This document shows positions 1 through 64,000 of a stretch of DNA of 64,000 nucleotides, piece by piece; the first letter of the stretch is position 1, and each line of letters begins with the position of its first letter. The notes beneath the pieces are model-generated. The model made no database searches. It was not told the DNA's origin and worked only from the letters and a program-made list of their open reading frames with translations. This stretch comes from Actinomadura xylanilytica (GTDB lineage Bacteria > Actinomycetota > Actinomycetes > Streptosporangiales > Streptosporangiaceae), in contig NZ_JASNWE010000001.1 of NCBI RefSeq assembly GCF_030283145.1, forward strand, positions 496,001 to 560,000, read 5' to 3'. The translations under genes and the position numbers were made by a program.

Positions 1-79
1 ATCGGCAGGCCGTGAAGGGGACACCTGCCGCCGCACGCGGCCATGAGCGACCCGGGGACGGTGCGAGCCCGGGGGCCAG

Positions 80-310
80 CCCGGCGGTCTGATCACCCCT
101 GAGCCGCTGGAAGAAACGCCCCGCGGGGCGCGGTAGACCCGGCAGCCGGTGCCCGAACGAAGCGGATCGCGCCCCGGGGCCACTGTGCCCAGGGCCCGGG
201 GGTCGCCCCGGGCGCGAGGGACGCGGTCAAGGAGGGTGGTACCGCGGGACCCCTGCCCAGGGCGTCTCGTCCCTCCGGTCCACGTGCAGTTCCACGTCGA
301 TCCGGAGGTC
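80..310 (+). promoter_or_regulatory. Translational T-box riboswitch of ileS
   Basis: The T-box core TGGTACCGCG lies at 237-246, where the acceptor end of uncharged tRNA pairs. GGAGGG at 231-236 can pair with CCCTCC at 271-276 (antisequestrator). CCTCCGG at 272-278 can instead pair with CCGGAGG at 302-308, which contains the ileS Shine-Dalgarno (sequestrator). The two helices exclude each other, so tRNA binding should free the ribosome site and no terminator is needed. The specifier is probably ATC (Ile) at 92-94 in the context GATCACC; that assignment is less certain. The upstream border is approximate, and bases 1-79 show nothing I can name. Confidence 0.88.
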
Positions 311-318
311 CGACCACC

Positions 319-3300
319 GTGAGCCGCCAGTTCCGGCCCCTGCCCGCGCAAGTCGATCTGCCCGCCCTGGAGCGGGACATGATCCGCCGCTGGCAGGAGG
401 GCCAGGTTTTCGAGCGGTCGCTGGAACGCACCGCGTCCGGACCGCAGTGGGTCTTCTACGAGGGCCCGCCCACCGCCAACGGCATGCCCGGCGTCCACCA
501 CGTCGAGGCCCGCGTCTTCAAGGACGTGTTCCCGCGCTTCAAGACCATGAAGGGCCACCACGTCCCGCGCAAGGCCGGCTGGGACTGCCACGGCCTGCCC
601 GTCGAGGTGGCCGTGGAGAAGGAGCTCGGCCTCACCGGCAAGAAGGACATCGAGGAGTACGGCGTCGCGGAGTTCAACGCGCGCTGCCGCGAGTCGGTGC
701 TCCGGCACGTGGACGCCTTCGAGGAGATGTCCGAGCGGATGGGCTTCTGGGTCGACACCGACCAGGCGTACCGCACCATGGACGCCGAGTACGTCGAGGC
801 CGTCTGGTGGTCCCTCAAGACCATCTTCGACAAGGGGCTGTTGTTCCGCGACTTCCGCATCACCCCGTACTGCCCGCGCTGCGGGACCGGGCTGTCCGAC
901 CACGAGCTGGGCCAGCCCGGCGGGTACGAGACGGTGTCCAGCCCCTCGGTGTTCGTGCGGATGCCGGCCACCTCGGGCCCGCTCGCCGAGCTGGGCGCGG
1001 CGCTGCTGATCTGGACCACCACGCCGTGGACGCTGGTCTCCAACACCGCCGTGGCCGTCCACCCCGACGTCACCTACGTCGCCGCGCGCCCGGCCGGGTC
1101 GGACGAGGTCCTCGTCGTGGCCGAGCCGCTGCTGGAGCAGGTCCTCGGCGAGGGCGCCGAACGCCTCGCCACCTACAAGGGCGCCGAGCTCGAGCGCACC
1201 TCCTACCAGCGGCCGTTCGACCTGGTCGACATCCCCGACGCGCACTACGTGGTGCTGGGCGACTACGTCACCGTCGAGGACGGCACCGGCCTGGTCCACC
1301 AGGCGCCCGCGTTCGGCGCCGACGACATGACGGTCTGCAAGAGCTACGGCATGCCGATCGTCAACCCGGTGGGGCCCGACGGCCGCTTCCTTCCGACCGT
1401 CCCGCTCGTCGGCGGGACGTTCTTCAAGAACGCCGACGAGACGCTCACCGACGACCTGCGCGCGCGCGGGCTGCTGTACCGCGGCGGCCACTTCGAGCAC
1501 AGCTACCCGCACTGCTGGCGCTGCCACACCGCGCTGCTGTACTACGCGCTCCCCGCCTGGTATATCCGCACGACGGAGATCAAGGACCGGCTGCTGGAGG
1601 AGAACGCCAGGACGAACTGGTTCCCCGAGACGGTCAAGGACGGCCGGTACGGGGAGTGGCTGCGCAACAACGTCGACTGGTCGCTGTCGCGCAGCCGCTA
1701 CTGGGGCACGCCCCTGCCGCTGTGGGTGTGCGGTGAGGACGAGACGCACATCACCTGCGTCGAGTCCCTCAAGGAGCTGGGCGAACTCGCTGGGCAGGAC
1801 CTGTCCGCCCTCGACCCGCACCGCCCCTACGTGGACGACATCACGCTCCCCTGCGCGCAGTGCGGGGGCGAGGCAAAGCGCGTCCCCGACGTGATCGACG
1901 CCTGGTACGACTCGGGCTCGATGCCGTTCGCGCAGTGGGGCGCCCCGCACCGCAACAACGACGTCTTCGAGGCGTCCTACCCGGCTCAGTACATCTGCGA
2001 GGCGCAGGACCAGACGCGCGGATGGTTCTATTCGCTGATGGCGGTCGGCACCCTGGTGTTCGACCGGTCCGCTTACGAGAACGTGCTCTGCCTCGGCCTG
2101 ATCCTGGCCGAGGACGGCCGCAAGATGAGCAAGCACCTGGGCAACGTGCTCCGGCCGATCCCGCTGATGGACCAGCACGGCGCCGACGCGGTGCGCTGGT
2201 ACATGCTCGCCAGCGGCCTGCCGTGGGCGTCCCGCCGCGTGGGGCACGCCGCGCTGGAGGAGATCGTCCGGAAGGTGCTGCTCACCTACTGGAACACGGC
2301 GTCGTTCTTCGTCCTGTACGCCAACGCGGCGGCGGCGCAGGGCCGCGCGTGGACGCCGGACCGCCGCGGCGAGGCGCCCGCCCCCGCCGACCGGCCGCTG
2401 CTCGACCGCTGGGCGCTGGCCGAGCTGCACCGCACCGTCCGCGAGGTCGACGAGGCGCTCGAGCGGTTCGACACCGCGGCGGCCGGGCGGCGCCTCTCCG
2501 AGTTCGTCGACGACCTGTCCAACTGGTACGTGCGGCGCTCGCGGCGGCGGTTCTGGGAGGGCCCGGAGACGCCCGGCGGCGCCTCCGCGTTCGCGACCCT
2601 GTACGAGTGCCTGGAGACCCTCACCCGGTTGATGGCGCCGATGGTCCCGTTCATCACCGACCACGTGTGGGACGTCATCCGCCCCGAGGACGGCCCCGGT
2701 TCGGTGCACCTGACCGACTGGCCGGAGGTGCGCGCCGACCTCCTCGACGCCGACCTGACCGCGCAGATGGCGCTGGTGCGGCGGCTGGTCGAGCTCGGCC
2801 GCTCGGCCCGCGCCGCCAGCGGCGTGCGGACCCGGCAGCCGCTCGGCCGGGCCCTGGTCGGCGCGGCCGGCTGGGCGTCGCTGCCCGCCGAGCTGCGCGG
2901 CCAGATCTCCGACGAGCTCAACGTGCTGGCCTTCGAGGAGCTGTCCTCCATCGGCGGCGACCTGGTCGAGTACGAGGTGAAGCCCAACTTCCGCGAGCTC
3001 GGCAAGCGCTTCGCCAAGGACACCCCGACGGTCGCCAAGGCCGTCACCGGGGCCGACCCCGCCGCGCTGGTGCGGACGCTGCGCGCCGACGAGGCCGCCG
3101 AGGTGGAGGTCCCCGGGCTCGGCCCGGTGCGGCTCGCGCCCGGCGACGTCATCGTCACCGAACGGCCGCGCAGCGGCTGGGCGGTCGAGAGCGCGGCGGG
3201 CGAGACCATCGCGCTCGACCTGACCGTGACGGCCGAGCTGCGCCGCGCCGGGCTCGTCCGCGAGGCCGTCCGGCTCGTCCAGGACGCGCGCAAGGCGTCC

Positions 3301-3501
3301 GGCCTGGACGTCACCGACCGGATCGCGCTGTGGTGGGAGGCCGCCGGCGACGACCTGGCCGAGGCGCTGCGCGCGCACGGCGGCGAGGTCGCCGCCGAGG
3401 TCCTGGCGACCGAGGTCGCCGAGGGCCGCCCGGCCGACGCGCCCGAGACGCGCCGGGACGACGAGCTGGGCCTGGCGTTCTGGCTCCGCAAGGCGACCTG
3501 A
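319..3501 (+). CDS. ileS: Isoleucyl-tRNA synthetase
   Basis: Cytoplasmic class I synthetase that charges tRNA-Ile, 1060 aa, normal for the long actinobacterial/eukaryote-like form. The HIGH-type signature is PPTANGMPGVHH at residues 50-61, the KMSKS-type loop is RKMSKHLGN near 602-610, and Cys pairs of a zinc-ribbon kind occur near 190 (CPRCG) and 515 (CAQCGG). Between the class I motifs lies the CP1 editing domain, with WTTTPWTL near 233. The GTG start at 319 is fixed by GGAGG at 304-308 inside the T-box sequestrator helix, so expression should rise when tRNA-Ile is uncharged. It lies head-on to the divIVA block, separated by a convergent pair. Confidence 0.97.
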   Translation: MSRQFRPLPAQVDLPALERDMIRRWQEGQVFERSLERTASGPQWVFYEGPPTANGMPGVHHVEARVFKDVFPRFKTMKGHHVPRKAGWDCHGLPVEVAVEKELGLTGKKDIEEYGVAEFNARCRESVLRHVDAFEEMSERMGFWVDTDQAYRTMDAEYVEAVWWSLKTIFDKGLLFRDFRITPYCPRCGTGLSDHELGQPGGYETVSSPSVFVRMPATSGPLAELGAALLIWTTTPWTLVSNTAVAVHPDVTYVAARPAGSDEVLVVAEPLLEQVLGEGAERLATYKGAELERTSYQRPFDLVDIPDAHYVVLGDYVTVEDGTGLVHQAPAFGADDMTVCKSYGMPIVNPVGPDGRFLPTVPLVGGTFFKNADETLTDDLRARGLLYRGGHFEHSYPHCWRCHTALLYYALPAWYIRTTEIKDRLLEENARTNWFPETVKDGRYGEWLRNNVDWSLSRSRYWGTPLPLWVCGEDETHITCVESLKELGELAGQDLSALDPHRPYVDDITLPCAQCGGEAKRVPDVIDAWYDSGSMPFAQWGAPHRNNDVFEASYPAQYICEAQDQTRGWFYSLMAVGTLVFDRSAYENVLCLGLILAEDGRKMSKHLGNVLRPIPLMDQHGADAVRWYMLASGLPWASRRVGHAALEEIVRKVLLTYWNTASFFVLYANAAAAQGRAWTPDRRGEAPAPADRPLLDRWALAELHRTVREVDEALERFDTAAAGRRLSEFVDDLSNWYVRRSRRRFWEGPETPGGASAFATLYECLETLTRLMAPMVPFITDHVWDVIRPEDGPGSVHLTDWPEVRADLLDADLTAQMALVRRLVELGRSARAASGVRTRQPLGRALVGAAGWASLPAELRGQISDELNVLAFEELSSIGGDLVEYEVKPNFRELGKRFAKDTPTVAKAVTGADPAALVRTLRADEAAEVEVPGLGPVRLAPGDVIVTERPRSGWAVESAAGETIALDLTVTAELRRAGLVREAVRLVQDARKASGLDVTDRIALWWEAAGDDLAEALRAHGGEVAAEVLATEVAEGRPADAPETRRDDELGLAFWLRKAT

Positions 3502-3562
3502 CCGCGCTGCCGAGCGCGGCCGGGGCGCGGCCGGGCGGCCGGGGGCCATTTCGCGACACATC

Positions 3563-4378
3563 GTGTTTGCGATGATGGATGATGGGGGCGTGAACCTTCC
3601 AGAACCCCCTTCACCGTCCGAACCGGAGACCCCGGCCGCGGCTCCGGCCGAAGGCCCGTCCGGGGCCGCCGCGCTGCGCGCGTCGGACGCCGACCGGGAC
3701 CGGGTGTCCGACACCCTCCGCGAGGCCCTCGCGGAGGGCCGCATCACCCCGGAGGAGCACGCCGAGCGCATCGACGCGGTCTACCGGGCCAAGACCTACA
3801 GCGAACTCGAACCGCTGCTGAGCGACCTGCCCGGCGCCGGTGACGCCGTCCCGGGCGCCCCGAAGGTCCGGCTCCGCAAGGACGAGCCCACGCTGCCGCC
3901 CCCGGCCCCGCAGTCGACCGCGATCGTGGCGGTCTTCGGGGCGGCCGAGCGCAAGGGCCGCTGGCTGGTCGAGCCGCAGACGACCATCACGTGCGTCTTC
4001 GGCGGCGTGGAACTGGACCTGCGGCAGGCGGTGCTCACGCAGCGGGAGGTCGGCCTCACCATCAGCTGCGTCTTCGGCGGCGTCGAGATCACCGTCCCGC
4101 CCGGCGTCCGGGTGGTCAACTCCAGCGTCGCGGTCTTCGGCGGGCACAGCCTGCCCGACGACGACCCGCTGGAGCCCGACGCCCCGGTGATCAAGCTGTC
4201 CGGGATGGTGCTGTTCGGCGGCGTCAACGTCACCCGCCGCGAGCCCGACGCGCCCCGGCCCGACCGCCGGGCCGCGCACACCGAGCATGTCCGGGGGATC
4301 CGCGACTCGCACCGCAGGCACCTTGAGGACCTGCGGCACGACCGCCGCGAACAGCGCCGGTCACCTCGCGACCACTGA
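3563..4378 (+). CDS. DUF1707 domain protein with a C-terminal LiaF-like beta domain
   Basis: 271 aa. An N-terminal Pro/Glu-rich tail precedes a DUF1707 (SHOCT-like) helical domain at about residues 38-92, with the typical LRASDADRDRV opening and RITPEEHAERIDAVY core. The second half, about 115-225, has repeated VFGG turns (VFGGVELDL, VFGGVEITV, VFGGHS, LFGGVNV) as in the cell-wall-stress-sensing C-terminal domain of LiaF-type proteins. No membrane segment is visible, so it is probably cytoplasmic. Function is unknown; related proteins are often linked to envelope stress. GTG 3563, ATG 3572/3575 and GTG 3590 are in frame and none has a clear Shine-Dalgarno, so the start is uncertain and could be leaderless. 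Confidence 0.8.
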   Translation: MFAMMDDGGVNLPEPPSPSEPETPAAAPAEGPSGAAALRASDADRDRVSDTLREALAEGRITPEEHAERIDAVYRAKTYSELEPLLSDLPGAGDAVPGAPKVRLRKDEPTLPPPAPQSTAIVAVFGAAERKGRWLVEPQTTITCVFGGVELDLRQAVLTQREVGLTISCVFGGVEITVPPGVRVVNSSVAVFGGHSLPDDDPLEPDAPVIKLSGMVLFGGVNVTRREPDAPRPDRRAAHTEHVRGIRDSHRRHLEDLRHDRREQRRSPRDH

Positions 4379-4400
4379 CCGGCGCCCGGCGGGCGCCGGT
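4378..4400. terminator. Hairpin terminator between convergent genes (first of two)
   Basis: ACCGGCGCCC (4378-4387) and GGGCGCCGGT (4391-4400) form a perfect 10-bp stem with a 3-nt loop, beginning at the DUF1707 stop codon. There is no T-tract, as is common for actinobacterial terminators. It can work in both directions. Confidence 0.7.
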
Positions 4401-4425
4401 CCGGTGCGCGGACGCGTGAACGCCG

Positions 4426-4464
4426 CGCGGCCGTGACCACCGGGGATCCGGGATCACGGCCGCG
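4426..4464. terminator. Second hairpin between the convergent genes
   Basis: CGCGGCCGTGA (4426-4436) pairs perfectly with TCACGGCCGCG (4454-4464) across a 17-nt loop. It sits 22 bp before the stop of the minus-strand gene at 4486 and probably ends that transcript. Confidence 0.6.
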
Positions 4465-4485
4465 TCGAGCGGGTCGGGCCGGTGG

Positions 4486-6165
4486 TCAGTCGCGGGCCCG
4501 CTCGCGGTCGGGCTGGCAGACCAGGCACGGGGTGCAGCCGCGGGCCTTGGCCTCGGCGCGGGACAGTGCCTCGAGGTCGTCGGCGTCGTCGCCGATGTCC
4601 TCGATCAGCGCGCAGTCGGTGCGGTGGTAGCGCTTGGTGCCGCTCAGGATGCGCACCTGCGGGCCCTCGTCGTCGGCCTCGCCCGCGTCGTCGGCCGGGG
4701 CGTCGTCGGCCTCCTTGGCCGGGGCGTCGCCGCCGGCGTCGGGCGTGCCGTCGTCCGGACCGGATCCGGACATCTCGGCGGGCTCGTCGCCGTCGCTCGC
4801 GGCGGGGCCGGTACCGGCCGCCGGGGACACCGTCGCCTCGGACCCCATCGCCTCGGACCCCGTGGTGCCGGACTCCGTGCTGCCGGACTCGGCGGCGCCG
4901 GACTCGCCCGACTCGCGCGGACGCGGGGCCGCCGGCGAGGCCGTGCCCTCATCGCCCGGCGGGTCGTCTCCGAACCCTCCGGACGACGCGGACGCGGCCG
5001 TGGCGACGCGTTCGCCCGCCGGACGGGTTCCAGGCTCGGTCTCGGCCTTCTCCGCCGTCTCCGTGGCGGCAGGGGCGTCCGCTCCGGCGGCCGGGGTCGC
5101 CGCCGCGTCGCCCGCGACGGGCAGGTCGGCCGGCTTTGGCTTCGCCGCCGGGGACCCTCCGGGGAGACCCCACACCGACGGCAGCGCGTCGGACCCGCCG
5201 GGCTCGGCGCCGGATTCCACCGGCGCGGACGACGGCGACGCCTCGGACCCGGCGGACCGGGAGCCGTCCGGCCCCTCGGTCCCGGACGGCTTCACCGAGC
5301 CGGGCTCGACGGACGTGAACGGCGAGGTGATGGTCGAATCGGCGGACGCGGGCGGGATGCCGCCCTTCTCGTCCGCCCCGGGCCGGCCGCCCTCGAACTC
5401 CGCGGTCGTGCCGGGCCCGGTGGGGCGCGCCGGGGCGGGCTTGGCCAGCCCGGCCAGGCCGCCGGCGGCCGAACCGGACCGCTCGGCGGAACGTTCGGAG
5501 GCAAGCCCGGCGGGCCGCTCCCCGGAACGCTGAGCGGGTCGCTCGCCGGAACGCTGGGCGGGGCGCTCGGAGCCGCTCCCGGCCACCGCTCCGGCCGCCG
5601 CCTTGGCGGGTGCCGCCGGGACCGCGACCGCGGCGCGCGCCGCCAGTGCGGTGTCGGGCAGGCAGGCGGTGCAGGAGCTGAAGCCCTCTTCCTTGGCCTC
5701 GGCGTAGGTCAGTTCTTCGGTTTCCCGCCCGGCGAGTTGCCGGCAGGTGTCCAGGTGGTAACGCTTGCGTCCCCGTACGACGTGCACCAGCGCGTCCTCG
5801 GGGACGTCGGCCGGCGGGGCGGGGATCTCGACCTCGTCGTCGGCCGCTTCGGCGGCGTCCCTCGTGCCGTCGGCGGACCTGGCGCGTGCGGCGGCGACGG
5901 CCGCGCGCTCGGCCTTCTTGGTCTTCTTCTTGGTCTTGCGGGCGGCGCCGGAGGACGTCGCGCCCGGGCCCCAGAGGTCTCGGCGGCGCAGGAACACCCC
6001 GATGGCCAGGCACAGTGCGGACACGATGCTGACGGCGATCGAAATGTAGATCACCACCAGCGCGTCCAGGCCGAACACCTGCGCGCTGTCTCCGTTGCCG
6101 GCGACGATTCCCGCGACCAGCAGTGCGATCGCCGCCACCACGAGGACGCCACTCAGGATGATCAC
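4486..6165 (-). CDS. Membrane protein with two Ada-type metal-binding motifs
   Basis: 559 aa, not a family I can name. Two transmembrane helices lie at about residues 2-23 and 34-60, followed by a Lys-rich segment. Two similar motifs follow: RYHLDTC...CTAC (C141, C165, C168) and RYHRTDC...CTPCLVC at the C-terminus (C518, C544, C547, C550). Each has Tyr-His-x3-Cys, about 25 residues, an AEAK...G turn, then Cys-x2-Cys, as in the Ada-like zinc site found on some secreted nucleases. About 330 residues of Ser/Gly/Pro/Glu-rich low complexity separate them, including repeated GERPAQRS and TESG units. GTG start with GGGGGAG upstream. It follows divIVA by 151 bp on the same strand. Confidence 0.7.
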   Translation of the reverse strand: MIILSGVLVVAAIALLVAGIVAGNGDSAQVFGLDALVVIYISIAVSIVSALCLAIGVFLRRRDLWGPGATSSGAARKTKKKTKKAERAAVAAARARSADGTRDAAEAADDEVEIPAPPADVPEDALVHVVRGRKRYHLDTCRQLAGRETEELTYAEAKEEGFSSCTACLPDTALAARAAVAVPAAPAKAAAGAVAGSGSERPAQRSGERPAQRSGERPAGLASERSAERSGSAAGGLAGLAKPAPARPTGPGTTAEFEGGRPGADEKGGIPPASADSTITSPFTSVEPGSVKPSGTEGPDGSRSAGSEASPSSAPVESGAEPGGSDALPSVWGLPGGSPAAKPKPADLPVAGDAAATPAAGADAPAATETAEKAETEPGTRPAGERVATAASASSGGFGDDPPGDEGTASPAAPRPRESGESGAAESGSTESGTTGSEAMGSEATVSPAAGTGPAASDGDEPAEMSGSGPDDGTPDAGGDAPAKEADDAPADDAGEADDEGPQVRILSGTKRYHRTDCALIEDIGDDADDLEALSRAEAKARGCTPCLVCQPDRERARD

Positions 6166-6316
6166 AGGGTCTCTCCCCCTCTACAAGCCGCATGCCCCCA
6201 GGCCGTCGTCCCGGCTCGGAGGTCACCGCCGACGCTTCCGAAACGGCGCCGGGATGGCGGCGGTGCCATCCGCGGCGCGGCGATCGGAGAAGACACTATC
6301 GCCTGCGGGGCGGGCC

Positions 6317-7282
6317 TTAGCGCCTCTCGTGCGGCGGGGTGTCGCCGACGTGGAACGCGCCGGTGGCCGAGTGCTGAACCTGCTGCGCGTGCTGCACCGG
6401 CTCGGCGGGCGGCGGGAAGGGCGAGGGGCCGGTGGGGACGCCCTGGCCAGAGAGGCCGTTGCGGTTCTCGGGGGCGTGGGGAAGCGCGTTCTGGGGGCCG
6501 GTCGGGGGGCCTGACTGCTGTCCGACGGGCTGGCCGATGGGCTGCTGCTGACCGCCGGACTGCATGGAGCCGCCGGGGACGGCCGGGAAACCGCCGGTCT
6601 CGGTGCTGCCCGCCTCGAGGTCGCGGAGCTGGCCCTCGAGGTAGACCTTCAGCCGGCTGCGGTACTCGCGCTCGAACGCGCGCAGGTTGTCGACCTCGCG
6701 CTCGAGCTCCTCGCGCTGCTGCACGAGCGATCCCATCACCTGGCGGTGCCGCTCCTGCGCGTCGCGGTCGAGGGCCTCGGCGCGGGACCGGGCCTCGCTG
6801 ACGATCTGGTCGGCCTGCCGGCGGGCCTTGCCGAGGATCTCCTCGGCCTCGCGGCGGGCGCGGCCCAGCGTCTCGTCGGCCTCGCGGCGGGCGTCGGCGA
6901 TCGCCTGGTCGGCGGTCTGCTGCGCCAGCGCGAGCACGCGCGCCGCGGTGTCCATGTTGTCCTCGCCGGTCGGGGCGGCGGACATGCCGAGGCCGCCGAG
7001 GGCCGGCTCGGGCTCGGGCTTGGGCTGCGGCTCGGGCCGGGGGGGCTCGGGGATCTGGGCGACGTCGGGCTTGGGCTCCACGATGGGCGCGGCCATGGCG
7101 GGGACCTTGCCGCGCAGGCACTCGGCCAGCTTCGCGCGCAGCTCCTCGTTCTCCTGGATGAGACGGTCGAGCTCTCCCTCGACATCGTCGAGGAAGGCGT
7201 CCACCTCCTCCTCGTCGTAACCCGGCCTCAGCCTGGTCGTACTGAACTGCTTGTTCCGCACATCTGCGGGTGTCAGCGGCAT
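6317..7282 (-). CDS. divIVA: DivIVA/Wag31 polar growth protein
   Basis: 321 aa coiled-coil cytoskeletal protein that marks cell poles and new septa and directs tip growth in actinobacteria. The N-terminal DivIVA membrane-curvature motif reads MPLTPADVRNKQFSTTRL, followed by GYDEEEVDAFLDDVE. One coiled coil spans about residues 25-50. A Pro/Glu-rich linker then leads to a long coiled coil at about 105-220 rich in Ala, Arg, Glu and Gln. The C-terminus (225-321) is Gly/Gln/Pro-rich and disordered. ATG start with AAGGAGA 7 bp upstream. It is the last division gene of the block and follows yggT by 49 bp, the usual actinobacterial order. Confidence 0.95.
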   Translation of the reverse strand: MPLTPADVRNKQFSTTRLRPGYDEEEVDAFLDDVEGELDRLIQENEELRAKLAECLRGKVPAMAAPIVEPKPDVAQIPEPPRPEPQPKPEPEPALGGLGMSAAPTGEDNMDTAARVLALAQQTADQAIADARREADETLGRARREAEEILGKARRQADQIVSEARSRAEALDRDAQERHRQVMGSLVQQREELEREVDNLRAFEREYRSRLKVYLEGQLRDLEAGSTETGGFPAVPGGSMQSGGQQQPIGQPVGQQSGPPTGPQNALPHAPENRNGLSGQGVPTGPSPFPPPAEPVQHAQQVQHSATGAFHVGDTPPHERR

Positions 7283-7331
7283 GTTCGTCTCCTTGGCGCG
7301 CTTGGAGTCTGTCCCGAAGGACGGTATCCGA

Positions 7332-7622
7332 TCAGAGCCTCTGCACGAAGATGATCATTACCCAGACCACAAGGATGAGGACCGTGAAACTGAGGTCCAA
7401 CGCCACGTTACCCAGACGTATCGGCGGGATGAAACGCCTCAGCAGTTTCAGTGGCGGGTCGGTGATGGTGTACGTCGCCTCCGCGATCACCAGCACCACT
7501 CCAGTGGGCTTCCATGACCGGGCGAACGACTGCAGGACTTCGAGGATCAACCTCCCGATCAGGAAGAGGAGGAAGATGTAGAGCAGTGCGCTCAGCACGG
7601 ATCCAACGATTGTCACGGACAC
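7332..7622 (-). CDS. YggT family membrane protein
   Basis: 96 aa integral membrane protein. Two hydrophobic segments (about residues 2-28 and 72-94) flank the family signature RSWKPTGVVLV...ITDPPLKLLRRFIPPIR. YggT proteins sit between sepF and divIVA in many Gram-positive genomes. A role in division or membrane organisation is inferred from that linkage and not firmly established. GTG start at 7622; the stop of sepF is only 15 bp upstream, so the two are very probably co-transcribed. Confidence 0.92.
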   Translation of the reverse strand: MSVTIVGSVLSALLYIFLLFLIGRLILEVLQSFARSWKPTGVVLVIAEATYTITDPPLKLLRRFIPPIRLGNVALDLSFTVLILVVWVMIIFVQRL

Positions 7623-7637
7623 TCTCGCATGTGGCTG

Positions 7638-8174
7638 TCAGCTTTGGTTGAAGAACCCTCGTTCTGCCATCCGGGCCTTGTCCTCGGCTGTCACCTCCAC
7701 GTTGGCCGGTGACAGCAGGAACACCTTGTTGGTAACACGCTCGATGCTCCCGTGCAGTCCGAACACGAGACCCGCCGCGAAGTCGACCAGACGCTTGGCG
7801 TCGCTGTCCACCATCTCGGTCAGATTCATGATCACCGGGGTGCCCTCACGGAAGTGCTCCCCGATGGTCCTGGCCTCGTTGTAGGTTCTGGGGTGCAGCG
7901 TAGTGATACGCGCAAGGTCGGTGGTACCCGACTCGTAGAGCGCCACGGAGCGTCGCTCGGTGGCGGACGCTGCGTGATGATCAAGATCGCCGTCCGCGGT
8001 CTCCTCACCTCCGGTAAGCTGACCGGCGGATTCGTCGTCGCGACGCCGTCCCTGGCCGGGATCGGCCTCCTCGTCGTACGGGTCGTACTCGTCATAGTCG
8101 TCGTACTTGGCGTTGTAACGGTCGTCCTCCACGAGGCCGAGGTAGACCGCCATCTTGCGCATCGCGCTGGCCAT
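7638..8174 (-). CDS. sepF: SepF, FtsZ membrane anchor
   Basis: 178 aa. An N-terminal amphipathic helix ([17 protein letters not shown]) should bind the membrane. A disordered acidic linker (about 20-85) follows, then the SepF globular domain (about 90-175) with [20 protein letters not shown] and the PVIMNLTEM and [16 protein letters not shown] segments. SepF polymerises and tethers FtsZ to the membrane; most actinobacteria lack FtsA and depend on it. ATG 8174 has GGAGGG a few bases upstream; a second ATG at 8162 (MRKMAVYL) is also possible. It lies between yggS and yggT. Confidence 0.96.
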
Positions 8175-8279
8175 ACGTCCCTCCGTCGTCCTGTGGCCGC
8201 GGCACCCGGCGCGTCGGCGCCGCCGTCGGACTCTCCGTCAGTGCGACCTGCCGTTTCAGCAGGTACCACTGGGGGGACA

Positions 8280-9029
8280 TTACCTGACGATTGCCCGCCG
8301 GCCGCCGAGCAACGCCGTACCGATCCGCAGGTGTGTCGCGCCACACGCGATCGCCTGTTCCAGATCGCCGCTCATCCCGGCCGACAGCACACCGGCCCCC
8401 GGGTGCGCCGCGCGCACCGATTCGGCGACCTGCGCGAGACGTTCGAAGGCGGGCAGCGGGTCGGCGTCCAGCGGCGCGACCGCCATCACCCCGCCGAGTT
8501 CCAGGCCCTCCGCAGCGGCGATCGCGTCGGCGAGTCCGAGCGCGTCGGCGGGCGCGGCGCCGCCGCGGCCCCCCACCGCGCCGGGCCCGTCCGGACCGTC
8601 CGGGTCGTCCAGCGAGACCTGTACCAGGCAGCGCACCGTGCGCCCGGCCCGCTCGGCCGCCGACGACAGCGCGGTGACCAGCCTCGGGCGGTCGACGGAC
8701 TGGACGACGGCGGCGTAGCCGGTCACGGCCCGCGCCTTGTTGGTCTGAAGCCGTCCGACGAAGTGCCAGGTGAGCGGGAGGTCGGCGGTCTCGGCTGCCT
8801 TGGGCCGGGCCTCCTGGTCGCGGTTCTCGGCGACGTCGGTGAGGCCGAGCCCGGCGAGCAGGCGCACGTCGGAGGCCGGGAAGGTCTTGGTCACCGCGAC
8901 CAGCGTGACGCCGGCGGGGTCCCGTCCGGCCGCGGCGCAGGCGGCGGCGACGCGCTCGCGGACGTCGGCGAGGTTGGCGGCGAGCTCGTCGCGCCGCGCG
9001 CCGGGGGCGGCGGCGTCTTCGTGGTTCAT
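8280..9029 (-). CDS. YggS/PROSC family PLP-binding protein
   Basis: 249 aa, a fold-type III alanine-racemase-like barrel without the second domain. The PLP lysine lies in VTLVAVTKTFPASDV near residue 42. Other family motifs are ENRDQEARPK, WHFVGRLQTNKA, VSLDDPDGPDG and the phosphate-binding GMSGDLEQAIACGATHLRIG. These proteins keep vitamin B6 balanced and have no proven catalytic activity. ATG 9029 overlaps the pgeF stop by one base (TGATG). The frame is open further upstream, but that part lies inside pgeF and is Pro/Arg-rich shadow, so I rejected it. Confidence 0.93.
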   Translation of the reverse strand: MNHEDAAAPGARRDELAANLADVRERVAAACAAAGRDPAGVTLVAVTKTFPASDVRLLAGLGLTDVAENRDQEARPKAAETADLPLTWHFVGRLQTNKARAVTGYAAVVQSVDRPRLVTALSSAAERAGRTVRCLVQVSLDDPDGPDGPGAVGGRGGAAPADALGLADAIAAAEGLELGGVMAVAPLDADPLPAFERLAQVAESVRAAHPGAGVLSAGMSGDLEQAIACGATHLRIGTALLGGRRAIVR

Positions 9030-9757
9030 CAGGAGGTTTCCTTGAGCCAAACGTGGCCGGCGAAGCGGCCGGTGCGGCCGTCGCGGCGGTAGGAGAAGAG
9101 TCCGGGGGTCTCGATGGTGCACCGGGGGTCGATCCGGACGTCGGTGACGCCGCCGCCGGCGAGCTGCCCGGCGATCCCGGCGCGGAGGTCCAGGCCAGGG
9201 GTGCCCTTGCGGGTGGTGGCGTGCGCGGCGGGGACGGCGGCGGTGACCTCGTCGCGCATCCCAACCGGCACCTCATAGCAGCCGCCGCAGGCCGCGGGGC
9301 CGATGGCCGCGGCGACACGGGCGGGGTCGGCGCCGTGCTCGCACATCAGCTTCAGCAGGGCGGGGACGACACCAGCGGCCGTGCCCGGACGGCCCGAGTG
9401 CGCGGCGCCGACGACGCCCGCCACCGGATCGGCGAGCAGGACCGGCGCGCAGTCGGCGACCAGCACCGCCAGGACCAGCCCGGGAACGGTCGTGACGATC
9501 GCGTCCACCGGGGGGATCTCGGCGCCCGCGGTGACGAAGGCCACCTCGGCGCCGTGGACCTGCCGCATCCATACGGTGCGGCCCGGGTCGACGCCCAGCC
9601 CGGCCGCGGCGCGGGCCCGGTTGTCCCGGACCGAGGCGGGGTCGTCGCCGACCGCGCCGCCCAGGTTGAGCGAGTCGAAGGGGGCGGTGCTCACGCCGCC
9701 GGCGCGTCCGGTGAACCCGGCGCCGACGCCGTCGCCCAGGGTGACGCTCGTGATCAC
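9029..9757 (-). CDS. pgeF: Peptidoglycan editing factor PgeF (YlmD/YfiH family)
   Basis: 242 aa. Members have a laccase-like fold with a Cys/His metal site and act as purine-nucleoside phosphorylase or peptidoglycan-editing enzymes. Visible motifs are [11 protein letters not shown] (His ligand), [14 protein letters not shown] (Cys ligand) and [16 protein letters not shown] (His ligand). [15 protein letters not shown] and a C-terminal [18 protein letters not shown] also match the family. GTG 9757 overlaps the ftsZ stop as GTGA, so it is translationally coupled to ftsZ. Confidence 0.93.
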
Positions 9758-11238
9758 TTGAGGAAGTCGGGCACGTCGAGGTCGTCGTCCTCGTCGAACA
9801 CCACCGGGCGGCGGCGCTGCCCGGTGGACGGGCCGCTCTCGCCCTCGCCGGCGTGCACCCGCGAGGGAGCCGTCTCGCCCGGCGCCCGGGGCGCGGGCGG
9901 GCGGGGCGCGGAATCGCCGGGACCCGGTGCGCCGCCCTCGCGGCCGACGGACGCGGCGGGCTGCGGGACCGGCGACACGGGCGGGCCCTCGGCCCGGACC
10001 GCCTCGTCGCGCGGCGCGGCGCCGCGGCCCGGGCCGCGGTCGTCGGAGCCCGGCCCGCCGGGCTGCGGGCGCTCGGCCTCGGGACGGTGCGGGCCGCCGG
10101 GCTGCGCCGCGGCGGCCTGGGCCACCGACTGCTGCGGCCCGGTCGAGCCGACCGGCTCGGTGCGGCCGACCCGGCTCGGGATCGGGTTGAGCGACGCGGG
10201 CGGCGGGGGCGGGCTCGCGGGCGGCGGCGGGGTCGGCCGCGGCGGCGGCGGGACCCTCTTGGCCTCGGGTTCAGGGGCCGGCTTCTCGGGTCGGCCCTCG
10301 TCAAAACCCGCCGCGATCACCGTGACCCGGACCTCGTCGCCGAGCGCGTCGTCGATGACCGCGCCGAAGATGATGTTGGCGTCCGTCGCGGCGGCGTTGG
10401 ACACCAACTGCGCCGCCTCGTTGATCTCGAACAGGCCGAGGTCGGAGCCGCCGGAGATGGACAGCAGCACGCCGTGCGCGCCGTCGATGCTGGCCTCCAG
10501 CAGCGGACTGGAGATCGCCATCTCGGCGGCGGCCACCGAGCGGTCGTCGCCGCGCGCCGAGCCGATGCCCATCAGCGCGGACCCGGCGCCGGACATGACC
10601 GACTTCACGTCGGCGAAGTCCAGGTTGATCAGGCCCGGCGTGGTGATCAGGTCGGTGATGCCCTGGACACCGGACAGCAGCACCTGGTCGGCGGCCTTGA
10701 ACGCGTCCAGCACGCTGACCTGGCGGTCGGAGATCGACAGCAGCCGGTCGTTGGGGATCACGATGAGGGTGTCGACCTCGTCGCGCAGTGTCTCTATTCC
10801 CGCCTCGGCCTGCATCGCGCGGCGCTTGCCCTCGAAGCTGAACGGGCGGGTCACCACCCCGATGGTGAGGGCGCCGAGGGACCGGGCGATGTTGGCCACC
10901 ACGGGGGCGCCGCCGGTGCCGGTGCCACCGCCCTCGCCCGCGGTCACGAACACCATGTCCGCGCCCTTGAGGACCTCCTCGATCTCCTCGCGGTGGTCCT
11001 CGGCGGCCTTGCGGCCCACGTCCGGGTTGGCCCCGGCGCCGAGCCCGCGGGTGAGCTCGCGGCCCACGTCGAGCTTGACGTCGGCGTCACTCATCAGCAG
11101 CGCCTGGGCGTCCGTGTTGATAGCGATGAATTCGACGCCCTTGAGTCCCTCTTCGATCATCCGGTTGACGGCGTTGACGCCGCCGCCGCCGATTCCGACG
11201 ACCTTGATGACCGCGAGGTAATTCTGCGGTGCTGCCAC
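9754..11238 (-). CDS. ftsZ: Cell division GTPase FtsZ
   Basis: 494 aa tubulin homologue that forms the Z-ring. The N-terminal [16 protein letters not shown] binds nucleotide. The tubulin signature GGGTGTG is near residue 108, and the T7-loop NLDFADVK near 205-212 supplies the catalytic Asp. The globular core ends near 315. A Pro/Gly-rich linker of roughly 165 residues follows, longer than in most FtsZ, and ends in the conserved partner-binding tail [13 protein letters not shown] start; AAAGG lies 9 bp upstream. A TTGACA promoter element is seen about 155 bp upstream, so ftsZ has its own promoter in addition to read-through from ftsQ. Confidence 0.98.
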
Positions 11239-11364
11239 GACGAGGGGCCTTTCCGCTCGCTCTATCCGACCGGCCGGACCGGTCTGCCGACCAGTGCCGC
11301 TGCGGTGTACCTGACCTGGGTGTGCTTATGGCGGGAATCGGGGCGGTACGGACCACCCTCAACC

Positions 11365-11398
11365 CTCACCCTCAACTTGAGGCTTACAGTTATGTCAA
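11365..11398 (-). promoter_or_regulatory. Probable ftsZ promoter with a GAGGGT repeat tract
   Basis: Read on the minus strand, TTGACA (11398-11393) is a consensus -35 element. It is followed by TAACTGTAAGCC, the palindrome CCTCAAGTTGAGG and three GAGGGT units. The -10 element is not clear at the expected spacing. The rest of the 495-bp gap between ftsQ and ftsZ (11239-11733) shows no gene; besides this it holds the hairpin at 11627-11676. Confidence 0.5.
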
Positions 11399-11626
11399 CC
11401 TGAGGACTGATACGGACAGTAGGGCGGCCTTACCGTCAGGGTCAACTAACCTGCCCTGAACTGAATCGGCGTGTCGCGAGAGCACCAGTTGCCCTGGTTG
11501 GCGCTGGAACATCTCCCCTACACCACTCCGCTCGGCCCGCCGCCCGCCCGATCCGGGCCGACCGTTCAAGCGTGCCTCATCGGGCGGCCGGAATCCCCGC
11601 GACACACGCACCGGATCGGACCGAAT

Positions 11627-11676
11627 GGACGTTCTTCCCCGGCGCCCCTCTCGAGGCCGCCACCGGAAGAACGTCC
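11627..11676. terminator. Long-loop hairpin between ftsQ and ftsZ
   Basis: GGACGTTCTTCC (11627-11638) pairs perfectly with GGAAGAACGTCC (11665-11676), a 12-bp stem with a 26-nt GC-rich loop. It lies 58 bp after the ftsQ stop. It may partly terminate or stabilise the upstream dcw transcript before ftsZ. Confidence 0.5.
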
Positions 11677-11733
11677 GGACCGTCCCGCCCGTGCCCGAGG
11701 ACGGTGCCGCGCGGTGGCGCGCCGGAGCGCGGG

Positions 11734-12507
11734 TCACTGCGTGGTGACGACCTCGGGTGAACTCACGTCGATGGTACGGGCTGCGCGCCCCGCCGCCGTA
11801 CGCTGCAACGCGTCGAGCAGCCGGATCTTCTCCGCGGACCGTTCGGCGGGCCCCCAGACCACGGTCAGGTCGCCCGACAGCCGCAGGGTCACCGACTCCG
11901 GGCTGGACGCCTCGACCTCGCTCAGCCGCCGGTGCAGGCGTCCGGGCAGGTCGGTGAGCACGCGCAGCGCCGCGAGGGTCGCCGGGTCGGACGGTCCCGG
12001 GGACGTGACGGTCAGCACCGGGAGGCCCGCCGGGCGGGCCGTGCCGTCGGCGACGGTGACGCCGTGCCGGTCGAGCCGGTGGTAGCGCCCGCCGCGTTCC
12101 ACCATGACCAGGGGGACGCGGTCGCGCACCACGATCCGGACCGTCGCCGGCCAGTGCCGCTCGACCTCCGCCGACTCGACCTCGCGCAGCCGCTCCACCC
12201 GGCCGCGGATCTCGTCCGTGTCGAGCCGCGCCATCGGCAGCCCGAGCCGTATCCCGGCCGCGGCCACCACCTGGTCGCGGGTCGCCAGCCGGGTGCCTGA
12301 CACCTCGACCTCGCGCACCACCAGCAGCCGCGACCCGAGCAGGACCCAGGTCACCGCGCCGAGCACCGCCACCACCAGCAGGGTGACGAACACCACCTTC
12401 CAGCGGTCGCGCGCGCGGCGCCCCGCGGACGGCCGGTGGCCGCCGTCCCGGTCGCCGGACGGCGCGACCTCGCCGGTCGCGGTCCGGCTCGTGCCCGCCT
12501 CCGTCAT
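11734..12507 (-). CDS. ftsQ: Division protein FtsQ
   Basis: 257 aa bitopic membrane protein that joins FtsB/FtsL in the divisome. A basic cytoplasmic tail (1-36) precedes one transmembrane helix, VVFVTLLVVAVLGAVTWVLLG (split at about 38-58). An extracytoplasmic POTRA domain follows, VREVEVSGTRLATRDQVVAAAGI (about 63-130), then the FtsQ beta domain with VRIVVRDRVPLVMVERGGRYHRLDRHGV motifs. It follows murC by 55 bp on the same strand. ATG start at 12507 with no strong Shine-Dalgarno. Confidence 0.93.
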   Translation of the reverse strand: MTEAGTSRTATGEVAPSGDRDGGHRPSAGRRARDRWKVVFVTLLVVAVLGAVTWVLLGSRLLVVREVEVSGTRLATRDQVVAAAGIRLGLPMARLDTDEIRGRVERLREVESAEVERHWPATVRIVVRDRVPLVMVERGGRYHRLDRHGVTVADGTARPAGLPVLTVTSPGPSDPATLAALRVLTDLPGRLHRRLSEVEASSPESVTLRLSGDLTVVWGPAERSAEKIRLLDALQRTAAGRAARTIDVSSPEVVTTQ

Positions 12508-12562
12508 GGGTCCAGCTTGGCAGTGATCACGGCGGGCGCGGAGCGCCCACGCCCGGCGCCAC

Positions 12563-13960
12563 TCAGGAGGCGGCCAGCCGCTCCAGGATCAGCGGGCCCA
12601 GCCGGGTCACGTCGCCCGCGCCGAGCGTGACGACCACGTCGCCGGGACGGGCGAGCCCGGCCGCCGCCGCGGGCACCTCGTCCCAGACGGGCACGTACAC
12701 CGAGTCGGTGGCGGCGGGGATCCGCTCGGCGACCAGGGAGCCGTCCACCCCGGGCTCGGGGTCCTCCCGCGCGCCGTAGACGTCGAGCACCACCGCCGCG
12801 TCGGCCAGCCCGAGGGCCGCGCCGAACTCGGCCGCGAAGAACCGGGTGCGGCTGTAGAGGTGCGGTTGGAAGACCGCGACGAGGCGGCCCCCGCCGGCCA
12901 GGTCGCGGATGGCCTCCAGGTCGGCGCCGACCTCGGTGGGATGGTGCGCGTAGCTGTCGAAGACGCGGACCCCGCCCGCCTCGCCCTTGAGCTCCAGCCG
13001 GCGCATCGCCCCGCCGAAGGCGGCCAGCCCCGCGCGGACGGCGGACAGGTCGACCTCGAGGGCCTGCGCGACCGCGACGACGGCGGCGGCGTTGAGCGCG
13101 TTGTGCCGTCCCGGGACGTTCAGCGTCACCTCGCCGACCCCGTCGATCTCGAACCGCGAGCCGAGCCCGTCGGGGGCGAAACCGGTGACCCGCAGGTCTG
13201 CGCCGGGTGCCCGCCCGTAGGTGCGGACGGTCAGGCCGCGCGCGCGGGCGCGCTCGGCCAGCTCCATCGCGACCGCGTCGTCGGCGCCCGCCACCAGCGT
13301 GCCGCCCGGCTCGATCCGGTCGACGAACCGGGCGAAGTTCTCCTTCACCATCTCGAAACCGCCGTAGTTGTCGAGATGGTCGGCCTCGACGTTGGTGACG
13401 ACCGCGATGTCGGGCGCGTACATCAGGAACGAGCCGTCGCTCTCGTCGGCCTCGGCCACGAACGCCTCGCCCTTGCCCTCGTCGGCGCCGAGCCCGGTGG
13501 TGACGAGCTGGCCGCCGATGCAGTAGGACGGGTCGGCGCCGGCGTGCTGCAACGCCACCGTCAGCATCGAGGTGGTGGTGGTCTTGCCGTGCGTGCCGGC
13601 CACCGCGACGCCGCGCCGGCCGGCCATCAGCGCGGCCAGCGCGGCCGAGCGGTGCAGCACCCGCAGCCCGCGCTCGCGGGCGGCGACCAGTTCCGGGTTG
13701 GCATCGCGGATCGCGGTGGAGACCACCACCGTGTCGGCGTCGCCCACGTGCGCGGCGTCGTGGCCCACGTGGACCTCGGCGCCCAGCCCGGCGAGCTGGC
13801 CGAGCAGGTCGGAGTCGCGGGCGTCACTGCCCGACACCGCGATGCCGCGCTTGAGCATGATGCGGGCGATGCCGGACATGCCCGCCCCGCCGATCGCGAT
13901 GAAGTGGACCTTGCCGAGCTCGCCGGCCGGCACGACCTCAGCAGGACTGATCAGACTCAT
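12563..13960 (-). CDS. murC: UDP-N-acetylmuramate-L-alanine ligase MurC
   Basis: 465 aa cytosolic Mur ligase that adds L-Ala to UDP-MurNAc with ATP, the first amino acid of the peptidoglycan stem. The N-terminal nucleotide-sugar site is VHFIAIGGAGMSGIARIM, the P-loop is AGTHGKTTTTSML near residue 120, followed by VVTNVEADHLDNYG. The C-terminal ligase domain has DSYAHHPTEV and VFQPHLYSRTR. Length and motif order are normal. ATG start at 13960; murG ends 73 bp upstream. Confidence 0.98.
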   Translation of the reverse strand: MSLISPAEVVPAGELGKVHFIAIGGAGMSGIARIMLKRGIAVSGSDARDSDLLGQLAGLGAEVHVGHDAAHVGDADTVVVSTAIRDANPELVAARERGLRVLHRSAALAALMAGRRGVAVAGTHGKTTTTSMLTVALQHAGADPSYCIGGQLVTTGLGADEGKGEAFVAEADESDGSFLMYAPDIAVVTNVEADHLDNYGGFEMVKENFARFVDRIEPGGTLVAGADDAVAMELAERARARGLTVRTYGRAPGADLRVTGFAPDGLGSRFEIDGVGEVTLNVPGRHNALNAAAVVAVAQALEVDLSAVRAGLAAFGGAMRRLELKGEAGGVRVFDSYAHHPTEVGADLEAIRDLAGGGRLVAVFQPHLYSRTRFFAAEFGAALGLADAAVVLDVYGAREDPEPGVDGSLVAERIPAATDSVYVPVWDEVPAAAAGLARPGDVVVTLGAGDVTRLGPLILERLAAS

Positions 13961-14033
13961 CGGGTGGCGCTCGTCCCCTCGCTCGCCCCGTGCGGCACGA
14001 CCGCCGCGCGCGGTGCCGAACGGGCGGCCCGGC

Positions 14034-15125
14034 TCACTGGCGGCCCGCCGCGCGGACCACGTCGTACACCATCTGGGCCAGGGCCACGTCGGCGTCGCGG
14101 CGGCCCATCCGGCCGGCCGCCTCCGACATGTGCGCCACCCGGCCCGGGTCGGCGAGCACCGGCAGCAGGTGCTGCCCGATCCACTCGGGGCTCAGCTCGG
14201 CGTCGTCGACCAGCAGGCCGCCGCCGCCCTGCACGATCGGCTCGGCGTTGAACCGCTGCTCGCCGTTGCCGATCGGCAGCGGCACGTACACCGCGGGCAG
14301 CGCCACCGCGGCCAGCTCGGCGCAGGTCATCGCGCCGGCGCGGCACATCGCCATGTCGGCGGCGGCGTAGGCCAGGTCCATCCGGTCACAGTAGGGGATG
14401 GTGACGTACTGGGGGCCGCCCGCGACCGTGTCGGGCTCCTCGGTGTTCTTGGGTCCGACGATGTGCAGCACCTGGATGCCGGCCTGCCGGAACGCCGGCG
14501 CGGCGGCCACCGCGGCCCGGTTGAGCGACCGGGCGCCCTGCGACCCGCCGAAGATCAGCAGGGTGGGCAGGTCGGGCAGCAGCCCGAAGTAGGACCTGGC
14601 CTTGTCGCCCATCGCGAGCCGGTCGAGCGTGGCGACCTCGCGGCGCAGCGGGATGCCGACGAACGTGGCGTTCGGCAGCGGCGAGTCGACGTGCGAGACC
14701 GCGACGTGGTCGGTGAACCGGGAGCCGAGCTTGTTGGCCAGGCCGGGCTTCGGGTTGGCCTCGTGCACGATGATCGGCACCTTGCGCTTGCGCGCCGCCA
14801 GGTAGCCGGGGGTGGCGACGTAGCCGCCGAACCCGACCAGGACGTCGGCCTGCGCCTGGTCCAGGACCGAGGCGGCGGCGTTGATCGCCCCGCGCAGCCG
14901 GCCGGGGACCGACAGCAGCCGGGGGGTCAGCGTCCGCGGCAGCGGCACCGGCGGGATCAGGGCGAGCTCGTAGCCCCGCGCCGGGACCAGCCGGGTCTCC
15001 AGGCCCCGTTCGGTGCCGAGGCAGGTGATCCCGACACCGGGGTCGTTGCGGCGCAGCGCGTCGGCCAGTGCCAGGGCGGGCTCGATGTGTCCGGCGGTGC
15101 CGCCGCCGGCCAGGACAACCCTCAT
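14034..15125 (-). CDS. murG: MurG, lipid II-forming GlcNAc transferase
   Basis: 363 aa peripheral membrane GT-B enzyme (GT28) that moves GlcNAc from UDP-GlcNAc onto lipid I. The N-terminal glycine loop is [19 protein letters not shown], a second is [11 protein letters not shown] near residue 190, and the donor-site signature [14 protein letters not shown] occurs near 265. GAGGAG at 15138-15143 lies 12 bp before ATG 15125 and touches ATG 15137, which would add MSTS; I prefer 15125. The gap of 115 bp to ftsW is larger than elsewhere in the cluster. Confidence 0.97.
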
Positions 15126-15240
15126 GCTCGTTGACATCTCCTCAGCGTGTTCGTCGGTGCGGTGCCGCGGACCCCGCGGCCCGTGCCGCGCGTCCGCGCG
15201 GTCGACGGGCGCCAGGCCGTCCGGCACCCCGGAGGGGGGC

Positions 15241-16500
15241 TCAACGTCGTGCCAGGCCCAGCCAGCTTAGAGCCCGCAGGACCGGTCCGGGGCCGCGTGC
15301 GGCCAGCGCCTGCCTGGCGCCCGGCTCGCGTTTGGCGAAAGCGAGCATCATGCCGAGCGCGATCAAGGTGGGGATCAGCGCCGAGCCGCCGTAGGAGACC
15401 AGCGGCAACGGGATGCCTGTGATGGGAAGCACACCGATGACCGCGCCGATGTTCACGATCGCCTGCACCACCACCCAGGCGGTGGCGCCGGTCGCGGCGA
15501 GCCGGGTGAACGGGTCCTTGACCCGGCGGGCGATCCGCAGCCCGGCGTAGGCCAGCAGCCCGAACAGGCCGAGCACCACCAGCGTGCCGACCAGCCCGAA
15601 CTCCTCCCCGACGATCGCGAAGATGAAGTCGGTGTCGGCGTGCGGCAGGAAGTCCCACTTGGCCCTCCCCTCCCCAAGCCCGGTGCCGAACCAGCCGCCC
15701 GAGGCCACCGCGAACAGCCCCTGGGTGCCCTGGTAGTTGGTGGTGAGCTGGTTGCCCGTCGGGTCGAGGAAGCCGGTGAGCCGCTCCAACCGGTACGGCT
15801 TCGCGACGATGAGGATCGACACCAGCAGGCACACCAGCCCGACGATGCCGATGAACAGGCGTCCGGGCGCGCCGACCACCCACAGCAGCGCCAGGAAGAT
15901 GGTGAGCAGCACCAGCGTGGTGCCGAGGTCGTTGCCGAGCATCACCAGCAGCACCAGCAGGCTGGCGCCCGGCAGCAGCGGGACCAGCAGCGGGCGCCAT
16001 TCGGTGAGCTGGCCGAGCCGTTCCTTGCGGGCCAGCAGGTCGGCGCCCCACAGCACCAGGGCAAGCTTGGCCGGCTCGGACGGCTGGATCTGGAGCGGGC
16101 CGAGGCTGATCCAGCGGGTCGCGCCGCCCGCGCTGCGGCCGAGGCCGGGCACCAGCACCAGGGCCAGCACCACCACCGACAGCAGCAGCAGCGGGTAGGC
16201 CAGGGCGCGGAAGGTCTTCACCGGGAGCCGGGAGGCCAGCCACATCCCGGGCAGCCCGATCGCCATCCACATCGCCTGCTTCTGGAACAGGGCGTAGGCC
16301 GAGCCGGTCGCCTGGAGCTGCTTGACGCTGGACGCCGACAGCACCATGGTCAGCCCGAGCGCGAGCAGCATCACCGAGCAGCCGAGCACCAGGTAGTAGG
16401 AGGTGAGCGGGCGGTCGAGCAGCCCGATCGCGGCGACCACCTGCTCGCGCGGCCCGGACCGCCTCGGCTGCGGCTCCTCGGCCGGTGCGGCGGTCGTCAT
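15241..16500 (-). CDS. ftsW: FtsW, SEDS peptidoglycan polymerase
   Basis: 419 aa polytopic membrane glycosyltransferase that polymerises lipid II at the septum with FtsI. About ten hydrophobic helices are visible. SEDS motifs include [20 protein letters not shown] (near 165), [32 protein letters not shown] and [18 protein letters not shown] near the end. ATG 16500 is only 2 bp after the murD stop. The same frame runs far upstream inside murD; that part is Arg/Gly-rich shadow. Confidence 0.96.
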
Positions 16501-16502
16501 CG

Positions 16503-17966
16503 CTACCGCGGGCTCGGGGAGTCGTCCCCAGTGCCGGACGGCCCCGGCGCGGCCAGGCGCCGCACCGCCGCCATGAACGCGTCGCCGCGGGCCGGATAGT
16601 TCGCGAACATGTCGAAGGAGGCCCCGACGGGGGCGAGCAGCACGGTGTCGCCCGGGCGGGCGAGGCCGGCGGCGTGGCTGACGACGCGGTCCATGGCCCC
16701 AGTGTCGGTGTCCGCCATGTCCACGACCGGGACATCCGGCGCGTGTCGCGCGAGTGCCTCCGCGATCCGCTGCCGGTCGCGGCCCATCAGCACCACGCCG
16801 CGGAGCCGGGCGGCGCAGGAGGCGACCAGGTCGTCGACGTCCAGGCCCTTCAGCAGGCCGCCCGCGATCCACACGACGGGATCGTAGGCGGCCAGCGACG
16901 CGGCGGCGGCGTGCGGCTGGGTGGCCTTGGAGTCGTTGACGTAGGCCACACCCCCGATGTCGGCGACGTGCTGGATGCGGTGCGGGTCGGGCACGAAGGC
17001 CCGCAGCCCCTCGCGCACCGCCTCGGACGGCACCCCGAACGCGCGCGCCAGCGCCGCCGCGGCGAGCGCGTTGGCGACATTGTGGGGCGCGAACGGGCGC
17101 ACGTCCTCCAGCGCGGCCAGCTCGGCGGCCTCGTTCCGCGGGTCGGCGGTCAGCGCCCGGTCGACCAGCAGGCCCTCGACGACGCCGAGCAGCCCGGGGG
17201 CCGGGGTGGCGAGGGTGAAGCCGACACGGCGCGCGGACCCCTCCGACAGCGCCGCCGCGGCCGGGTCGTCGGCGTTGTAGACGGCGATCGTGCCGGGCGC
17301 GTAGATCTTGGCCTTGGCGCCGACGTAGGCGTCCATGGTGCCGTGCCAGTCGAGGTGGTCGGGCGCGATGTTGAGCACCGCCGCGGCGAACGGCACCAGG
17401 CTGCTCGACCAGTGCAGCTGGTAGCTGGACAGCTCGACCGCCAGCACGTCGTAGGGTCCCCGCCCGTCCGCGGACGGGCCGCCCCCGGTCCCGGCGGTGA
17501 CCGCCTCCACGATCGGCGTGCCGACGTTGCCGACCGCGATGGCGCGGTGCCCGGCGGCGGTGAGCATGGACGCCAGCATCCGGACGACCGTGGTCTTGCC
17601 GTCGGTCCCGGTGATCGCCAGCCACGGCGCCGCGCCCTCGGGACGCAGCCGCCAGGCCAGCTCGACCTCGCCGAGGATCTCGACGCCGGCGCCGGCCGCC
17701 GCGGCCAGGAGCGGGACGTCCGGCCGCCACCCCGGGGACGTGACGACCAGCCGCGTCCCGGCGGGGAGGGTGTCGCCGTCACCGAGCCGCACGGTCACAC
17801 CGAGGGCCGCCAGCCCGGCGGCGTGCTCGCGGGTGGCCGCGTCGTCGCGCGCGTCGACGATCGTGACGCGGGCGCCCCGTCCGGCCAGGGCGCGGGCGGC
17901 GGCGCGGCCGGAGACGCCCAGGCCGGCCACGCAGACCTCGAGTCCGGCCCACTGGTCGCCGTTCAC
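16503..17966 (-). CDS. murD: UDP-MurNAc-L-Ala-D-Glu ligase MurD
   Basis: About 487 aa cytosolic Mur ligase adding D-Glu. The N-terminal Rossmann-like loop is [17 protein letters not shown], the P-loop [14 protein letters not shown] lies near residue 125, then [12 protein letters not shown] and the C-terminal [17 protein letters not shown] with [13 protein letters not shown] 17966 overlaps the mraY stop as GTGA; ATG 17981 (adding MDAQE) is an alternative. Neither has a strong Shine-Dalgarno, consistent with coupling to mraY. Confidence 0.96.
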
Positions 17967-19024
17967 TTCTTGGGCATCCATTCCAGGTAGAACAGGCCGA
18001 GGCCGATCGCGGTGAACAGCGCCGACATCAGCCAGAACCGCACGACGATGGTGGTCTCGGCCCAGCCGGACAGCTCGAAGTGGTGCTGGAGCGGCGCCAT
18101 CTTGAACACCCGTTTGCGGGTCATCTTGAACCCGCCGACCTGGATCACCACCGACAGGGTGATCATCACGATCAGCCCGCAGAGGACCGCCAGCAGGAAC
18201 TGGGTGCGGGTGAGGATGGCCAGGCCGACCAGCACGCCGCCGAGGGCCAGCGAGCCGGTGTCGCCCATGAAGATCTTGGCGGGCGGGGCGTTCCACCACA
18301 GGAACCCGAACACGCCGCCGAGGACCGCCGCGGCGACCACCGCGAGGTCGAGCGGGTCGCGGACGCTGTAGCAGTTGGGGGCCAGCGCGAAGTCGTAGCA
18401 GCTGTTGCGGAGCTGCCAGTTGCCGATGATCACGTACGCGGCGAGCACCATGCCGGCCGGGCCGGCGGCCAGGCCGTCCAGCCCGTCGGTGAGGTTCACC
18501 CCGTTGGACATCGCCGCGATCAGCAGCAGCGCCCACACCACGAACAGGTACGGGCCGATCGAGGGGCCGAAGTCGCGCAGGAAGGACAGATGCGGGGAGG
18601 CGGGGGTGATGTCGTACCCGTTGGGGAAGTTCAGCGACGCGATCGCGAAGATCACGCCGACCAGGATGATGCCGATCATCTTGGCGCCGCTGCGCAGCCC
18701 CAGGCTGCGCTGCTTGAACACCTTGATGTAGTCGTCGACGAATCCGACGAACCCGAGGCCGGTCATCAGGAACAGCACCAGCAGGCCCGACACCGTCGGC
18801 ACGTTCGTCGTGACCAGGTGCGCCACCGCGTACCCGACCAGCGACCCGACGATGAAGACCGTGCCGCCCATGGTGGGGGTGCCGCGCTTGTTGAGATGCG
18901 CCTCCGGGCCCTCCTCGCGGATCATCTGGCCGTAGCCGAGCCGGTTGACCACCCGGATCCAGAACGGGGTGCCGACCATCACGAAGACCAGGGCCACCCC
19001 GGCGGCGATGATGATGTTGGTCAT
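17963..19024 (-). CDS. mraY: MraY, phospho-MurNAc-pentapeptide translocase
   Basis: 353 aa integral membrane enzyme that forms lipid I from UDP-MurNAc-pentapeptide and undecaprenyl phosphate. Around ten helices. Family motifs are [12 protein letters not shown] near residue 45, GFVDDYIKV (catalytic Asp pair region) near 115, [13 protein letters not shown] near 190, [12 protein letters not shown] near 260 and [13 protein letters not shown] near 310. ATG 19024 overlaps the murF stop (ATGA). Confidence 0.98.
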
Positions 19025-20445
19025 GCCGGGTCACCTCCGAGGATCCCCTCGGCGACCCGTTCCAGCCCTGCGACGCGAGAGCCCTTCACCAGCACGACGT
19101 CCCGCGGCCGGAGCCGCTCTCTGAGCGCGGTTACCGCCGCGCCGACGTCATCCACCTGTACGCACTCTCCCGTCCATGACCCCACCTGCCCGGCCCCATC
19201 GGCCATCGGCGCCGCGTTGGCGCCGACCACCACGAGGCCGGCGATCCCGCTGCGCGCGACATGCTGCCCGATCTTGACATGTTCCGCCACAGAGGAGGCA
19301 CCGAGCTCGGCCATCTCGCCGAGCACCGCGTAGGCGCGGCGCCCCCTGGCCATGTGCCCGAGGACGTCGAGCGCGGCCCGCGTCGACTCGGGATTGGCGT
19401 TGTAGGCGTCGTTGACCACCGTCACGCCGTCCGGCCGCTCGGTGACCTCCATCCGCCACCGGCTGGCCGGGCGCGCCCGGCACAGGCCCGCGGCGATCTC
19501 GTCCAGGCCGAGCCCCGCCGCGCGCGCCGCGGCGGCGGCGGCCAGCGCGTTGACGACCGCGTGCGAGCCGTGCAGGCCGAGCTCGACCTGCGCCGTCCCC
19601 TCCGGGGTGACCAGGGAGAACCTGGGCCGTCCCGCGTCGTCCAGCCGCTCGCCCTCGGCCCGGACGATCGCGTCCGGCGACCGGCCGAACGTGACGATCT
19701 CGGCGGGCGTGCGGGCCGCCATGGCCAGCACCAGCGGGTCGTCGGCGTTCAGGACGGCGGTGCCCTCGCGCGGCACCGCCTCGGCCAGCTCGCCCTTCGC
19801 GCGCGCCACCGCCTCCTGGCTGCCGAACTCGCCGATGTGCGCGGTGCCCACGTTGAGGACCACCCCGACGCGGGGGCGCGCGATGCCGGCGAGGTAGGCG
19901 ATGTGACCGATGCCACGCGCGCCCATCTCCAGCACCAGGTACCGGGTGCCGGCGTCGGCGCGCAGCACGGTCAGCGGCAGCCCGATCTCGTTGTTGAACG
20001 AGCCGACCGGCGCGACGGTCGGCGCCGCCGCGCCGACGAGCTGCGCGATGAGGTCCTTGGTGGAGGTCTTGCCGGCCGAACCGGTGACCGCGATGACGGC
20101 GGCGTCCGGCAGCCGGGCCAGGACGCCGCGGGCCAGCAGCCCGAGGCCCTCCTGGGCGTCGCCGACCACCACGGCCGCGCCGGGCGGCCCCGGGGGCCCG
20201 CCGGGCTCGTCCGGGAGCGTCTCGACGGGCCGTTCGGCGAGCACCCCGGCGGCGCCCGCGGCGAGCGCGGCGGCGGCGAAGTCGTGCCCGTCGGCGTGCT
20301 CGCCGCGCAGTGCCACGAACAGCGCGCCGGGTTCGGCCGCGCGGGAGTCGATGATCACGGGGCCGCTCACCACGGCGTCCGGACGGCCTCCGCGCAGCAC
20401 CCCGCCGGTGATCTCCGCGATCGCCGACAGCGGTAGTGGGATCAC
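19021..20445 (-). CDS. murF: MurF, D-Ala-D-Ala adding ligase
   Basis: 474 aa. Adds D-Ala-D-Ala to the UDP-MurNAc tripeptide in the cytosol, the last soluble precursor step. The N-terminal domain has ISDS-like [18 protein letters not shown]; the P-loop [14 protein letters not shown] is near residue 120; [12 protein letters not shown] and the C-terminal [20 protein letters not shown] follow. GTG 20445 overlaps the murE stop (GTGA) and its own stop overlaps mraY. Confidence 0.97.
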
Positions 20446-21983
20446 GCCTGCGTCCCGTCCCCTCTCACGTTCCGCCCGGTCAGCGCCTCGCGCACGACCT
20501 CGCGGTCATCGAACCAGAACACCTCGCCGGCCACGTACTGCCCCTGCTCGTGGCCCTTGCCCGCGACCAGGACGACATCGCCGCGGCGGGCCCGGCCGAT
20601 CGCCAGCCCGATCGCGGCGGCGCGGTCGGGTTCGACCACGATGTGCGCGCGCTGCGGCTGCGGCACCTTGAGCCCGCCCTCGACCATAGCGGCGAGGATG
20701 CACAGGGGGTCCTCGGACCGCGGGTTGTCGTCGGTGAAATACGCCATGTCGGCCAGCCGCGCGGCGGCCTCGCCCATCAGCGGGCGCTTGCCGCGGTCGC
20801 GGTCGCCGCCGCAGCCGAGCACCACCGCCAGCCGGCCCTCGGTGACCGGGCGCAGCGCGGTGAGCACCGCCTCCAGCGCGCCGGGCTTGTGCGAGTAGTC
20901 GACCAGGGTGACGAACTCCTGGCCCTCGTCCACCCGCTCCAGCCGCCCGGGCACGCCCGGCAGCGCGGCGACGCCGTGCACCGCGGTGGGCAGCCCGATG
21001 CCCGCCTCGACCAGCGCCACGATCGCCGAGAGCGCGTTGGCCACGTTGAACGGCCCGGTGAGCTGCACCGCCCCGTCGGCCTCGATGCCGCCGGGGCCGA
21101 CGACGCGGAAGACGCTGCCGTCGGCGCCCACCCGGACGTCCTCGGCCCGCCAGTCGGCGGCCGGGTCGCCGGTGGCCGAGAACGTCGTGGTCGGCACCGT
21201 GGCGATCTCCAGGAGCTCCCGGCCGTAGTGGTCGTCCAGGTTGATCACGCCGACCCGGCTGTACTCCGGCGTGAACAGCCGGGCCTTGGCCAGGAAGTAG
21301 TCCCGCATCGTCGGGTGGTAGTCCAGGTGGTCCTGGGACAGATTGGTGAAGATCGCCACGTCGTAGTGCGCGCCGCCGACCCGGCCCTGGGCCAGCGCGT
21401 GGCTGGAGACCTCCATCGCGCCGGCTCCGATGCCGCGCTCCCGCATCATCGCGAAGATCGCGTGCAGGTCGGTGGCCTCGGGCGTGGTCAGCGCGCTCGG
21501 CAGCCGGGTGTCGCCGATGCGCATCTCCACCGTGCCGACCACGCCGGTGTCGATCCCGGCGGCGCGGAGCCCGGCCTCCAGCAGGTACACGGTGGTGGTC
21601 TTGCCGCTGGTGCCGGTGACCCCGATGAGGGTCAGGTCGCGGGCGGGCTCCCCGTACACCCAGGCGGCGGCGTCGCCGAGGCTCGCCCGCGCGTCCTGCA
21701 CGACCAGGACGGGCAGGCCGGTGGCCGAGGCGTCCTCGTACCCCGCGACGTCGGTCAGGATCGCCGCCGCGCCCGCCTCGGCGGCCTGCGCGGCGAACCG
21801 CGCGCCGTGCACGCGGGTGCCGGGCAGCGCGGCGTACAGGTCGCCGGGCCGCACCGCGCGCGAGTCGTGGGTGATCCCCGAGACCGCCGCCTCCTCGCCC
21901 GGCGCGGCGTGCTCGCTCCACTCGATGCCGAGGAGCGCCGCGAGCCCGTTCAGCGGACGGGCCTGGTTCGTCGTCGGGCGCAT
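20442..21983 (-). CDS. murE: MurE, third-residue Mur ligase
   Basis: 513 aa. Adds the diamino acid to UDP-MurNAc-L-Ala-D-Glu. Motifs: THDSRAVRPGDLYAALPG near 40, P-loop GVTGTSGKTTTVYLLE near 120, FTNLSQDHLDYH, and C-terminal DDNPRSEDP near 415. The DNPR motif is the one that reads meso-diaminopimelate, so a DAP-type wall is likely. I chose ATG 21983 because the frame upstream to 22040 has no recognisable conserved residues. Confidence 0.97.
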   Translation of the reverse strand: MRPTTNQARPLNGLAALLGIEWSEHAAPGEEAAVSGITHDSRAVRPGDLYAALPGTRVHGARFAAQAAEAGAAAILTDVAGYEDASATGLPVLVVQDARASLGDAAAWVYGEPARDLTLIGVTGTSGKTTTVYLLEAGLRAAGIDTGVVGTVEMRIGDTRLPSALTTPEATDLHAIFAMMRERGIGAGAMEVSSHALAQGRVGGAHYDVAIFTNLSQDHLDYHPTMRDYFLAKARLFTPEYSRVGVINLDDHYGRELLEIATVPTTTFSATGDPAADWRAEDVRVGADGSVFRVVGPGGIEADGAVQLTGPFNVANALSAIVALVEAGIGLPTAVHGVAALPGVPGRLERVDEGQEFVTLVDYSHKPGALEAVLTALRPVTEGRLAVVLGCGGDRDRGKRPLMGEAAARLADMAYFTDDNPRSEDPLCILAAMVEGGLKVPQPQRAHIVVEPDRAAAIGLAIGRARRGDVVLVAGKGHEQGQYVAGEVFWFDDREVVREALTGRNVRGDGTQA

Positions 21984-22064
21984 GGCGTTTCTTTCGGTGC
22001 GGGTGGAACGGGATTGGTGGTGCACGGAAGCTGGACTCACGGCGAGTGAGGGTACTCGCTGCGG

Positions 22065-24380
22065 TCAGTCCCGGGCGTGGATCTTGACGATCGGCGATTT
22101 GCTCCCCGTCGGCGGGATCTTGCGGGTCTGCAACGCGAAGCTCATCACGTCCCGGAAGACCGGGGCCGCCGCCTCGCCACCATAGTGGCTGCCCCGCTTG
22201 GGATCCTGCAGGACGACCTGGACGACGAGCCGCGGATTGTCGGCCGGCGCGAACCCGGCGAACGAGGCGGTGAAGCCGCCGCCCTTGTAGCAGCCGCAGC
22301 GCGGGTTCAGGTTCTCGGCGGTTCCGGTCTTGCCGGCCACCCGGTAGCCGGGGATCTGCGCCAGCGGCGCGGTCCCCTCGTTGGTGGTGACGCCCTCCAG
22401 CATGTCGCTGATCTGCCGGGCCGTCCCGGCGCTGATCACCTGCTTGGTGGCCGGCGCGGCGGCCGGGGTGAACGAGCCGTCGCCGGCGGTCGTGCCGGCG
22501 ATGAGGTTCGGCATGACGCGCACGCCGCCGTTGGCGATCGTGGCGTACACGCTGGCCATCTGGAGCGCGTTCACCGAGACCGACTGCCCGAACGCGATCG
22601 CGTAGCGGTCGGTGCCCGACCACTTGTCGGGCGGTTGGAGCTGCCCGGCCGTCTCGGCGGGCAGGCCGACGCCGGTCGGCTGCCCGAACCCGAAGTCGCG
22701 CAGGAACTGGTAGAGCGTCTCCTTGCTGATGCTGTCGCTGGCCTTGATGGTGCCGACGTTGCTGGAGGTGGCCAGCACCCCCGCGAACGTCAGGTGCTGC
22801 ACCTCGTGCGGGTGCGAATCGTTGAAGACCCGGTCGGCCTTCCCGATCCGGTCGGGGACGGTGAAGGGCGTGTCGGGGCGCACCCCGCCCTTCTCCATCA
22901 CCGCGGCGGCTGTGACGACCTTGCCGGTGCTGCCCGGCTCGTACGCCTCCTGCACCAGCGGGCTGCCCCACCGCTCGGGCGGCGATTTGCCGAACTGGTT
23001 CGGGTCGTAGCCCGGGGCCGAGGCCATCGCGAGGAGCTGGCCGCTGCGCGGGTCCATCACCACCACGCTGCCGCCGCGCGCGCCGCGCTTCTTGACCTGC
23101 TGCTCGATCGCCTGCTGCGCCTTGAACTGGATGTCGCGCATCAGGGTGAGCCGCAGCCCGCGGCCGGGCACCGGGGGCCGCTTCTGGTCCTCGCCGAGCG
23201 GGATGTGCTGCCCCTCGGGGCTGATCTCGACGCGCTGCTTGCCGTCCCGGCCGGCGAGCTGGTCGTTCAGCGCCGACTCCAGCCCGGCGCCGCCCTCGCC
23301 CTGCTTGTTGACGAACCCGACGACGCCCGCGGCGAGCGAGTCGTTGGGGTACTGCCGGCGGTACTCGGGCTCGGTGCCGATGCCGAGGAACTTCCACGCG
23401 GTGACCAGCCGGGCCTGCGCCGGGCTGATGCCGTGCGCGAGGTAGACGAACTGCGTGCCGGGGGTGCTGATCACCTTCATCACGTAGGCCGGGTCCAGGC
23501 CGAGGGTCGGCGCCAGCGCGTTGACGATCGCCTGCCGCTTGTCCGCCTTGATCACGTGCGGGTCGGCGAAGACCGACCGCGCCTCCACCGTCATCGCGAG
23601 GGGGTTGCCCTGCGCGTCGGTGATGTCGCCGCGGACCGCGGGCAGGGTGATGTCCTTGAGCCGCTGTTCCATCGCCTTCGCGCTGTACTTGTCGGACTCG
23701 ATCGTCTGGAGCTGGACGAGCCGTCCGGCGAACAGCGACAGCACGAACGCGACGACCAACAGTGTGACATTGAGCCGCTTGAGCGGGTCGCGGCGGTGGA
23801 ACGGGACGCGGGGACGCGGAGGGCGCGGCTTGCGCGGCGGGGGCCGCCGGGACGGCCCCGAGCCGGTGCCGGGCCCGCGCGGGCCGCCGGGACGGGCCGC
23901 GGCGGCGTCGCCGCGGCGGGTCTTCGGCGGCGCGGTCATGCCCGACGCCGCCCGGCGGGAGCGCTCGCCGCCCTTGGCCTTGGCGTCCTTCTTCCCGGAC
24001 TCCTTCGCCTTGGCCGCGGGCTTCGCGGCCTTCACAGGCTTCGCGGCCTTCACAGGCTTCGCGGACTTCGCGGGCTTCGGGGCGGCCGGTTTCCCGGCGG
24101 TGGTCTCCTTGGTGTCCTTGCCCTTGGCCGGCTTGCCGGTCGCGCCCCCCTTGGCGCCCTTCCCCCGCTGCGGGGGGACGGCGCCACCACGGGCCGGTCG
24201 CCGGGCGGTGCTGCCGCCCGGCGACCGTGGAGGGTTGCCCGTTTTACGCCCGGACGCGCGCGCCGCGCCCGGGCCGCTCTTCTCTTCCGGCCCCGCCGTC
24301 CCGCGGGGACCGCGTCCCTGGCCGCCGCGCTTCGGGCCCGTGGGCGGCCCGCCGGGCCCGCGTCCAGGACGCTTGGTCAC
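22065..24380 (-). CDS. ftsI: FtsI (PBP3), septal transpeptidase with a long basic tail
   Basis: 771 aa class B penicillin-binding protein that cross-links septal peptidoglycan with FtsW. The cytoplasmic N-terminus of about 200 residues is very rich in Lys, Pro, Ala and Gly, with KPVKAAKPVKAAKP-type repeats. The transmembrane helix is LNVTLLVVAFVLSLFAG near 206-222. The dimerisation domain comes next, then the transpeptidase domain: SxxK as STGK near 500, SxN as SSNVG near 550, KTG as KTGTAE near 705. Typical FtsI is roughly 580-650 aa; the extra length is the basic tail. ftsL ends 22 bp upstream. Confidence 0.96.
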   Translation of the reverse strand: MTKRPGRGPGGPPTGPKRGGQGRGPRGTAGPEEKSGPGAARASGRKTGNPPRSPGGSTARRPARGGAVPPQRGKGAKGGATGKPAKGKDTKETTAGKPAAPKPAKSAKPVKAAKPVKAAKPAAKAKESGKKDAKAKGGERSRRAASGMTAPPKTRRGDAAAARPGGPRGPGTGSGPSRRPPPRKPRPPRPRVPFHRRDPLKRLNVTLLVVAFVLSLFAGRLVQLQTIESDKYSAKAMEQRLKDITLPAVRGDITDAQGNPLAMTVEARSVFADPHVIKADKRQAIVNALAPTLGLDPAYVMKVISTPGTQFVYLAHGISPAQARLVTAWKFLGIGTEPEYRRQYPNDSLAAGVVGFVNKQGEGGAGLESALNDQLAGRDGKQRVEISPEGQHIPLGEDQKRPPVPGRGLRLTLMRDIQFKAQQAIEQQVKKRGARGGSVVVMDPRSGQLLAMASAPGYDPNQFGKSPPERWGSPLVQEAYEPGSTGKVVTAAAVMEKGGVRPDTPFTVPDRIGKADRVFNDSHPHEVQHLTFAGVLATSSNVGTIKASDSISKETLYQFLRDFGFGQPTGVGLPAETAGQLQPPDKWSGTDRYAIAFGQSVSVNALQMASVYATIANGGVRVMPNLIAGTTAGDGSFTPAAAPATKQVISAGTARQISDMLEGVTTNEGTAPLAQIPGYRVAGKTGTAENLNPRCGCYKGGGFTASFAGFAPADNPRLVVQVVLQDPKRGSHYGGEAAAPVFRDVMSFALQTRKIPPTGSKSPIVKIHARD

Positions 24381-24402
24381 GATGCACCCCGCTCCGCCCC
24401 GT

Positions 24403-25266
24403 TCACGGCGAACCGCCGCCCGGCCGCGCGGTGGCGCCGCCGGGGGCGCCGGGCGTGGCCGGGGCGGGCGAGGCGGGAGACGCGACGCCGTCGCCGGACA
24501 CGACCGCGCCCGGGACGCCGACGACGCCGGCCGCGCCCGCCGCGGCGGCGGCCCCGTTCGGCGCCTGCGCGCCCGGGTCGCCGATGGTCTTGCCGGTGCG
24601 GCCGTCGATGAACGCCGGCGCCTCGGCCTGGTGCCAGTTCTGCCCCCTGGCCTTGGTGTCGAGCCCTGCGGGCGACTCCTCCCGCGCGATGTCGCTCTGG
24701 AGCGCCTGGCGCTGCTGCTCGAGGAGCTTGTTGCTCCGCTGGAGCCGGGTGAAGGTGAAGGCGTCCTCGGCGAGGACGGTGTTGAGCAGCAGCAGGCTGA
24801 CCAGCGCGCCGCCGAGCAGCCCCACGATGAGCAGCACGAACGGAGTGCGCGGCGGCGTCGTCTGGCGGACCGTCGGCCGCGCCGGGCGCGCCCCGGCCCG
24901 CGACCGCGCCCCGGCCGCCTTGCCCGCCTTCGCGGGCTTGGGGGCCTTCGCGGGCTCGGCGGGCCTCGGCGGCGCCGTCGTCTTCGTGGCGGTCTTCGTG
25001 GCGGTCTTCGTGGCGGTCTTCGCCGTGGTCTTGGCGGTCGCCGGGGCCTTGGCGGGCTTCTCCGGCGTCCTCTTCTTCTTTGCGGGCTTGGCGGGCTTGA
25101 CCGGCTTGGCGGCCTTGCCGGCGGCGCGCTCGGGCGGCCGGCGGTCCGCGGGCTTGCGGTCCGCAGGCTTGCGGTCCGCTGCCGGGCGCTCGGCGGGCCT
25201 GCGCTCGGGGCGGGCCTTCGGCGTGGACGGCGCGGTTCCCGGCGGGCGTCTGGTCGTCGTGGTCAT
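24403..25266 (-). CDS. ftsL: FtsL-like septum formation protein
   Basis: 287 aa bitopic membrane protein in the ftsL position between rsmH and ftsI. A Lys/Ala/Pro/Thr-rich cytoplasmic tail (1-135) includes [11 protein letters not shown] repeats coded by an 18-bp repeat near 24985-25035. A single helix lies at about 146-166 ([20 protein letters not shown]). A short coiled coil follows, [20 protein letters not shown], and a Gly/Ala/Pro-rich tail. Sequence identity in FtsL is low, so the call rests on topology and position. ATG overlaps the rsmH stop (ATGA). Confidence 0.85.
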
Positions 25267-26240
25267 GTCGCCTCCCGGACCCGCTCGGCGGCGCGCAATC
25301 GCACCGACCCGGCCCGTGGGTTGGTCGCGGTCTCCCCGTCCGTCGGCAGCTCGGCCCCGCGCGTCAGCAGCCGGAACCTCGGCTGGTGTCCGGGCAAGGG
25401 GACGGGCAGGTCGGGCGGGGTGGTGTCGGCCACTTGGGCCGCGAGGACCTGCTTGGTGATGCGGTCCTCGAGCGAGTGATAGCTGAGCACGACGATCCGG
25501 CCGCCGACCGGGAGGGCGGCCAGCGCCGCGGGCAGCGCCCGGCGCCAGGTGTCGAGCTCGCCGTTCACCTCGATGCGCAGCGCCTGGAAGGTGCGCTTGG
25601 CCGGATTGCCGCCGGTGCGGCGGGTCGCGGCGGGAATCGAGGTGCGCACCAGGTCGGCCAGCCGCCTGGTGGAGTCGAGCGGGGTGTGCTCGCGCTCGCG
25701 CGCGATCGCGGAGGCGATCCGCTGGGCGAACCGCTCCTCGCCGTACTCGCGCAGGATGCGGGCGAGCTCGGCGGGCGGGTAGCCGTTGACGACCTCGGCC
25801 GCGGTGAGGCTCTGGGTGCGGTCCATCCGCATGTCGAGGGGGGCGTCATAGGAATAGGCGAAGCCGCGGCCGGCCTCGTCGAGCTGGGGGGACGAGACGC
25901 CGAGGTCGAACAGCGCGGCGTCGACCGCCGGCACGCCGAGCCGGTCGAGCACCGACGGCAGCTCGTCGTAGACGGCGTGCACGAGCGTCACCCGGTCGCC
26001 GAACGGGGCGAGCCTGCGGGCGGAGCGCTCCAGCGCGGTGGTGTCGCGGTCGAGGCCGATCAGCCTGAGTCCGGGGTGGGCCCGCAGCATGGCCTCGGCG
26101 TGGCCGCCCATGCCGAGGGTGCCGTCGAGGTAGACCGGGGCGCGGCCGGTGATCTGCACGGCGGGCGCCAGCAGTGTCAGGACGCGGTCGAGCATGACCG
26201 GTACGTGACCGGATTCGGCCGCGTGGTCACCCACGTCCAT
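25263..26240 (-). CDS. rsmH: RsmH, 16S rRNA C1402 N4-methyltransferase
   Basis: 325 aa SAM-dependent methyltransferase (MraW) modifying the ribosomal P site. Opening motif [18 protein letters not shown] loop [14 protein letters not shown], then [19 protein letters not shown]-like ([14 protein letters not shown]), [13 protein letters not shown] and [17 protein letters not shown] 26240 has GAGGGGG a few bases upstream. The frame is open to 26396, but that extra stretch lacks family similarity. A 245-bp gap separates it from mraZ and shows no gene. Confidence 0.97.
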
Positions 26241-26485
26241 GGTCCACCCCCTCGTACTGCCACCTCGCTCGCGGACTTGTGGCATCGCCGTCCGGACCGT
26301 TTCCGCACCCCCGGCGGCGGCCTCGCCCGGCCAGGTCCCCATCCGCTGCCCTGAGGAAGTCACCGCGTAAACCCGCGGGGGGTCGCCGTCTGGCACCGGG
26401 GAAGCTGCGCCAGCTGGCTCGGAGAGCGGCTGGAGACCTGGCCGAACGTGGGCCAGAGCCGGTCATCGGACCGACGAGTCGTTTC

Positions 26486-26917
26486 TCAGAGGATCCCTGG
26501 CAACACCTCCTCCGAGACGTCGGAGAACGCCTGCTCCTCTTCCTCGAGGTAGGTCTCCCACGCCTTCGTGTCCCAGATTTCCAAGCGTGTGTTGGCTCCG
26601 ATGACCGTGCAGTCGCGCACCAGTCCCGCGTACGCGCGCAGCGGCGCTGGGATGGTGACGCGTCCCTGCTTGTCGGGAACCTCGTCGGACGCGCTGGCGA
26701 AGAAGACCCGGCTGTAGGCGCGCACCGCCTTCTCGGTGACCGGCGCGCTGCGCAGAGCCTCGGTGATGCGCTGGAACTCTGCCATGGGGAAGACGTACAG
26801 GCAGCGCTCCTGGCCCTTCGTGATCACCAATCCCCCCGACAGCTCCTCGCGGTACTTCGCCGGCAGGAACAGTCGTCCCTTGTCGTCGAGACGCGGTGAA
26901 TGGGTGCCGAGGAACAC
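26486..26917 (-). CDS. mraZ: MraZ, transcriptional regulator of the dcw cluster
   Basis: 143 aa, two AbrB-like halves. The first is [21 protein letters not shown] and the second [21 protein letters not shown], each with the DxxGR turn that contacts DNA in the ring-shaped oligomer. GTG 26917 has GGAGG 8 bp upstream and restores the family N-terminus (V/M-FLGTH). Four GTGGNG boxes spaced 10 bp lie 38-73 bp upstream, so autoregulation is likely. MraZ is known to bind such direct repeats ahead of its own operon. Confidence 0.97.
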
Positions 26918-26954
26918 CGGCCCCACCTCCCGCGCCGCGGGGGGCGCTCCGGCT

Positions 26955-26996
26955 CCCCACGGCGCCCCACTCTACTCCACTCTTCCCCACCGTCAA
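26955..26996 (-). promoter_or_regulatory. dcw promoter overlapped by four MraZ boxes
   Basis: On the minus strand TTGACG (26996-26991) and TAGAGT (26974-26969) form a promoter with 16-bp spacing. GTGGGG, GTGGAG, GTGGGG and GTGGGG start at 26990, 26980, 26970 and 26960, exactly one helical turn (10 bp) apart. The first two lie inside the spacer and the third overlaps the -10 element, so MraZ binding should block RNA polymerase. Confidence 0.85.
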
Positions 26997-27052
26997 CAAG
27001 GAAAACACGCTGCGCCGGACGTGATCGTCAACAAAGCGCCAGGTCAGCAGGG

Positions 27053-27068
27053 GTGGGGCGGAGTGGGG
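27053..27068 (+). promoter_or_regulatory. Paired GTGGGG boxes facing moxR (copy 1)
   Basis: GTGGGG at 27053-27058 and again at 27063-27068 on the plus strand, with the same 10-bp period as the mraZ boxes but in the opposite orientation. Possible second MraZ site in the mraZ-moxR gap. Binding is inferred. Confidence 0.45.
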
Positions 27069-27166
27069 CGCGCGAGGGCGCCGCCGCGCGCCGCTCAGGC
27101 GGGACCGCCGGCGACGCCGCCGCAGTCCGCCGGGCGCGTCCCGTCCGCAGCGTTCCGGACGGGACG

Positions 27167-27182
27167 GTGGGGGAAGGTGGGG
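27167..27182 (+). promoter_or_regulatory. Paired GTGGGG boxes facing moxR (copy 2)
   Basis: GTGGGG at 27167-27172 and 27177-27182, again 10 bp apart on the plus strand. In this GC-rich DNA a single GTGGGG is common; the repeated 10-bp spacing is what makes it notable. No further gene is seen in the 473-bp gap 26918-27390. Confidence 0.42.
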
Positions 27183-27390
27183 CGGCCGGTCGGCCGTGGC
27201 GTCGATCTCGGTGCAGCACAATGGGCACCCGTTCCACTTCGACATCGCGGCGGCCGTCCCGACGACGTACTGTCGTTCGGGCGGGCACGGAAGCGCCGCG
27301 CCGGCTCGCGGGAGGGCCCCGTGGCGGGGCAGATCCTGGGGACGAGCCGGTCAGCACACCACGCGGCCGGAAGGCTGAGGAGGGTTGCCG

Positions 27391-28425
<1,035 letters not shown>

Positions 28426-28497
28426 TCACCCCGGGCGCGGTCCGCCACCGGACCGTTCCCGGGACCTGACCGCGACCGTCCCCCCAGGAAGTGACCG

Positions 28498-29895
28498 TTG
28501 AGAAGAGCGCTTGCCGGTCTGACCACCCGAGGGCGGTCGTTCGTGGCCGCCGGGGCGACCGCGATCGTGTGCGCCTTCGCCCTCGGTGAGCGCGACCTGC
28601 TGCGCGCCGGGGTCCTCGTCCTGGCGCTGCCGCTGCTGTGCACGCTGGCCGTCTCGCGGACCCGCTACCGGCTGGCGTGCGCGCGGCGGCTCACGCCGTC
28701 CCGGCTGCCGGTGGGCCACGAGGCGCAGGCGGACCTGCGGCTGGAGAACGTGTCGCGGCTGCCGAGCGGGCTGCTGATGGTCGAGGACCAGGTGCCGTAC
28801 ACGCTGGGCGGACGGGCCCGGTTCGTCCTCGACCGGATCGAGCCGCAGGGCTCGCGGCAGCTCAGCTACCGGATCCGGTCCGACGTGCGGGGCCGCTACC
28901 GGGTCGGGCCGCTGATCGTCCGGCTGGCCGACCCGTTCGGGATGGTGGAGCTGGTCCGGTCGTTCAGCCTGGCCGACACCCTGACGGTCACGCCCGCGAT
29001 CGTGCCGCTGCCCGCGGGGCGGCTGGCGGGCGCGTGGACCGGCGGCGGCGAGAGCCTGGCCCGGACGGTCGCCACCGCGGGCGAGGACGACGCGGCCCCG
29101 CGCGAGTACCGGCACGGCGACGACCTGCGGCGGGTGCACTGGCGCTCGACCGCCAGGTACGGCGAGCTCATGGTGCGGCGCGAGGAGCAGCACTGGCAGA
29201 GCAGCGGGACCCTGTTCCTCGACACCCGCCGCGCCGCGCACTGGGGCGAGGGGCCCGGCGGGTCGTTCGAGCAGGCGGTGTCGGTCACCGCGTCGGTCGG
29301 CGTGCACCTCGGCCGGGCCGGGATGGGCCTGCGGTACGTGACCGACGGCGGCGAGGCGCTGCCCTCGTCGGTGTCGTTCGAGAGCGCCTTCGAGGGGCTG
29401 CTCCTCGACGCGCTGGCGGTGGCGCAGGTGTCGGGCGCGCGCTCGCTCACGGCGGGGCTGGCCGCGCTGCGCGGCACGCTCGGCCAGGGGCGCGACGGCG
29501 ACGGGCTGGTGGTGGCCGTGTTCGGCGTGCTCAAGCCGGACGAGGCCCGCTCGATCGCGGCGGCCCGGCGTGGCACCGCCACCTGCGTCGCGATCCTCGT
29601 CGACCCGTCCGCCCCGGCCCGCCCCGGCCGGAGCGGCAAAGCGGGCGAGACAGGCGCCGCGAGCGAGACGGGCGCCGCGAGCGAGACGGGCGGGACGGGC
29701 ACGGCGGAGGGCGACGGCGCGGCGGCCTCCGGCAGCACGGAGGATCCGGCGGCGCCGGCCACGAGCGCCCGCACCGCGCGGCTGCTGCGCGCGGGCGGCT
29801 GGCGGGTCGCGGTCGTCCGCTCCGCCGCCGACCTCGCCGGCGCGTGGGCGCTGGCCGACCAGGCCACCGAGGACTTCGCCAGGGACGGTTCATGA
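28498..29895 (+). CDS. DUF58 domain protein
   Basis: 465 aa. Two N-terminal hydrophobic segments (about 15-50) anchor it in the membrane. The DUF58 signature REYRHGDDLRRVHWRSTARY near 203-222 is followed by a vWA-like region with VAVFGVL near 345. A low-complexity insert with ASETGAASETG repeats lies near 385-410. TTG start at 28498 with AGGA 8 bp upstream; no other start is in frame nearby. Its stop overlaps the next start as ATGA. Partner of MoxR; the molecular role of the family is not settled. Confidence 0.9.
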   Translation: MRRALAGLTTRGRSFVAAGATAIVCAFALGERDLLRAGVLVLALPLLCTLAVSRTRYRLACARRLTPSRLPVGHEAQADLRLENVSRLPSGLLMVEDQVPYTLGGRARFVLDRIEPQGSRQLSYRIRSDVRGRYRVGPLIVRLADPFGMVELVRSFSLADTLTVTPAIVPLPAGRLAGAWTGGGESLARTVATAGEDDAAPREYRHGDDLRRVHWRSTARYGELMVRREEQHWQSSGTLFLDTRRAAHWGEGPGGSFEQAVSVTASVGVHLGRAGMGLRYVTDGGEALPSSVSFESAFEGLLLDALAVAQVSGARSLTAGLAALRGTLGQGRDGDGLVVAVFGVLKPDEARSIAAARRGTATCVAILVDPSAPARPGRSGKAGETGAASETGAASETGGTGTAEGDGAAASGSTEDPAAPATSARTARLLRAGGWRVAVVRSAADLAGAWALADQATEDFARDGS

Positions 29896-32435
29896 GGGTC
29901 CGCATGACGATCGTCGCCGGGCTGGCGACGCTGGCCGGCTCGGCGGGGCTCTACCCGCTGTTCTCCGGCGGAGGCTGGTTCGTCCACGCGCTCGGCGCGG
30001 TGGTCGCGGTCATGGCGGGCGGGATGCTGGTGCGGCGGTTCCGGGTGCCCGCGGTGTTCAGCGCGTTCGGCGGCGTGGCCGCGCTGCACCTCTACCTGAC
30101 CGCGGTGCACGTCCCGGGGGCCGCGTGGCTCGGCGTCATCCCGACCCCGTCGTCGGAGCGCGCGCTCGCCGACCTGATCGGCGACGGCTGGCAAGCCGCC
30201 AACCAGTACGCCGCGCCGGTGCCGCTGGTACCGGGCATCTCGCTGCTGGCCGCCGCGGGCGTCGGCCTCGTCGCCGTCCTGGTCGACCTCCTCGCCGTCC
30301 GGCTCCGCCGGGCCGCGCCCGCCGGGCTGCCCCTGCTGGCGATGTACAGCGTGCCGGCGGCGGTCCGCGAGGACGACGTGAGCTGGCTGGCGTTCGGCCT
30401 GGGCGCGCTCGGGTTCCTGGCCCTGCTGATGAGCGACTCGCGCGAGCAGGTCGGCGGGTGGGGCCGGGCGGTCTTCACCCCGCGCTGGTCGGAGGAGGTC
30501 CCGATGGCCGGGGCCGGCGCGCCGCAGGACGGGCCGGCGCGGGGCGAGCGTCCCGACTCCAGCGCCCTCGCGGCCAGCGGCCGGCGGATCGGAGCGGCCG
30601 CCGTCGCGGTCGCGGTGCTGCTGCCCGCAGCCGTCCCCGGGATCCATCCGCGCGGCCTGTTCGGCATGGGCGGCGGCGGCGAGGGCGACGGCGGGCTCCG
30701 GACCGTCACCACCCCCGACCCGCTGGTCAGCCTCAAGCGGGAGCTGGCCCGCCAGGACGACTCGGTCGTGCTCACCTACCGGAGCGACGACCCGGCGGGC
30801 CCCGACTACCTGCGGTTGTACGCGCTGGACCGGTTCGACGGCGACCGGTGGACCTACAACGCCCTTCAGAGCAGCGAGGAGGACCGGCTGGCGGGCCGCA
30901 CCCTGCCGGCCGCGCCCGGCCTCGGCGCCGCCCCCTCCCACGTGGTGAAGACCAGGGTGCAGGTGCGTCCGGAGGTCAAGCGCATGACCTTCCTGCCCGT
31001 GCCGTACGCGCCGGCCCGAGTGTCGATCAAGGGCGACTGGCGGGTGCACCCGGCCTCCCTGATGGTCTACTCGCTGCGCGACTCGGCGGGCGGCCGGTCA
31101 TTCACCGTCGAGAGCATCCGCGCGCAGCCGAGCGGCGCCGAGCTCGCCGCGGCGAGCTCGGCGCCCAGCGACATCCTGGACCAGTACGCCAGCGTGCCGG
31201 GGAACGTGCCCCCACAGGTCAAGGCGCTGGCGCGCGAGGTCACCTCGGGCGCGACGACCGGGTACGGGCAGGCCGTCCGGTTGCAGCGCTGGTTCACCGA
31301 GAAGGGCGGGTTCCGGTACGACCTGGCGGCCCAGCCGCCGCAGCACGGCGGTGAATTGGCCGACTTCCTGCTGCACAACCGGCGGGGCTACTGCGAGCAG
31401 TTCGCGGCGGGCATGGCGGTGATGGCCCGGGTCCTCGGGATCCCGTCCCGCGTCGCGATGGGCTACACCCCCGGCGAGCAGAACCGGGCCGGCGAGTGGA
31501 CGGTGCGGTCCCGCGACGCGCACGCCTGGCCCGAGCTGTACTTCGAGGGCGCCGGCTGGGTCCGGTTCGAGCCGACTCCCGCCGGGCCGGCGGGCCAGGG
31601 CACCGCCGTCGCGCCCGCCTACAGCGAGCCGTCCAGCGACGCCCCCGGCCGGGAAGCGGGGCAGGAGAACGCGCCGAAGCCCGGGTCGCCGTCGTCGGAG
31701 CCGGAGCCGGGCACCCCCGGCTCGGGGCCCCGGCACAACCAGGACCTCGGTCCGGCCGACGGCCCGGCGGCGGAGCCGGTCATCACCGACGACGACGGCG
31801 GCGGCGGATTCCCGATGGCGTGGCTGGGCGCCGCGCTGCTCGTCGCGCTGATGCTCCTCTCGGTGCCGCTGGTGGTGCGGCTGCTCTCCCGGCGCCGGCA
31901 CTGGGCCGCCGTCGCCCCGCGCGGCAAAAAGCCCCGCCGGGACGCGCCGCCCCGCCGGCGCGGTCCCTCCCCCGGCATCGGCCGGGACCCCGATCCGGCC
32001 GATGCCGCGCACGCGGCCTGGGGGGAGATGCGGGCGGACGCCCTCGACCACGGCCTCGACTGGCGGGCCAGCGATTCGCCCCGCGCCGTGGCGCGGCGCC
32101 TGGGCGAGCTCCTCGAGCTGGACGACCCGGGCAGCGGTGCGCTGGGCCGCATCGCCCACGCCGAGGAGCTGGCCCGCTACTCCCGGTCGCAGCAGGCCGT
32201 GCCGCCCGAATCGCTCAAGGCGGACGTGCGGACCGTCCGCGAGGCGTTCGCCGCCTCGGTGGGCCGCGGCACCCGCTTGCGCGCCCGGCTACTCCCCCCG
32301 TCGACGGTCGATCTCACCTTCTCGGTCCTGCGCGGCGCCGGCGGCCGGACCCTGGAGGCCGCCAACCGGCTGGACGACCTCGCCGGCCGCCTCGGCCGCC
32401 GCGTCCGCCGGAAGGACCGCGGCCACCCCGAGTGA
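29892..32435 (+). CDS. TgpA-like membrane transglutaminase
   Basis: 847 aa. N-terminal DUF3488 region with about six membrane helices (1-260, including the break near 160-200), then an extracytoplasmic transglutaminase-like domain. The catalytic Cys is in RRGYCEQFAAGMAVMARVLG near residue 500 and the catalytic His in SRDAHAWPELYFEG near 543. A Pro/Gly/Ser-rich linker (575-640), another helix (about 640-662) and a C-terminal DUF4129-like domain follow. Likely acts on wall or envelope proteins; the substrate is unknown. Overlaps the DUF58 gene by 4 bp. Confidence 0.92.
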   Translation: MRVRMTIVAGLATLAGSAGLYPLFSGGGWFVHALGAVVAVMAGGMLVRRFRVPAVFSAFGGVAALHLYLTAVHVPGAAWLGVIPTPSSERALADLIGDGWQAANQYAAPVPLVPGISLLAAAGVGLVAVLVDLLAVRLRRAAPAGLPLLAMYSVPAAVREDDVSWLAFGLGALGFLALLMSDSREQVGGWGRAVFTPRWSEEVPMAGAGAPQDGPARGERPDSSALAASGRRIGAAAVAVAVLLPAAVPGIHPRGLFGMGGGGEGDGGLRTVTTPDPLVSLKRELARQDDSVVLTYRSDDPAGPDYLRLYALDRFDGDRWTYNALQSSEEDRLAGRTLPAAPGLGAAPSHVVKTRVQVRPEVKRMTFLPVPYAPARVSIKGDWRVHPASLMVYSLRDSAGGRSFTVESIRAQPSGAELAAASSAPSDILDQYASVPGNVPPQVKALAREVTSGATTGYGQAVRLQRWFTEKGGFRYDLAAQPPQHGGELADFLLHNRRGYCEQFAAGMAVMARVLGIPSRVAMGYTPGEQNRAGEWTVRSRDAHAWPELYFEGAGWVRFEPTPAGPAGQGTAVAPAYSEPSSDAPGREAGQENAPKPGSPSSEPEPGTPGSGPRHNQDLGPADGPAAEPVITDDDGGGGFPMAWLGAALLVALMLLSVPLVVRLLSRRRHWAAVAPRGKKPRRDAPPRRRGPSPGIGRDPDPADAAHAAWGEMRADALDHGLDWRASDSPRAVARRLGELLELDDPGSGALGRIAHAEELARYSRSQQAVPPESLKADVRTVREAFAASVGRGTRLRARLLPPSTVDLTFSVLRGAGGRTLEAANRLDDLAGRLGRRVRRKDRGHPE

Positions 32436-32465
32436 CGGCCCGCTGGGGTCGCCCGCAAAGCAGAA

Positions 32466-32494
32466 GCCGTGCCGGATCGGAGATCCGGCACGGC
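32466..32494. terminator. Bidirectional terminator hairpin
   Basis: GCCGTGCCGGATC (32466-32478) and GATCCGGCACGGC (32482-32494) give a perfect 13-bp stem with a GGA loop, between the convergent transglutaminase and DUF3040 genes. No T-tract. Confidence 0.85.
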
Positions 32495-32567
32495 GTGGGG
32501 AGGACGTGTACGCGAGGGGGTGGGGGCGGGGTCTTCCCACCGTGCGCTCAGGGGAGCGCCGGCGGGG

Positions 32568-32963
32568 TCACTCGCCCTCGGTGCGGCGGCGCCAGCGTTC
32601 CTCCATGCGTTCCATGAAGCCCGCCTTGGCGGACCGGGATTGGCGGTCACCGCCCTCCGGGGCGGATTCGGTGCCGATTCCGGTCATGCGTTTCCAGCTC
32701 GTCAGCGCCCAGACGCAGCACACCACCATGAGCAGGAAGCCGGTCACGCTGATCGCGACGGTGACCGTTCCGGCGTTCATGACGAGGCCGGCCATCAAGG
32801 TGCAGACGCCCACGAGGAAACCGAGGGCGGCCTTGACGATCCGGCGTTTGTAGTGCACCTGAGGGTTGGTCGAGCGGACCGCGTGAGCGAACTTCGGATC
32901 CTCGGCGTACAACGCCTGCTCGATCTGGTCGAGCATGCGCTGCTCGTGATCAGAGAGCGGCAC
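32568..32963 (-). CDS. DUF3040 membrane protein
   Basis: 131 aa. Opening PLSDHEQRMLDQIEQALYAEDPKFA is the DUF3040 hallmark. Two membrane helices lie at about 50-68 and 74-95, and the tail is charged (SAKAGFMERMEERWRRRTEGE-like). Function unknown; the family is confined to actinobacteria. GTG 32963 has GGGAGG 6 bp upstream; the longer frame to 33020 lacks family residues. Confidence 0.9.
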   Translation of the reverse strand: MPLSDHEQRMLDQIEQALYAEDPKFAHAVRSTNPQVHYKRRIVKAALGFLVGVCTLMAGLVMNAGTVTVAISVTGFLLMVVCCVWALTSWKRMTGIGTESAPEGGDRQSRSAKAGFMERMEERWRRRTEGE

Positions 32964-33110
32964 GGCGCCTCCCAACGACAGCCCCGCGACGGGGTATCCG
33001 ATGCAGGACAGGAACCTCAACGGTGATATGCCCAGAATACGAGGCCGGACGAGCCTGCGAAAGCGAACGGCCGACCGCGGCCCTCATACCGGTCGTCCCA
33101 CCGCCGTGTT

Positions 33111-34364
33111 TCATCGTCTCCCGTCCCCGCTGTCACGTGCGTCGCGCCGGACGAGCGCGGCAGGGCGAACCGTGCCGCGGCCGAACCGGTGCGCCGCCTG
33201 GTCCATCGCCCGCTCGGCCTCACGCCAGCCGCTCTCCGGCTCATCGAGGGCGAGCTGGCGGGGGGCCTGGTCGGCGGGGTCCAGATTCTCCACCCGTACC
33301 CCGACCAGACGGAGTCGTACCCGCTCCAGCCCGGCCGCCTCGTAGAGCTCGCACGCTGTGATATAGATCACACGGGCCAGATCGGTGGGTTCCCGCAGGG
33401 TGCGGGCCCGCGTGATCGTCGTGAAGTTCGCCATCCGTAGTTTGACGCTCACCGTCCGGCCCGCGTTCCCGCTCTCGCGCAGCCGCGCGCCGACCCGCTC
33501 GGCCAGCCGCAGCAGCTCGCGGCGGATGATCTCGGGGTCGTCGACGTCGGACTCGAACGTCTCCTCGGCGCCGATGCTCTTGTCCGGCGTGTGCGCCACC
33601 ACCTCGCGGGGGTCGCGCCCCCAGGACAGCGCGTGCAGATGGGCGCCCAGGGCGTTGCCCAGCTCGCGCTGGAGGGTGCCGGAAGGGACCTGGGCGAGCT
33701 GCCCCACCGTCCGCAGGCCCAGGCGGTTCAGCGCCTGCTCGGTGCGCTCGCCGACCCCCCACAGCGCCGCGACCGGAAGCGGGTGCAGGAACTCCTGGAC
33801 GCCGTCCGCCGGCACCACCAGCAGCCCGTCGGGCTTGCAGTGCGTGGAGGCCAGCTTGGCGACGAACTTGTTGGCCGCCACGCCCACCGAGCAGGTGATG
33901 CCCTGCTGGTCGCTGACCTGCTCGCGGATGAGCCGGGCGATCTCGGCGGGACGGCCGAGCCGGCGCAGCGCCCCGGTCACGTCGAGGAACGCCTCGTCCA
34001 GCGAGAGCGGCTCGACCAGCGGGGTGACGGTGCGGAAGAGCTCGAACACCGCCGCGGAGACCCGGGCGTACTTCTCGTGGTCGGGCGGCAGCACCACCGC
34101 CCGCGGGCACAGCCGCCGCGCCCGCGTCATCGGCATCGCCGAGTGGACGCCGAAGCCGCGCGCCTCGTAGGACGCCGCCGCCACCACGCCGCGTCCGCCC
34201 GCGCCGCCCACGACGACCGGCCGGCCGCGCAGCTCGGGCCGCTCCAGCAGCTCGACGCTGACGAAGAACGCGTCCATGTCGACGTGCAGGATGCCGCATC
34301 CGGCGTCGTCGGCCGGGGGTCCGGGCTGCGGTCCCGGCCGGTGCAACTGCTGCTTGCGGCTCAT
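33111..34364 (-). CDS. dinB: DNA polymerase IV (Y family)
   Basis: 417 aa translesion polymerase. Catalytic carboxylates sit in HVDMDAFFVSVELLERPEL (near 28-46) and SLDEAFLDVTG (near 122). The helix-hairpin-helix ALWGVGERTEQALNRLGL is near 200, and the little-finger domain runs to about 370. The C-terminal tail is basic without an obvious clamp-binding motif. Followed after 147 bp by the DUF3040 gene; the methyltransferase gene upstream ends 13 bp before its start, so those two are probably co-transcribed. Confidence 0.96.
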   Translation of the reverse strand: MSRKQQLHRPGPQPGPPADDAGCGILHVDMDAFFVSVELLERPELRGRPVVVGGAGGRGVVAAASYEARGFGVHSAMPMTRARRLCPRAVVLPPDHEKYARVSAAVFELFRTVTPLVEPLSLDEAFLDVTGALRRLGRPAEIARLIREQVSDQQGITCSVGVAANKFVAKLASTHCKPDGLLVVPADGVQEFLHPLPVAALWGVGERTEQALNRLGLRTVGQLAQVPSGTLQRELGNALGAHLHALSWGRDPREVVAHTPDKSIGAEETFESDVDDPEIIRRELLRLAERVGARLRESGNAGRTVSVKLRMANFTTITRARTLREPTDLARVIYITACELYEAAGLERVRLRLVGVRVENLDPADQAPRQLALDEPESGWREAERAMDQAAHRFGRGTVRPAALVRRDARDSGDGRR

Positions 34365-34377
34365 CGGCGGGGGGCTC

Positions 34378-35139
34378 TCACTCGGCCGGCTTGTCCGCCA
34401 GCAGGTGCAGCTGCGTGGCCAGCTCGCGCAGCACGGGGTGCACCGCCGCGACGGACTCCAGCGCGATCAGCGCCTCCGCGGAACCGGCGTCGCAGTCGAG
34501 CAACCCGCTCGGCACCAGGTCGGCGAAGATCCGGACCCCGTGCAGCTCGCCGACCCGCAGGCCCGCGCCGCGCACCAGCGACGAGAGGGACTCCCGAGTG
34601 AACCGGCGGGGCATCCGATCATGGTCGCCCCACCGCCCCGCCGGGTCGGTGAGGACCCGGCGGGCGTCGTCGAACTGCCCGGCCACCGCCCGGTGCAGCG
34701 CCGCCGCGACCTGCCCGGCGACCAGCACGCTGACCGCCCCGCCCGGACGGACCGTGCCGGTCAGCGCCGCCATCGCCGCCGCGGGGTCCTCCACGTACTC
34801 CAGCACGCTGTGGCACAGCACCAGGTCGGCCGAGTGCGGCCCGAGCAGGTCGGGCAGGTCGCTCGCGTCGCCCTGAAGGGCCCGCACCACGACGCCCGAC
34901 TCGTCGGCCCGGCGCTCCAGCGCGGCCAGCGCGTCGGGGTTGGCGTCGACCACGGTGACCCGGTGGCCCAGCTCGGCGAGCGGCACCGCGAACCCCCCCG
35001 TGCCGCCGCCCACGTCGACGACCTCGCTCGGCCCGGCCTCCGAGGCGATGCGGTCGAGAACGGTGCGCAGCGCGTCCCACAGGACGGCGTCGCGCACCCG
35101 CCCGGTCCCCCGCAACCGCTTGTGCTGCTGGGCGGCCAC
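34378..35139 (-). CDS. SAM-dependent methyltransferase
   Basis: 253 aa class I methyltransferase. Motif I is VVDVGGGTGGFAVPLAELG, the acidic SAM ribose-binding residue is in VTVVDANPDAL, and motif IV is DLVLCHSVLEYVEDP. The substrate is not clear. GTG 35139 stands 6 bp after AGGAGG; a GTG at 35145 touches the AGGAGG and is less likely. It sits 13 bp upstream of dinB on the same strand. Confidence 0.85.
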   Translation of the reverse strand: MAAQQHKRLRGTGRVRDAVLWDALRTVLDRIASEAGPSEVVDVGGGTGGFAVPLAELGHRVTVVDANPDALAALERRADESGVVVRALQGDASDLPDLLGPHSADLVLCHSVLEYVEDPAAAMAALTGTVRPGGAVSVLVAGQVAAALHRAVAGQFDDARRVLTDPAGRWGDHDRMPRRFTRESLSSLVRGAGLRVGELHGVRIFADLVPSGLLDCDAGSAEALIALESVAAVHPVLRELATQLHLLADKPAE

Positions 35140-35195
35140 GGCCACCCTCCTAACGTCGGTCCGTTCTGCCCGCTCGGCCCCCACCCTAGCCGGGC

Positions 35196-35612
35196 CTAAA
35201 GCCCGAGCGACGGCTTGAGCTGCTGGATCCGGGAGAGCAGCCCGTTGACGAACCGCGGGGACTCGTCGGTGGACAGCTCGCTCGCCAGCCCGACCGCCTC
35301 GCTGACCGCCACCCCGTCCGGGACGTCGTCGACCCAGAGGATCTCGTAGGCGCCCATCCGCAGGATGTTGCGGTCGACGACCGGCATCCGCTCCAGCGTC
35401 CAGCCGGTCGCGTACGTCGCGATCAGCTCGTCGATCCGCTCCCGGTGCTCCTGCACGCCCTCGATCATCCGCACCGCGTGCGGGTACTCGGCGAGCTCGT
35501 CCTGGTTGGGCCGCCCTCGCGCGGCCAGCACCTCGGTCGGCCGCTCCTCCCGCAGCTCGGCCGCGAACAGGATGTCGAGCGCCAGCTTCCGCGCTTTGGT
35601 CCGCGCGCTCAT
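35196..35612 (-). CDS. nusB: Transcription antitermination factor NusB
   Basis: 138 aa all-helical RNA-binding protein that joins NusE (S10) in rRNA antitermination. Motifs: ARTKARKLALDILFAAELR at the N-terminus, RMPVVDRNILRMGAYEILW near 85 and the C-terminal SPRFVNGLLSRIQ. ATG start at 35612. It follows efp on the same strand, the usual actinobacterial pair, but is separated from it by a 169-bp gap holding two copies of a 27-bp repeat. Confidence 0.96.
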   Translation of the reverse strand: MSARTKARKLALDILFAAELREERPTEVLAARGRPNQDELAEYPHAVRMIEGVQEHRERIDELIATYATGWTLERMPVVDRNILRMGAYEILWVDDVPDGVAVSEAVGLASELSTDESPRFVNGLLSRIQQLKPSLGL

Positions 35613-35627
35613 GGCTTCGCCGTGCTC

Positions 35628-35654
35628 ATGGCGCCGCCTCCGGCGACGCGGCTC
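35628..35654. repeat. 27-bp intergenic direct repeat, copy 1
   Basis: Begins ATGGCGCCGCCTCCGGCGAC and ends GCGGCTC. It matches 35745-35771 with one mismatch (G to A at the sixth base). Core CGCCTCCGGCG is partly self-complementary. Confidence 0.75.
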
Positions 35655-35744
35655 GGGACCGCCACACGCGGCGACTTCCCTCGTCGCTCCGGTCGCAAGC
35701 TCCCTGCACTCCTCAGTCCAGCCACCACGCGGCCCCTCGCGCCC

Positions 35745-35771
35745 ATGGCACCGCCTCCGGCGACGCGGCTC
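35745..35771. repeat. 27-bp intergenic direct repeat, copy 2
   Basis: Second copy, starting ATGGCACCGCCTCCGGCGAC, 117 bp from the first and 10 bp from the efp stop. Possibly part of a dispersed genomic repeat; that cannot be tested here. Confidence 0.75.
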
Positions 35772-35781
35772 AGTGCCGGCA

Positions 35782-36339
35782 TCAGCCGCGGCCGAGGTAC
35801 TCGCCGGAGCGGGTGTCGACCTTGACCTTCTCGCCGGTGGTGATGAACAGCGGCACCTGGATCTGCGCGCCGGTCTCCAGGGTGGCGGGCTTGCTGCCGC
35901 CGGTGGAGCGGTCGCCCTGGAGGCCGGGCTCGGTCTCGGTGATCTGGAGGACGACGGCCGCGGGCAGCTCGACGTAGAGCGGGTTCTCGTCGTTGAAGGC
36001 GATCACCGCGTTCTGCTCGGGGAGCAGGTAGTCGGCGGCGGAGCCGACGGTGGCCTCGGGGATGTGCGGCTGCTCGTAGGTCTCAGTGTCCATGAAGACG
36101 AAGTCCTCGCCCTCGCGGTAGAGGTACTGCATCTCGCGCTTGTCGACGGTGGCCACCTCGACCTTGGTGCCGGCGTTGAAGGTCTTGTCGACGACCTTGC
36201 CGGAGAGCACGTTCTTGAGCTTGGTCCGGACGAACGCGCCGCCCTTGCCTGGCTTGACGTGCTGGAACTCCAGAACGGTCCACAGACCGCCGTCGAGGTT
36301 CAGCGTCATGCCGTTCTTCAGGTCGTTCGTCGTCGCCAC
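35782..36339 (-). CDS. efp: Elongation factor P
   Basis: 185 aa three-domain tRNA-mimic that relieves ribosome stalling at polyproline. KOW-like N-terminal domain [18 protein letters not shown]; the tip loop [17 protein letters not shown] carries the Lys (about residue 32) that is modified in some bacteria. OB domains follow, and the C-terminal ...[12 protein letters not shown] is typical. Useful here since FtsI, FtsZ and several envelope proteins are Pro-rich. ATG 36339, with AGGAG upstream. Confidence 0.97.
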
Positions 36340-36374
36340 TGCGTCCTTCTCCTGATCGCGGGCCCGCCCGTACG

Positions 36375-37454
36375 TCAGAGTACGAGCAGCTCCTTGGTCG
36401 TCTCGGTGAGAAGCTCCGGACCGTCCGCGCGGACGACCAGCGTGTCCTCGATGCGGACTCCGCCCCGGCCCGCGAGGTAGACCCCCGGCTCGGCGGTGAT
36501 CGGAACTCGGTCCGTCAGCTTACCGGTCTTGTCGTACCCGAGGAGCGGGGCCTCGTGGATCTCCAGGCCGACGCCGTGGCCGAGGCCGTGGGAGAACGCC
36601 GCGCCGTGCCCGGCCGCGGCGATGATGTCGCGGGCGGCGGCGTCGACCGCCCTGGTCTCGGCGCCGGGGACGGCGGCGTCGACCGCGGCCTGCTGGGCGT
36701 GCCGGACCAGGTCGTAGACCTCGCGCTGCCAGGCGGCGGGCGCACCGATGGCGACGGTGCGGGTCATGTCGGCGTGGTAGCCGCCGTACCGGGCGCCGAA
36801 GTCCATGGTCACCAGGTCGCCGGGCTCGATCGCCCGGGTGCCGGGGTGGTGGTGCGGGACGGCGCCGTTGGGGCCGGACGCGACGATCGACTCGAACGCG
36901 GGGGCCTCGGCGCCGAGGTCGACCATGCGGCGCTCCAGCGCGATCGCGATCTCACGCTCGGTCACGCCGGGTGCGATCTCCGGGAGGACGGCCTCGAACG
37001 CGCGGTCGGTGATGGCGCACGCCTCGCGCAGCAGCGCCAGCTCCTGCTCGTCCTTGACGGCGCGGAGCTGCTCGACCGGGTGGCCGAGCGGCTTGAACCC
37101 GATGCCGTCGTCCTCGGCGGCGAGCTCGGCGTGCGCCTCGACCGTCAGGTCGTGCGCCTCGAAACCGAGGACGCCGGTGCCGGAGTCCGCGGCGAGGGTG
37201 GTGAGCGCCGCGGCGGTCCGCCGTTCGACGAGGACGTCGAGGTCGGGGCAGGCCGCGCGGGCCATCTCGGCGTAGCGGCCGTCGGTCGCCAGGACGGCGG
37301 CGCCGTCGGCGAAGACCAGCAGCGCGGCGTTGGAGCTGTCGAGGCCGGTCAGGTAGCGGACGTTGACCAGCCGGGTGACCAGCAGCGCGCCGGCGTCACG
37401 GCCGGCGATCAGCGCGGCCAGCCGGCGACGGCGTTCGGTGTGCGTCTCCCCCAT
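36375..37454 (-). CDS. Xaa-Pro dipeptidase/aminopeptidase (M24B)
   Basis: 359 aa cytosolic metallopeptidase of the PepQ/YqhT kind. Creatinase-like N-terminal domain (1-130), then the pita-bread domain with metal ligands in [20 protein letters not shown] (two Asp), [17 protein letters not shown] (His), ITAEPGVYL (Glu) and RIEDTLVV (Glu). Its stop is 35 bp from efp; pepQ-efp-nusB is a common actinobacterial order. ATG start at 37454. Confidence 0.93.
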
Positions 37455-37629
37455 GGTCAGGACTCTAGTTCATCGGCGGGGAGCGCTCCGGCGGCGGGAG
37501 ACCGCCGTCTCGGACCGGTCACAGAACATGAAGAACTCTCGACTTTTGCCCGCCGGGGTCCCTACCTTGTGAGCCGTTTCCGCCTCCCGCCCGGCCTCTC
37601 GTCCCCCGCCTCCCCCAGGAGGGATCCCC

Positions 37630-39123
37630 TTGACCGGACTCAGCCGCCGCAGACTGCTCGGAACCGGCGCGCTCACCGCCGCCGCGGGCGCCGCGACGTC
37701 CGCCGTGCCCGCCTCCGCCTCGTCCTCCGCCCCCTCCGCCCGGGGCGCCACCGCGTCCGCCGATGTGGTGGTCGTGGGCGCCGGGCTCTCCGGGCTGGCC
37801 GCCGCCCGCGACCTGGTCGCGGCCGGCCGATCGGTGATCGTCCTGGAGGCGCGGGAGCGTCCCGGCGGGCGGGTGTACGGGATGCCGCTCGGCGACGGCA
37901 CCACCAACGAGGGCGGCGCCGAGTTCATCGGCCCCACCCAGGACCGCATCGCGGCCCTGGCGAAGGACATGGGCGTCGCCACGTTCCCCACCTACAACAC
38001 GGGCAAGAACGTCTACTACCGCGACGGGAAGCGGACCCTGTACGCGACGGACGGCGTCCTCGGGGCGGTGCCGCCCGACTGGGGCGTGATCGACCTGGAG
38101 CTGGCGCTGCTGTCGCTCGGCGACATGGCCAAGAGCATCCCGGTGGGCGAGCCGTGGAAGGCGCCCAAGGCCGAGGAGTGGGACGGCCAGACGTTCTACT
38201 CGTGGTCGCGGTCCCACTCGCTGAGCAGCGGGGCGCGGTTCCTGATGGACGCGTTCGCCAGCTCCACCCTGTCGGTGCGGTCGCGGGACGTGTCGCTGCT
38301 GTACGTGCTCAACTACGTCGCCTCGGCGGGCAACGAGGGCAACCCGGGGAACGTCGACCGCCTCATCAACACCAGGGGCGGCGCCCAGGAGACCCGGTTC
38401 GTCGGGGGCTCGCAGGAGATCCCGATCCGGCTGGCGGCCGAACTCGGCGCCAGGGTGCACTACAACGCGCCGGTGCGGAGCGTCGCGATCGCGGACGGCG
38501 GCGTCACCGTCACCGCCGACGGGATCACGGTGTCGGCCAAGCGGGCGGTGGTGGCGATGTCCCCCGCCATCGCCGGGAAGATCGCCTTCTCCCCGGTGCT
38601 GCCCGCGAGCCGGGCGCAGCTCATGCAGCGCTACCCGATGGGCTCGATCGCCAAGTTCGTGGCCGTGTACGACACCCCGTTCTGGCGGGCGGACGGGCTC
38701 ACCGGGCAGGCGATCGCCGACAGCGGGGCGATCGACGCGACGTTCGACAACACCCCGCCGGACGCCTCGCGCGGCATCCTGATGGGCTTCATCAACCAGT
38801 CCAACATGCGCCGGCTCGACGCCGCGCCGCCGGACGAGGTGCGGGCGGCGGGGCTGGAGGCGTTCGGGAAGCTGTTCGGCGACAAGGCCAGGACCCCGGT
38901 GCGGACGGCGTTCCAGCGCTGGGACAACGAGGTGTGGAGCGGCGGCGGTCCGGTCGGGTTCGCGCCGCCCGGCGTGCTCAGCGACTACGGCACGGCGCTG
39001 CGGGCGCCCTGCGGGCCGGTGCACTGGGCGGGCACCGAGACGTCCGGCTTCTGGACGGGCTACATGGACGGCGCGGTCCGTTCGGGCGAGCGGGTCGCCA
39101 AGGAGGTCCACGCCGCGCTCTGA
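37630..39123 (+). CDS. Secreted flavin-dependent amine oxidase
   Basis: 497 aa. A twin-arginine signal (SRRRLLGTGALTAAAGAA) is at residues 5-22 and ends near an ASA site, so it is likely exported folded with FAD. The dinucleotide loop VVVVGAGLSGLAAARDL and VLEARERPGGRVYG lie near 46-83, with GGAEFIGPTQDR after. C-terminal VHWAGTETSGFWTGYMDGAVRSG closes the FAD site. It belongs to the monoamine oxidase group; the amine substrate is unknown and no covalent-flavin Cys is evident. TTG start with AGGAGG 7 bp upstream. Confidence 0.9.
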   Translation: MTGLSRRRLLGTGALTAAAGAATSAVPASASSSAPSARGATASADVVVVGAGLSGLAAARDLVAAGRSVIVLEARERPGGRVYGMPLGDGTTNEGGAEFIGPTQDRIAALAKDMGVATFPTYNTGKNVYYRDGKRTLYATDGVLGAVPPDWGVIDLELALLSLGDMAKSIPVGEPWKAPKAEEWDGQTFYSWSRSHSLSSGARFLMDAFASSTLSVRSRDVSLLYVLNYVASAGNEGNPGNVDRLINTRGGAQETRFVGGSQEIPIRLAAELGARVHYNAPVRSVAIADGGVTVTADGITVSAKRAVVAMSPAIAGKIAFSPVLPASRAQLMQRYPMGSIAKFVAVYDTPFWRADGLTGQAIADSGAIDATFDNTPPDASRGILMGFINQSNMRRLDAAPPDEVRAAGLEAFGKLFGDKARTPVRTAFQRWDNEVWSGGGPVGFAPPGVLSDYGTALRAPCGPVHWAGTETSGFWTGYMDGAVRSGERVAKEVHAAL

Positions 39124-39162
39124 CGGCGCGCAGCGCGCCACGCGCCCCCGCGGCGCGCCGTC
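39122..39162. terminator. Hairpin between convergent genes
   Basis: GACGGCGCGC (39122-39131) pairs with GCGCGCCGTC (39153-39162), a 10-bp stem directly after the amine oxidase stop. The loop is 21 nt and very GC-rich. Confidence 0.6.
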
Positions 39163-39210
39163 CTTCCAGCGCGGCCGGAGGGGCGGCGCACCGCTCGCGG
39201 GCGGGACGCG

Positions 39211-40257
39211 CTAGGCGTCGGCGGCCATGTCCTTGATCTTCTCGATCAGGGCCAGCCGGCCCTTGTGGTCGCCGGCGATCGGGGTGATGTTGAGCGTGGA
39301 GACGCCGGACTCCTTCATCGCGGCGAGCCGGTCGCGGACGTGCCCCTCGGAGCCGATCAGCGACATCTTCTCCAGCAGCTCGTAGGGCACCTTGGCGGCG
39401 GCCTCGTCCTTCTTGCCGGCCAGGTAGAGGTCCTGGATCTCCTCGGCCTCCTTCTCCCACCCGTAGCGGCGGCAGAGGTCGTTGTAGAAGTTGCGGCCCT
39501 TGGCACCCATGCCGCCGATGTAGAGGGCGGCCATCGGGCGGCCGAACTCCAGGTAGCCCTGCACGTCCTCGCCGATGGCCAGGGCCGCCTGGCCGACCAC
39601 GTCCAGCTCGCCGAGCGCCGGGTCGCGCTTGGCCCTGCCCGCGGCCAGCGAGGCGCCCCACACGTCGGCGGCCTTCTCGGGCAGGTAGAAGATCGGCTCC
39701 CAGCCGTTGGCGATCTCGGCGGTCAGCTCGACGTTCTTCGGGCCGATCGCGGCGACCAGGACGGGGATGTCGGCCCGCACCGGATGGTTGATGATCTTGA
39801 GCGGCTTGCCCAGCCCGGTGCCCTGCCCCTCCGGGAGCGGCATGGAGTAGTACTTGCCCTGGTGCTGGAGCCGCTCGCGCCGCCACACCTGGCGGCAGAT
39901 CTCGATGATCTCGCGGGTGCGGCCGAGCGGGGCGTGGTAGGGCACGCCGTGGAAGCCCTCGATCACCTGCGGGCCGGACGCGCCGATGCCGAGGGTGAAC
40001 CGGCCCTCGGAGACGTAGTCCAGGCCGGCCGCCGTCTGCGCGAGCGCGGTGGGCGTGCGCGAGTAGATGTTCAGGATGCCGGAGGCGATCTCCAGCCGCT
40101 CGGTCTTGGCGGCGATGTAGCCCATCTGGCTCACCGCGTCGAAGCTGTACGCCTCCGCGACGTACACGATGTCGAGGCCGGCCTTCTCGTAGTCGCCCAG
40201 TTCCTCGACGGTCTCCTTGAAACCGCCCGAGTAGCTCAGGGCCATCCCGATGCGCAT
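39211..40257 (-). CDS. LLM-class F420-dependent oxidoreductase
   Basis: 348 aa luciferase-like barrel. Family features include MRIGMALSYSGGF at the start, VYVAEAYSFDAVSQMGYIA, ILNIYSRTPTALAQTAAGLD and LGIGASGPQVIEGFHG near 110. The substrate is unknown; F420 use is inferred from the family and from actinobacterial context. ATG 40257 has GAAGGGA about 9 bp upstream. The 65-bp AT-richer gap upstream includes GAATTAGATTC (40280-40290), a possible operator. Next to an enoyl-CoA isomerase-like gene on the same strand. Confidence 0.9.
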   Translation of the reverse strand: MRIGMALSYSGGFKETVEELGDYEKAGLDIVYVAEAYSFDAVSQMGYIAAKTERLEIASGILNIYSRTPTALAQTAAGLDYVSEGRFTLGIGASGPQVIEGFHGVPYHAPLGRTREIIEICRQVWRRERLQHQGKYYSMPLPEGQGTGLGKPLKIINHPVRADIPVLVAAIGPKNVELTAEIANGWEPIFYLPEKAADVWGASLAAGRAKRDPALGELDVVGQAALAIGEDVQGYLEFGRPMAALYIGGMGAKGRNFYNDLCRRYGWEKEAEEIQDLYLAGKKDEAAAKVPYELLEKMSLIGSEGHVRDRLAAMKESGVSTLNITPIAGDHKGRLALIEKIKDMAADA

Positions 40258-40322
40258 CCGGCATCCCTTCCATAAAACCGAATTAGATTCCAGTTGAACG
40301 TAACGTAGTCGCGGCGGTGCCG

Positions 40323-40988
40323 TCAGGCCAGGGCCGGTCCGCGCAGCGCGGCCAGCGCCGGCCGGTACAGATCGGCGCGGATCCTGGCCACCACCTGGCC
40401 GTTCTTCGGCGCCAGCCCGGCGGCCAGCTCGATCGCGGCGGGCAGCACCGCCTCCTCGGCGGCGGTCCGCGCCACGATCCCGGCGGCCTGCGCCTCCTCG
40501 GCCGCGTACCGGCGGCCGGTGACCATCGCCTCGTGCGCGGCGGCGGGGGCGAGGCGGGCCCGGATCAGCGCGTTCATGCCGGGCGTGAAGGTCATCCCGA
40601 GATCGACCTCGGGCAGGCAGAAGTAGCCCCGGCCGGTGCGCATGACGGCGAGGTCGTGGGCGAGGACGAGCATGCCGCCGCCGGCGAAGGCGTGCCCGTT
40701 CACCGCGGCGACCGTCGGGAGCGGCAGCGACAGCAGCCGGGCGTACAGGCCGTTGACCCTGCGCAGGTACTCCTCGAGGTGGTCGCCGTTGGCGCCGAGC
40801 CACTCCAGGTCCAGCCCGTTGGAGTAGAACCTGCCGGTCCCGGTGGTGACCAGCGCCCGCGGCCCCTGCTGCTTCTCGACCTCGTCGAGGGCGCCGTCCA
40901 CGGCGTCCAGGAGGTCGGGACTGAACCGGTTCTCGCCGGCGTCGAGCCGCAGGACGAACACGTCGCCGTCGCGCTGGAGGTCGATCAC
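40323..40988 (-). CDS. Crotonase-fold enoyl-CoA isomerase-like protein
   Basis: 221 aa. Oxyanion-hole segments are GRFYSNGLDLEWL and VNGHAFAGGGMLVLAHDL. The position of the first hydratase Glu (GCEL in classic hydratases) is Met here, while the second Glu is kept in CLPEVDLGM. The pattern SNG-DL-W, M-x-HD and EVD-G resembles the peroxisomal delta3,delta2-enoyl-CoA isomerases, which use one Glu. I therefore favour isomerase over hydratase; automated annotation would say enoyl-CoA hydratase. ATG 40988 with AGGAGA upstream. The tetR gene diverges 129 bp away. Confidence 0.85.
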   Translation of the reverse strand: MIDLQRDGDVFVLRLDAGENRFSPDLLDAVDGALDEVEKQQGPRALVTTGTGRFYSNGLDLEWLGANGDHLEEYLRRVNGLYARLLSLPLPTVAAVNGHAFAGGGMLVLAHDLAVMRTGRGYFCLPEVDLGMTFTPGMNALIRARLAPAAAHEAMVTGRRYAAEEAQAAGIVARTAAEEAVLPAAIELAAGLAPKNGQVVARIRADLYRPALAALRGPALA

Positions 40989-41014
40989 GCAGGTCTCCTT
41001 CGTCTGTGCCTGAC

Positions 41015-41031
41015 CCGACCTTACTGGTCGG
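41015..41031. promoter_or_regulatory. Inverted repeat upstream of the isomerase gene
   Basis: CCGACC (41015-41020) and GGTCGG (41026-41031) flank TTACT, giving a 17-bp dyad 26 bp upstream of the isomerase start. Size and form suit a TetR-family operator, but it differs from the sites next to tetR. Confidence 0.5.
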
Positions 41032-41066
41032 TAGTAGACGAGCGTCCGTCCCGGCCACGCTTTGCT

Positions 41067-41112
41067 ATGACGTCCGTCATGGTCAAGGCGAAGTGCTTAT
41101 GATGAATGTCAT
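41067..41112 (+). promoter_or_regulatory. Two matching operators before tetR
   Basis: ATGA-N6-TCAT occurs at 41067-41080 and again at 41099-41112. The centres are 32 bp apart, about three helical turns. The second site overlaps TATGAT (41099-41104), a good -10 element just before the start codon, so self-repression is likely. Confidence 0.7.
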
Positions 41113-41117
41113 AATCA

Positions 41118-41699
41118 ATGGTCATGGGCACGGACAGCCGGGAACGCATGGTGCGCAGCGCCGCCTACCTCTTCCGCGAGCGCGGTTACAGCGGGACGGG
41201 GTTCCGCGACGTCATCGCGCACAGCGGCGCGCCGCGCGGGTCGATCTACCACCACTTCCCGGGCGGCAAGGTGCAGCTCGCCGAGGAGGCGGTCCGCTAC
41301 GCCGGCGACTTCCTCAACGCGGGCATCCTGGCGGCCACCGAGGGCGGCGACGCGGCGTCCGCCGTGGACGCCTTCGTCGGCTGGTGGCGGCAGGTGCTGA
41401 TCAAGAGCGAGTTCCGGGCCGGCTGCCCGGTGGTCGCGGTCACCGTGGAGTCCCACGAGGAGGCGCCGCAGCTCGCCGCCGCCGCGGCGGCGGTGTTCGA
41501 CCGCTGGCAGGACACCCTGGCCACCGGGCTCGGCAACGCCGGCGTCCCGGACGACCGCGCCGCCCGGCTGGCCCGGCTGATCGTGGCGGCGGTGGAGGGC
41601 GCGACCATCCTGTGCCGCGCGCACCGCGACGTCCGCCCGCTCGACGACGTGGTCACCGAGCTGAAGGAGATGACCCGCGCGGCCGTCCGGGACGACTGA
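41118..41699 (+). CDS. TetR/AcrR family regulator
   Basis: 193 aa repressor. The N-terminal helix-turn-helix reads RMVRSAAYLFRERGYSGTGF, DVIAHSGAPRGSIYHHFPGGK (about 10-50). The ligand domain includes the CPVVAV segment seen in LmrA/YxaF-like members. ATG 41118 or 41124; neither has a Shine-Dalgarno and the -10 element ends 14 bp upstream, so a leaderless or very short leader is likely. Probably controls itself and perhaps the divergent isomerase and oxidoreductase genes. Confidence 0.92.
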   Translation: MVMGTDSRERMVRSAAYLFRERGYSGTGFRDVIAHSGAPRGSIYHHFPGGKVQLAEEAVRYAGDFLNAGILAATEGGDAASAVDAFVGWWRQVLIKSEFRAGCPVVAVTVESHEEAPQLAAAAAAVFDRWQDTLATGLGNAGVPDDRAARLARLIVAAVEGATILCRAHRDVRPLDDVVTELKEMTRAAVRDD

Positions 41700-41729
41700 G
41701 CCCGCGCCCCCGCCCGCCGGGACGCGCGG

Positions 41730-42185
41730 TCACGCGGTGGGAGGGGTCTCCTCGGCGAGGAGGGCGGCGACGGCCTGGAGCGCCAGCACGTACGAGAGCA
41801 TCCCGAACCCGGCGATCGTGCCCGTGGCGACGCCCGCGACGACGGAGGTGTGGCGGAACTCCTCGCGCGCCGCCGGGTTGCTGATGTGCACCTCGATCAG
41901 CGGCGCGGTGCGCTGGGCGAGCGCGTCGCGCAGCGCGTACGAGTAGTGCGTGAACGCGGCGGGGTTGAGCACCACCGGGAGCCGCTCGTCGGCGGCCTCG
42001 TGCACCCAGCGGAGCATCTCGGCCTCGTCGTCGGTCTGCCGCACCTCGACGTGCAGGTCGAGGCGGCGGCCGGTGTCGCGGCACAGCGCGGCCAGGTCGT
42101 CCAGCGTGGCCGCGCCGTACACGTCCGGCTCGCGGGTGCCGAGCCGGCTCAGGTTGGGGCCGTTCAGCACCAGCACGCTCTTCAT
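41730..42185 (-). CDS. aroQ: 3-dehydroquinate dehydratase, type II
   Basis: 151 aa. Third shikimate step, trans-dehydration of 3-dehydroquinate. [17 protein letters not shown] carries the catalytic Arg and Tyr (near 10-25), [17 protein letters not shown] the substrate loop (classic members have Asn-Pro-Gly/Ala), and [15 protein letters not shown] the catalytic His and Arg. ATG 42185 overlaps the aroB stop (ATGA). Last gene of aroC-K-B-Q. Confidence 0.97.
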
Positions 42186-43258
42186 CGGCTGATCTCCCGG
42201 TAGGCGGCGGCGAGCAGCGTCTCGGCCGGGCCCTCCAGGCGGCCCGGCTCGGCCAGGCCGTCCAGGACCACGAACCGCAGCGTCGCGCCGCGCGACTTCT
42301 TGTCGATGGTCATCGTGGCGCGCAGCTCCGACCAGGCGTCGGCCGCGTAGGCGACGGGCAGGCCGACGGAGGTGAGGATCGCGCGGTGCCGGTCGACGAC
42401 GTCCTGGCCGAGGCGCCCGGAGAGGCGGGCCAGCTCGGCCGCGTAGACCATGCCGATGGCCACGGCGTGGCCGTGCCGGAACCGGTAGTCCTCGGCCTTC
42501 TCGATCGCGTGCGCGAGGGTGTGGCCGTAGTTGAGGATCTCGCGGAGGCCGCTCTCCCTGAGGTCGTCCGCCACCACGTTCGCCTTGACCCGGACGGCCC
42601 GCTCGATCAGCTCGCGGGTGTGCGGGCCGTCGGGGCGGGCGGCGCCCGCCGGGTCGGCCTCGACCAGCTCCAGGATCCTGCGGTCGGCGATGAAGCCCGC
42701 CTTGATCACCTCGGCGAGGCCGCTGACGTAGTCCTCGCGCGGCAGCGTGACCAGCGTGGCCAGGTCGCAGAGCACGCCGGACGGGGGGTGGAAGGCGCCG
42801 ACGAGGTTCTTGCCCTCGGGCAGGTTGATGCCGGTCTTGCCGCCGACGGCCGCGTCGACCATGCCGAGCAGCGTGGTCGGGACCGGCACCACCGGGACGC
42901 CGCGCAGCCAGGACGCCGCGGCGAAGCCGGCCAGGTCGGTGGTGGCGCCGCCGCCGACCCCGACGACCGCGTCGGTGCGGGTCATGCCGAGCTCGGCGAA
43001 CCGGGACCAGAGCCCGGCCAGGACTCCGCTCTCCTTGGCCGCCTCGCCGTCCGGGACGGGCAGCGCGTGCACCGCGTACCCGGCCTTCTCCAGGACCCCG
43101 CACACCGGGCGGGCGATCTCGGGGAGCCCCTCGGCGTGCACGACCGCGACCGTGCGGGTCCGGCCGCCGAGCAGGCCGGGCAGCTCGCCCAGCACACCGC
43201 TGCCGACGACGACGTCATAGGGGTCGGCGCCCCCGACGTGGACGCGCGTCTCAGTCAC
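42182..43258 (-). CDS. aroB: 3-dehydroquinate synthase
   Basis: 358 aa NAD- and metal-dependent enzyme, second shikimate step. [21 protein letters not shown] binds [22 protein letters not shown] the substrate phosphate, [11 protein letters not shown] includes a zinc ligand Glu and [12 protein letters not shown] a zinc His. GTG 43258 overlaps the aroK stop (GTGA) and the gene overlaps aroQ at its other end. Confidence 0.97.
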
Positions 43259-43758
43259 GGGAGCTCCTTGACGATCTCGTCGGCGATCTCGTCGGGGGTG
43301 CGGCCGTCGGTGTCGACGTGGACGGTGCCGAGCCGCTCGTAGACGGGGAGCCGCTCCTCCAGCAGGGCGCGCAGCCGGCTGCGGGGGTTGAGCACCAGCA
43401 GGGGCCGCGCCGACGCCAGCCCGACGCGCTTGACCGCCTCGGCCAGCCCGACCTTGAGGTAGACCACGGTGTGGCCGGCCAGCAGCTCCTGCGTCTCGGC
43501 CGACAGCACCGCGCCGCCGCCGAGGGCCAGGACGCCGTCGTGCTCGGCGAGCGCGGCCCGCACGGCGGCGTGCTCCAGCTCGCGGAAGCGCTCCTCGCCG
43601 TCGTCGATGAAGATCTCGCCGATCGGCTTGCCCGCCGCGGCCTCGGTGTCGGCGTCGGTGTCGCGCAGCACGACGCCGAGCCGCTCGGCCAGCGCGGCGC
43701 CGACGGTGCTCTTGCCCGAACCTGGCGCCCCGATGAGGACGGCCCTGGGTTGCGTCAT
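43255..43758 (-). CDS. aroK: Shikimate kinase
   Basis: 167 aa. P-loop [13 protein letters not shown], shikimate-binding [27 protein letters not shown] and [12 protein letters not shown], with the lid Arg in [18 protein letters not shown] 43758; aroC ends 14 bp upstream, so all four aro genes form one operon. Confidence 0.96.
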
Positions 43759-43772
43759 CTCTGGCCGGCTCT

Positions 43773-44951
43773 CTACTTGATCGTCAGGGAGGACAGGTAG
43801 CCCCGCGCGTTGCGCGCGGTCTCCTCGACCGAGTCGCCGCCGAACTTCTCCAGCGCGGCGTCGGCCAGCACCAGCGCCACCATCGCCTCGGCGACCACGC
43901 CGGCGGCGGGCACCGCGGTGACGTCGCTGCGCTGGTTGATCGCCTTGGCGGGCTCGCCGGTCTTCACGTCGATGGTGTCGAGGCGGCGCGGCACGGTCGA
44001 GATCGGCTTCATCGCGGCGCGGACCCGGAGCGCCTCGCCGGTGGTCATGCCGCCCTCGACGCCGCCGGCCCGGTTGGTGCGGCGGCGGACGCCGTCCGGG
44101 GTGGCGTCGATCTCGTCGTGCGCGCGGGAGCCGGGGCGGCGCGCGGTGGTGAAGCCGTCGCCGAGCTCCACCCCCTTGATCGCCTGGATGCCCATCAGGA
44201 TCCCGGCGAGCCGGGCGTCGAGCCGCCGGTCCCAGTGCACGTGGCTGCCGAGGCCGGGCGGGAGCCCGTAGGCGAGGACCTCCACGACGCCGCCGATGGT
44301 GTCGCCGGCCCGCTTCAGCTCGTCGACGTGCGCGACCATCGCCGCGGACGCCGCGGCGTCGAAGCACCGCACCGGGCTGTCGTCGACGGCGGCGAGGTCG
44401 CCGGGGCCGGGCAGCAGCCCCTCGGGCGCCTCGATCTCGCCGAGCGCGATCACGTGGGAGAGCACGTCGACGTCGAGCGCCTGCTTCAGGAACGCCTTGG
44501 CGGCGGTGCCGAGCGCGACCCGGGCGGCGGTCTCGCGGGCGCTGGCCCGCTCCAGCACCGGGCGGGCGTCGTCGAAGCCGTACTTCTGCATGCCGACCAG
44601 GTCGGCGTGGCCGGGGCGCGGCTGCGACAGCGGCGCGTTGCGCGCCTGCGCGGCCAGCGTCTCGGCGTCGACCGGGTCGGCCGACATCACCGTCTCCCAT
44701 TTGGGCCACTCGGTGTTGCCGATCTGGATCGCGACCGGCCCGCCCTGGGTCACCCCGTGCCGGACCCCGCCGAGGATCGTCACCTGGTCCTGCTCGAACT
44801 TCATCCGGGCGCCCCGCCCATGCCCGAGCCGGCGGCGGCGCAGTTCCTCGGCGATGTCGCCCGAGGTCACGCGCACGCCGGCCGGCAGGCCCTCCACAAT
44901 CGCGGTGAGGGCCTGGCCATGGGACTCCCCCGCGGTCAACCAGCGCAGCAT
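43773..44951 (-). CDS. aroC: Chorismate synthase
   Basis: 392 aa FMN-dependent last step of the shikimate path. Family signatures are [43 protein letters not shown]-like [23 protein letters not shown] and [17 protein letters not shown] 44951 has AGGAT about 7 bp upstream; the longer frame to 44978 lacks family residues. First gene of the aro operon. Confidence 0.97.
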
Positions 44952-45021
44952 GGGGACGATCCTATTGACTCCGTGCACCCGCCGGGCACGTGTCCACCTT
45001 GTGAGAACCGGGCGACCGCCG

Positions 45022-47361
45022 TCACAGTGGCTTGATCACCTCAGCGGCGGCCCGCTGGGCGAGGGCGACACGCTCGGCGCCCGGCATGCGCTCGGACGGA
45101 TCCTTCGGAGCGAACGCCACTTCCACCAGCACGTTACGGACACGGAACACCACACGCCCCGGCGTCCCGTCCTCCACGTAAGCGGCGAACGCCTGCTCAC
45201 CCAGACCCGTCACGGCGCGGAAGTACTTCTCACCGCCTCCGCTGATCGGCTCCTCCGCCCGCGAGTTGAGGTGCAGCTTCAGGTAGGCCCGGGTCGCGGC
45301 CTGTACAGCCTCGTGCGACGACCGCCCCGGGAAGGGCGTCGCGACGACGCTCAGCGCCCGGTGCTCGGACTTCCACACGCATCCGGACGCCTCCGGCTTG
45401 TCGAGCGACCCCAGCGGACCTATATCCCTGGTCACGCTCACATCGGAGTCTGTCTCGGCCTTGCCCTTGACGATCTGTTCCACCATCCCCGTGGGGATCA
45501 GGGCGCATCCCCCGGGGAGCTTCGTCTTGGCAGGGGCGGCGCCCGGCGCCGGGGGCGCGGCGACCTTCGGGGACCGCACATGGGCTCCGAGGGCCCGCGC
45601 GGCGTCGGACGCCGCCCGCAGCACGGGCTTCATGTCCCCCACCCGCTCGAGGTCCAGTCCGTCGTCCTGGTACTCGACGCTGCCGACGGCGTTCCCGAAC
45701 CTAAAAACGATCTTCGTGTCGAGGCCGGTGACCAGCGCCACGGCCTCGTCGGCCAGGCCCGTGACCGGCCGCTGGCGGGTCTCCTCGGAGGCGGCGGGAA
45801 GCCGGTCGACCGCCCGCGCCGCGGGGGTGTTCTTGACCCAGGGCCCGCTCCGGGTGACCCGGTCGGCGATCCGGATCTCCTCATCGTTCAAGGTGCCGGA
45901 GGCCGTGGTCCCGCTTCCGGGCGGTGAGGCCGGTGAGGTCTCCTCCAGTTCCAGATGGAGCGAGACGTTGAGGGTGCGGCGGTTGCGCTCCCCCAGCCGC
46001 GTGGTCCATGCGCACGTCCCCTGGTCGCCGTTCTCGTTCATGTCGGCGTGCCCGACGACCGCGTCGACCGTGGCGGAGGCGATACCGCAGTTCGAGGGGA
46101 GCGAGGTGATGAGCGGACGGGCCGGGACGGGGTCGGGCGCCGCGGGCAGCGGGGCCCGCTCCGCCGGGACGGCCCGCAGCGCCTTCGCCGCCTCGGCGGC
46201 CACGGTGTAGGCGGCCCGGACGGCCCGGTCGCCGGACATGGCCGGTTCTCCGTTCTTGGTTCCCGAGTAGACGACCTCGACCACCACGTTCCGATCCCGG
46301 AAGACCACCCTCCCAGGTAGGTCGTCGGCGTCGTTGAGCGATCCGCCGAGTACGCCGAACGCCTGCTCCCCCGGGCCGGTCAGCGCATGGAACTCCTTCG
46401 GCTTGTCCAGGGCCGCCGATTGGTGCCCCTCTCGCGTCAGCCGGTGCCATTGCAGGAACCAGCGGGACGCCGCACGGGCGCCGTCACCCGGTTCCCGGTC
46501 CGGGACGGTGCCAACGGTGACCATGAGGGTCCGGCTCTGCCCCGATACGTCGAGCACCTGCCATTCGCACGAGTCGGTCCTCGCTCCGGACACTCCGTCC
46601 AGGAGCGTTCCGTTGCCACGGGAACGGAACGCCCCCCTGGCCACCTTGTCGAGCGTCCTCCCCGGAACGAGGTCGCAGGGACGCGGCACCCGCGTGATCG
46701 CCGGAGGACCCGGCGGCGGCGCGCTCGCCGGAACGGGCCGTGCGGGCAGCTTGAGCCCGGTGGCCACTTCCGACGCGGCCGTGAGCGCGCCCTTCATCGC
46801 GTCCCGCTCGGACATCGGCTGGGGGATGCGCTTCCCGGCGATCTCGCGCTGACCCCCGTACAGGATGGTCACCGGGGTGCCGCCGGCCTGGAAGACGACC
46901 TCGGCCACTCCATCGTGCCTGCGGACGGAGTACCGGGCGAGCGCCTGGTCGTCTCCGAGGCCCGCGAGGACCTTCGGCGGCCGGGGGCTCATCGCGAAGG
47001 CCGGGTCGGCGGTGGTGGTGGCCAGGATGCCGCTCATCGCGACGCCGTCGGTTCCGGCCGCGACTCTAAGCCGCCACTCGCCCCGGCGTGAGGAGTACCA
47101 GGAGCACTTTTCGAGCCGGTCTTGTCCGCCGGGCACCAGGGCGTCGACGGTGGCCTTGGACACCCCGCAGCCGCCCGTCATCGGCCCTCGGGCCGGCGAG
47201 ACTGGGTCGGACCGCACGGGCAGCGCGGCCAGAGCGCCCTCCGCGAGACCGCTCGGCTCGTCCGCGGAGAACCTGGCGACGACGAGCGTGATCACCAGGA
47301 GCAGCGCGGCTGCTCCGGCGACGGCCGCAGTGAGGCGGCGGGCCTTCGGCGGGAGGGGCAT
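45022..47361 (-). CDS. Membrane-anchored protein of four DUF3558-like repeats
   Basis: 779 aa. One signal-anchor helix (residues 11-30), then four homologous units. Each begins with a Cys near a Pro-rich linker and has a second Cys in a Cys-x-Trp motif: C65/C86 (CSW), C229/C265 (CEW), C425/C450 (CAW), C619/C661 (CVW). Each continues with a GLG-D/E-QA turn ([24 protein letters not shown]) and a strand such as [14 protein letters not shown]. Single-domain DUF3558 lipoproteins share this layout; four in one chain is unusual. Probably faces the cell exterior. No lipobox is seen. Function unknown. Confidence 0.75.
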
Positions 47362-47462
47362 GGACGCTCCGTGGGAGGAGATCGGACGGTCATCCGGCTA
47401 TGACACGCCCAGCCAGGTGAAAGTTCGTCCGTTCCGATCACGGCCCCGGGTCCCGGGCGGGA

Positions 47463-48083
47463 TCACCCTCCGGACTGCGGCTCGTCCCACGACTCGTAGC
47501 GGACGAGGTCGCCGAAGGGTTTGCGGAGGGTGCGCAGGCGGGCGGCATCGGTGCCGTCCTCCGCGCCGGGCTCGGGGTGGCCGAGGGTGATCAGGCCGAC
47601 CACCGCCACCTCGTCCGGGAGGCCGACCAGCTTCTTCAGCTCCTCGGACCGGCGGACGGTGGAGAAGCCGGTGACCAGGCCGGCGTCGATCGCGGCGAGC
47701 TGGATCAGGGTCAGCAGCGCGCCGGCGTCAACCCACCAGTACGGCGCGGGCCAGAGCATCTCCTCGCCGTCCACCAGCTTGTCGGGCTTGGTGTAGCGCT
47801 CGTGGTAGGCGTCCTCGCTGACGCCGAGCACCATGAGGACGGGCGCGACCGAGAGCCAGCGGGGCAGGCCCCGCTGCACGTACCAGTCCTCCTCGGCGAT
47901 CTCGGCGATCCGCTCGCGGGTCGCGGGCCCGGTGACCACGAGGAGGCGGTGGCCCTGGCTGAAGCCCGCGCTCGGCGCCCGCCGGACGAGCCGGGCGATC
48001 GCCGCGACGGTCTCGGGGTCGACCGGGTCCGCGCTGTAGCGGCGCACCATCCGGCGCCGCCGCAGTACCTCGCTGAAGTCCAT
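47463..48083 (-). CDS. Nitroreductase family flavoprotein
   Basis: 206 aa FMN enzyme. Opening SEVLRRRRMVRRYSADPVDPE binds FMN, RRAPSAGFSQGHRLLVV follows, and VDAGALLTLIQLAAIDAGLV is the dimer helix. Such proteins reduce or dehydrogenate varied substrates, including peptide heterocycles in RiPP pathways. ATG 48083 has AGGAAGGA 6 bp upstream. Last gene of the lanM operon, 17 bp after the sulfotransferase. Confidence 0.88.
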   Translation of the reverse strand: MDFSEVLRRRRMVRRYSADPVDPETVAAIARLVRRAPSAGFSQGHRLLVVTGPATRERIAEIAEEDWYVQRGLPRWLSVAPVLMVLGVSEDAYHERYTKPDKLVDGEEMLWPAPYWWVDAGALLTLIQLAAIDAGLVTGFSTVRRSEELKKLVGLPDEVAVVGLITLGHPEPGAEDGTDAARLRTLRKPFGDLVRYESWDEPQSGG

Positions 48084-48100
48084 CGGGTCCTTCCTGTCGG

Positions 48101-49015
48101 TCACGGCCCGTGGGGGGCCGGGGTGAGCGGGTAGCCGTAGCGGGCCAGGAGCGGGGCGGCGATCACGGTGGCGAGCGCGCGGTCGCGGCGCGGCTGGGTG
48201 CGGACCCACGCGTCGTCGGCGCGGACGCGGACGGGGCCGCGGTGCAGCCGGTCGGGGTTGCCGGTGACGGTGTGGTTGACGCCGAGGTCGGCGACGCCGT
48301 CGGCGCCGACGGGCGGGTCGCCGTCCAGCCCGGCCCGCTCCATCACCCGGCGCAGCTCGTCCCGGGGCCGCGCGGCGAAGTCCTCGTAGCGGAGCCGCTG
48401 GTAGCGGGACGGGAACGCGCGGCCGACCCGCTCGGACGCCAGGTTGAACCCGACCCAGTAGCCGGTGCTGCGCACCGGGCCCATCGGCGGGATGTACCGC
48501 TTGGCGCGCCGCCACGACTCGGCGGTGGCCCGCGGATCGCGGACCACGTGCAGGATCCGGGCGTCGATGCCGGGCGCCCCGCACAGCGCCGCGGCCTCGG
48601 CGGGGAACTTCCCGGTGTCGATGATGAGCCGGGCGCCCGACTCCTCGGCGATCGCGCCGTACAGCCGGACCAGGTCGCCGACGGCCGGGTGCGGGGCGGC
48701 GGCCCCGCGGGCCTCGGCCAGCCTGCGGCCCGTGTGCCGGGTGCGCAGCGCGGCCTGCTGCCGCCGGACGGCGCGTTCGGCGTGCGGGGCGGGCTCGTCG
48801 CCGGCGAGCCGGTCGAGCACCCCGGTCCACAGCGGGCACGCGTCGACGTCCCGGCCGCATCCGCACTGGGTGTTGGTGCCGCGGCCGAGGACGCCGTTGG
48901 TCCACAGGTAGCGCAGCTCGCCGGTGTGCAGCGCGCCGTCCACCTCGCCCAGCAGGTTGCCGAGCAGCGTGGTCCCGCTGCGGCACCAGCCGGTGACGTA
49001 CAGGACGCGGATCAC
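48101..49015 (-). CDS. Sulfotransferase
   Basis: 304 aa PAPS-dependent family. The 5'-phosphosulfate loop is VTGWCRSGTTLLGNLLGE near 7-24, the 3'-phosphate site VVRDPRATAESWRRAKR near 157. A Cys cluster NTQCGCGRDVDACPLW lies near 48-63. Predicted to sulfate a small molecule or peptide made by this cluster. GTG 49015 overlaps the aminotransferase stop (GTGA). Confidence 0.9.
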   Translation of the reverse strand: MIRVLYVTGWCRSGTTLLGNLLGEVDGALHTGELRYLWTNGVLGRGTNTQCGCGRDVDACPLWTGVLDRLAGDEPAPHAERAVRRQQAALRTRHTGRRLAEARGAAAPHPAVGDLVRLYGAIAEESGARLIIDTGKFPAEAAALCGAPGIDARILHVVRDPRATAESWRRAKRYIPPMGPVRSTGYWVGFNLASERVGRAFPSRYQRLRYEDFAARPRDELRRVMERAGLDGDPPVGADGVADLGVNHTVTGNPDRLHRGPVRVRADDAWVRTQPRRDRALATVIAAPLLARYGYPLTPAPHGP

Positions 49016-50286
49016 CGCGGCCGTCCGGACCGGGCCCCCATCACCTTGCCGACGGCGCGGACGAGCTGGTCGCGGTCGCGTTCGGTCAGGTTCGCCGACA
49101 GCGGGATGTCGACCGACTCGTCGAGCCGCGCGGCGGTGACGGGGAACTCCGCGCGGGCCCGGTCGGCGTCGGGGAACAGGAAGCGCCAGTTCCAGAAGGC
49201 GCGGACGTTGGTGTCGCCGGGATCGCCGAGCGCGCGCGCGTCGATGCCCTCGGCGCGGAGCGCGGCGGCCGTCCAGGCGGACGCGCGGGCGTCCGCGCCG
49301 GGGATCCGGAACACCAGCGCCTCGCCCAGGTAGGCATGGTCGTCCACGGGACGGCGCAGCGCGATGCCCGGGACACCGGCGAGCCGCTCGGCCACGTCGT
49401 CGTAGTTGCGGTGGTGGGCGGCCAGCCGCTCGGGCAGCCGGCGCAGCATCGAGCGGGCCAGCGCGGCGCGGATCTCGTCCATCCGCAGCCCGAAGATCGG
49501 CATGGCCAGGTCGTCGACGGGCGGCGGCCGGCCGTCGTAGTGCCGCGCCATCCGGCCTTCATAGGCGCCGGAGTAGACGACCGCGCGGGCGTGAACGTCC
49601 GCGTCGCCGGTCACCAGGAAGCCGCCCTCGCCGGTGTTGAGCGACTTGTCGGACTGGGTGCTGAACGCGCCGACGGCGCCGAACGTGCCGAGCGGGCGTC
49701 CGCGCAGGCTCGCGCCGAGCGCGGGCACCGCGTCCTCGACCACCGGCACGCCGTGCTCGCGGGCGACCGCGCAGACCGCGTCCATGTCGGAGGCGAACCC
49801 GCGCATGTGCACCACGACGATCGCCCGCACCTCCGGGGTGAGGCGGCGCCGCAGGTCGTCGACGTCCAGGTGCAGGTCCTCGTCGCACTCGACGAACAGC
49901 GGGCGGTGCCCGGCGAGCAGCACGGCGCTCGGCGTGGCCGCGAACGTGAACGCCGGGCAGGCGACCAGCGACCCGGGCGGCAGGTCGAGCGCGAGCAGCC
50001 CGAGCGCGATGGCGGTGGTGCCGCTGGCGCAGGTCAGGGCGTGCGGGGAGGAGAAGAACGCGCACAGGTCGCGTTCGAGCCGGCCCGTCTGCGTCTCGGC
50101 GTACGGGCGGTGGTCGTAGCGGAAGTACAGGCGGGACCGGATCGTCGCGAGGGCGGCGTCCAGGTCCTCGTCGTCGATGAAGACGTCGCCTTTGTCGTAG
50201 GTGGGCCAAGGGTCGGTGCGGACCGGCTCGGCGCCGTCGATGGCGAGCAGGCCGGGCTGCACTCCGGGCTGGACGTCAACGGTCAT
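49012..50286 (-). CDS. DegT/DnrJ/EryC1 family aminotransferase
   Basis: 424 aa PLP enzyme of fold type I. The PLP-stacking and phosphate residues sit in ALTCASGTTAIALGLLAL, the Asp in VPVVEDAVPALGAS, and the Schiff-base Lys in STQSDKSLNTGEGGFLV near 222. The family makes amino sugars and, in some clusters, aminated cyclitols or other ketones. No sugar-nucleotide genes are nearby, so the substrate may be different. GTG or ATG start at 50286, 33 bp after lanM. Confidence 0.9.
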   Translation of the reverse strand: MTVDVQPGVQPGLLAIDGAEPVRTDPWPTYDKGDVFIDDEDLDAALATIRSRLYFRYDHRPYAETQTGRLERDLCAFFSSPHALTCASGTTAIALGLLALDLPPGSLVACPAFTFAATPSAVLLAGHRPLFVECDEDLHLDVDDLRRRLTPEVRAIVVVHMRGFASDMDAVCAVAREHGVPVVEDAVPALGASLRGRPLGTFGAVGAFSTQSDKSLNTGEGGFLVTGDADVHARAVVYSGAYEGRMARHYDGRPPPVDDLAMPIFGLRMDEIRAALARSMLRRLPERLAAHHRNYDDVAERLAGVPGIALRRPVDDHAYLGEALVFRIPGADARASAWTAAALRAEGIDARALGDPGDTNVRAFWNWRFLFPDADRARAEFPVTAARLDESVDIPLSANLTERDRDQLVRAVGKVMGARSGRPR

Positions 50287-50319
50287 GGCGTCTCCTCTGC
50301 GGGGAACAGGAGCGGGGGG

Positions 50320-53283
50320 TCAGGGGCGTCCGCGCGGGGGCGCCAGCACGAGGACGGACGGCACGACGTCCGGCCGGGCCGATCGCAGCAGCCCGTACCC
50401 CACGCCGGCGAGGCCGGCCAGTAGTCCGGGCGCGGGCGCCGGCAGAGCGGTACGCCAGGGACCCGCCGGGCGGCTGGATGCGGGGGTGCTCACCAGGGGG
50501 GCGTCCGCCAGGGAGCCGTCCAAGGCGGTGAGCAGTTCGAGGTGGCCGGACGTGCCGTGGCAGAGCGAGTCGTCCAGCGGCGGCGGGTCGTTCCGTACGA
50601 GCACGGCGAGTTCTTCCAGTGACCGCTCCAGACGTTGCCGTACGGGGATGGACTCGTAGACCGGGCCGTCGCGCAGCTCCAGGCGTGCGAGAGCGGACCC
50701 GGTCGCGCCCTGGCACCAGCCCGTGTCGGTGCCCGGACTCTCCTCGGCGGCGACCAGTGCCCGCGCGCGGGACGCATATCGGGCATCCGGAGCGAGCGCG
50801 TGCAGGCGGGCCAGGGCGACCGCCGCGCCGGACGCGCCGTAGCCGAAGCCCGGCTCGGTGAGGTCGGCCTCCAGCAGTCGCTCGGCGGCGGTCCGCGCCA
50901 CGTCCAGGGCGCGCGCGCTGGGAAGCGCGGCGTGCAGGGCGAGCGCGGAGAGCAGGGTTCCGGCAGCGCCTTCGAGGACGTCCGGTGCGGCGGCGGGCGG
51001 CGGCGGGGTCAGCAGCGCGTCGCGGGCGAACTCGGCGAGGCCGGGCCGGCCGTGGACGGCGGCGGCATGGGCCAGGTGGTAGACGGCGCCGGGCCCGCCC
51101 TCCAGTCCGGGCCGCCGGGACGCGGGCAACCAGGCCGCCTCGCGGCAGCGGTGCACGACCTCCTCGGCGACGCGCACCGCCAGGTCCCGGGCCCAGGCGT
51201 CGGGGACGGCGGCGGCCAGGTATGAGAGGAACAGCCCGATCCCGGGCAGCCCGCCGTAGAGGTCGAGCCCTGCGGGCGCGAGCCGGCGGGACCCGGCGTC
51301 GACGACCTCGACCGTGACCCATCCGATCCGGTCACCGGCGCGAACGGCGGTCTCGTCCAGCCGCCGGGCGATCCGGACCGCCTCGTCCAGCGCCGTCCCG
51401 CCGCCCGTGGTCGGGCGGGGGCCGGGGGCCGGAGCGGGCCGCGGGGTGGGGTGCGGGGCGTCCTCCAGGACGGAGAGGCTCGCGTCGATGACGTCCGTCT
51501 GGGCCGCCAGGTCGTCCGGCCCCATCTCCGCGAGGCGTGCGGCGATCTCCTCCAGCGGCGAGACCGTGAGGACGCCGGGCAGGCGGGTGCCGTCCTCGAG
51601 CCACACGTCGTGGTGCCCCGGGCGGATCTCGAAGACCGGGACCTCGCCGCGCCACAGCGCCGCCTTCTCGGCCGCCACCAGCGCGTCGCGGTGCGGCACG
51701 CCCGGCCAGCCCGCCGCCAGCCGGTCCAGGCCGCGTTCGCGGGCGGCGGCGTCGCGGAGCGCGTCCGGCCGCCAGCTCTCCAGCAGGAGCCTGACGTAGA
51801 GGAACGTCGAAAGCTGGATCAGCCGGACCTGCACGTCCGCGCAGCCGTCCAGCGGCCCGCCCCGCGCGAGCAGGCCGGGTCCCGTCGCGGCGAGGCGCCG
51901 GTAGGCGAAGGTGTACCCGGCGACGAGGTCGTCGCGGTGCCGGCGCGGATCGGCGGTGCTCCCGTCCGGCAGGCGGAGCCGCCCGGCGGGCGGCGGGACC
52001 GTCCGGTACCCGAGGCCGACCCGCATCCGGTCGGTGCCCGGGTCCTCGACGATCGGCGTCGGGATGAGCGATCGGCGGACGGCGGCGGTGCCGAGCGGGC
52101 TGATGTCCACGCCGAACGGGCGCTCGGTGCCGACGTCGGGCATCACCAGCGGTCCGGGGAGCAGCCCGGTGCGGAGCACCGACCCGTCCAGCCGCCCGGC
52201 CGCGGGGTCGCCGAGCCGCGCCCGCTCCAGCATCGGCCGGGTCCGCTCGGTGTGGAAGAGCGCCTCGAGGTCGATCACCACCGGGTCGGCCCCGGCCGCG
52301 ATCACGTTGTCGGCGTGCAGGTCGTAGCCGTGCACGGCGTGGGTGAGCGCGAGCAGCGCGCCGATCCGCCAGAAGTAGCCGGGCAGCCCGGCCTCGGGGC
52401 ACGGCTCGGCGGTGATGTACTCGCTCCAGCCGCGGTCGCCCCGGTCCAGCAGCACGGGACGGCGCAGCGCGTGCGCGGGGGCGGCGGCGTTGAACCAGCC
52501 GAGCAGGCGGTCGAAGCACAGGTCGACGGCCAGGCTGCGCGGCTTGTAGACCACGGTCGCCCGCTCGAACCGGACGAGCGCGACGCTGCGCCCGCCCCGG
52601 TGGGTCTCGGCCGCGCCGAACGCCACGTCGACCAGCGGTCCGAGGGTCCGGCCGTCCCGGTCGTCGTGCGCGGCCCGGCCGTCCCGGTCGGCCCGGTCGT
52701 CCTGCGGGTCCGCCGTGCCGAAGGCGGCGGCGAGGGCGTCGAGGTCGGCGGTGAGGTCGCGGGCGAAGGCCAGGCGCGCGGCCACCCAGTCGTCGAGCAT
52801 CTCGACGACCTGCCGGGCCAGCACCGGGTAGGCGGCCCAGACCGCCAGCGCGGACGCGGGGTCGCGGAGGCCGCGGGTGAACGCCGCGTACCGCTCCTGC
52901 GGGGTCGCGCCGCCCTCCGGCCGGTCGCCCGCGCGGACGGCGGCGAGCTCGCGGGCCAGCGCGGGCTGGACCGCCATCGTGAGCCAGCCGAGCGGGGGCT
53001 CCCGGACGAGCACGCCCGGCAGGCCGTCCGGGCCGTCCGGGCCGAGGTCGGTGAGCAGGCATTCGCGGAGCGTGCGGCGCGCGTCGGCGATCAGCGGGCG
53101 GGCCGCCTCCAGCAGGCCGAGGTCGGCGGGGAGCCCGGCGCCGTCGGCGGGCGACTCCCAGGCGATGCGGAAGCGGCGGTGCCACTCCGGCTCGGCGGGT
53201 CCGGGCGCCTCCGCCCCCCGGACGGCGCGCTGCCAGGGGATGCCCGCGTCGCGGCGCGCGGGCGCCGTGGTCACCGGGCTCAT
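50320..53283 (-). CDS. lanM: Class II lanthipeptide synthetase LanM
   Basis: 987 aa bifunctional enzyme. The N-terminal half is the kinase-like dehydratase: RATVVYKPRSLAVDLCFDRL, THAVHGYDLHADNVIA and VVIDLEALFHTERTR are its lobe motifs; it phosphorylates Ser/Thr and eliminates phosphate. The C-terminal half is the LanC-like cyclase with zinc ligands C857 (GWCQGATG), C908 and H909 (CHGTSGH), all present, plus GLYGG-type LDLYGGLPGIGLFLSYL. ATG 53283 overlaps the stop of a 62-codon frame (ATGA). No classical Ser/Thr/Cys-rich precursor is obvious, which makes its substrate an open question. Confidence 0.93.
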   Translation of the reverse strand: MSPVTTAPARRDAGIPWQRAVRGAEAPGPAEPEWHRRFRIAWESPADGAGLPADLGLLEAARPLIADARRTLRECLLTDLGPDGPDGLPGVLVREPPLGWLTMAVQPALARELAAVRAGDRPEGGATPQERYAAFTRGLRDPASALAVWAAYPVLARQVVEMLDDWVAARLAFARDLTADLDALAAAFGTADPQDDRADRDGRAAHDDRDGRTLGPLVDVAFGAAETHRGGRSVALVRFERATVVYKPRSLAVDLCFDRLLGWFNAAAPAHALRRPVLLDRGDRGWSEYITAEPCPEAGLPGYFWRIGALLALTHAVHGYDLHADNVIAAGADPVVIDLEALFHTERTRPMLERARLGDPAAGRLDGSVLRTGLLPGPLVMPDVGTERPFGVDISPLGTAAVRRSLIPTPIVEDPGTDRMRVGLGYRTVPPPAGRLRLPDGSTADPRRHRDDLVAGYTFAYRRLAATGPGLLARGGPLDGCADVQVRLIQLSTFLYVRLLLESWRPDALRDAAARERGLDRLAAGWPGVPHRDALVAAEKAALWRGEVPVFEIRPGHHDVWLEDGTRLPGVLTVSPLEEIAARLAEMGPDDLAAQTDVIDASLSVLEDAPHPTPRPAPAPGPRPTTGGGTALDEAVRIARRLDETAVRAGDRIGWVTVEVVDAGSRRLAPAGLDLYGGLPGIGLFLSYLAAAVPDAWARDLAVRVAEEVVHRCREAAWLPASRRPGLEGGPGAVYHLAHAAAVHGRPGLAEFARDALLTPPPPAAAPDVLEGAAGTLLSALALHAALPSARALDVARTAAERLLEADLTEPGFGYGASGAAVALARLHALAPDARYASRARALVAAEESPGTDTGWCQGATGSALARLELRDGPVYESIPVRQRLERSLEELAVLVRNDPPPLDDSLCHGTSGHLELLTALDGSLADAPLVSTPASSRPAGPWRTALPAPAPGLLAGLAGVGYGLLRSARPDVVPSVLVLAPPRGRP

Positions 53284-53468
53284 CCGCGGTCGCCCGGAGC
53301 CTCGGTCCCGGCGGTCCCGGCCGCGGCGGTCCCGGCCGCGCGGGCGGCGCGACGCGGGCAGTGGGGCGCGGGACGGTCCGCGGGACGGGAGCCCGTTCCG
53401 AGTACCTCGTCCAACACCGGGTCCACCCATTCGTCGCCGTCATTATCCAGATGCGGCACGTCCACCAC
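53280..53468 (-). CDS. Small acidic peptide coupled to lanM, possible precursor
   Basis: 62 codons from GTG 53468; GTG 53459 is better placed, 8 bp after GAGG, giving 59. The stop overlaps the lanM start (ATGA). The first half is acidic (VPHLDNDGDEWVDPVLDEVLG); the second is Ala/Pro/Arg/Gly-rich with one Cys in PAPHCPRRAARAA and Thr/Ser in GTGS before it, enough for one thioether ring. Third-base GC is high, in keeping with real coding. It could be a lanthipeptide precursor, a leader acting in trans or a cargo/adaptor. I do not recognise the family. Confidence 0.5.
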   Translation of the reverse strand: MVDVPHLDNDGDEWVDPVLDEVLGTGSRPADRPAPHCPRRAARAAGTAAAGTAGTEAPGDRG

Positions 53469-53664
53469 CTCGAACGGGAAGAAGTCGATCGCAGGGCCGT
53501 TCTACCATGATCCATTTTTTCGGACAAGATTCCGGGGGGACCCTTTTCTTCGGGCCGCACATTGCTTACTCTCCAACAGCGAGGTGCAAGATCGGCATCA
53601 CGTGAATATCGGCCGGCCCGAGATCCGGGACGGACGCCGCAAGCTTGGCTGATGGGAGTTCTGC
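53469..53664. promoter_or_regulatory. AT-richer divergent promoter region of the cluster
   Basis: The gap between the lanM operon and the shell protein gene includes ATTTTTT (53513-53519), CCCTTTTCTT and TTGCTTACT, clearly AT-richer than its surroundings. Promoters for both directions probably lie here; I cannot fix -35/-10 boxes. A 39-codon minus-strand frame with a Shine-Dalgarno (53443-53562) also lies inside. Confidence 0.45.
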
Positions 53665-54537
53665 GTGCTGGACTACCTCATCGACGACCCCGCACTGCGG
53701 GCGCGGAGCCTGGGCGAGGAACTCGCCGTCGCGGTCGCCCGCGCGAACGGCGGCGACGCCGCGATCCGGGTGCGCACCCCGCTGACCACCCTGTTCCCCC
53801 TGGCCTCCACCCGCCCGCGGCCCACGGTCCGCGAGCAGACCAAGGGCGGGACGGTCGCCGACGAGGCCCTGCGCTACGTGCGGGAGGGCCGGGACGAGGC
53901 CGGCGGCGCCGAGAGCGGCACCCGCTACCGCACCACCCCCGAGGCCGCCTTCCGGCCCACCGTCGCCAAGGCCGAGCTGACCGAGATCTCGGTGCGCGTC
54001 CCGGTGCCGGCCGAGGTGTGCTCCGATCCGGCCCTGCTGGCCAGGTTCGTCGAGCACCGCGTCGTCGTCCGGCTGTGCACCGTCGAGAACGAGGTGCTGC
54101 TGCACGGCAGCGACGACGGCGCGATCCCCGGCCTGCTCCGCCTGGACGGCCTGCGCCACGTCTCCGCGCCCGGCCAGGGCGACGGCGACGCGCGAGCCGG
54201 CACCGTCCTGGACGCGCTGATGACCGGGTGCGCCGAGGTGGAGGAGACGGGCGGCTCATGCGACGGGCTGGTGATGCACCCCGCGCTCTACTGGCGGCTG
54301 GTCGGCGCCGGCGCGCTCCCCTCGCTGGACGCGGCGGGCCTGCGCATCACCCGGACCCGCATGATCGAGCGCGACCGGGTGCTGCTGGGCGACTTTCGCG
54401 CGGGCATCACCCTGCTCGACGGCGAGGTCTCCACGGTGACGCTGAGACGGTCCGGTGAGGAGGCCACCATCACCGCCTCGATGCGCCTCGGCCTGGCCGT
54501 GCACCTGCCCCAGCACTTCGTCCTGCTGGGCCTCTGA
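53665..54537 (+). CDS. HK97-fold shell protein, family 3 encapsulin-like
   Basis: 290 aa. The N-terminal 90 residues are helical and Arg/Ala-rich. From about residue 95 the order of elements follows a phage HK97-type capsid: ELTEISVRVPVPAEVCSDPA (P-domain strand and helix), FVEHRVVVRLCTVENEVLLHG, GLLRLDG, VLDALMTGCAEVEE, DGLVMHPALYWRLVGAG, RVLLGDFRAGITLLDGE and a final RLGLAVHLPQHFVLLGL. The ENEVLLHG to GIL-type turn and the closing strand are typical. Location beside biosynthetic genes points to the natural-product encapsulins, which are predicted to enclose enzymes. GTG 53665 has GGGAG 6-7 bp upstream. No other phage gene is present. Confidence 0.8.
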   Translation: MLDYLIDDPALRARSLGEELAVAVARANGGDAAIRVRTPLTTLFPLASTRPRPTVREQTKGGTVADEALRYVREGRDEAGGAESGTRYRTTPEAAFRPTVAKAELTEISVRVPVPAEVCSDPALLARFVEHRVVVRLCTVENEVLLHGSDDGAIPGLLRLDGLRHVSAPGQGDGDARAGTVLDALMTGCAEVEETGGSCDGLVMHPALYWRLVGAGALPSLDAAGLRITRTRMIERDRVLLGDFRAGITLLDGEVSTVTLRRSGEEATITASMRLGLAVHLPQHFVLLGL

Positions 54538-54574
54538 ACCGCATCCCCTCCGGGCCTTCAGGCCCCCCGCCGCC

Positions 54575-54601
54575 CCGGAGTCCCGACCGGCGGGACTCCG
54601 G
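54575..54601 (+). terminator. Hairpin after the shell protein gene
   Basis: CCGGAGTCCCG (54575-54585) and CGGGACTCCGG (54591-54601) form a perfect 11-bp stem with a 5-nt loop, 37 bp after the stop. It may be a partial terminator or RNA-end stabiliser, since three further frames follow at once. Confidence 0.65.
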
Positions 54602-54626
54602 ATCCGTCACAACGTGGAGGTGAGCC

Positions 54627-54647
54627 ATGACCACCCCTCCGTGGTAA
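54627..54647 (+). CDS. Hexapeptide gene 1 (MTTPPW)
   Basis: ATG, five codons, TAA: Met-Thr-Thr-Pro-Pro-Trp. GGAGGTGA (54616-54623) is a near-perfect Shine-Dalgarno, 6 bp from GGAGG to ATG. It shares Thr3, a C-terminal Trp6 and the ribosome site with two neighbours. Too small for gene finders. No gene follows on this strand, so a leader-peptide role is unlikely. Candidate minimal RiPP precursor. Confidence 0.7.
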   Translation: MTTPPW

Positions 54648-54693
54648 ACCCGCCGTGGCCATCGGCACCTGCGACGAGTTCGGAGGTGAACGC

Positions 54694-54714
54694 ATGCGCA
54701 CGAACACGTGGTAA
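54694..54714 (+). CDS. Hexapeptide gene 2 (MRTNTW)
   Basis: Met-Arg-Thr-Asn-Thr-Trp then TAA. GGAGGTGAA begins at 54682, 7 bp from GGAGG to ATG. Second of three frames with the pattern M-x-T-x-x-W, 46 bp after the first. It starts MRT like the third. Confidence 0.7.
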   Translation: MRTNTW

Positions 54715-54763
54715 ACCATCGCCCGCATAATGCGGATCATCCGACCCCCGTGGAGGTGGACAA

Positions 54764-54784
54764 ATGCGCACGATGCCTTGGTGA
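54764..54784 (+). CDS. Hexapeptide gene 3 (MRTMPW)
   Basis: Met-Arg-Thr-Met-Pro-Trp then TGA. GGAGGTGGA begins at 54752, 7 bp from GGAGG to ATG; the preceding CGTGGAGGTG is identical to that of gene 1. Third M-x-T-x-x-W frame, 49 bp after the second. Downstream are only a short gap and a strong terminator. Confidence 0.7.
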   Translation: MRTMPW

Positions 54785-54935
54785 GTCACCATTGATCGCC
54801 GAATGATGCGACCGGACGGGCCCGGGAAATGAAAATGCGCCCTTCCTGTTCAGGTGCGGCTTCCGCAATTTCCGCACCGATGGGAACCTGTCGCACATCG
54901 GCGATGCGAGCGCCGCATTGACGTGATCGGCGCCC

Positions 54936-54970
54936 CGTCGCCCGCGGCTCCCCCGGAGCCGCGGGCGACG
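54936..54970. terminator. Strong bidirectional terminator
   Basis: GTCGCCCGCGGCTCC (54937-54951) pairs with GGAGCCGCGGGCGAC (54955-54969) around CCC; one more C-G pair closes it at 54936/54970. It ends the shell/hexapeptide transcript and the convergent MFS transcript. The stretch 54785-54935 holds no supported gene. Confidence 0.88.
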
Positions 54971-54987
54971 ACCGTTCGGGCGCCCGC

Positions 54988-56532
54988 TCAGTCCTCGTCC
55001 ACGGCTTCGCCGGCCCGCTCGGCGGCGTCCCGGCCGGCGTCATGGCCGGGCTCCCCGGCGGCGCGTCCGCCGGGTGCGGACGGGATGGGAGAGGCCGCGC
55101 CCGCGAGGGCCGTGGCCACCAGGAAGGCGGCCAGGCCCGCCCAGGCGACGCGGAACGCGCCCTCCGCCGGGTCGTGCAGCACCGCCGCCAGCGCGCCGAT
55201 CCCGACCGCCGCCCCGGCGGACCGGGACAGCATGACGAGCGCGCTGCCGCTCCCGAACCGGTCCGGCGGGACCTCGGCCATCGCGAGCGGCCCGATCGCC
55301 ACCGACGCGGCCGCCATCCCGGCGGTGCCGACGACCAGCGCGGGCAGCAGCACGACGGCGTACCCGTCCGCGCCGGTGAGCGGCCCGGCGAGCAGCGGCC
55401 AGCACCAGCCCGCCGCGCCGACCAGCCCGCCCGCGACGATGATCCGCCTCGAGCCCACCCGGCGGACCAGCGGGCCGCTGCCCCAGGAGACGACGGCGGA
55501 CGTCAGGGGCCCGGGGGTGAGGGCCGCCCCGGCGGCCAGCGCCGAGTACCCCCAGCGCTCGGTCAGGAACAGCGCAACGCAGAGCACGACCGCGAACTGC
55601 GTGACGCTCAGCAGGGCCATCGCCGCGTTTCCCGCCGCGGTCGGGCCCGCCCTCAGCAGCGTGAAGTCGGCGGCCGGACGCGGATGCCGCAGCGACCTGC
55701 GCACGCCCCAGGCGGTGAGCGCCAGGCCCGCGCCGAGCGGGCCGAGGACGCCGCCGTCCGTCCAGCCCCGGCCGGGGCCCTCCACCAGGCCGAGGACCAG
55801 CGCGGCGATACCGCCCGCGAGCAGGACGATCCCGATGAGGTCGGGCAGCCCCCGGCCCCCGGTCCCCGTCCCGGCCCCCGGGCCCGCGCCGCCCGCTCCG
55901 CCGCGGGCGGGGGCGCCGGACCGGATGCCGAGCGCGCCGCACGCCAGCGCGAGCGCGCCGAGCGGCAGGTTGATCAGGAAGATCCAGCGCCAGCCGCCGA
56001 GGGCCAGCAGTGCCGAGCCGAGTGCGGGCCCGCTCGCGCCGGCCACCCCGCCGACCGCGCCGAGCAGCCCGAACACGTGGCTCGGCCGGCCGGGGAACTC
56101 GCTCAGCCCGACCGAGATCGCCTGCGCCACCACCGCGCCGCCGCCCACGGCCTGGAGCATCCGGGCCAGCACCAGCCCGAGCGGCCCCGGGGCCAGCGCG
56201 CAGGCGAGCGAGCCCGCGGTGAACACCGCCAGCCCGCCGAGGAAGATCCGCCTGGCGCCGAGCCGGTCGGCCAGGCCGCCCGCGGGCAGCAGCACCGCGG
56301 CGAACACCACGGTGTACCCGGTGATCGTCCAGGACAGCCCGGCCAGCGTGCTGCCGGGGAAGGCGCGCAGCAGCCGCGGGATCGCCACGCTCACGATGTT
56401 GTAGTCGATCACCGCCATCCCGTTGGCGAGGATCACCGAGGCGAGCGCCAGGGCCCGCCGCCGCCGCGCGGCGCCGGGCCCGCCCCGGCCGGGTGATCCG
56501 GCCGGGGCGGACGGTGCGGCGCCGGCGCTCAC
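54988..56532 (-). CDS. MFS drug/metabolite exporter (DHA2 type)
   Basis: 514 aa with about 14 membrane helices. Opening helix ILANGMAVIDYNIVSVAIPRLL has the DHA2 D-x-x-I-V-x-V-A pattern. GGLADRLGARRIFLGGLAVF is motif A and LLGAVGGVAGASGPALGSALL motif C. Proton-driven export of the cluster's product is the natural guess. GTG 56532 overlaps the ligase stop (GTGA). The long frame upstream lies within the ligase and is shadow. Confidence 0.92.
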   Translation of the reverse strand: MSAGAAPSAPAGSPGRGGPGAARRRRALALASVILANGMAVIDYNIVSVAIPRLLRAFPGSTLAGLSWTITGYTVVFAAVLLPAGGLADRLGARRIFLGGLAVFTAGSLACALAPGPLGLVLARMLQAVGGGAVVAQAISVGLSEFPGRPSHVFGLLGAVGGVAGASGPALGSALLALGGWRWIFLINLPLGALALACGALGIRSGAPARGGAGGAGPGAGTGTGGRGLPDLIGIVLLAGGIAALVLGLVEGPGRGWTDGGVLGPLGAGLALTAWGVRRSLRHPRPAADFTLLRAGPTAAGNAAMALLSVTQFAVVLCVALFLTERWGYSALAAGAALTPGPLTSAVVSWGSGPLVRRVGSRRIIVAGGLVGAAGWCWPLLAGPLTGADGYAVVLLPALVVGTAGMAAASVAIGPLAMAEVPPDRFGSGSALVMLSRSAGAAVGIGALAAVLHDPAEGAFRVAWAGLAAFLVATALAGAASPIPSAPGGRAAGEPGHDAGRDAAERAGEAVDED

Positions 56533-58163
56533 CTCGGTCCGGCGGCGGCCTTCCGGGCGGCCAGGTCCTCCTCCAGCGCGCGCTTGCGGACCTTCCCGGT
56601 CGGCGTCTTGGGCAGCTCCGCGACGACCTCCAGGCGGTCCGGCTCGTACCCCGGCGTCATCCGGGCCTCGCGCACCAGCCGCTGGAGGTCCTCCAGCGCG
56701 GGCGGCTCGCCGTGCGGGACGACGACGGCGACCACGGTCTCGCCGAGCAGCGGCTCGGGCTCGCCCACCACGGCGACCTCGGCGACCCGGGGGTCGGCGC
56801 GCAGGATCTCCTCCACCGCGACGGCCGGGACGTGCAGCCCGCCCTTGTTGATCATGTCCTTGGTGCGGCCGATGATCTTGAGCCCGCCGCGGCCGTCCCG
56901 CCGGGCCAGGTCCCCGGTGACGAACCAGCCGTCGTGCAGCGCCGCGGCGAAGACCTCGTCGGCCCCCTCGTACCCGAGGCACAGGTTGGCGCCGCGGACC
57001 TCCAGCCGGCCGGGCTCCCCGTCCGCGACCTCGGCGCCGTCCTCGCCGACCAGCCGCATCTGCATCCACTCGACCGGGCGCCCGTCGCTGTGCGCCGCCC
57101 AGTCCACCGGGTCGTCGGCGCCGCTGATGGTCACGCCGCCGTTCTCGGTCATCCCCCACAGCGAGCGGACCGGGAGCCCGAACGTCGCGTAGAACCGGCC
57201 GGGCAGGCCGGGCGGGATCGGCGTCGACCCGGTGACCATGTGCCGCAGCGCGTGCCGCCGCGGGCGCTCGCGCTGCTCCTCGACGAGCTGGTCCAGGACC
57301 GCCGGGGTGAAGTACGCCGCGGTGATCCCGTACCGCTCGGCGAGGTCGAGGAAGTCGGCGGGCCGGTACGCGTCCGACCACACCGACGCCGCGCCGACCA
57401 GCAGCGGCGACAGGAGCCCGTACAGCCAGCCGCCCTGGCCGCCGATGATGCACGGCGTGGAGAGCACGTCGTCCGGGCCGAGCCCGAGCGGATCGGTGTA
57501 GGACCGCGACATCGCGTACAGCGTGTTGAACGAGTGCCGGACGCCCTTGGGCCTGCCGGTCGTCCCGGAGGTGTACATGATCTGGAAGACGTCGTCGCCG
57601 GCCGGCCGGCGGTCGCCGAGATCCACCGCGGGCGCCGACAGCAGGCTCTCGAACCCGACCGCTCCCTCCGGGACCTCGTCCCCGACGACGATCTGGTGGC
57701 GCAGGCCGGGCAGGCGCCCGCGCATGCCGGCGATGGCGGCGGCCACCTCCAGGCCGCGCACCGTCCCGAGCGACACGACCGCGCAGGCGCCGCTCTCGCG
57801 GAGGATCCACTCGGTGTCGGCCGCGCCGGTGGCGATGAAGTACGGCACCACCACGGCGCCCGCGCTCGCGCAGCCGAGCGCGAGCACGGTCGCCTGCCAC
57901 TGGTTGACCACCTGCATCGCCACCCGGTCGCCGGGGCCCACCCCCAGCGCCACCAGCCCGGAGGCGCAGCGGCGGGCGGCGTCGGCCAGCCCGGCGTAGG
58001 AGAGGGTGACGTCCGGGCCGTCACCGGTCTCCCAGAACCGGCTCACCACCGCGGTCCGGTCCGGCGTGTCCCGCGCCCACCGGTCGAGATCGTCGAGGAA
58101 CGTCTCGTCCCGCCACCAGCCGCGCTCCCGGAACAACGCCCGATCCTGGAAGTTTGTCACCAT
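56529..58163 (-). CDS. AMP-dependent acyl-CoA synthetase/ligase
   Basis: 544 aa ANL-family adenylating enzyme. The P-loop is MYTSGTTGRPKGV near 204, then MTENGGVTISG, DGWFVTGDLARRDGRGGLKIIGRTKDMI (hinge) and the catalytic Lys in ELPKTPTGKVRKRALEED near 525. It activates a carboxylate; there is no carrier protein gene in the window, so CoA or an amine may be the acceptor. ATG 58163; GlyRS ends 87 bp upstream and MFS overlaps downstream. Confidence 0.92.
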   Translation of the reverse strand: MVTNFQDRALFRERGWWRDETFLDDLDRWARDTPDRTAVVSRFWETGDGPDVTLSYAGLADAARRCASGLVALGVGPGDRVAMQVVNQWQATVLALGCASAGAVVVPYFIATGAADTEWILRESGACAVVSLGTVRGLEVAAAIAGMRGRLPGLRHQIVVGDEVPEGAVGFESLLSAPAVDLGDRRPAGDDVFQIMYTSGTTGRPKGVRHSFNTLYAMSRSYTDPLGLGPDDVLSTPCIIGGQGGWLYGLLSPLLVGAASVWSDAYRPADFLDLAERYGITAAYFTPAVLDQLVEEQRERPRRHALRHMVTGSTPIPPGLPGRFYATFGLPVRSLWGMTENGGVTISGADDPVDWAAHSDGRPVEWMQMRLVGEDGAEVADGEPGRLEVRGANLCLGYEGADEVFAAALHDGWFVTGDLARRDGRGGLKIIGRTKDMINKGGLHVPAVAVEEILRADPRVAEVAVVGEPEPLLGETVVAVVVPHGEPPALEDLQRLVREARMTPGYEPDRLEVVAELPKTPTGKVRKRALEEDLAARKAAAGPR

Positions 58164-58250
58164 CAGCCCCTTCCGTACCCGATCTCTTGATCATGACCAG
58201 GGACGGGCCGCAGGGACAACGGCCAGTGTTGACGAACTCGGGCGCCCCGC

Positions 58251-61235
<2,985 letters not shown>

Positions 61236-61266
61236 GGGGGTGGTTCTCCTTCGGGGTGGGATCCGC

Positions 61267-62097
61267 TCAGCCTACGGGGGCCGCGCCCCCGGGCCCGGCC
61301 GGACCGGCCGCCAGCCCCCGCCGGATCGCCGCCTCGACCGGCGACCCGCCGCCGCGGACCGGCGCGGCGGGCGCCAGCGGCGGCTGCGCCATGAAGCGCG
61401 GCCGGCCGCCCCGGTGCGGCTGCGCGGCGTGGACGAGGAACGGATGGCACAGGTAGACGTCGCCCGCGCGGCCGGTGGCGAGCGCGACCGGCCGGTGCTC
61501 GGTGGCCTGGACGGCGCGTCCGGCCAGCTCCATGAAGCCGAGGCCCGCGTCGCCGGCGGGCTCCAGGATCGGCGGGACGTCCAGATGGGAGCCCACTCGG
61601 ATCCGGGTGGGCGCCTCGTCCTCGCCCACGTCCGACAGCAGGAACAGCATCAGCAGCGCCCGGCCCCTCGACGCCACGTTGACGCGGTAGGACATGAAGT
61701 CGGCGGGGTCGTCGCCGGGGAAGCTCGCGTCGATGTGCCAGCCGTCGTCGCCGGGCGCCTCCTCGCTCGGGAAGCGCACCGGGAAGGTGCCGAGGCTGCC
61801 GCGCGGTTCCCAGCGGCCCGCGCCCACCAGCGCGTCGAACGCGGCGTGCAGCCGGGGCGTGTTCGCGGCGCGGCGGAACGGCTCCTGGGCGTAGTCGCCG
61901 AGGCGGACGACGGAATGCGTCCAGGTGGAGGGGTCGTCCGGGTCGCAGCCGGTGTCGCGCCAGAGGACGTCCCGGCACTCGGCGGCGAGCTCGCGCGGGA
62001 ACGCCTCGTCCACCCGCACGAAGCCGTTCTCGACGAACGACGCGACCTCGGAGGCGGCAAGGGAGGTCACAGGGGTCTCAGGGGTCTCGGAGGTCAT
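61267..62097 (-). CDS. Phytanoyl-CoA dioxygenase family protein
   Basis: 276 aa Fe(II)/2-oxoglutarate oxygenase. The HxD ligands are in DDGWHIDASFPGDDP (near 120), the distal His and 2OG-binding Arg in LCHPFLVHAAQPHRGGRPRF near 225-245. Such enzymes hydroxylate small molecules, often in biosynthetic clusters. ATG 62097, no strong Shine-Dalgarno. Its stop is 31 bp before the GlyRS start, so the two are very likely co-transcribed. Confidence 0.88.
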   Translation of the reverse strand: MTSETPETPVTSLAASEVASFVENGFVRVDEAFPRELAAECRDVLWRDTGCDPDDPSTWTHSVVRLGDYAQEPFRRAANTPRLHAAFDALVGAGRWEPRGSLGTFPVRFPSEEAPGDDGWHIDASFPGDDPADFMSYRVNVASRGRALLMLFLLSDVGEDEAPTRIRVGSHLDVPPILEPAGDAGLGFMELAGRAVQATEHRPVALATGRAGDVYLCHPFLVHAAQPHRGGRPRFMAQPPLAPAAPVRGGGSPVEAAIRRGLAAGPAGPGGAAPVG

Positions 62098-62138
62098 CAG
62101 GTCAGCATGCCGACCGGCGTCGCGTCTGGACAACCGGT

Positions 62139-62744
62139 TTACGGCGCGTGGACGAGCACCGCCGCCAGCGCCGCCGCGAGCATGTACGGGCCGTAGGGGA
62201 CCATCGTCTTGCGCCCGGCGCGGCGGAGCAGCAGCAGGACGACCGACACCACCCCGCCGAGCACGAACGTCCCGTACATGCCGAGCAGCCACGCGTCGGC
62301 GCCGAGCCAGCCGAGGTGCAGCCCGAGCGCCCCGGCGAGCTTGACGTCGCCGCGGCCGAGCGCGTCCGGCCTGATCACCCACAGCACCGCGAACAGCAGC
62401 CACAGGGCCGCCATCCCGATCAGCGCGTGGACGTACCGCGCGCCGCCCCCGGCGGTGAACGGCGCGGCGGCGCCGAGCAGGACGGCACCGGTGGCGTAGG
62501 AGCCCAGCGTCAGCGGGTCGGGCAGCGTCCTGGTCGCCAGATCGGCGATCGCCAGCGCGCTGCCGGCGGCGCCGAGCACCAGGAAGGCGGGCAGCTCGGG
62601 GCGGGCGCCGATCCGCCAGGCCAGCGCGGCGAGGACGGCGGCGCACACGAGTGCGGCGACGGCCGGGCGCCGCCTGAGCGCGGCGATCCACTCGGCGCGC
62701 GGCGGCCGGGCCGTTATGGGCGGCGCTGCTCGGGGGGCCTCCAC
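62139..62744 (-). CDS. A24 prepilin peptidase-like membrane protein
   Basis: 201 aa with about six helices. Catalytic Asp candidates are in IADLATRTLPDPLTLG (near 68) and GRGDVKLAGALG (GxGD, near 132), as in type IV prepilin leader peptidases. The N-terminal methylase part of PilD is missing, as in short actinobacterial forms. No pilin gene is in the window. Ends 41 bp before the phytanoyl dioxygenase gene; co-transcription is possible. Confidence 0.85.
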   Translation of the reverse strand: MEAPRAAPPITARPPRAEWIAALRRRPAVAALVCAAVLAALAWRIGARPELPAFLVLGAAGSALAIADLATRTLPDPLTLGSYATGAVLLGAAAPFTAGGGARYVHALIGMAALWLLFAVLWVIRPDALGRGDVKLAGALGLHLGWLGADAWLLGMYGTFVLGGVVSVVLLLLRRAGRKTMVPYGPYMLAAALAAVLVHAP

Positions 62745-62834
62745 GCGGCCGACCCTACCCGCCGCACCGCTCGCCCGAGCACGGTCGGCGTCCGAGCCGC
62801 CGGGCGAGGAAGCCGGGCCGAGCTTGAAACATCC

Positions 62835-63530
62835 TCAGCGGCGGACGATGCTCAGCTCGACGCCGCCGACGACCCGGCCGCGCAGCAGCTCGGCGAGCCG
62901 GTCGGAGACGCGCCGCACGGTGGCCTGCTCGTCGTGCCCGGGGACGACCGCGAAGCGGACCGCCAGCTCGGCCTCGACTCCGGCCGACACCCGCACGCCG
63001 CTGACGGACGCGTCGGCCCCGAAGGCGGCCTCGATCGCGGCCAGCACCTCCGGGTCCTCGTGCGGCGGCGGGACCGGGCGGCCCTCGGCCAGCAGGTGCA
63101 GCCGGATGCCGTCGACGGCGAGCGGCACCGGGCCCGCGACGTCGAGGACCAGCGCGTGCGCGCCCTCGTCGAGCGCGGCCAGGCACGCCTGCCGGGCGTG
63201 CACCGCGACCGGGCGGGCGTCGGCGCGCCACGCCCGCATCGCCGCGGCGGAGGTGAAGGCGGGCACGCCGCGGCGGCCGTCGTCGCCGACCAGCGTGGGC
63301 AGCGCCATGTCGCTGGACTTCTCGCGGCGGAGCTCGCCGGGGGCGACGTCCTCCTCCTCGGTGAGCACCGCGACGACGGGCACCAGCAGCCGGGCGCCGG
63401 CGAGCCGCTCGAGCACGGTGTGCACGGCGACCCGTCCGGCCGCGTACCCGGTGAGGGCCTCGCGCAGCCTCGGGTCGGCGGTGCCGTCGTCGGCGGGGAA
63501 CTGGGGTTCGGGAATGGTCAGACCGGACAC
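62835..63530 (-). CDS. SseB-like protein
   Basis: About 231 aa. The first half resembles the SseB N-terminal domain: REALTGYAAGRVAVHTVLERL, RLLVPVVAVL, LPTLVGDDGRRGVPAFTSAAA and VLDVAGPVPLAVDG. No membrane segment. Function unclear in the family. GTG 63530 fits a leaderless start, since TATAGC lies at 63545-63540; GTG 63554 is also in frame and would contain that -10 element. Confidence 0.75.
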   Translation of the reverse strand: MSGLTIPEPQFPADDGTADPRLREALTGYAAGRVAVHTVLERLAGARLLVPVVAVLTEEEDVAPGELRREKSSDMALPTLVGDDGRRGVPAFTSAAAMRAWRADARPVAVHARQACLAALDEGAHALVLDVAGPVPLAVDGIRLHLLAEGRPVPPPHEDPEVLAAIEAAFGADASVSGVRVSAGVEAELAVRFAVVPGHDEQATVRRVSDRLAELLRGRVVGGVELSIVRR

Positions 63531-63588
63531 GGCAGAGAGGCTATAACCTTCCACGACCGCTCAGGGTGTCCGGCCGGACACTCTCCGC

Positions 63589-64000
63589 TCACCCGAGGTC
63601 GGCGATCGCCGCGACCGTCCCCCCGCCCGAGGGGCCCTGGTGCACGGCGGCGACGGAGACGAACACGGCCGGATCGCCGGTGACCGCGGCGGCGACGCCG
63701 CCCACGCACGCCTTGATCTGGCGGTGCCAGTGCACGTCGGAGTCGTCCAGCATGATGTTGCGGCGGCCCCGGACCGAGCCGGACGGGTCGGCCTCGCACT
63801 TGATGAAGACGTTCACCACCCGCCCGTCCAGGTCGCCGGGATGCGGGCGCTCGGGCAGGTCGAGGCCGGCCGAGCGGATCGCGTCCCAGACGCCGTCGGC
63901 GTCGAGTGCGTCCTTCATCACACCGTGCCCGGCCCGGTACCGGCCGCCGATGCCGCGCACGTTCCCGACCACCACGATCTGGGCGCGGTCCAGCTCCACC
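63589..64000 (-). CDS. 3' part of an unrecognised gene, cut by the window edge
   Basis: At least 136 codons, open to the right edge. Contains [34 protein letters not shown] and [24 protein letters not shown] at 63999 could start it but the real start is probably beyond the edge. I do not recognise the family. It ends 58 bp upstream of the SseB-like start and on the same strand. Confidence 0.6.

Follow-up and report, generated by a model that had tools for sequence, protein, structure and literature searches.

The smallest precursors reported are those of the biarylitides, which have five residues, a two-residue leader and genes of 18 bp (PMC13417212). The hexapeptide genes described here were found in a 64,000-nucleotide stretch of Actinomadura xylanilytica, the whole of which is referred to below as the window. 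They resemble the biarylitide system (bytA/bytO, with precursors such as MRYLH) in being minimal precursor genes with their own ribosome sites, in the Met-Arg start found in many biarylitide precursors and in the presence of several copies, as seen in some biarylitide strains; sulfotransferases are also encoded in some biarylitide clusters, as one is here (PMC13417212). However, biarylitide precursors have five residues with aromatic residues at positions 3 and 5, whereas the genes described here are 21 bp long and encode six residues with Thr at position 3. Biarylitide clusters also have a dedicated P450. As had already been stated for the window, no P450 was found: a regular expression for the heme-binding motif gave no match in the six frames of ten loci (the window and the related loci L001–L009), which have a LanM and an encapsulin instead. 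Membership of the biarylitides is thus excluded by residue 3, by length and by the lack of a P450 motif match.

In common with class II lanthipeptide clusters, the cluster encodes a LanM scoring above the family cut-off, with the dehydratase and zinc residues kept (Table 1). Class II precursors carry Ser/Thr and Cys, whereas the hexapeptides have no leader, no Ser and no Cys, and the LanC-type His of class II enzymes is replaced by Tyr in the LanMs of the cluster. A small ORF coupled to lanM, unlike the hexapeptides, does carry a conserved Thr and Cys, as class II precursors do. The third comparison is with the family 3 encapsulin clusters, which have been described as peptide-related and as containing pairs of sulfotransferase and short-chain dehydrogenase/reductase (SDR) genes (PMC8346489). 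The window shares with these a shell protein above the NF041188 cut-off, a sulfotransferase and a biosynthetic cluster. The main text of PMC8346489 holds no match for RiPP, lanthi or Actinomadura, and in the open-licence literature no description linking family 3 encapsulins with RiPPs and no match for MRTPPW were found.

Table 1. Features of the encapsulin cluster in the window (positions of the window)
Feature	Position	Strand	Details
Nitroreductase-fold flavoenzyme	47463..48083	−	PF00881 on longer ORF
Sulfotransferase	48101..49015	−	PF13469
DegT/DnrJ/EryC1 aminotransferase	49012..50286	−	PF01041
LanM-type synthetase	50320..53283	−	TIGR03897 492 bits (longer ORF), cut-off 304
Small ORF, GTG start, 59 aa	53280..53459	−	Directly upstream of lanM; ATGA overlap
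Family 3 encapsulin shell protein, 290 aa	53665..54537	+	NF041188 324 bits, cut-off 180; PF05065
Hexapeptide gene 1, MTTPPW	54627-54647 (with SD 54616..54647)	+	GGAGGTG 54616-54622; ATG ACC ACC CCT CCG TGG TAA
Hexapeptide gene 2, MRTNTW	54694-54714 (with SD 54682..54714)	+	GGAGGTG 54682-54688; ATG CGC ACG AAC ACG TGG TAA
Hexapeptide gene 3, MRTMPW	54764-54784 (with SD 54752..54784)	+	GGAGGTG 54752-54758; ATG CGC ACG ATG CCT TGG TGA
MFS efflux transporter	54988..56436	−	PF07690 on longer ORF
AMP-forming acyl ligase	56529..58163	−	PF00501
Fused alpha-beta glycyl-tRNA synthetase	58251-61235	−	Borders cluster; also in six relatives

Hexapeptide genes behind the encapsulin gene

The three six-codon frames noted in the preliminary description are present on the + strand, each following GGAGGTG, with their start codons approximately 90, 157 and 227 nt behind the encapsulin stop codon. 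The spacing of 6–7 bp given there between ribosome site and ATG is correct when counted from GGAGG; from GGAGGTG it amounts to 4–5 nt. The frames had also been placed on the strand of the shell gene and beside lanM, of which the strand is right, lanM itself being on the opposite strand and on the far side of the shell gene.

When the window was simulated with a second-order Markov null model, none of 300 replicates held a frame of the type SD-M.T..W-stop or a tandem pair of similar micro-ORFs. Ribosome sites were scored by pairing with the tail of the 16S rRNA. The median over 27 copies from the window and its relatives, with three copies from genome G054 left out, was −16.4 kcal/mol, which was matched by 0 of 51 called genes of the window and 0 of 2000 random sites, and 20 of these 27 copies pair more strongly than the best called gene (−15.4), the gene calls being those of a simple in-house finder biased towards starts with an SD. 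The three copies of the window gave −14.4, −15.4 and −14.3 kcal/mol, values that 3, 1 and 3, respectively, of the 51 called genes match or surpass.

To place these genes among other family 3 encapsulin loci, the shell protein was scanned for in one genome per species, which gave 42 loci, all from close relatives (L012 and L013 are contigs of a single genome). All nine loci of the Actinomadura clade (L001–L009) have two or three SD-ATG-six-codon frames within 700 bp behind the shell gene. The other 33 loci, among them that of A. flavalba (L042), a more distant Actinomadura, lack them there. Scanning of the whole loci on both strands likewise confined tandem micro-ORF pairs to the window and L001–L009, with none in the 33 others. 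The comparison and alignment of other family 3 loci suggested in the preliminary description thus showed the frames to be conserved within this clade. When 65 genomes of the genus were searched for the pattern, 11 were positive, and a reversed control pattern gave no match; the positives were the genome of the window, nine matching L001–L009 by sequence and G054, the copies of which likewise sit behind a shell gene. At the level of the order, 345 genomes included 12 with a match, namely the same 11 and one with an isolated frame (G196). A class-wide scan gave 0 of 394, which is a weak negative, as the stricter pattern used there fails on the window's own copies. The hexapeptide clade is narrow, amounting to one genus.

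The 11 genomes hold 30 copies, two or three in each, all on the strand of the shell gene and behind a family 3 encapsulin gene, although many come from close relatives and the copies are therefore not independent. Met1, Thr3 and Trp6 are present in 30/30, so that the consensus first proposed for Thr3 and Trp6 is invariant; Arg2 is found in 29 and Pro5 in 27, while residue 4 is free and in most loci differs from copy to copy within a genome. The exceptions in the window are copy 1, which lacks Arg2, and copy 2, which lacks Pro5 and the peptide of which recurs identically in L009. With regard to codons, ATG and TGG are each used in all 30 copies. Codon 2 is CGC (26), CGT (3) or ACC (1), codon 3 is ACG (28), ACC (1) or ACT (1), encoding Thr throughout, and codon 5 is CCG (25), CCT (2), ACG (2) or CAG (1), whereas ten different codons occur at position 4, encoding Pro, Lys, Thr, Leu, Asn and Met. 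The stop is TGA in 22 copies and TAA in eight. Codons 2, 3, 4 and 5 and the stop all show silent changes. The last base of the stop carries 2 bits of column information, the next four bases 0.10–0.18 bits and the following 24 bases 0.06–0.88 bits. Because silent change occurs at fixed residues, the pattern points to a translated peptide rather than a DNA or RNA motif, and it is near certain from these comparisons that the three frames are translated genes of 21 bp. A fourth copy in L005 (11157–11177, encoding MRTTPG), located just 3′ of three good ones, has no SD-like site and appears to have decayed.

It is scarcely probable that the frames encode a signal peptide or regulatory leader peptides, or that they form a stable RNA element. 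A hairpin is predicted at 54575–54601, between the shell stop codon and the first hexapeptide gene (z −2.4, with 1 of 200 shuffles as good), and G+C-rich hairpins, predicted without a shuffle control, lie at the same place in other loci, as would suit such an element. Against this, the conservation is codon-like and drops at the stop codon, and no + strand gene was called downstream, every gene called between 54988 and the end of the window lying on the − strand. Attenuator leader peptides regulate a gene that follows on the same strand, and their dismissal in the preliminary description was sound in this respect; the strong terminator that it placed behind the hexapeptide genes is a G+C inverted repeat with no T run, where a terminator scan reported none. 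G+C-rich hairpins were also predicted, without a control, between copies 1 and 2 in L002 and L004.

In all 11 genomes the hexapeptides are encoded behind the shell gene and on the same strand, which, together with strong ribosome sites that suggest production in excess, could also indicate that they act on the shell (in assembly, at the pore or in cargo docking) and are not chemical precursors. This is improbable, considering that none is encoded after the shell gene in the 33 other family 3 loci and that residue 4 varies among the copies of a single genome in most loci. The N-terminus of the DegT protein of the window (...PVRTDPWPTY) contains RTxPW, and a link to the hexapeptides was considered and rejected as coincidence: variants of this motif occur in the DegT proteins of loci that have no hexapeptides, and it is lost in L002 (VRAEPW), which likewise speaks against an action on the shell.

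The LanM synthetase and its coupled small ORF

The LanM is full-length and was aligned to the solved CylM and LicM2 and to relatives. The kinase-like residues (YKPR or HKPR, DLHADN and [IV]DLE) and the zinc ligands (WCxG and CHG) are present. The cyclase acid His is replaced by Tyr in 12/12 cluster LanMs, that of draft genome G030 included; it is kept in all of the other LanM-like loci (18/18) in a comparison that covered the 30 best-matching loci of the genus. This His corresponds to H835 of CylM (PMC9934072), and the NisC replacements H212N and H212F retain zinc and give no cyclization (PMC7296275). The LanM looks like a dehydratase with its cyclase acid replaced, and a non-cyclizing dehydratase fits a Cys-free substrate with one invariant Thr.

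LanM and the nitroreductase were each found in eight of the nine hexapeptide relatives, whereas the 33 other loci gave neither; the ninth locus, L004, is cut off at its contig start and has its LanM on another contig. In G030, a draft of 510 contigs, LanM, DegT and part of the sulfotransferase are present, and the finding of no shell gene or hexapeptide pattern is uninformative, as the LanM contig apparently ends there. The lanM gene of L008 (6675–9538, − strand, genome G035) is split over two overlapping frames, which represents either sequencing error or decay.

The preliminary description overlooked a small ORF directly upstream of lanM which, with a conserved Thr and Cys, is a rival substrate or a partner of LanM. 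Its TGA overlaps the ATG of lanM, and it encodes the motif [FYW][TAV]DP[VI][LIV]D-x3-GTGxR, followed by PAPxCP. The Thr of GTG and the Cys of PAPxCP are conserved in 11 sequences, from the 11 genomes in which the stretch is present (the contig of G030 apparently ends before it), while the region 3′ of the Cys is variable and of low complexity. In two species (L002, from Actinomadura rupiterrae, and L084) the motif is part of the LanM chain itself, joined in frame by a long linker. A comparison of small ORFs across the cluster ranked this ORF first, with counterparts in seven other loci. The search for a canonical LanA elsewhere in the cluster was unproductive: the next ORF families were unsupported, many being other frames of the same stretch or of the hexapeptide region. 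A pair resembling TCTTGT...GTAGAAC, at 53459–53545 of the window (− strand), was seen by eye to recur before the small ORF in several relatives and is perhaps a promoter; a sigma-70 scan did not report it.

This ORF may represent an enzyme-held leader, a LanA precursor or a shell tag. That it is the true LanA, receiving one methyllanthionine from LanM while the hexapeptides do a separate job, is unlikely, even though the ORF lies directly upstream of lanM and the Thr and Cys of its motif are conserved in all 11 sequences collected. The cyclase acid His is lost in every one of the cluster LanMs, and the sequence past the Cys is variable and of low complexity. Furthermore, because of the ATGA coupling and the fusions to LanM, the evidence suggests a partner of the enzyme rather than a substrate made in excess.

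As for a shell tag, the motif was rejected as a cargo tag common to several enzymes. In a six-frame profile search it was found in the LanM clade, with weak and short matches elsewhere, and a regular expression run over protein ends gave one unrelated match, a weak test as it is blind to both LanM fusions, the gene finder having placed the start of the L002 LanM too far downstream. With respect to cargo-loading peptides of encapsulins, the N-terminal LanM motif is predicted to be disordered: an AlphaFold2 model of a fused LanM (20 rows, mean pLDDT 72.2) had residues 1–99 below 50 and the motif undocked, which neither supports nor excludes docking.

LanM enzymes normally require a leader, and a natural enzyme-held one is plausible by analogy with the engineered leader-LanM fusions LctCE and HalCE2, which modify leaderless cores (PMC5141572). 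As in these, attachment of a peptide to the N-terminus of LanM could make a leader on the substrate unnecessary, although LctCE and HalCE2 were built in the laboratory and the peptide here is natural, split or fused, and a leader only putatively. A tentative proposal is that the leader has moved from substrate to enzyme, such that the coupled or fused peptide would activate LanM and may dock it to the shell, the bare hexapeptides would be dehydrated at Thr3 and the cyclase would have been retired. As far as these sequence comparisons reach, what is new here is a cluster LanM with its cyclase His changed to Tyr and a conserved-motif ORF coupled or fused to it.

Gene content of the cluster

The nitroreductase (47463) and the acyl ligase (58163) mark the two ends of the cluster, which is followed by the fused glycyl-tRNA synthetase; upstream of it are cell-division, shikimate and other housekeeping genes. 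Approximately 2.5 kb (44951–47463) between the gene at 43773–44951 and the nitroreductase, containing an ORF of 779 aa with no Pfam match, are missing in relatives, in which the homologues of the flanking genes are nearly adjacent (e.g., L001). The nitroreductase resembles flavin enzymes of a wide range, which includes unnamed nitroreductases, BluB, iodotyrosine deiodinase and albonoursin synthase, and its predicted model is of low quality (mean pLDDT 65.6).

A sulfotransferase is encoded in 41 of the 42 related loci, the exception being L004, which is cut off by its contig. An SDR is found in 39/42, a weak 30% match on the other strand in L002 not being counted. Among the nine hexapeptide relatives, six have a clear SDR; none is clear in the window, L009 or L002, and L004 is cut off. 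In most family 3 loci an SDR accompanies the sulfotransferase as its pair; the window has none at the corresponding place, 48083–48101.

In L010–L013 a RimK-type ATP-grasp ligase lies directly behind the shell gene, the place taken by the hexapeptides in Actinomadura. The RimK of L010, used as query, gave no match in the window or L001–L009 (approximately 10 kb on each side, less for L001 and L004). Ribosomal hexapeptides may have replaced the ligase as a source of peptide in this clade.

Another use of the hexapeptides would be as scaffolds or carriers, on which a non-standard residue is built at Thr3 or Trp6 and from which peptidases release the building block. A comparable case is described in PMC13417212, where rufomycin pathways use the pentapeptide MRYLH to make nitrotyrosine. 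The cluster does encode an acyl ligase, a DegT protein and a sulfotransferase, and residue 4 is free while Thr3 and Trp6 are fixed. However, no NRPS is found among the cluster genes typed by Pfam, and no known step of the cluster requires a residue released in this way, so this use is considered quite unlikely.

Proposed route and its significance

We consider it reasonably probable that the leaderless M-R-T-x-P-W hexapeptides are RiPP precursors of the family 3 encapsulin cluster and that LanM acts on Thr3. Of the minimal RiPP precursor type first proposed, conserved and strongly initiated micro-genes within a biosynthetic cluster are observed, whereas their status as RiPP precursors is an inference. 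The conserved Thr and Cys of the small ORF count against this reading, as they may mark the true substrate of LanM. Also against it are the leader that a LanM normally requires, the pairing strength of the window's own three ribosome sites, which some called genes match or surpass, and the restriction of the clade to one genus.

In the proposed route, the putative precursors would be made from the near-perfect ribosome sites behind the encapsulin gene. The divergent LanM would phosphorylate Thr3 and eliminate the phosphate to give dehydrobutyrine, and no thioether ring would be expected from a Cys-free substrate and a cyclase domain deprived of its proton-donating His. The lanM-coupled small protein would substitute for the absent leader or dock LanM to the shell. 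Cleavage after Arg2 could possibly follow, leaving an N-terminal dehydrobutyrine that would convert to a 2-oxobutyryl group, a chemistry known from other lantibiotics. Later steps may include reduction by the SDR where one is present, sulfation by the sulfotransferase, oxidation by the flavoenzyme and export by the MFS pump. An order of steps that includes the SDR cannot be general, because a clear SDR is missing in the window, L009 and L002.

The hexapeptides most likely feed an undescribed class of modified peptides made with an unusual lanthipeptide enzyme. If this is true, their genes are among the smallest known protein-coding genes, the 18-bp biarylitide genes being called the smallest known in PMC13417212; they belong to a pathway other than that of the biarylitides, and their length is below what ordinary gene calling can pick up. 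A natural enzyme-held leader, if real, would explain how a LanM acts on leaderless peptides and could possibly serve as a tool for modifying short synthetic peptides. The family 3 encapsulins gain a small, defined and testable candidate substrate.
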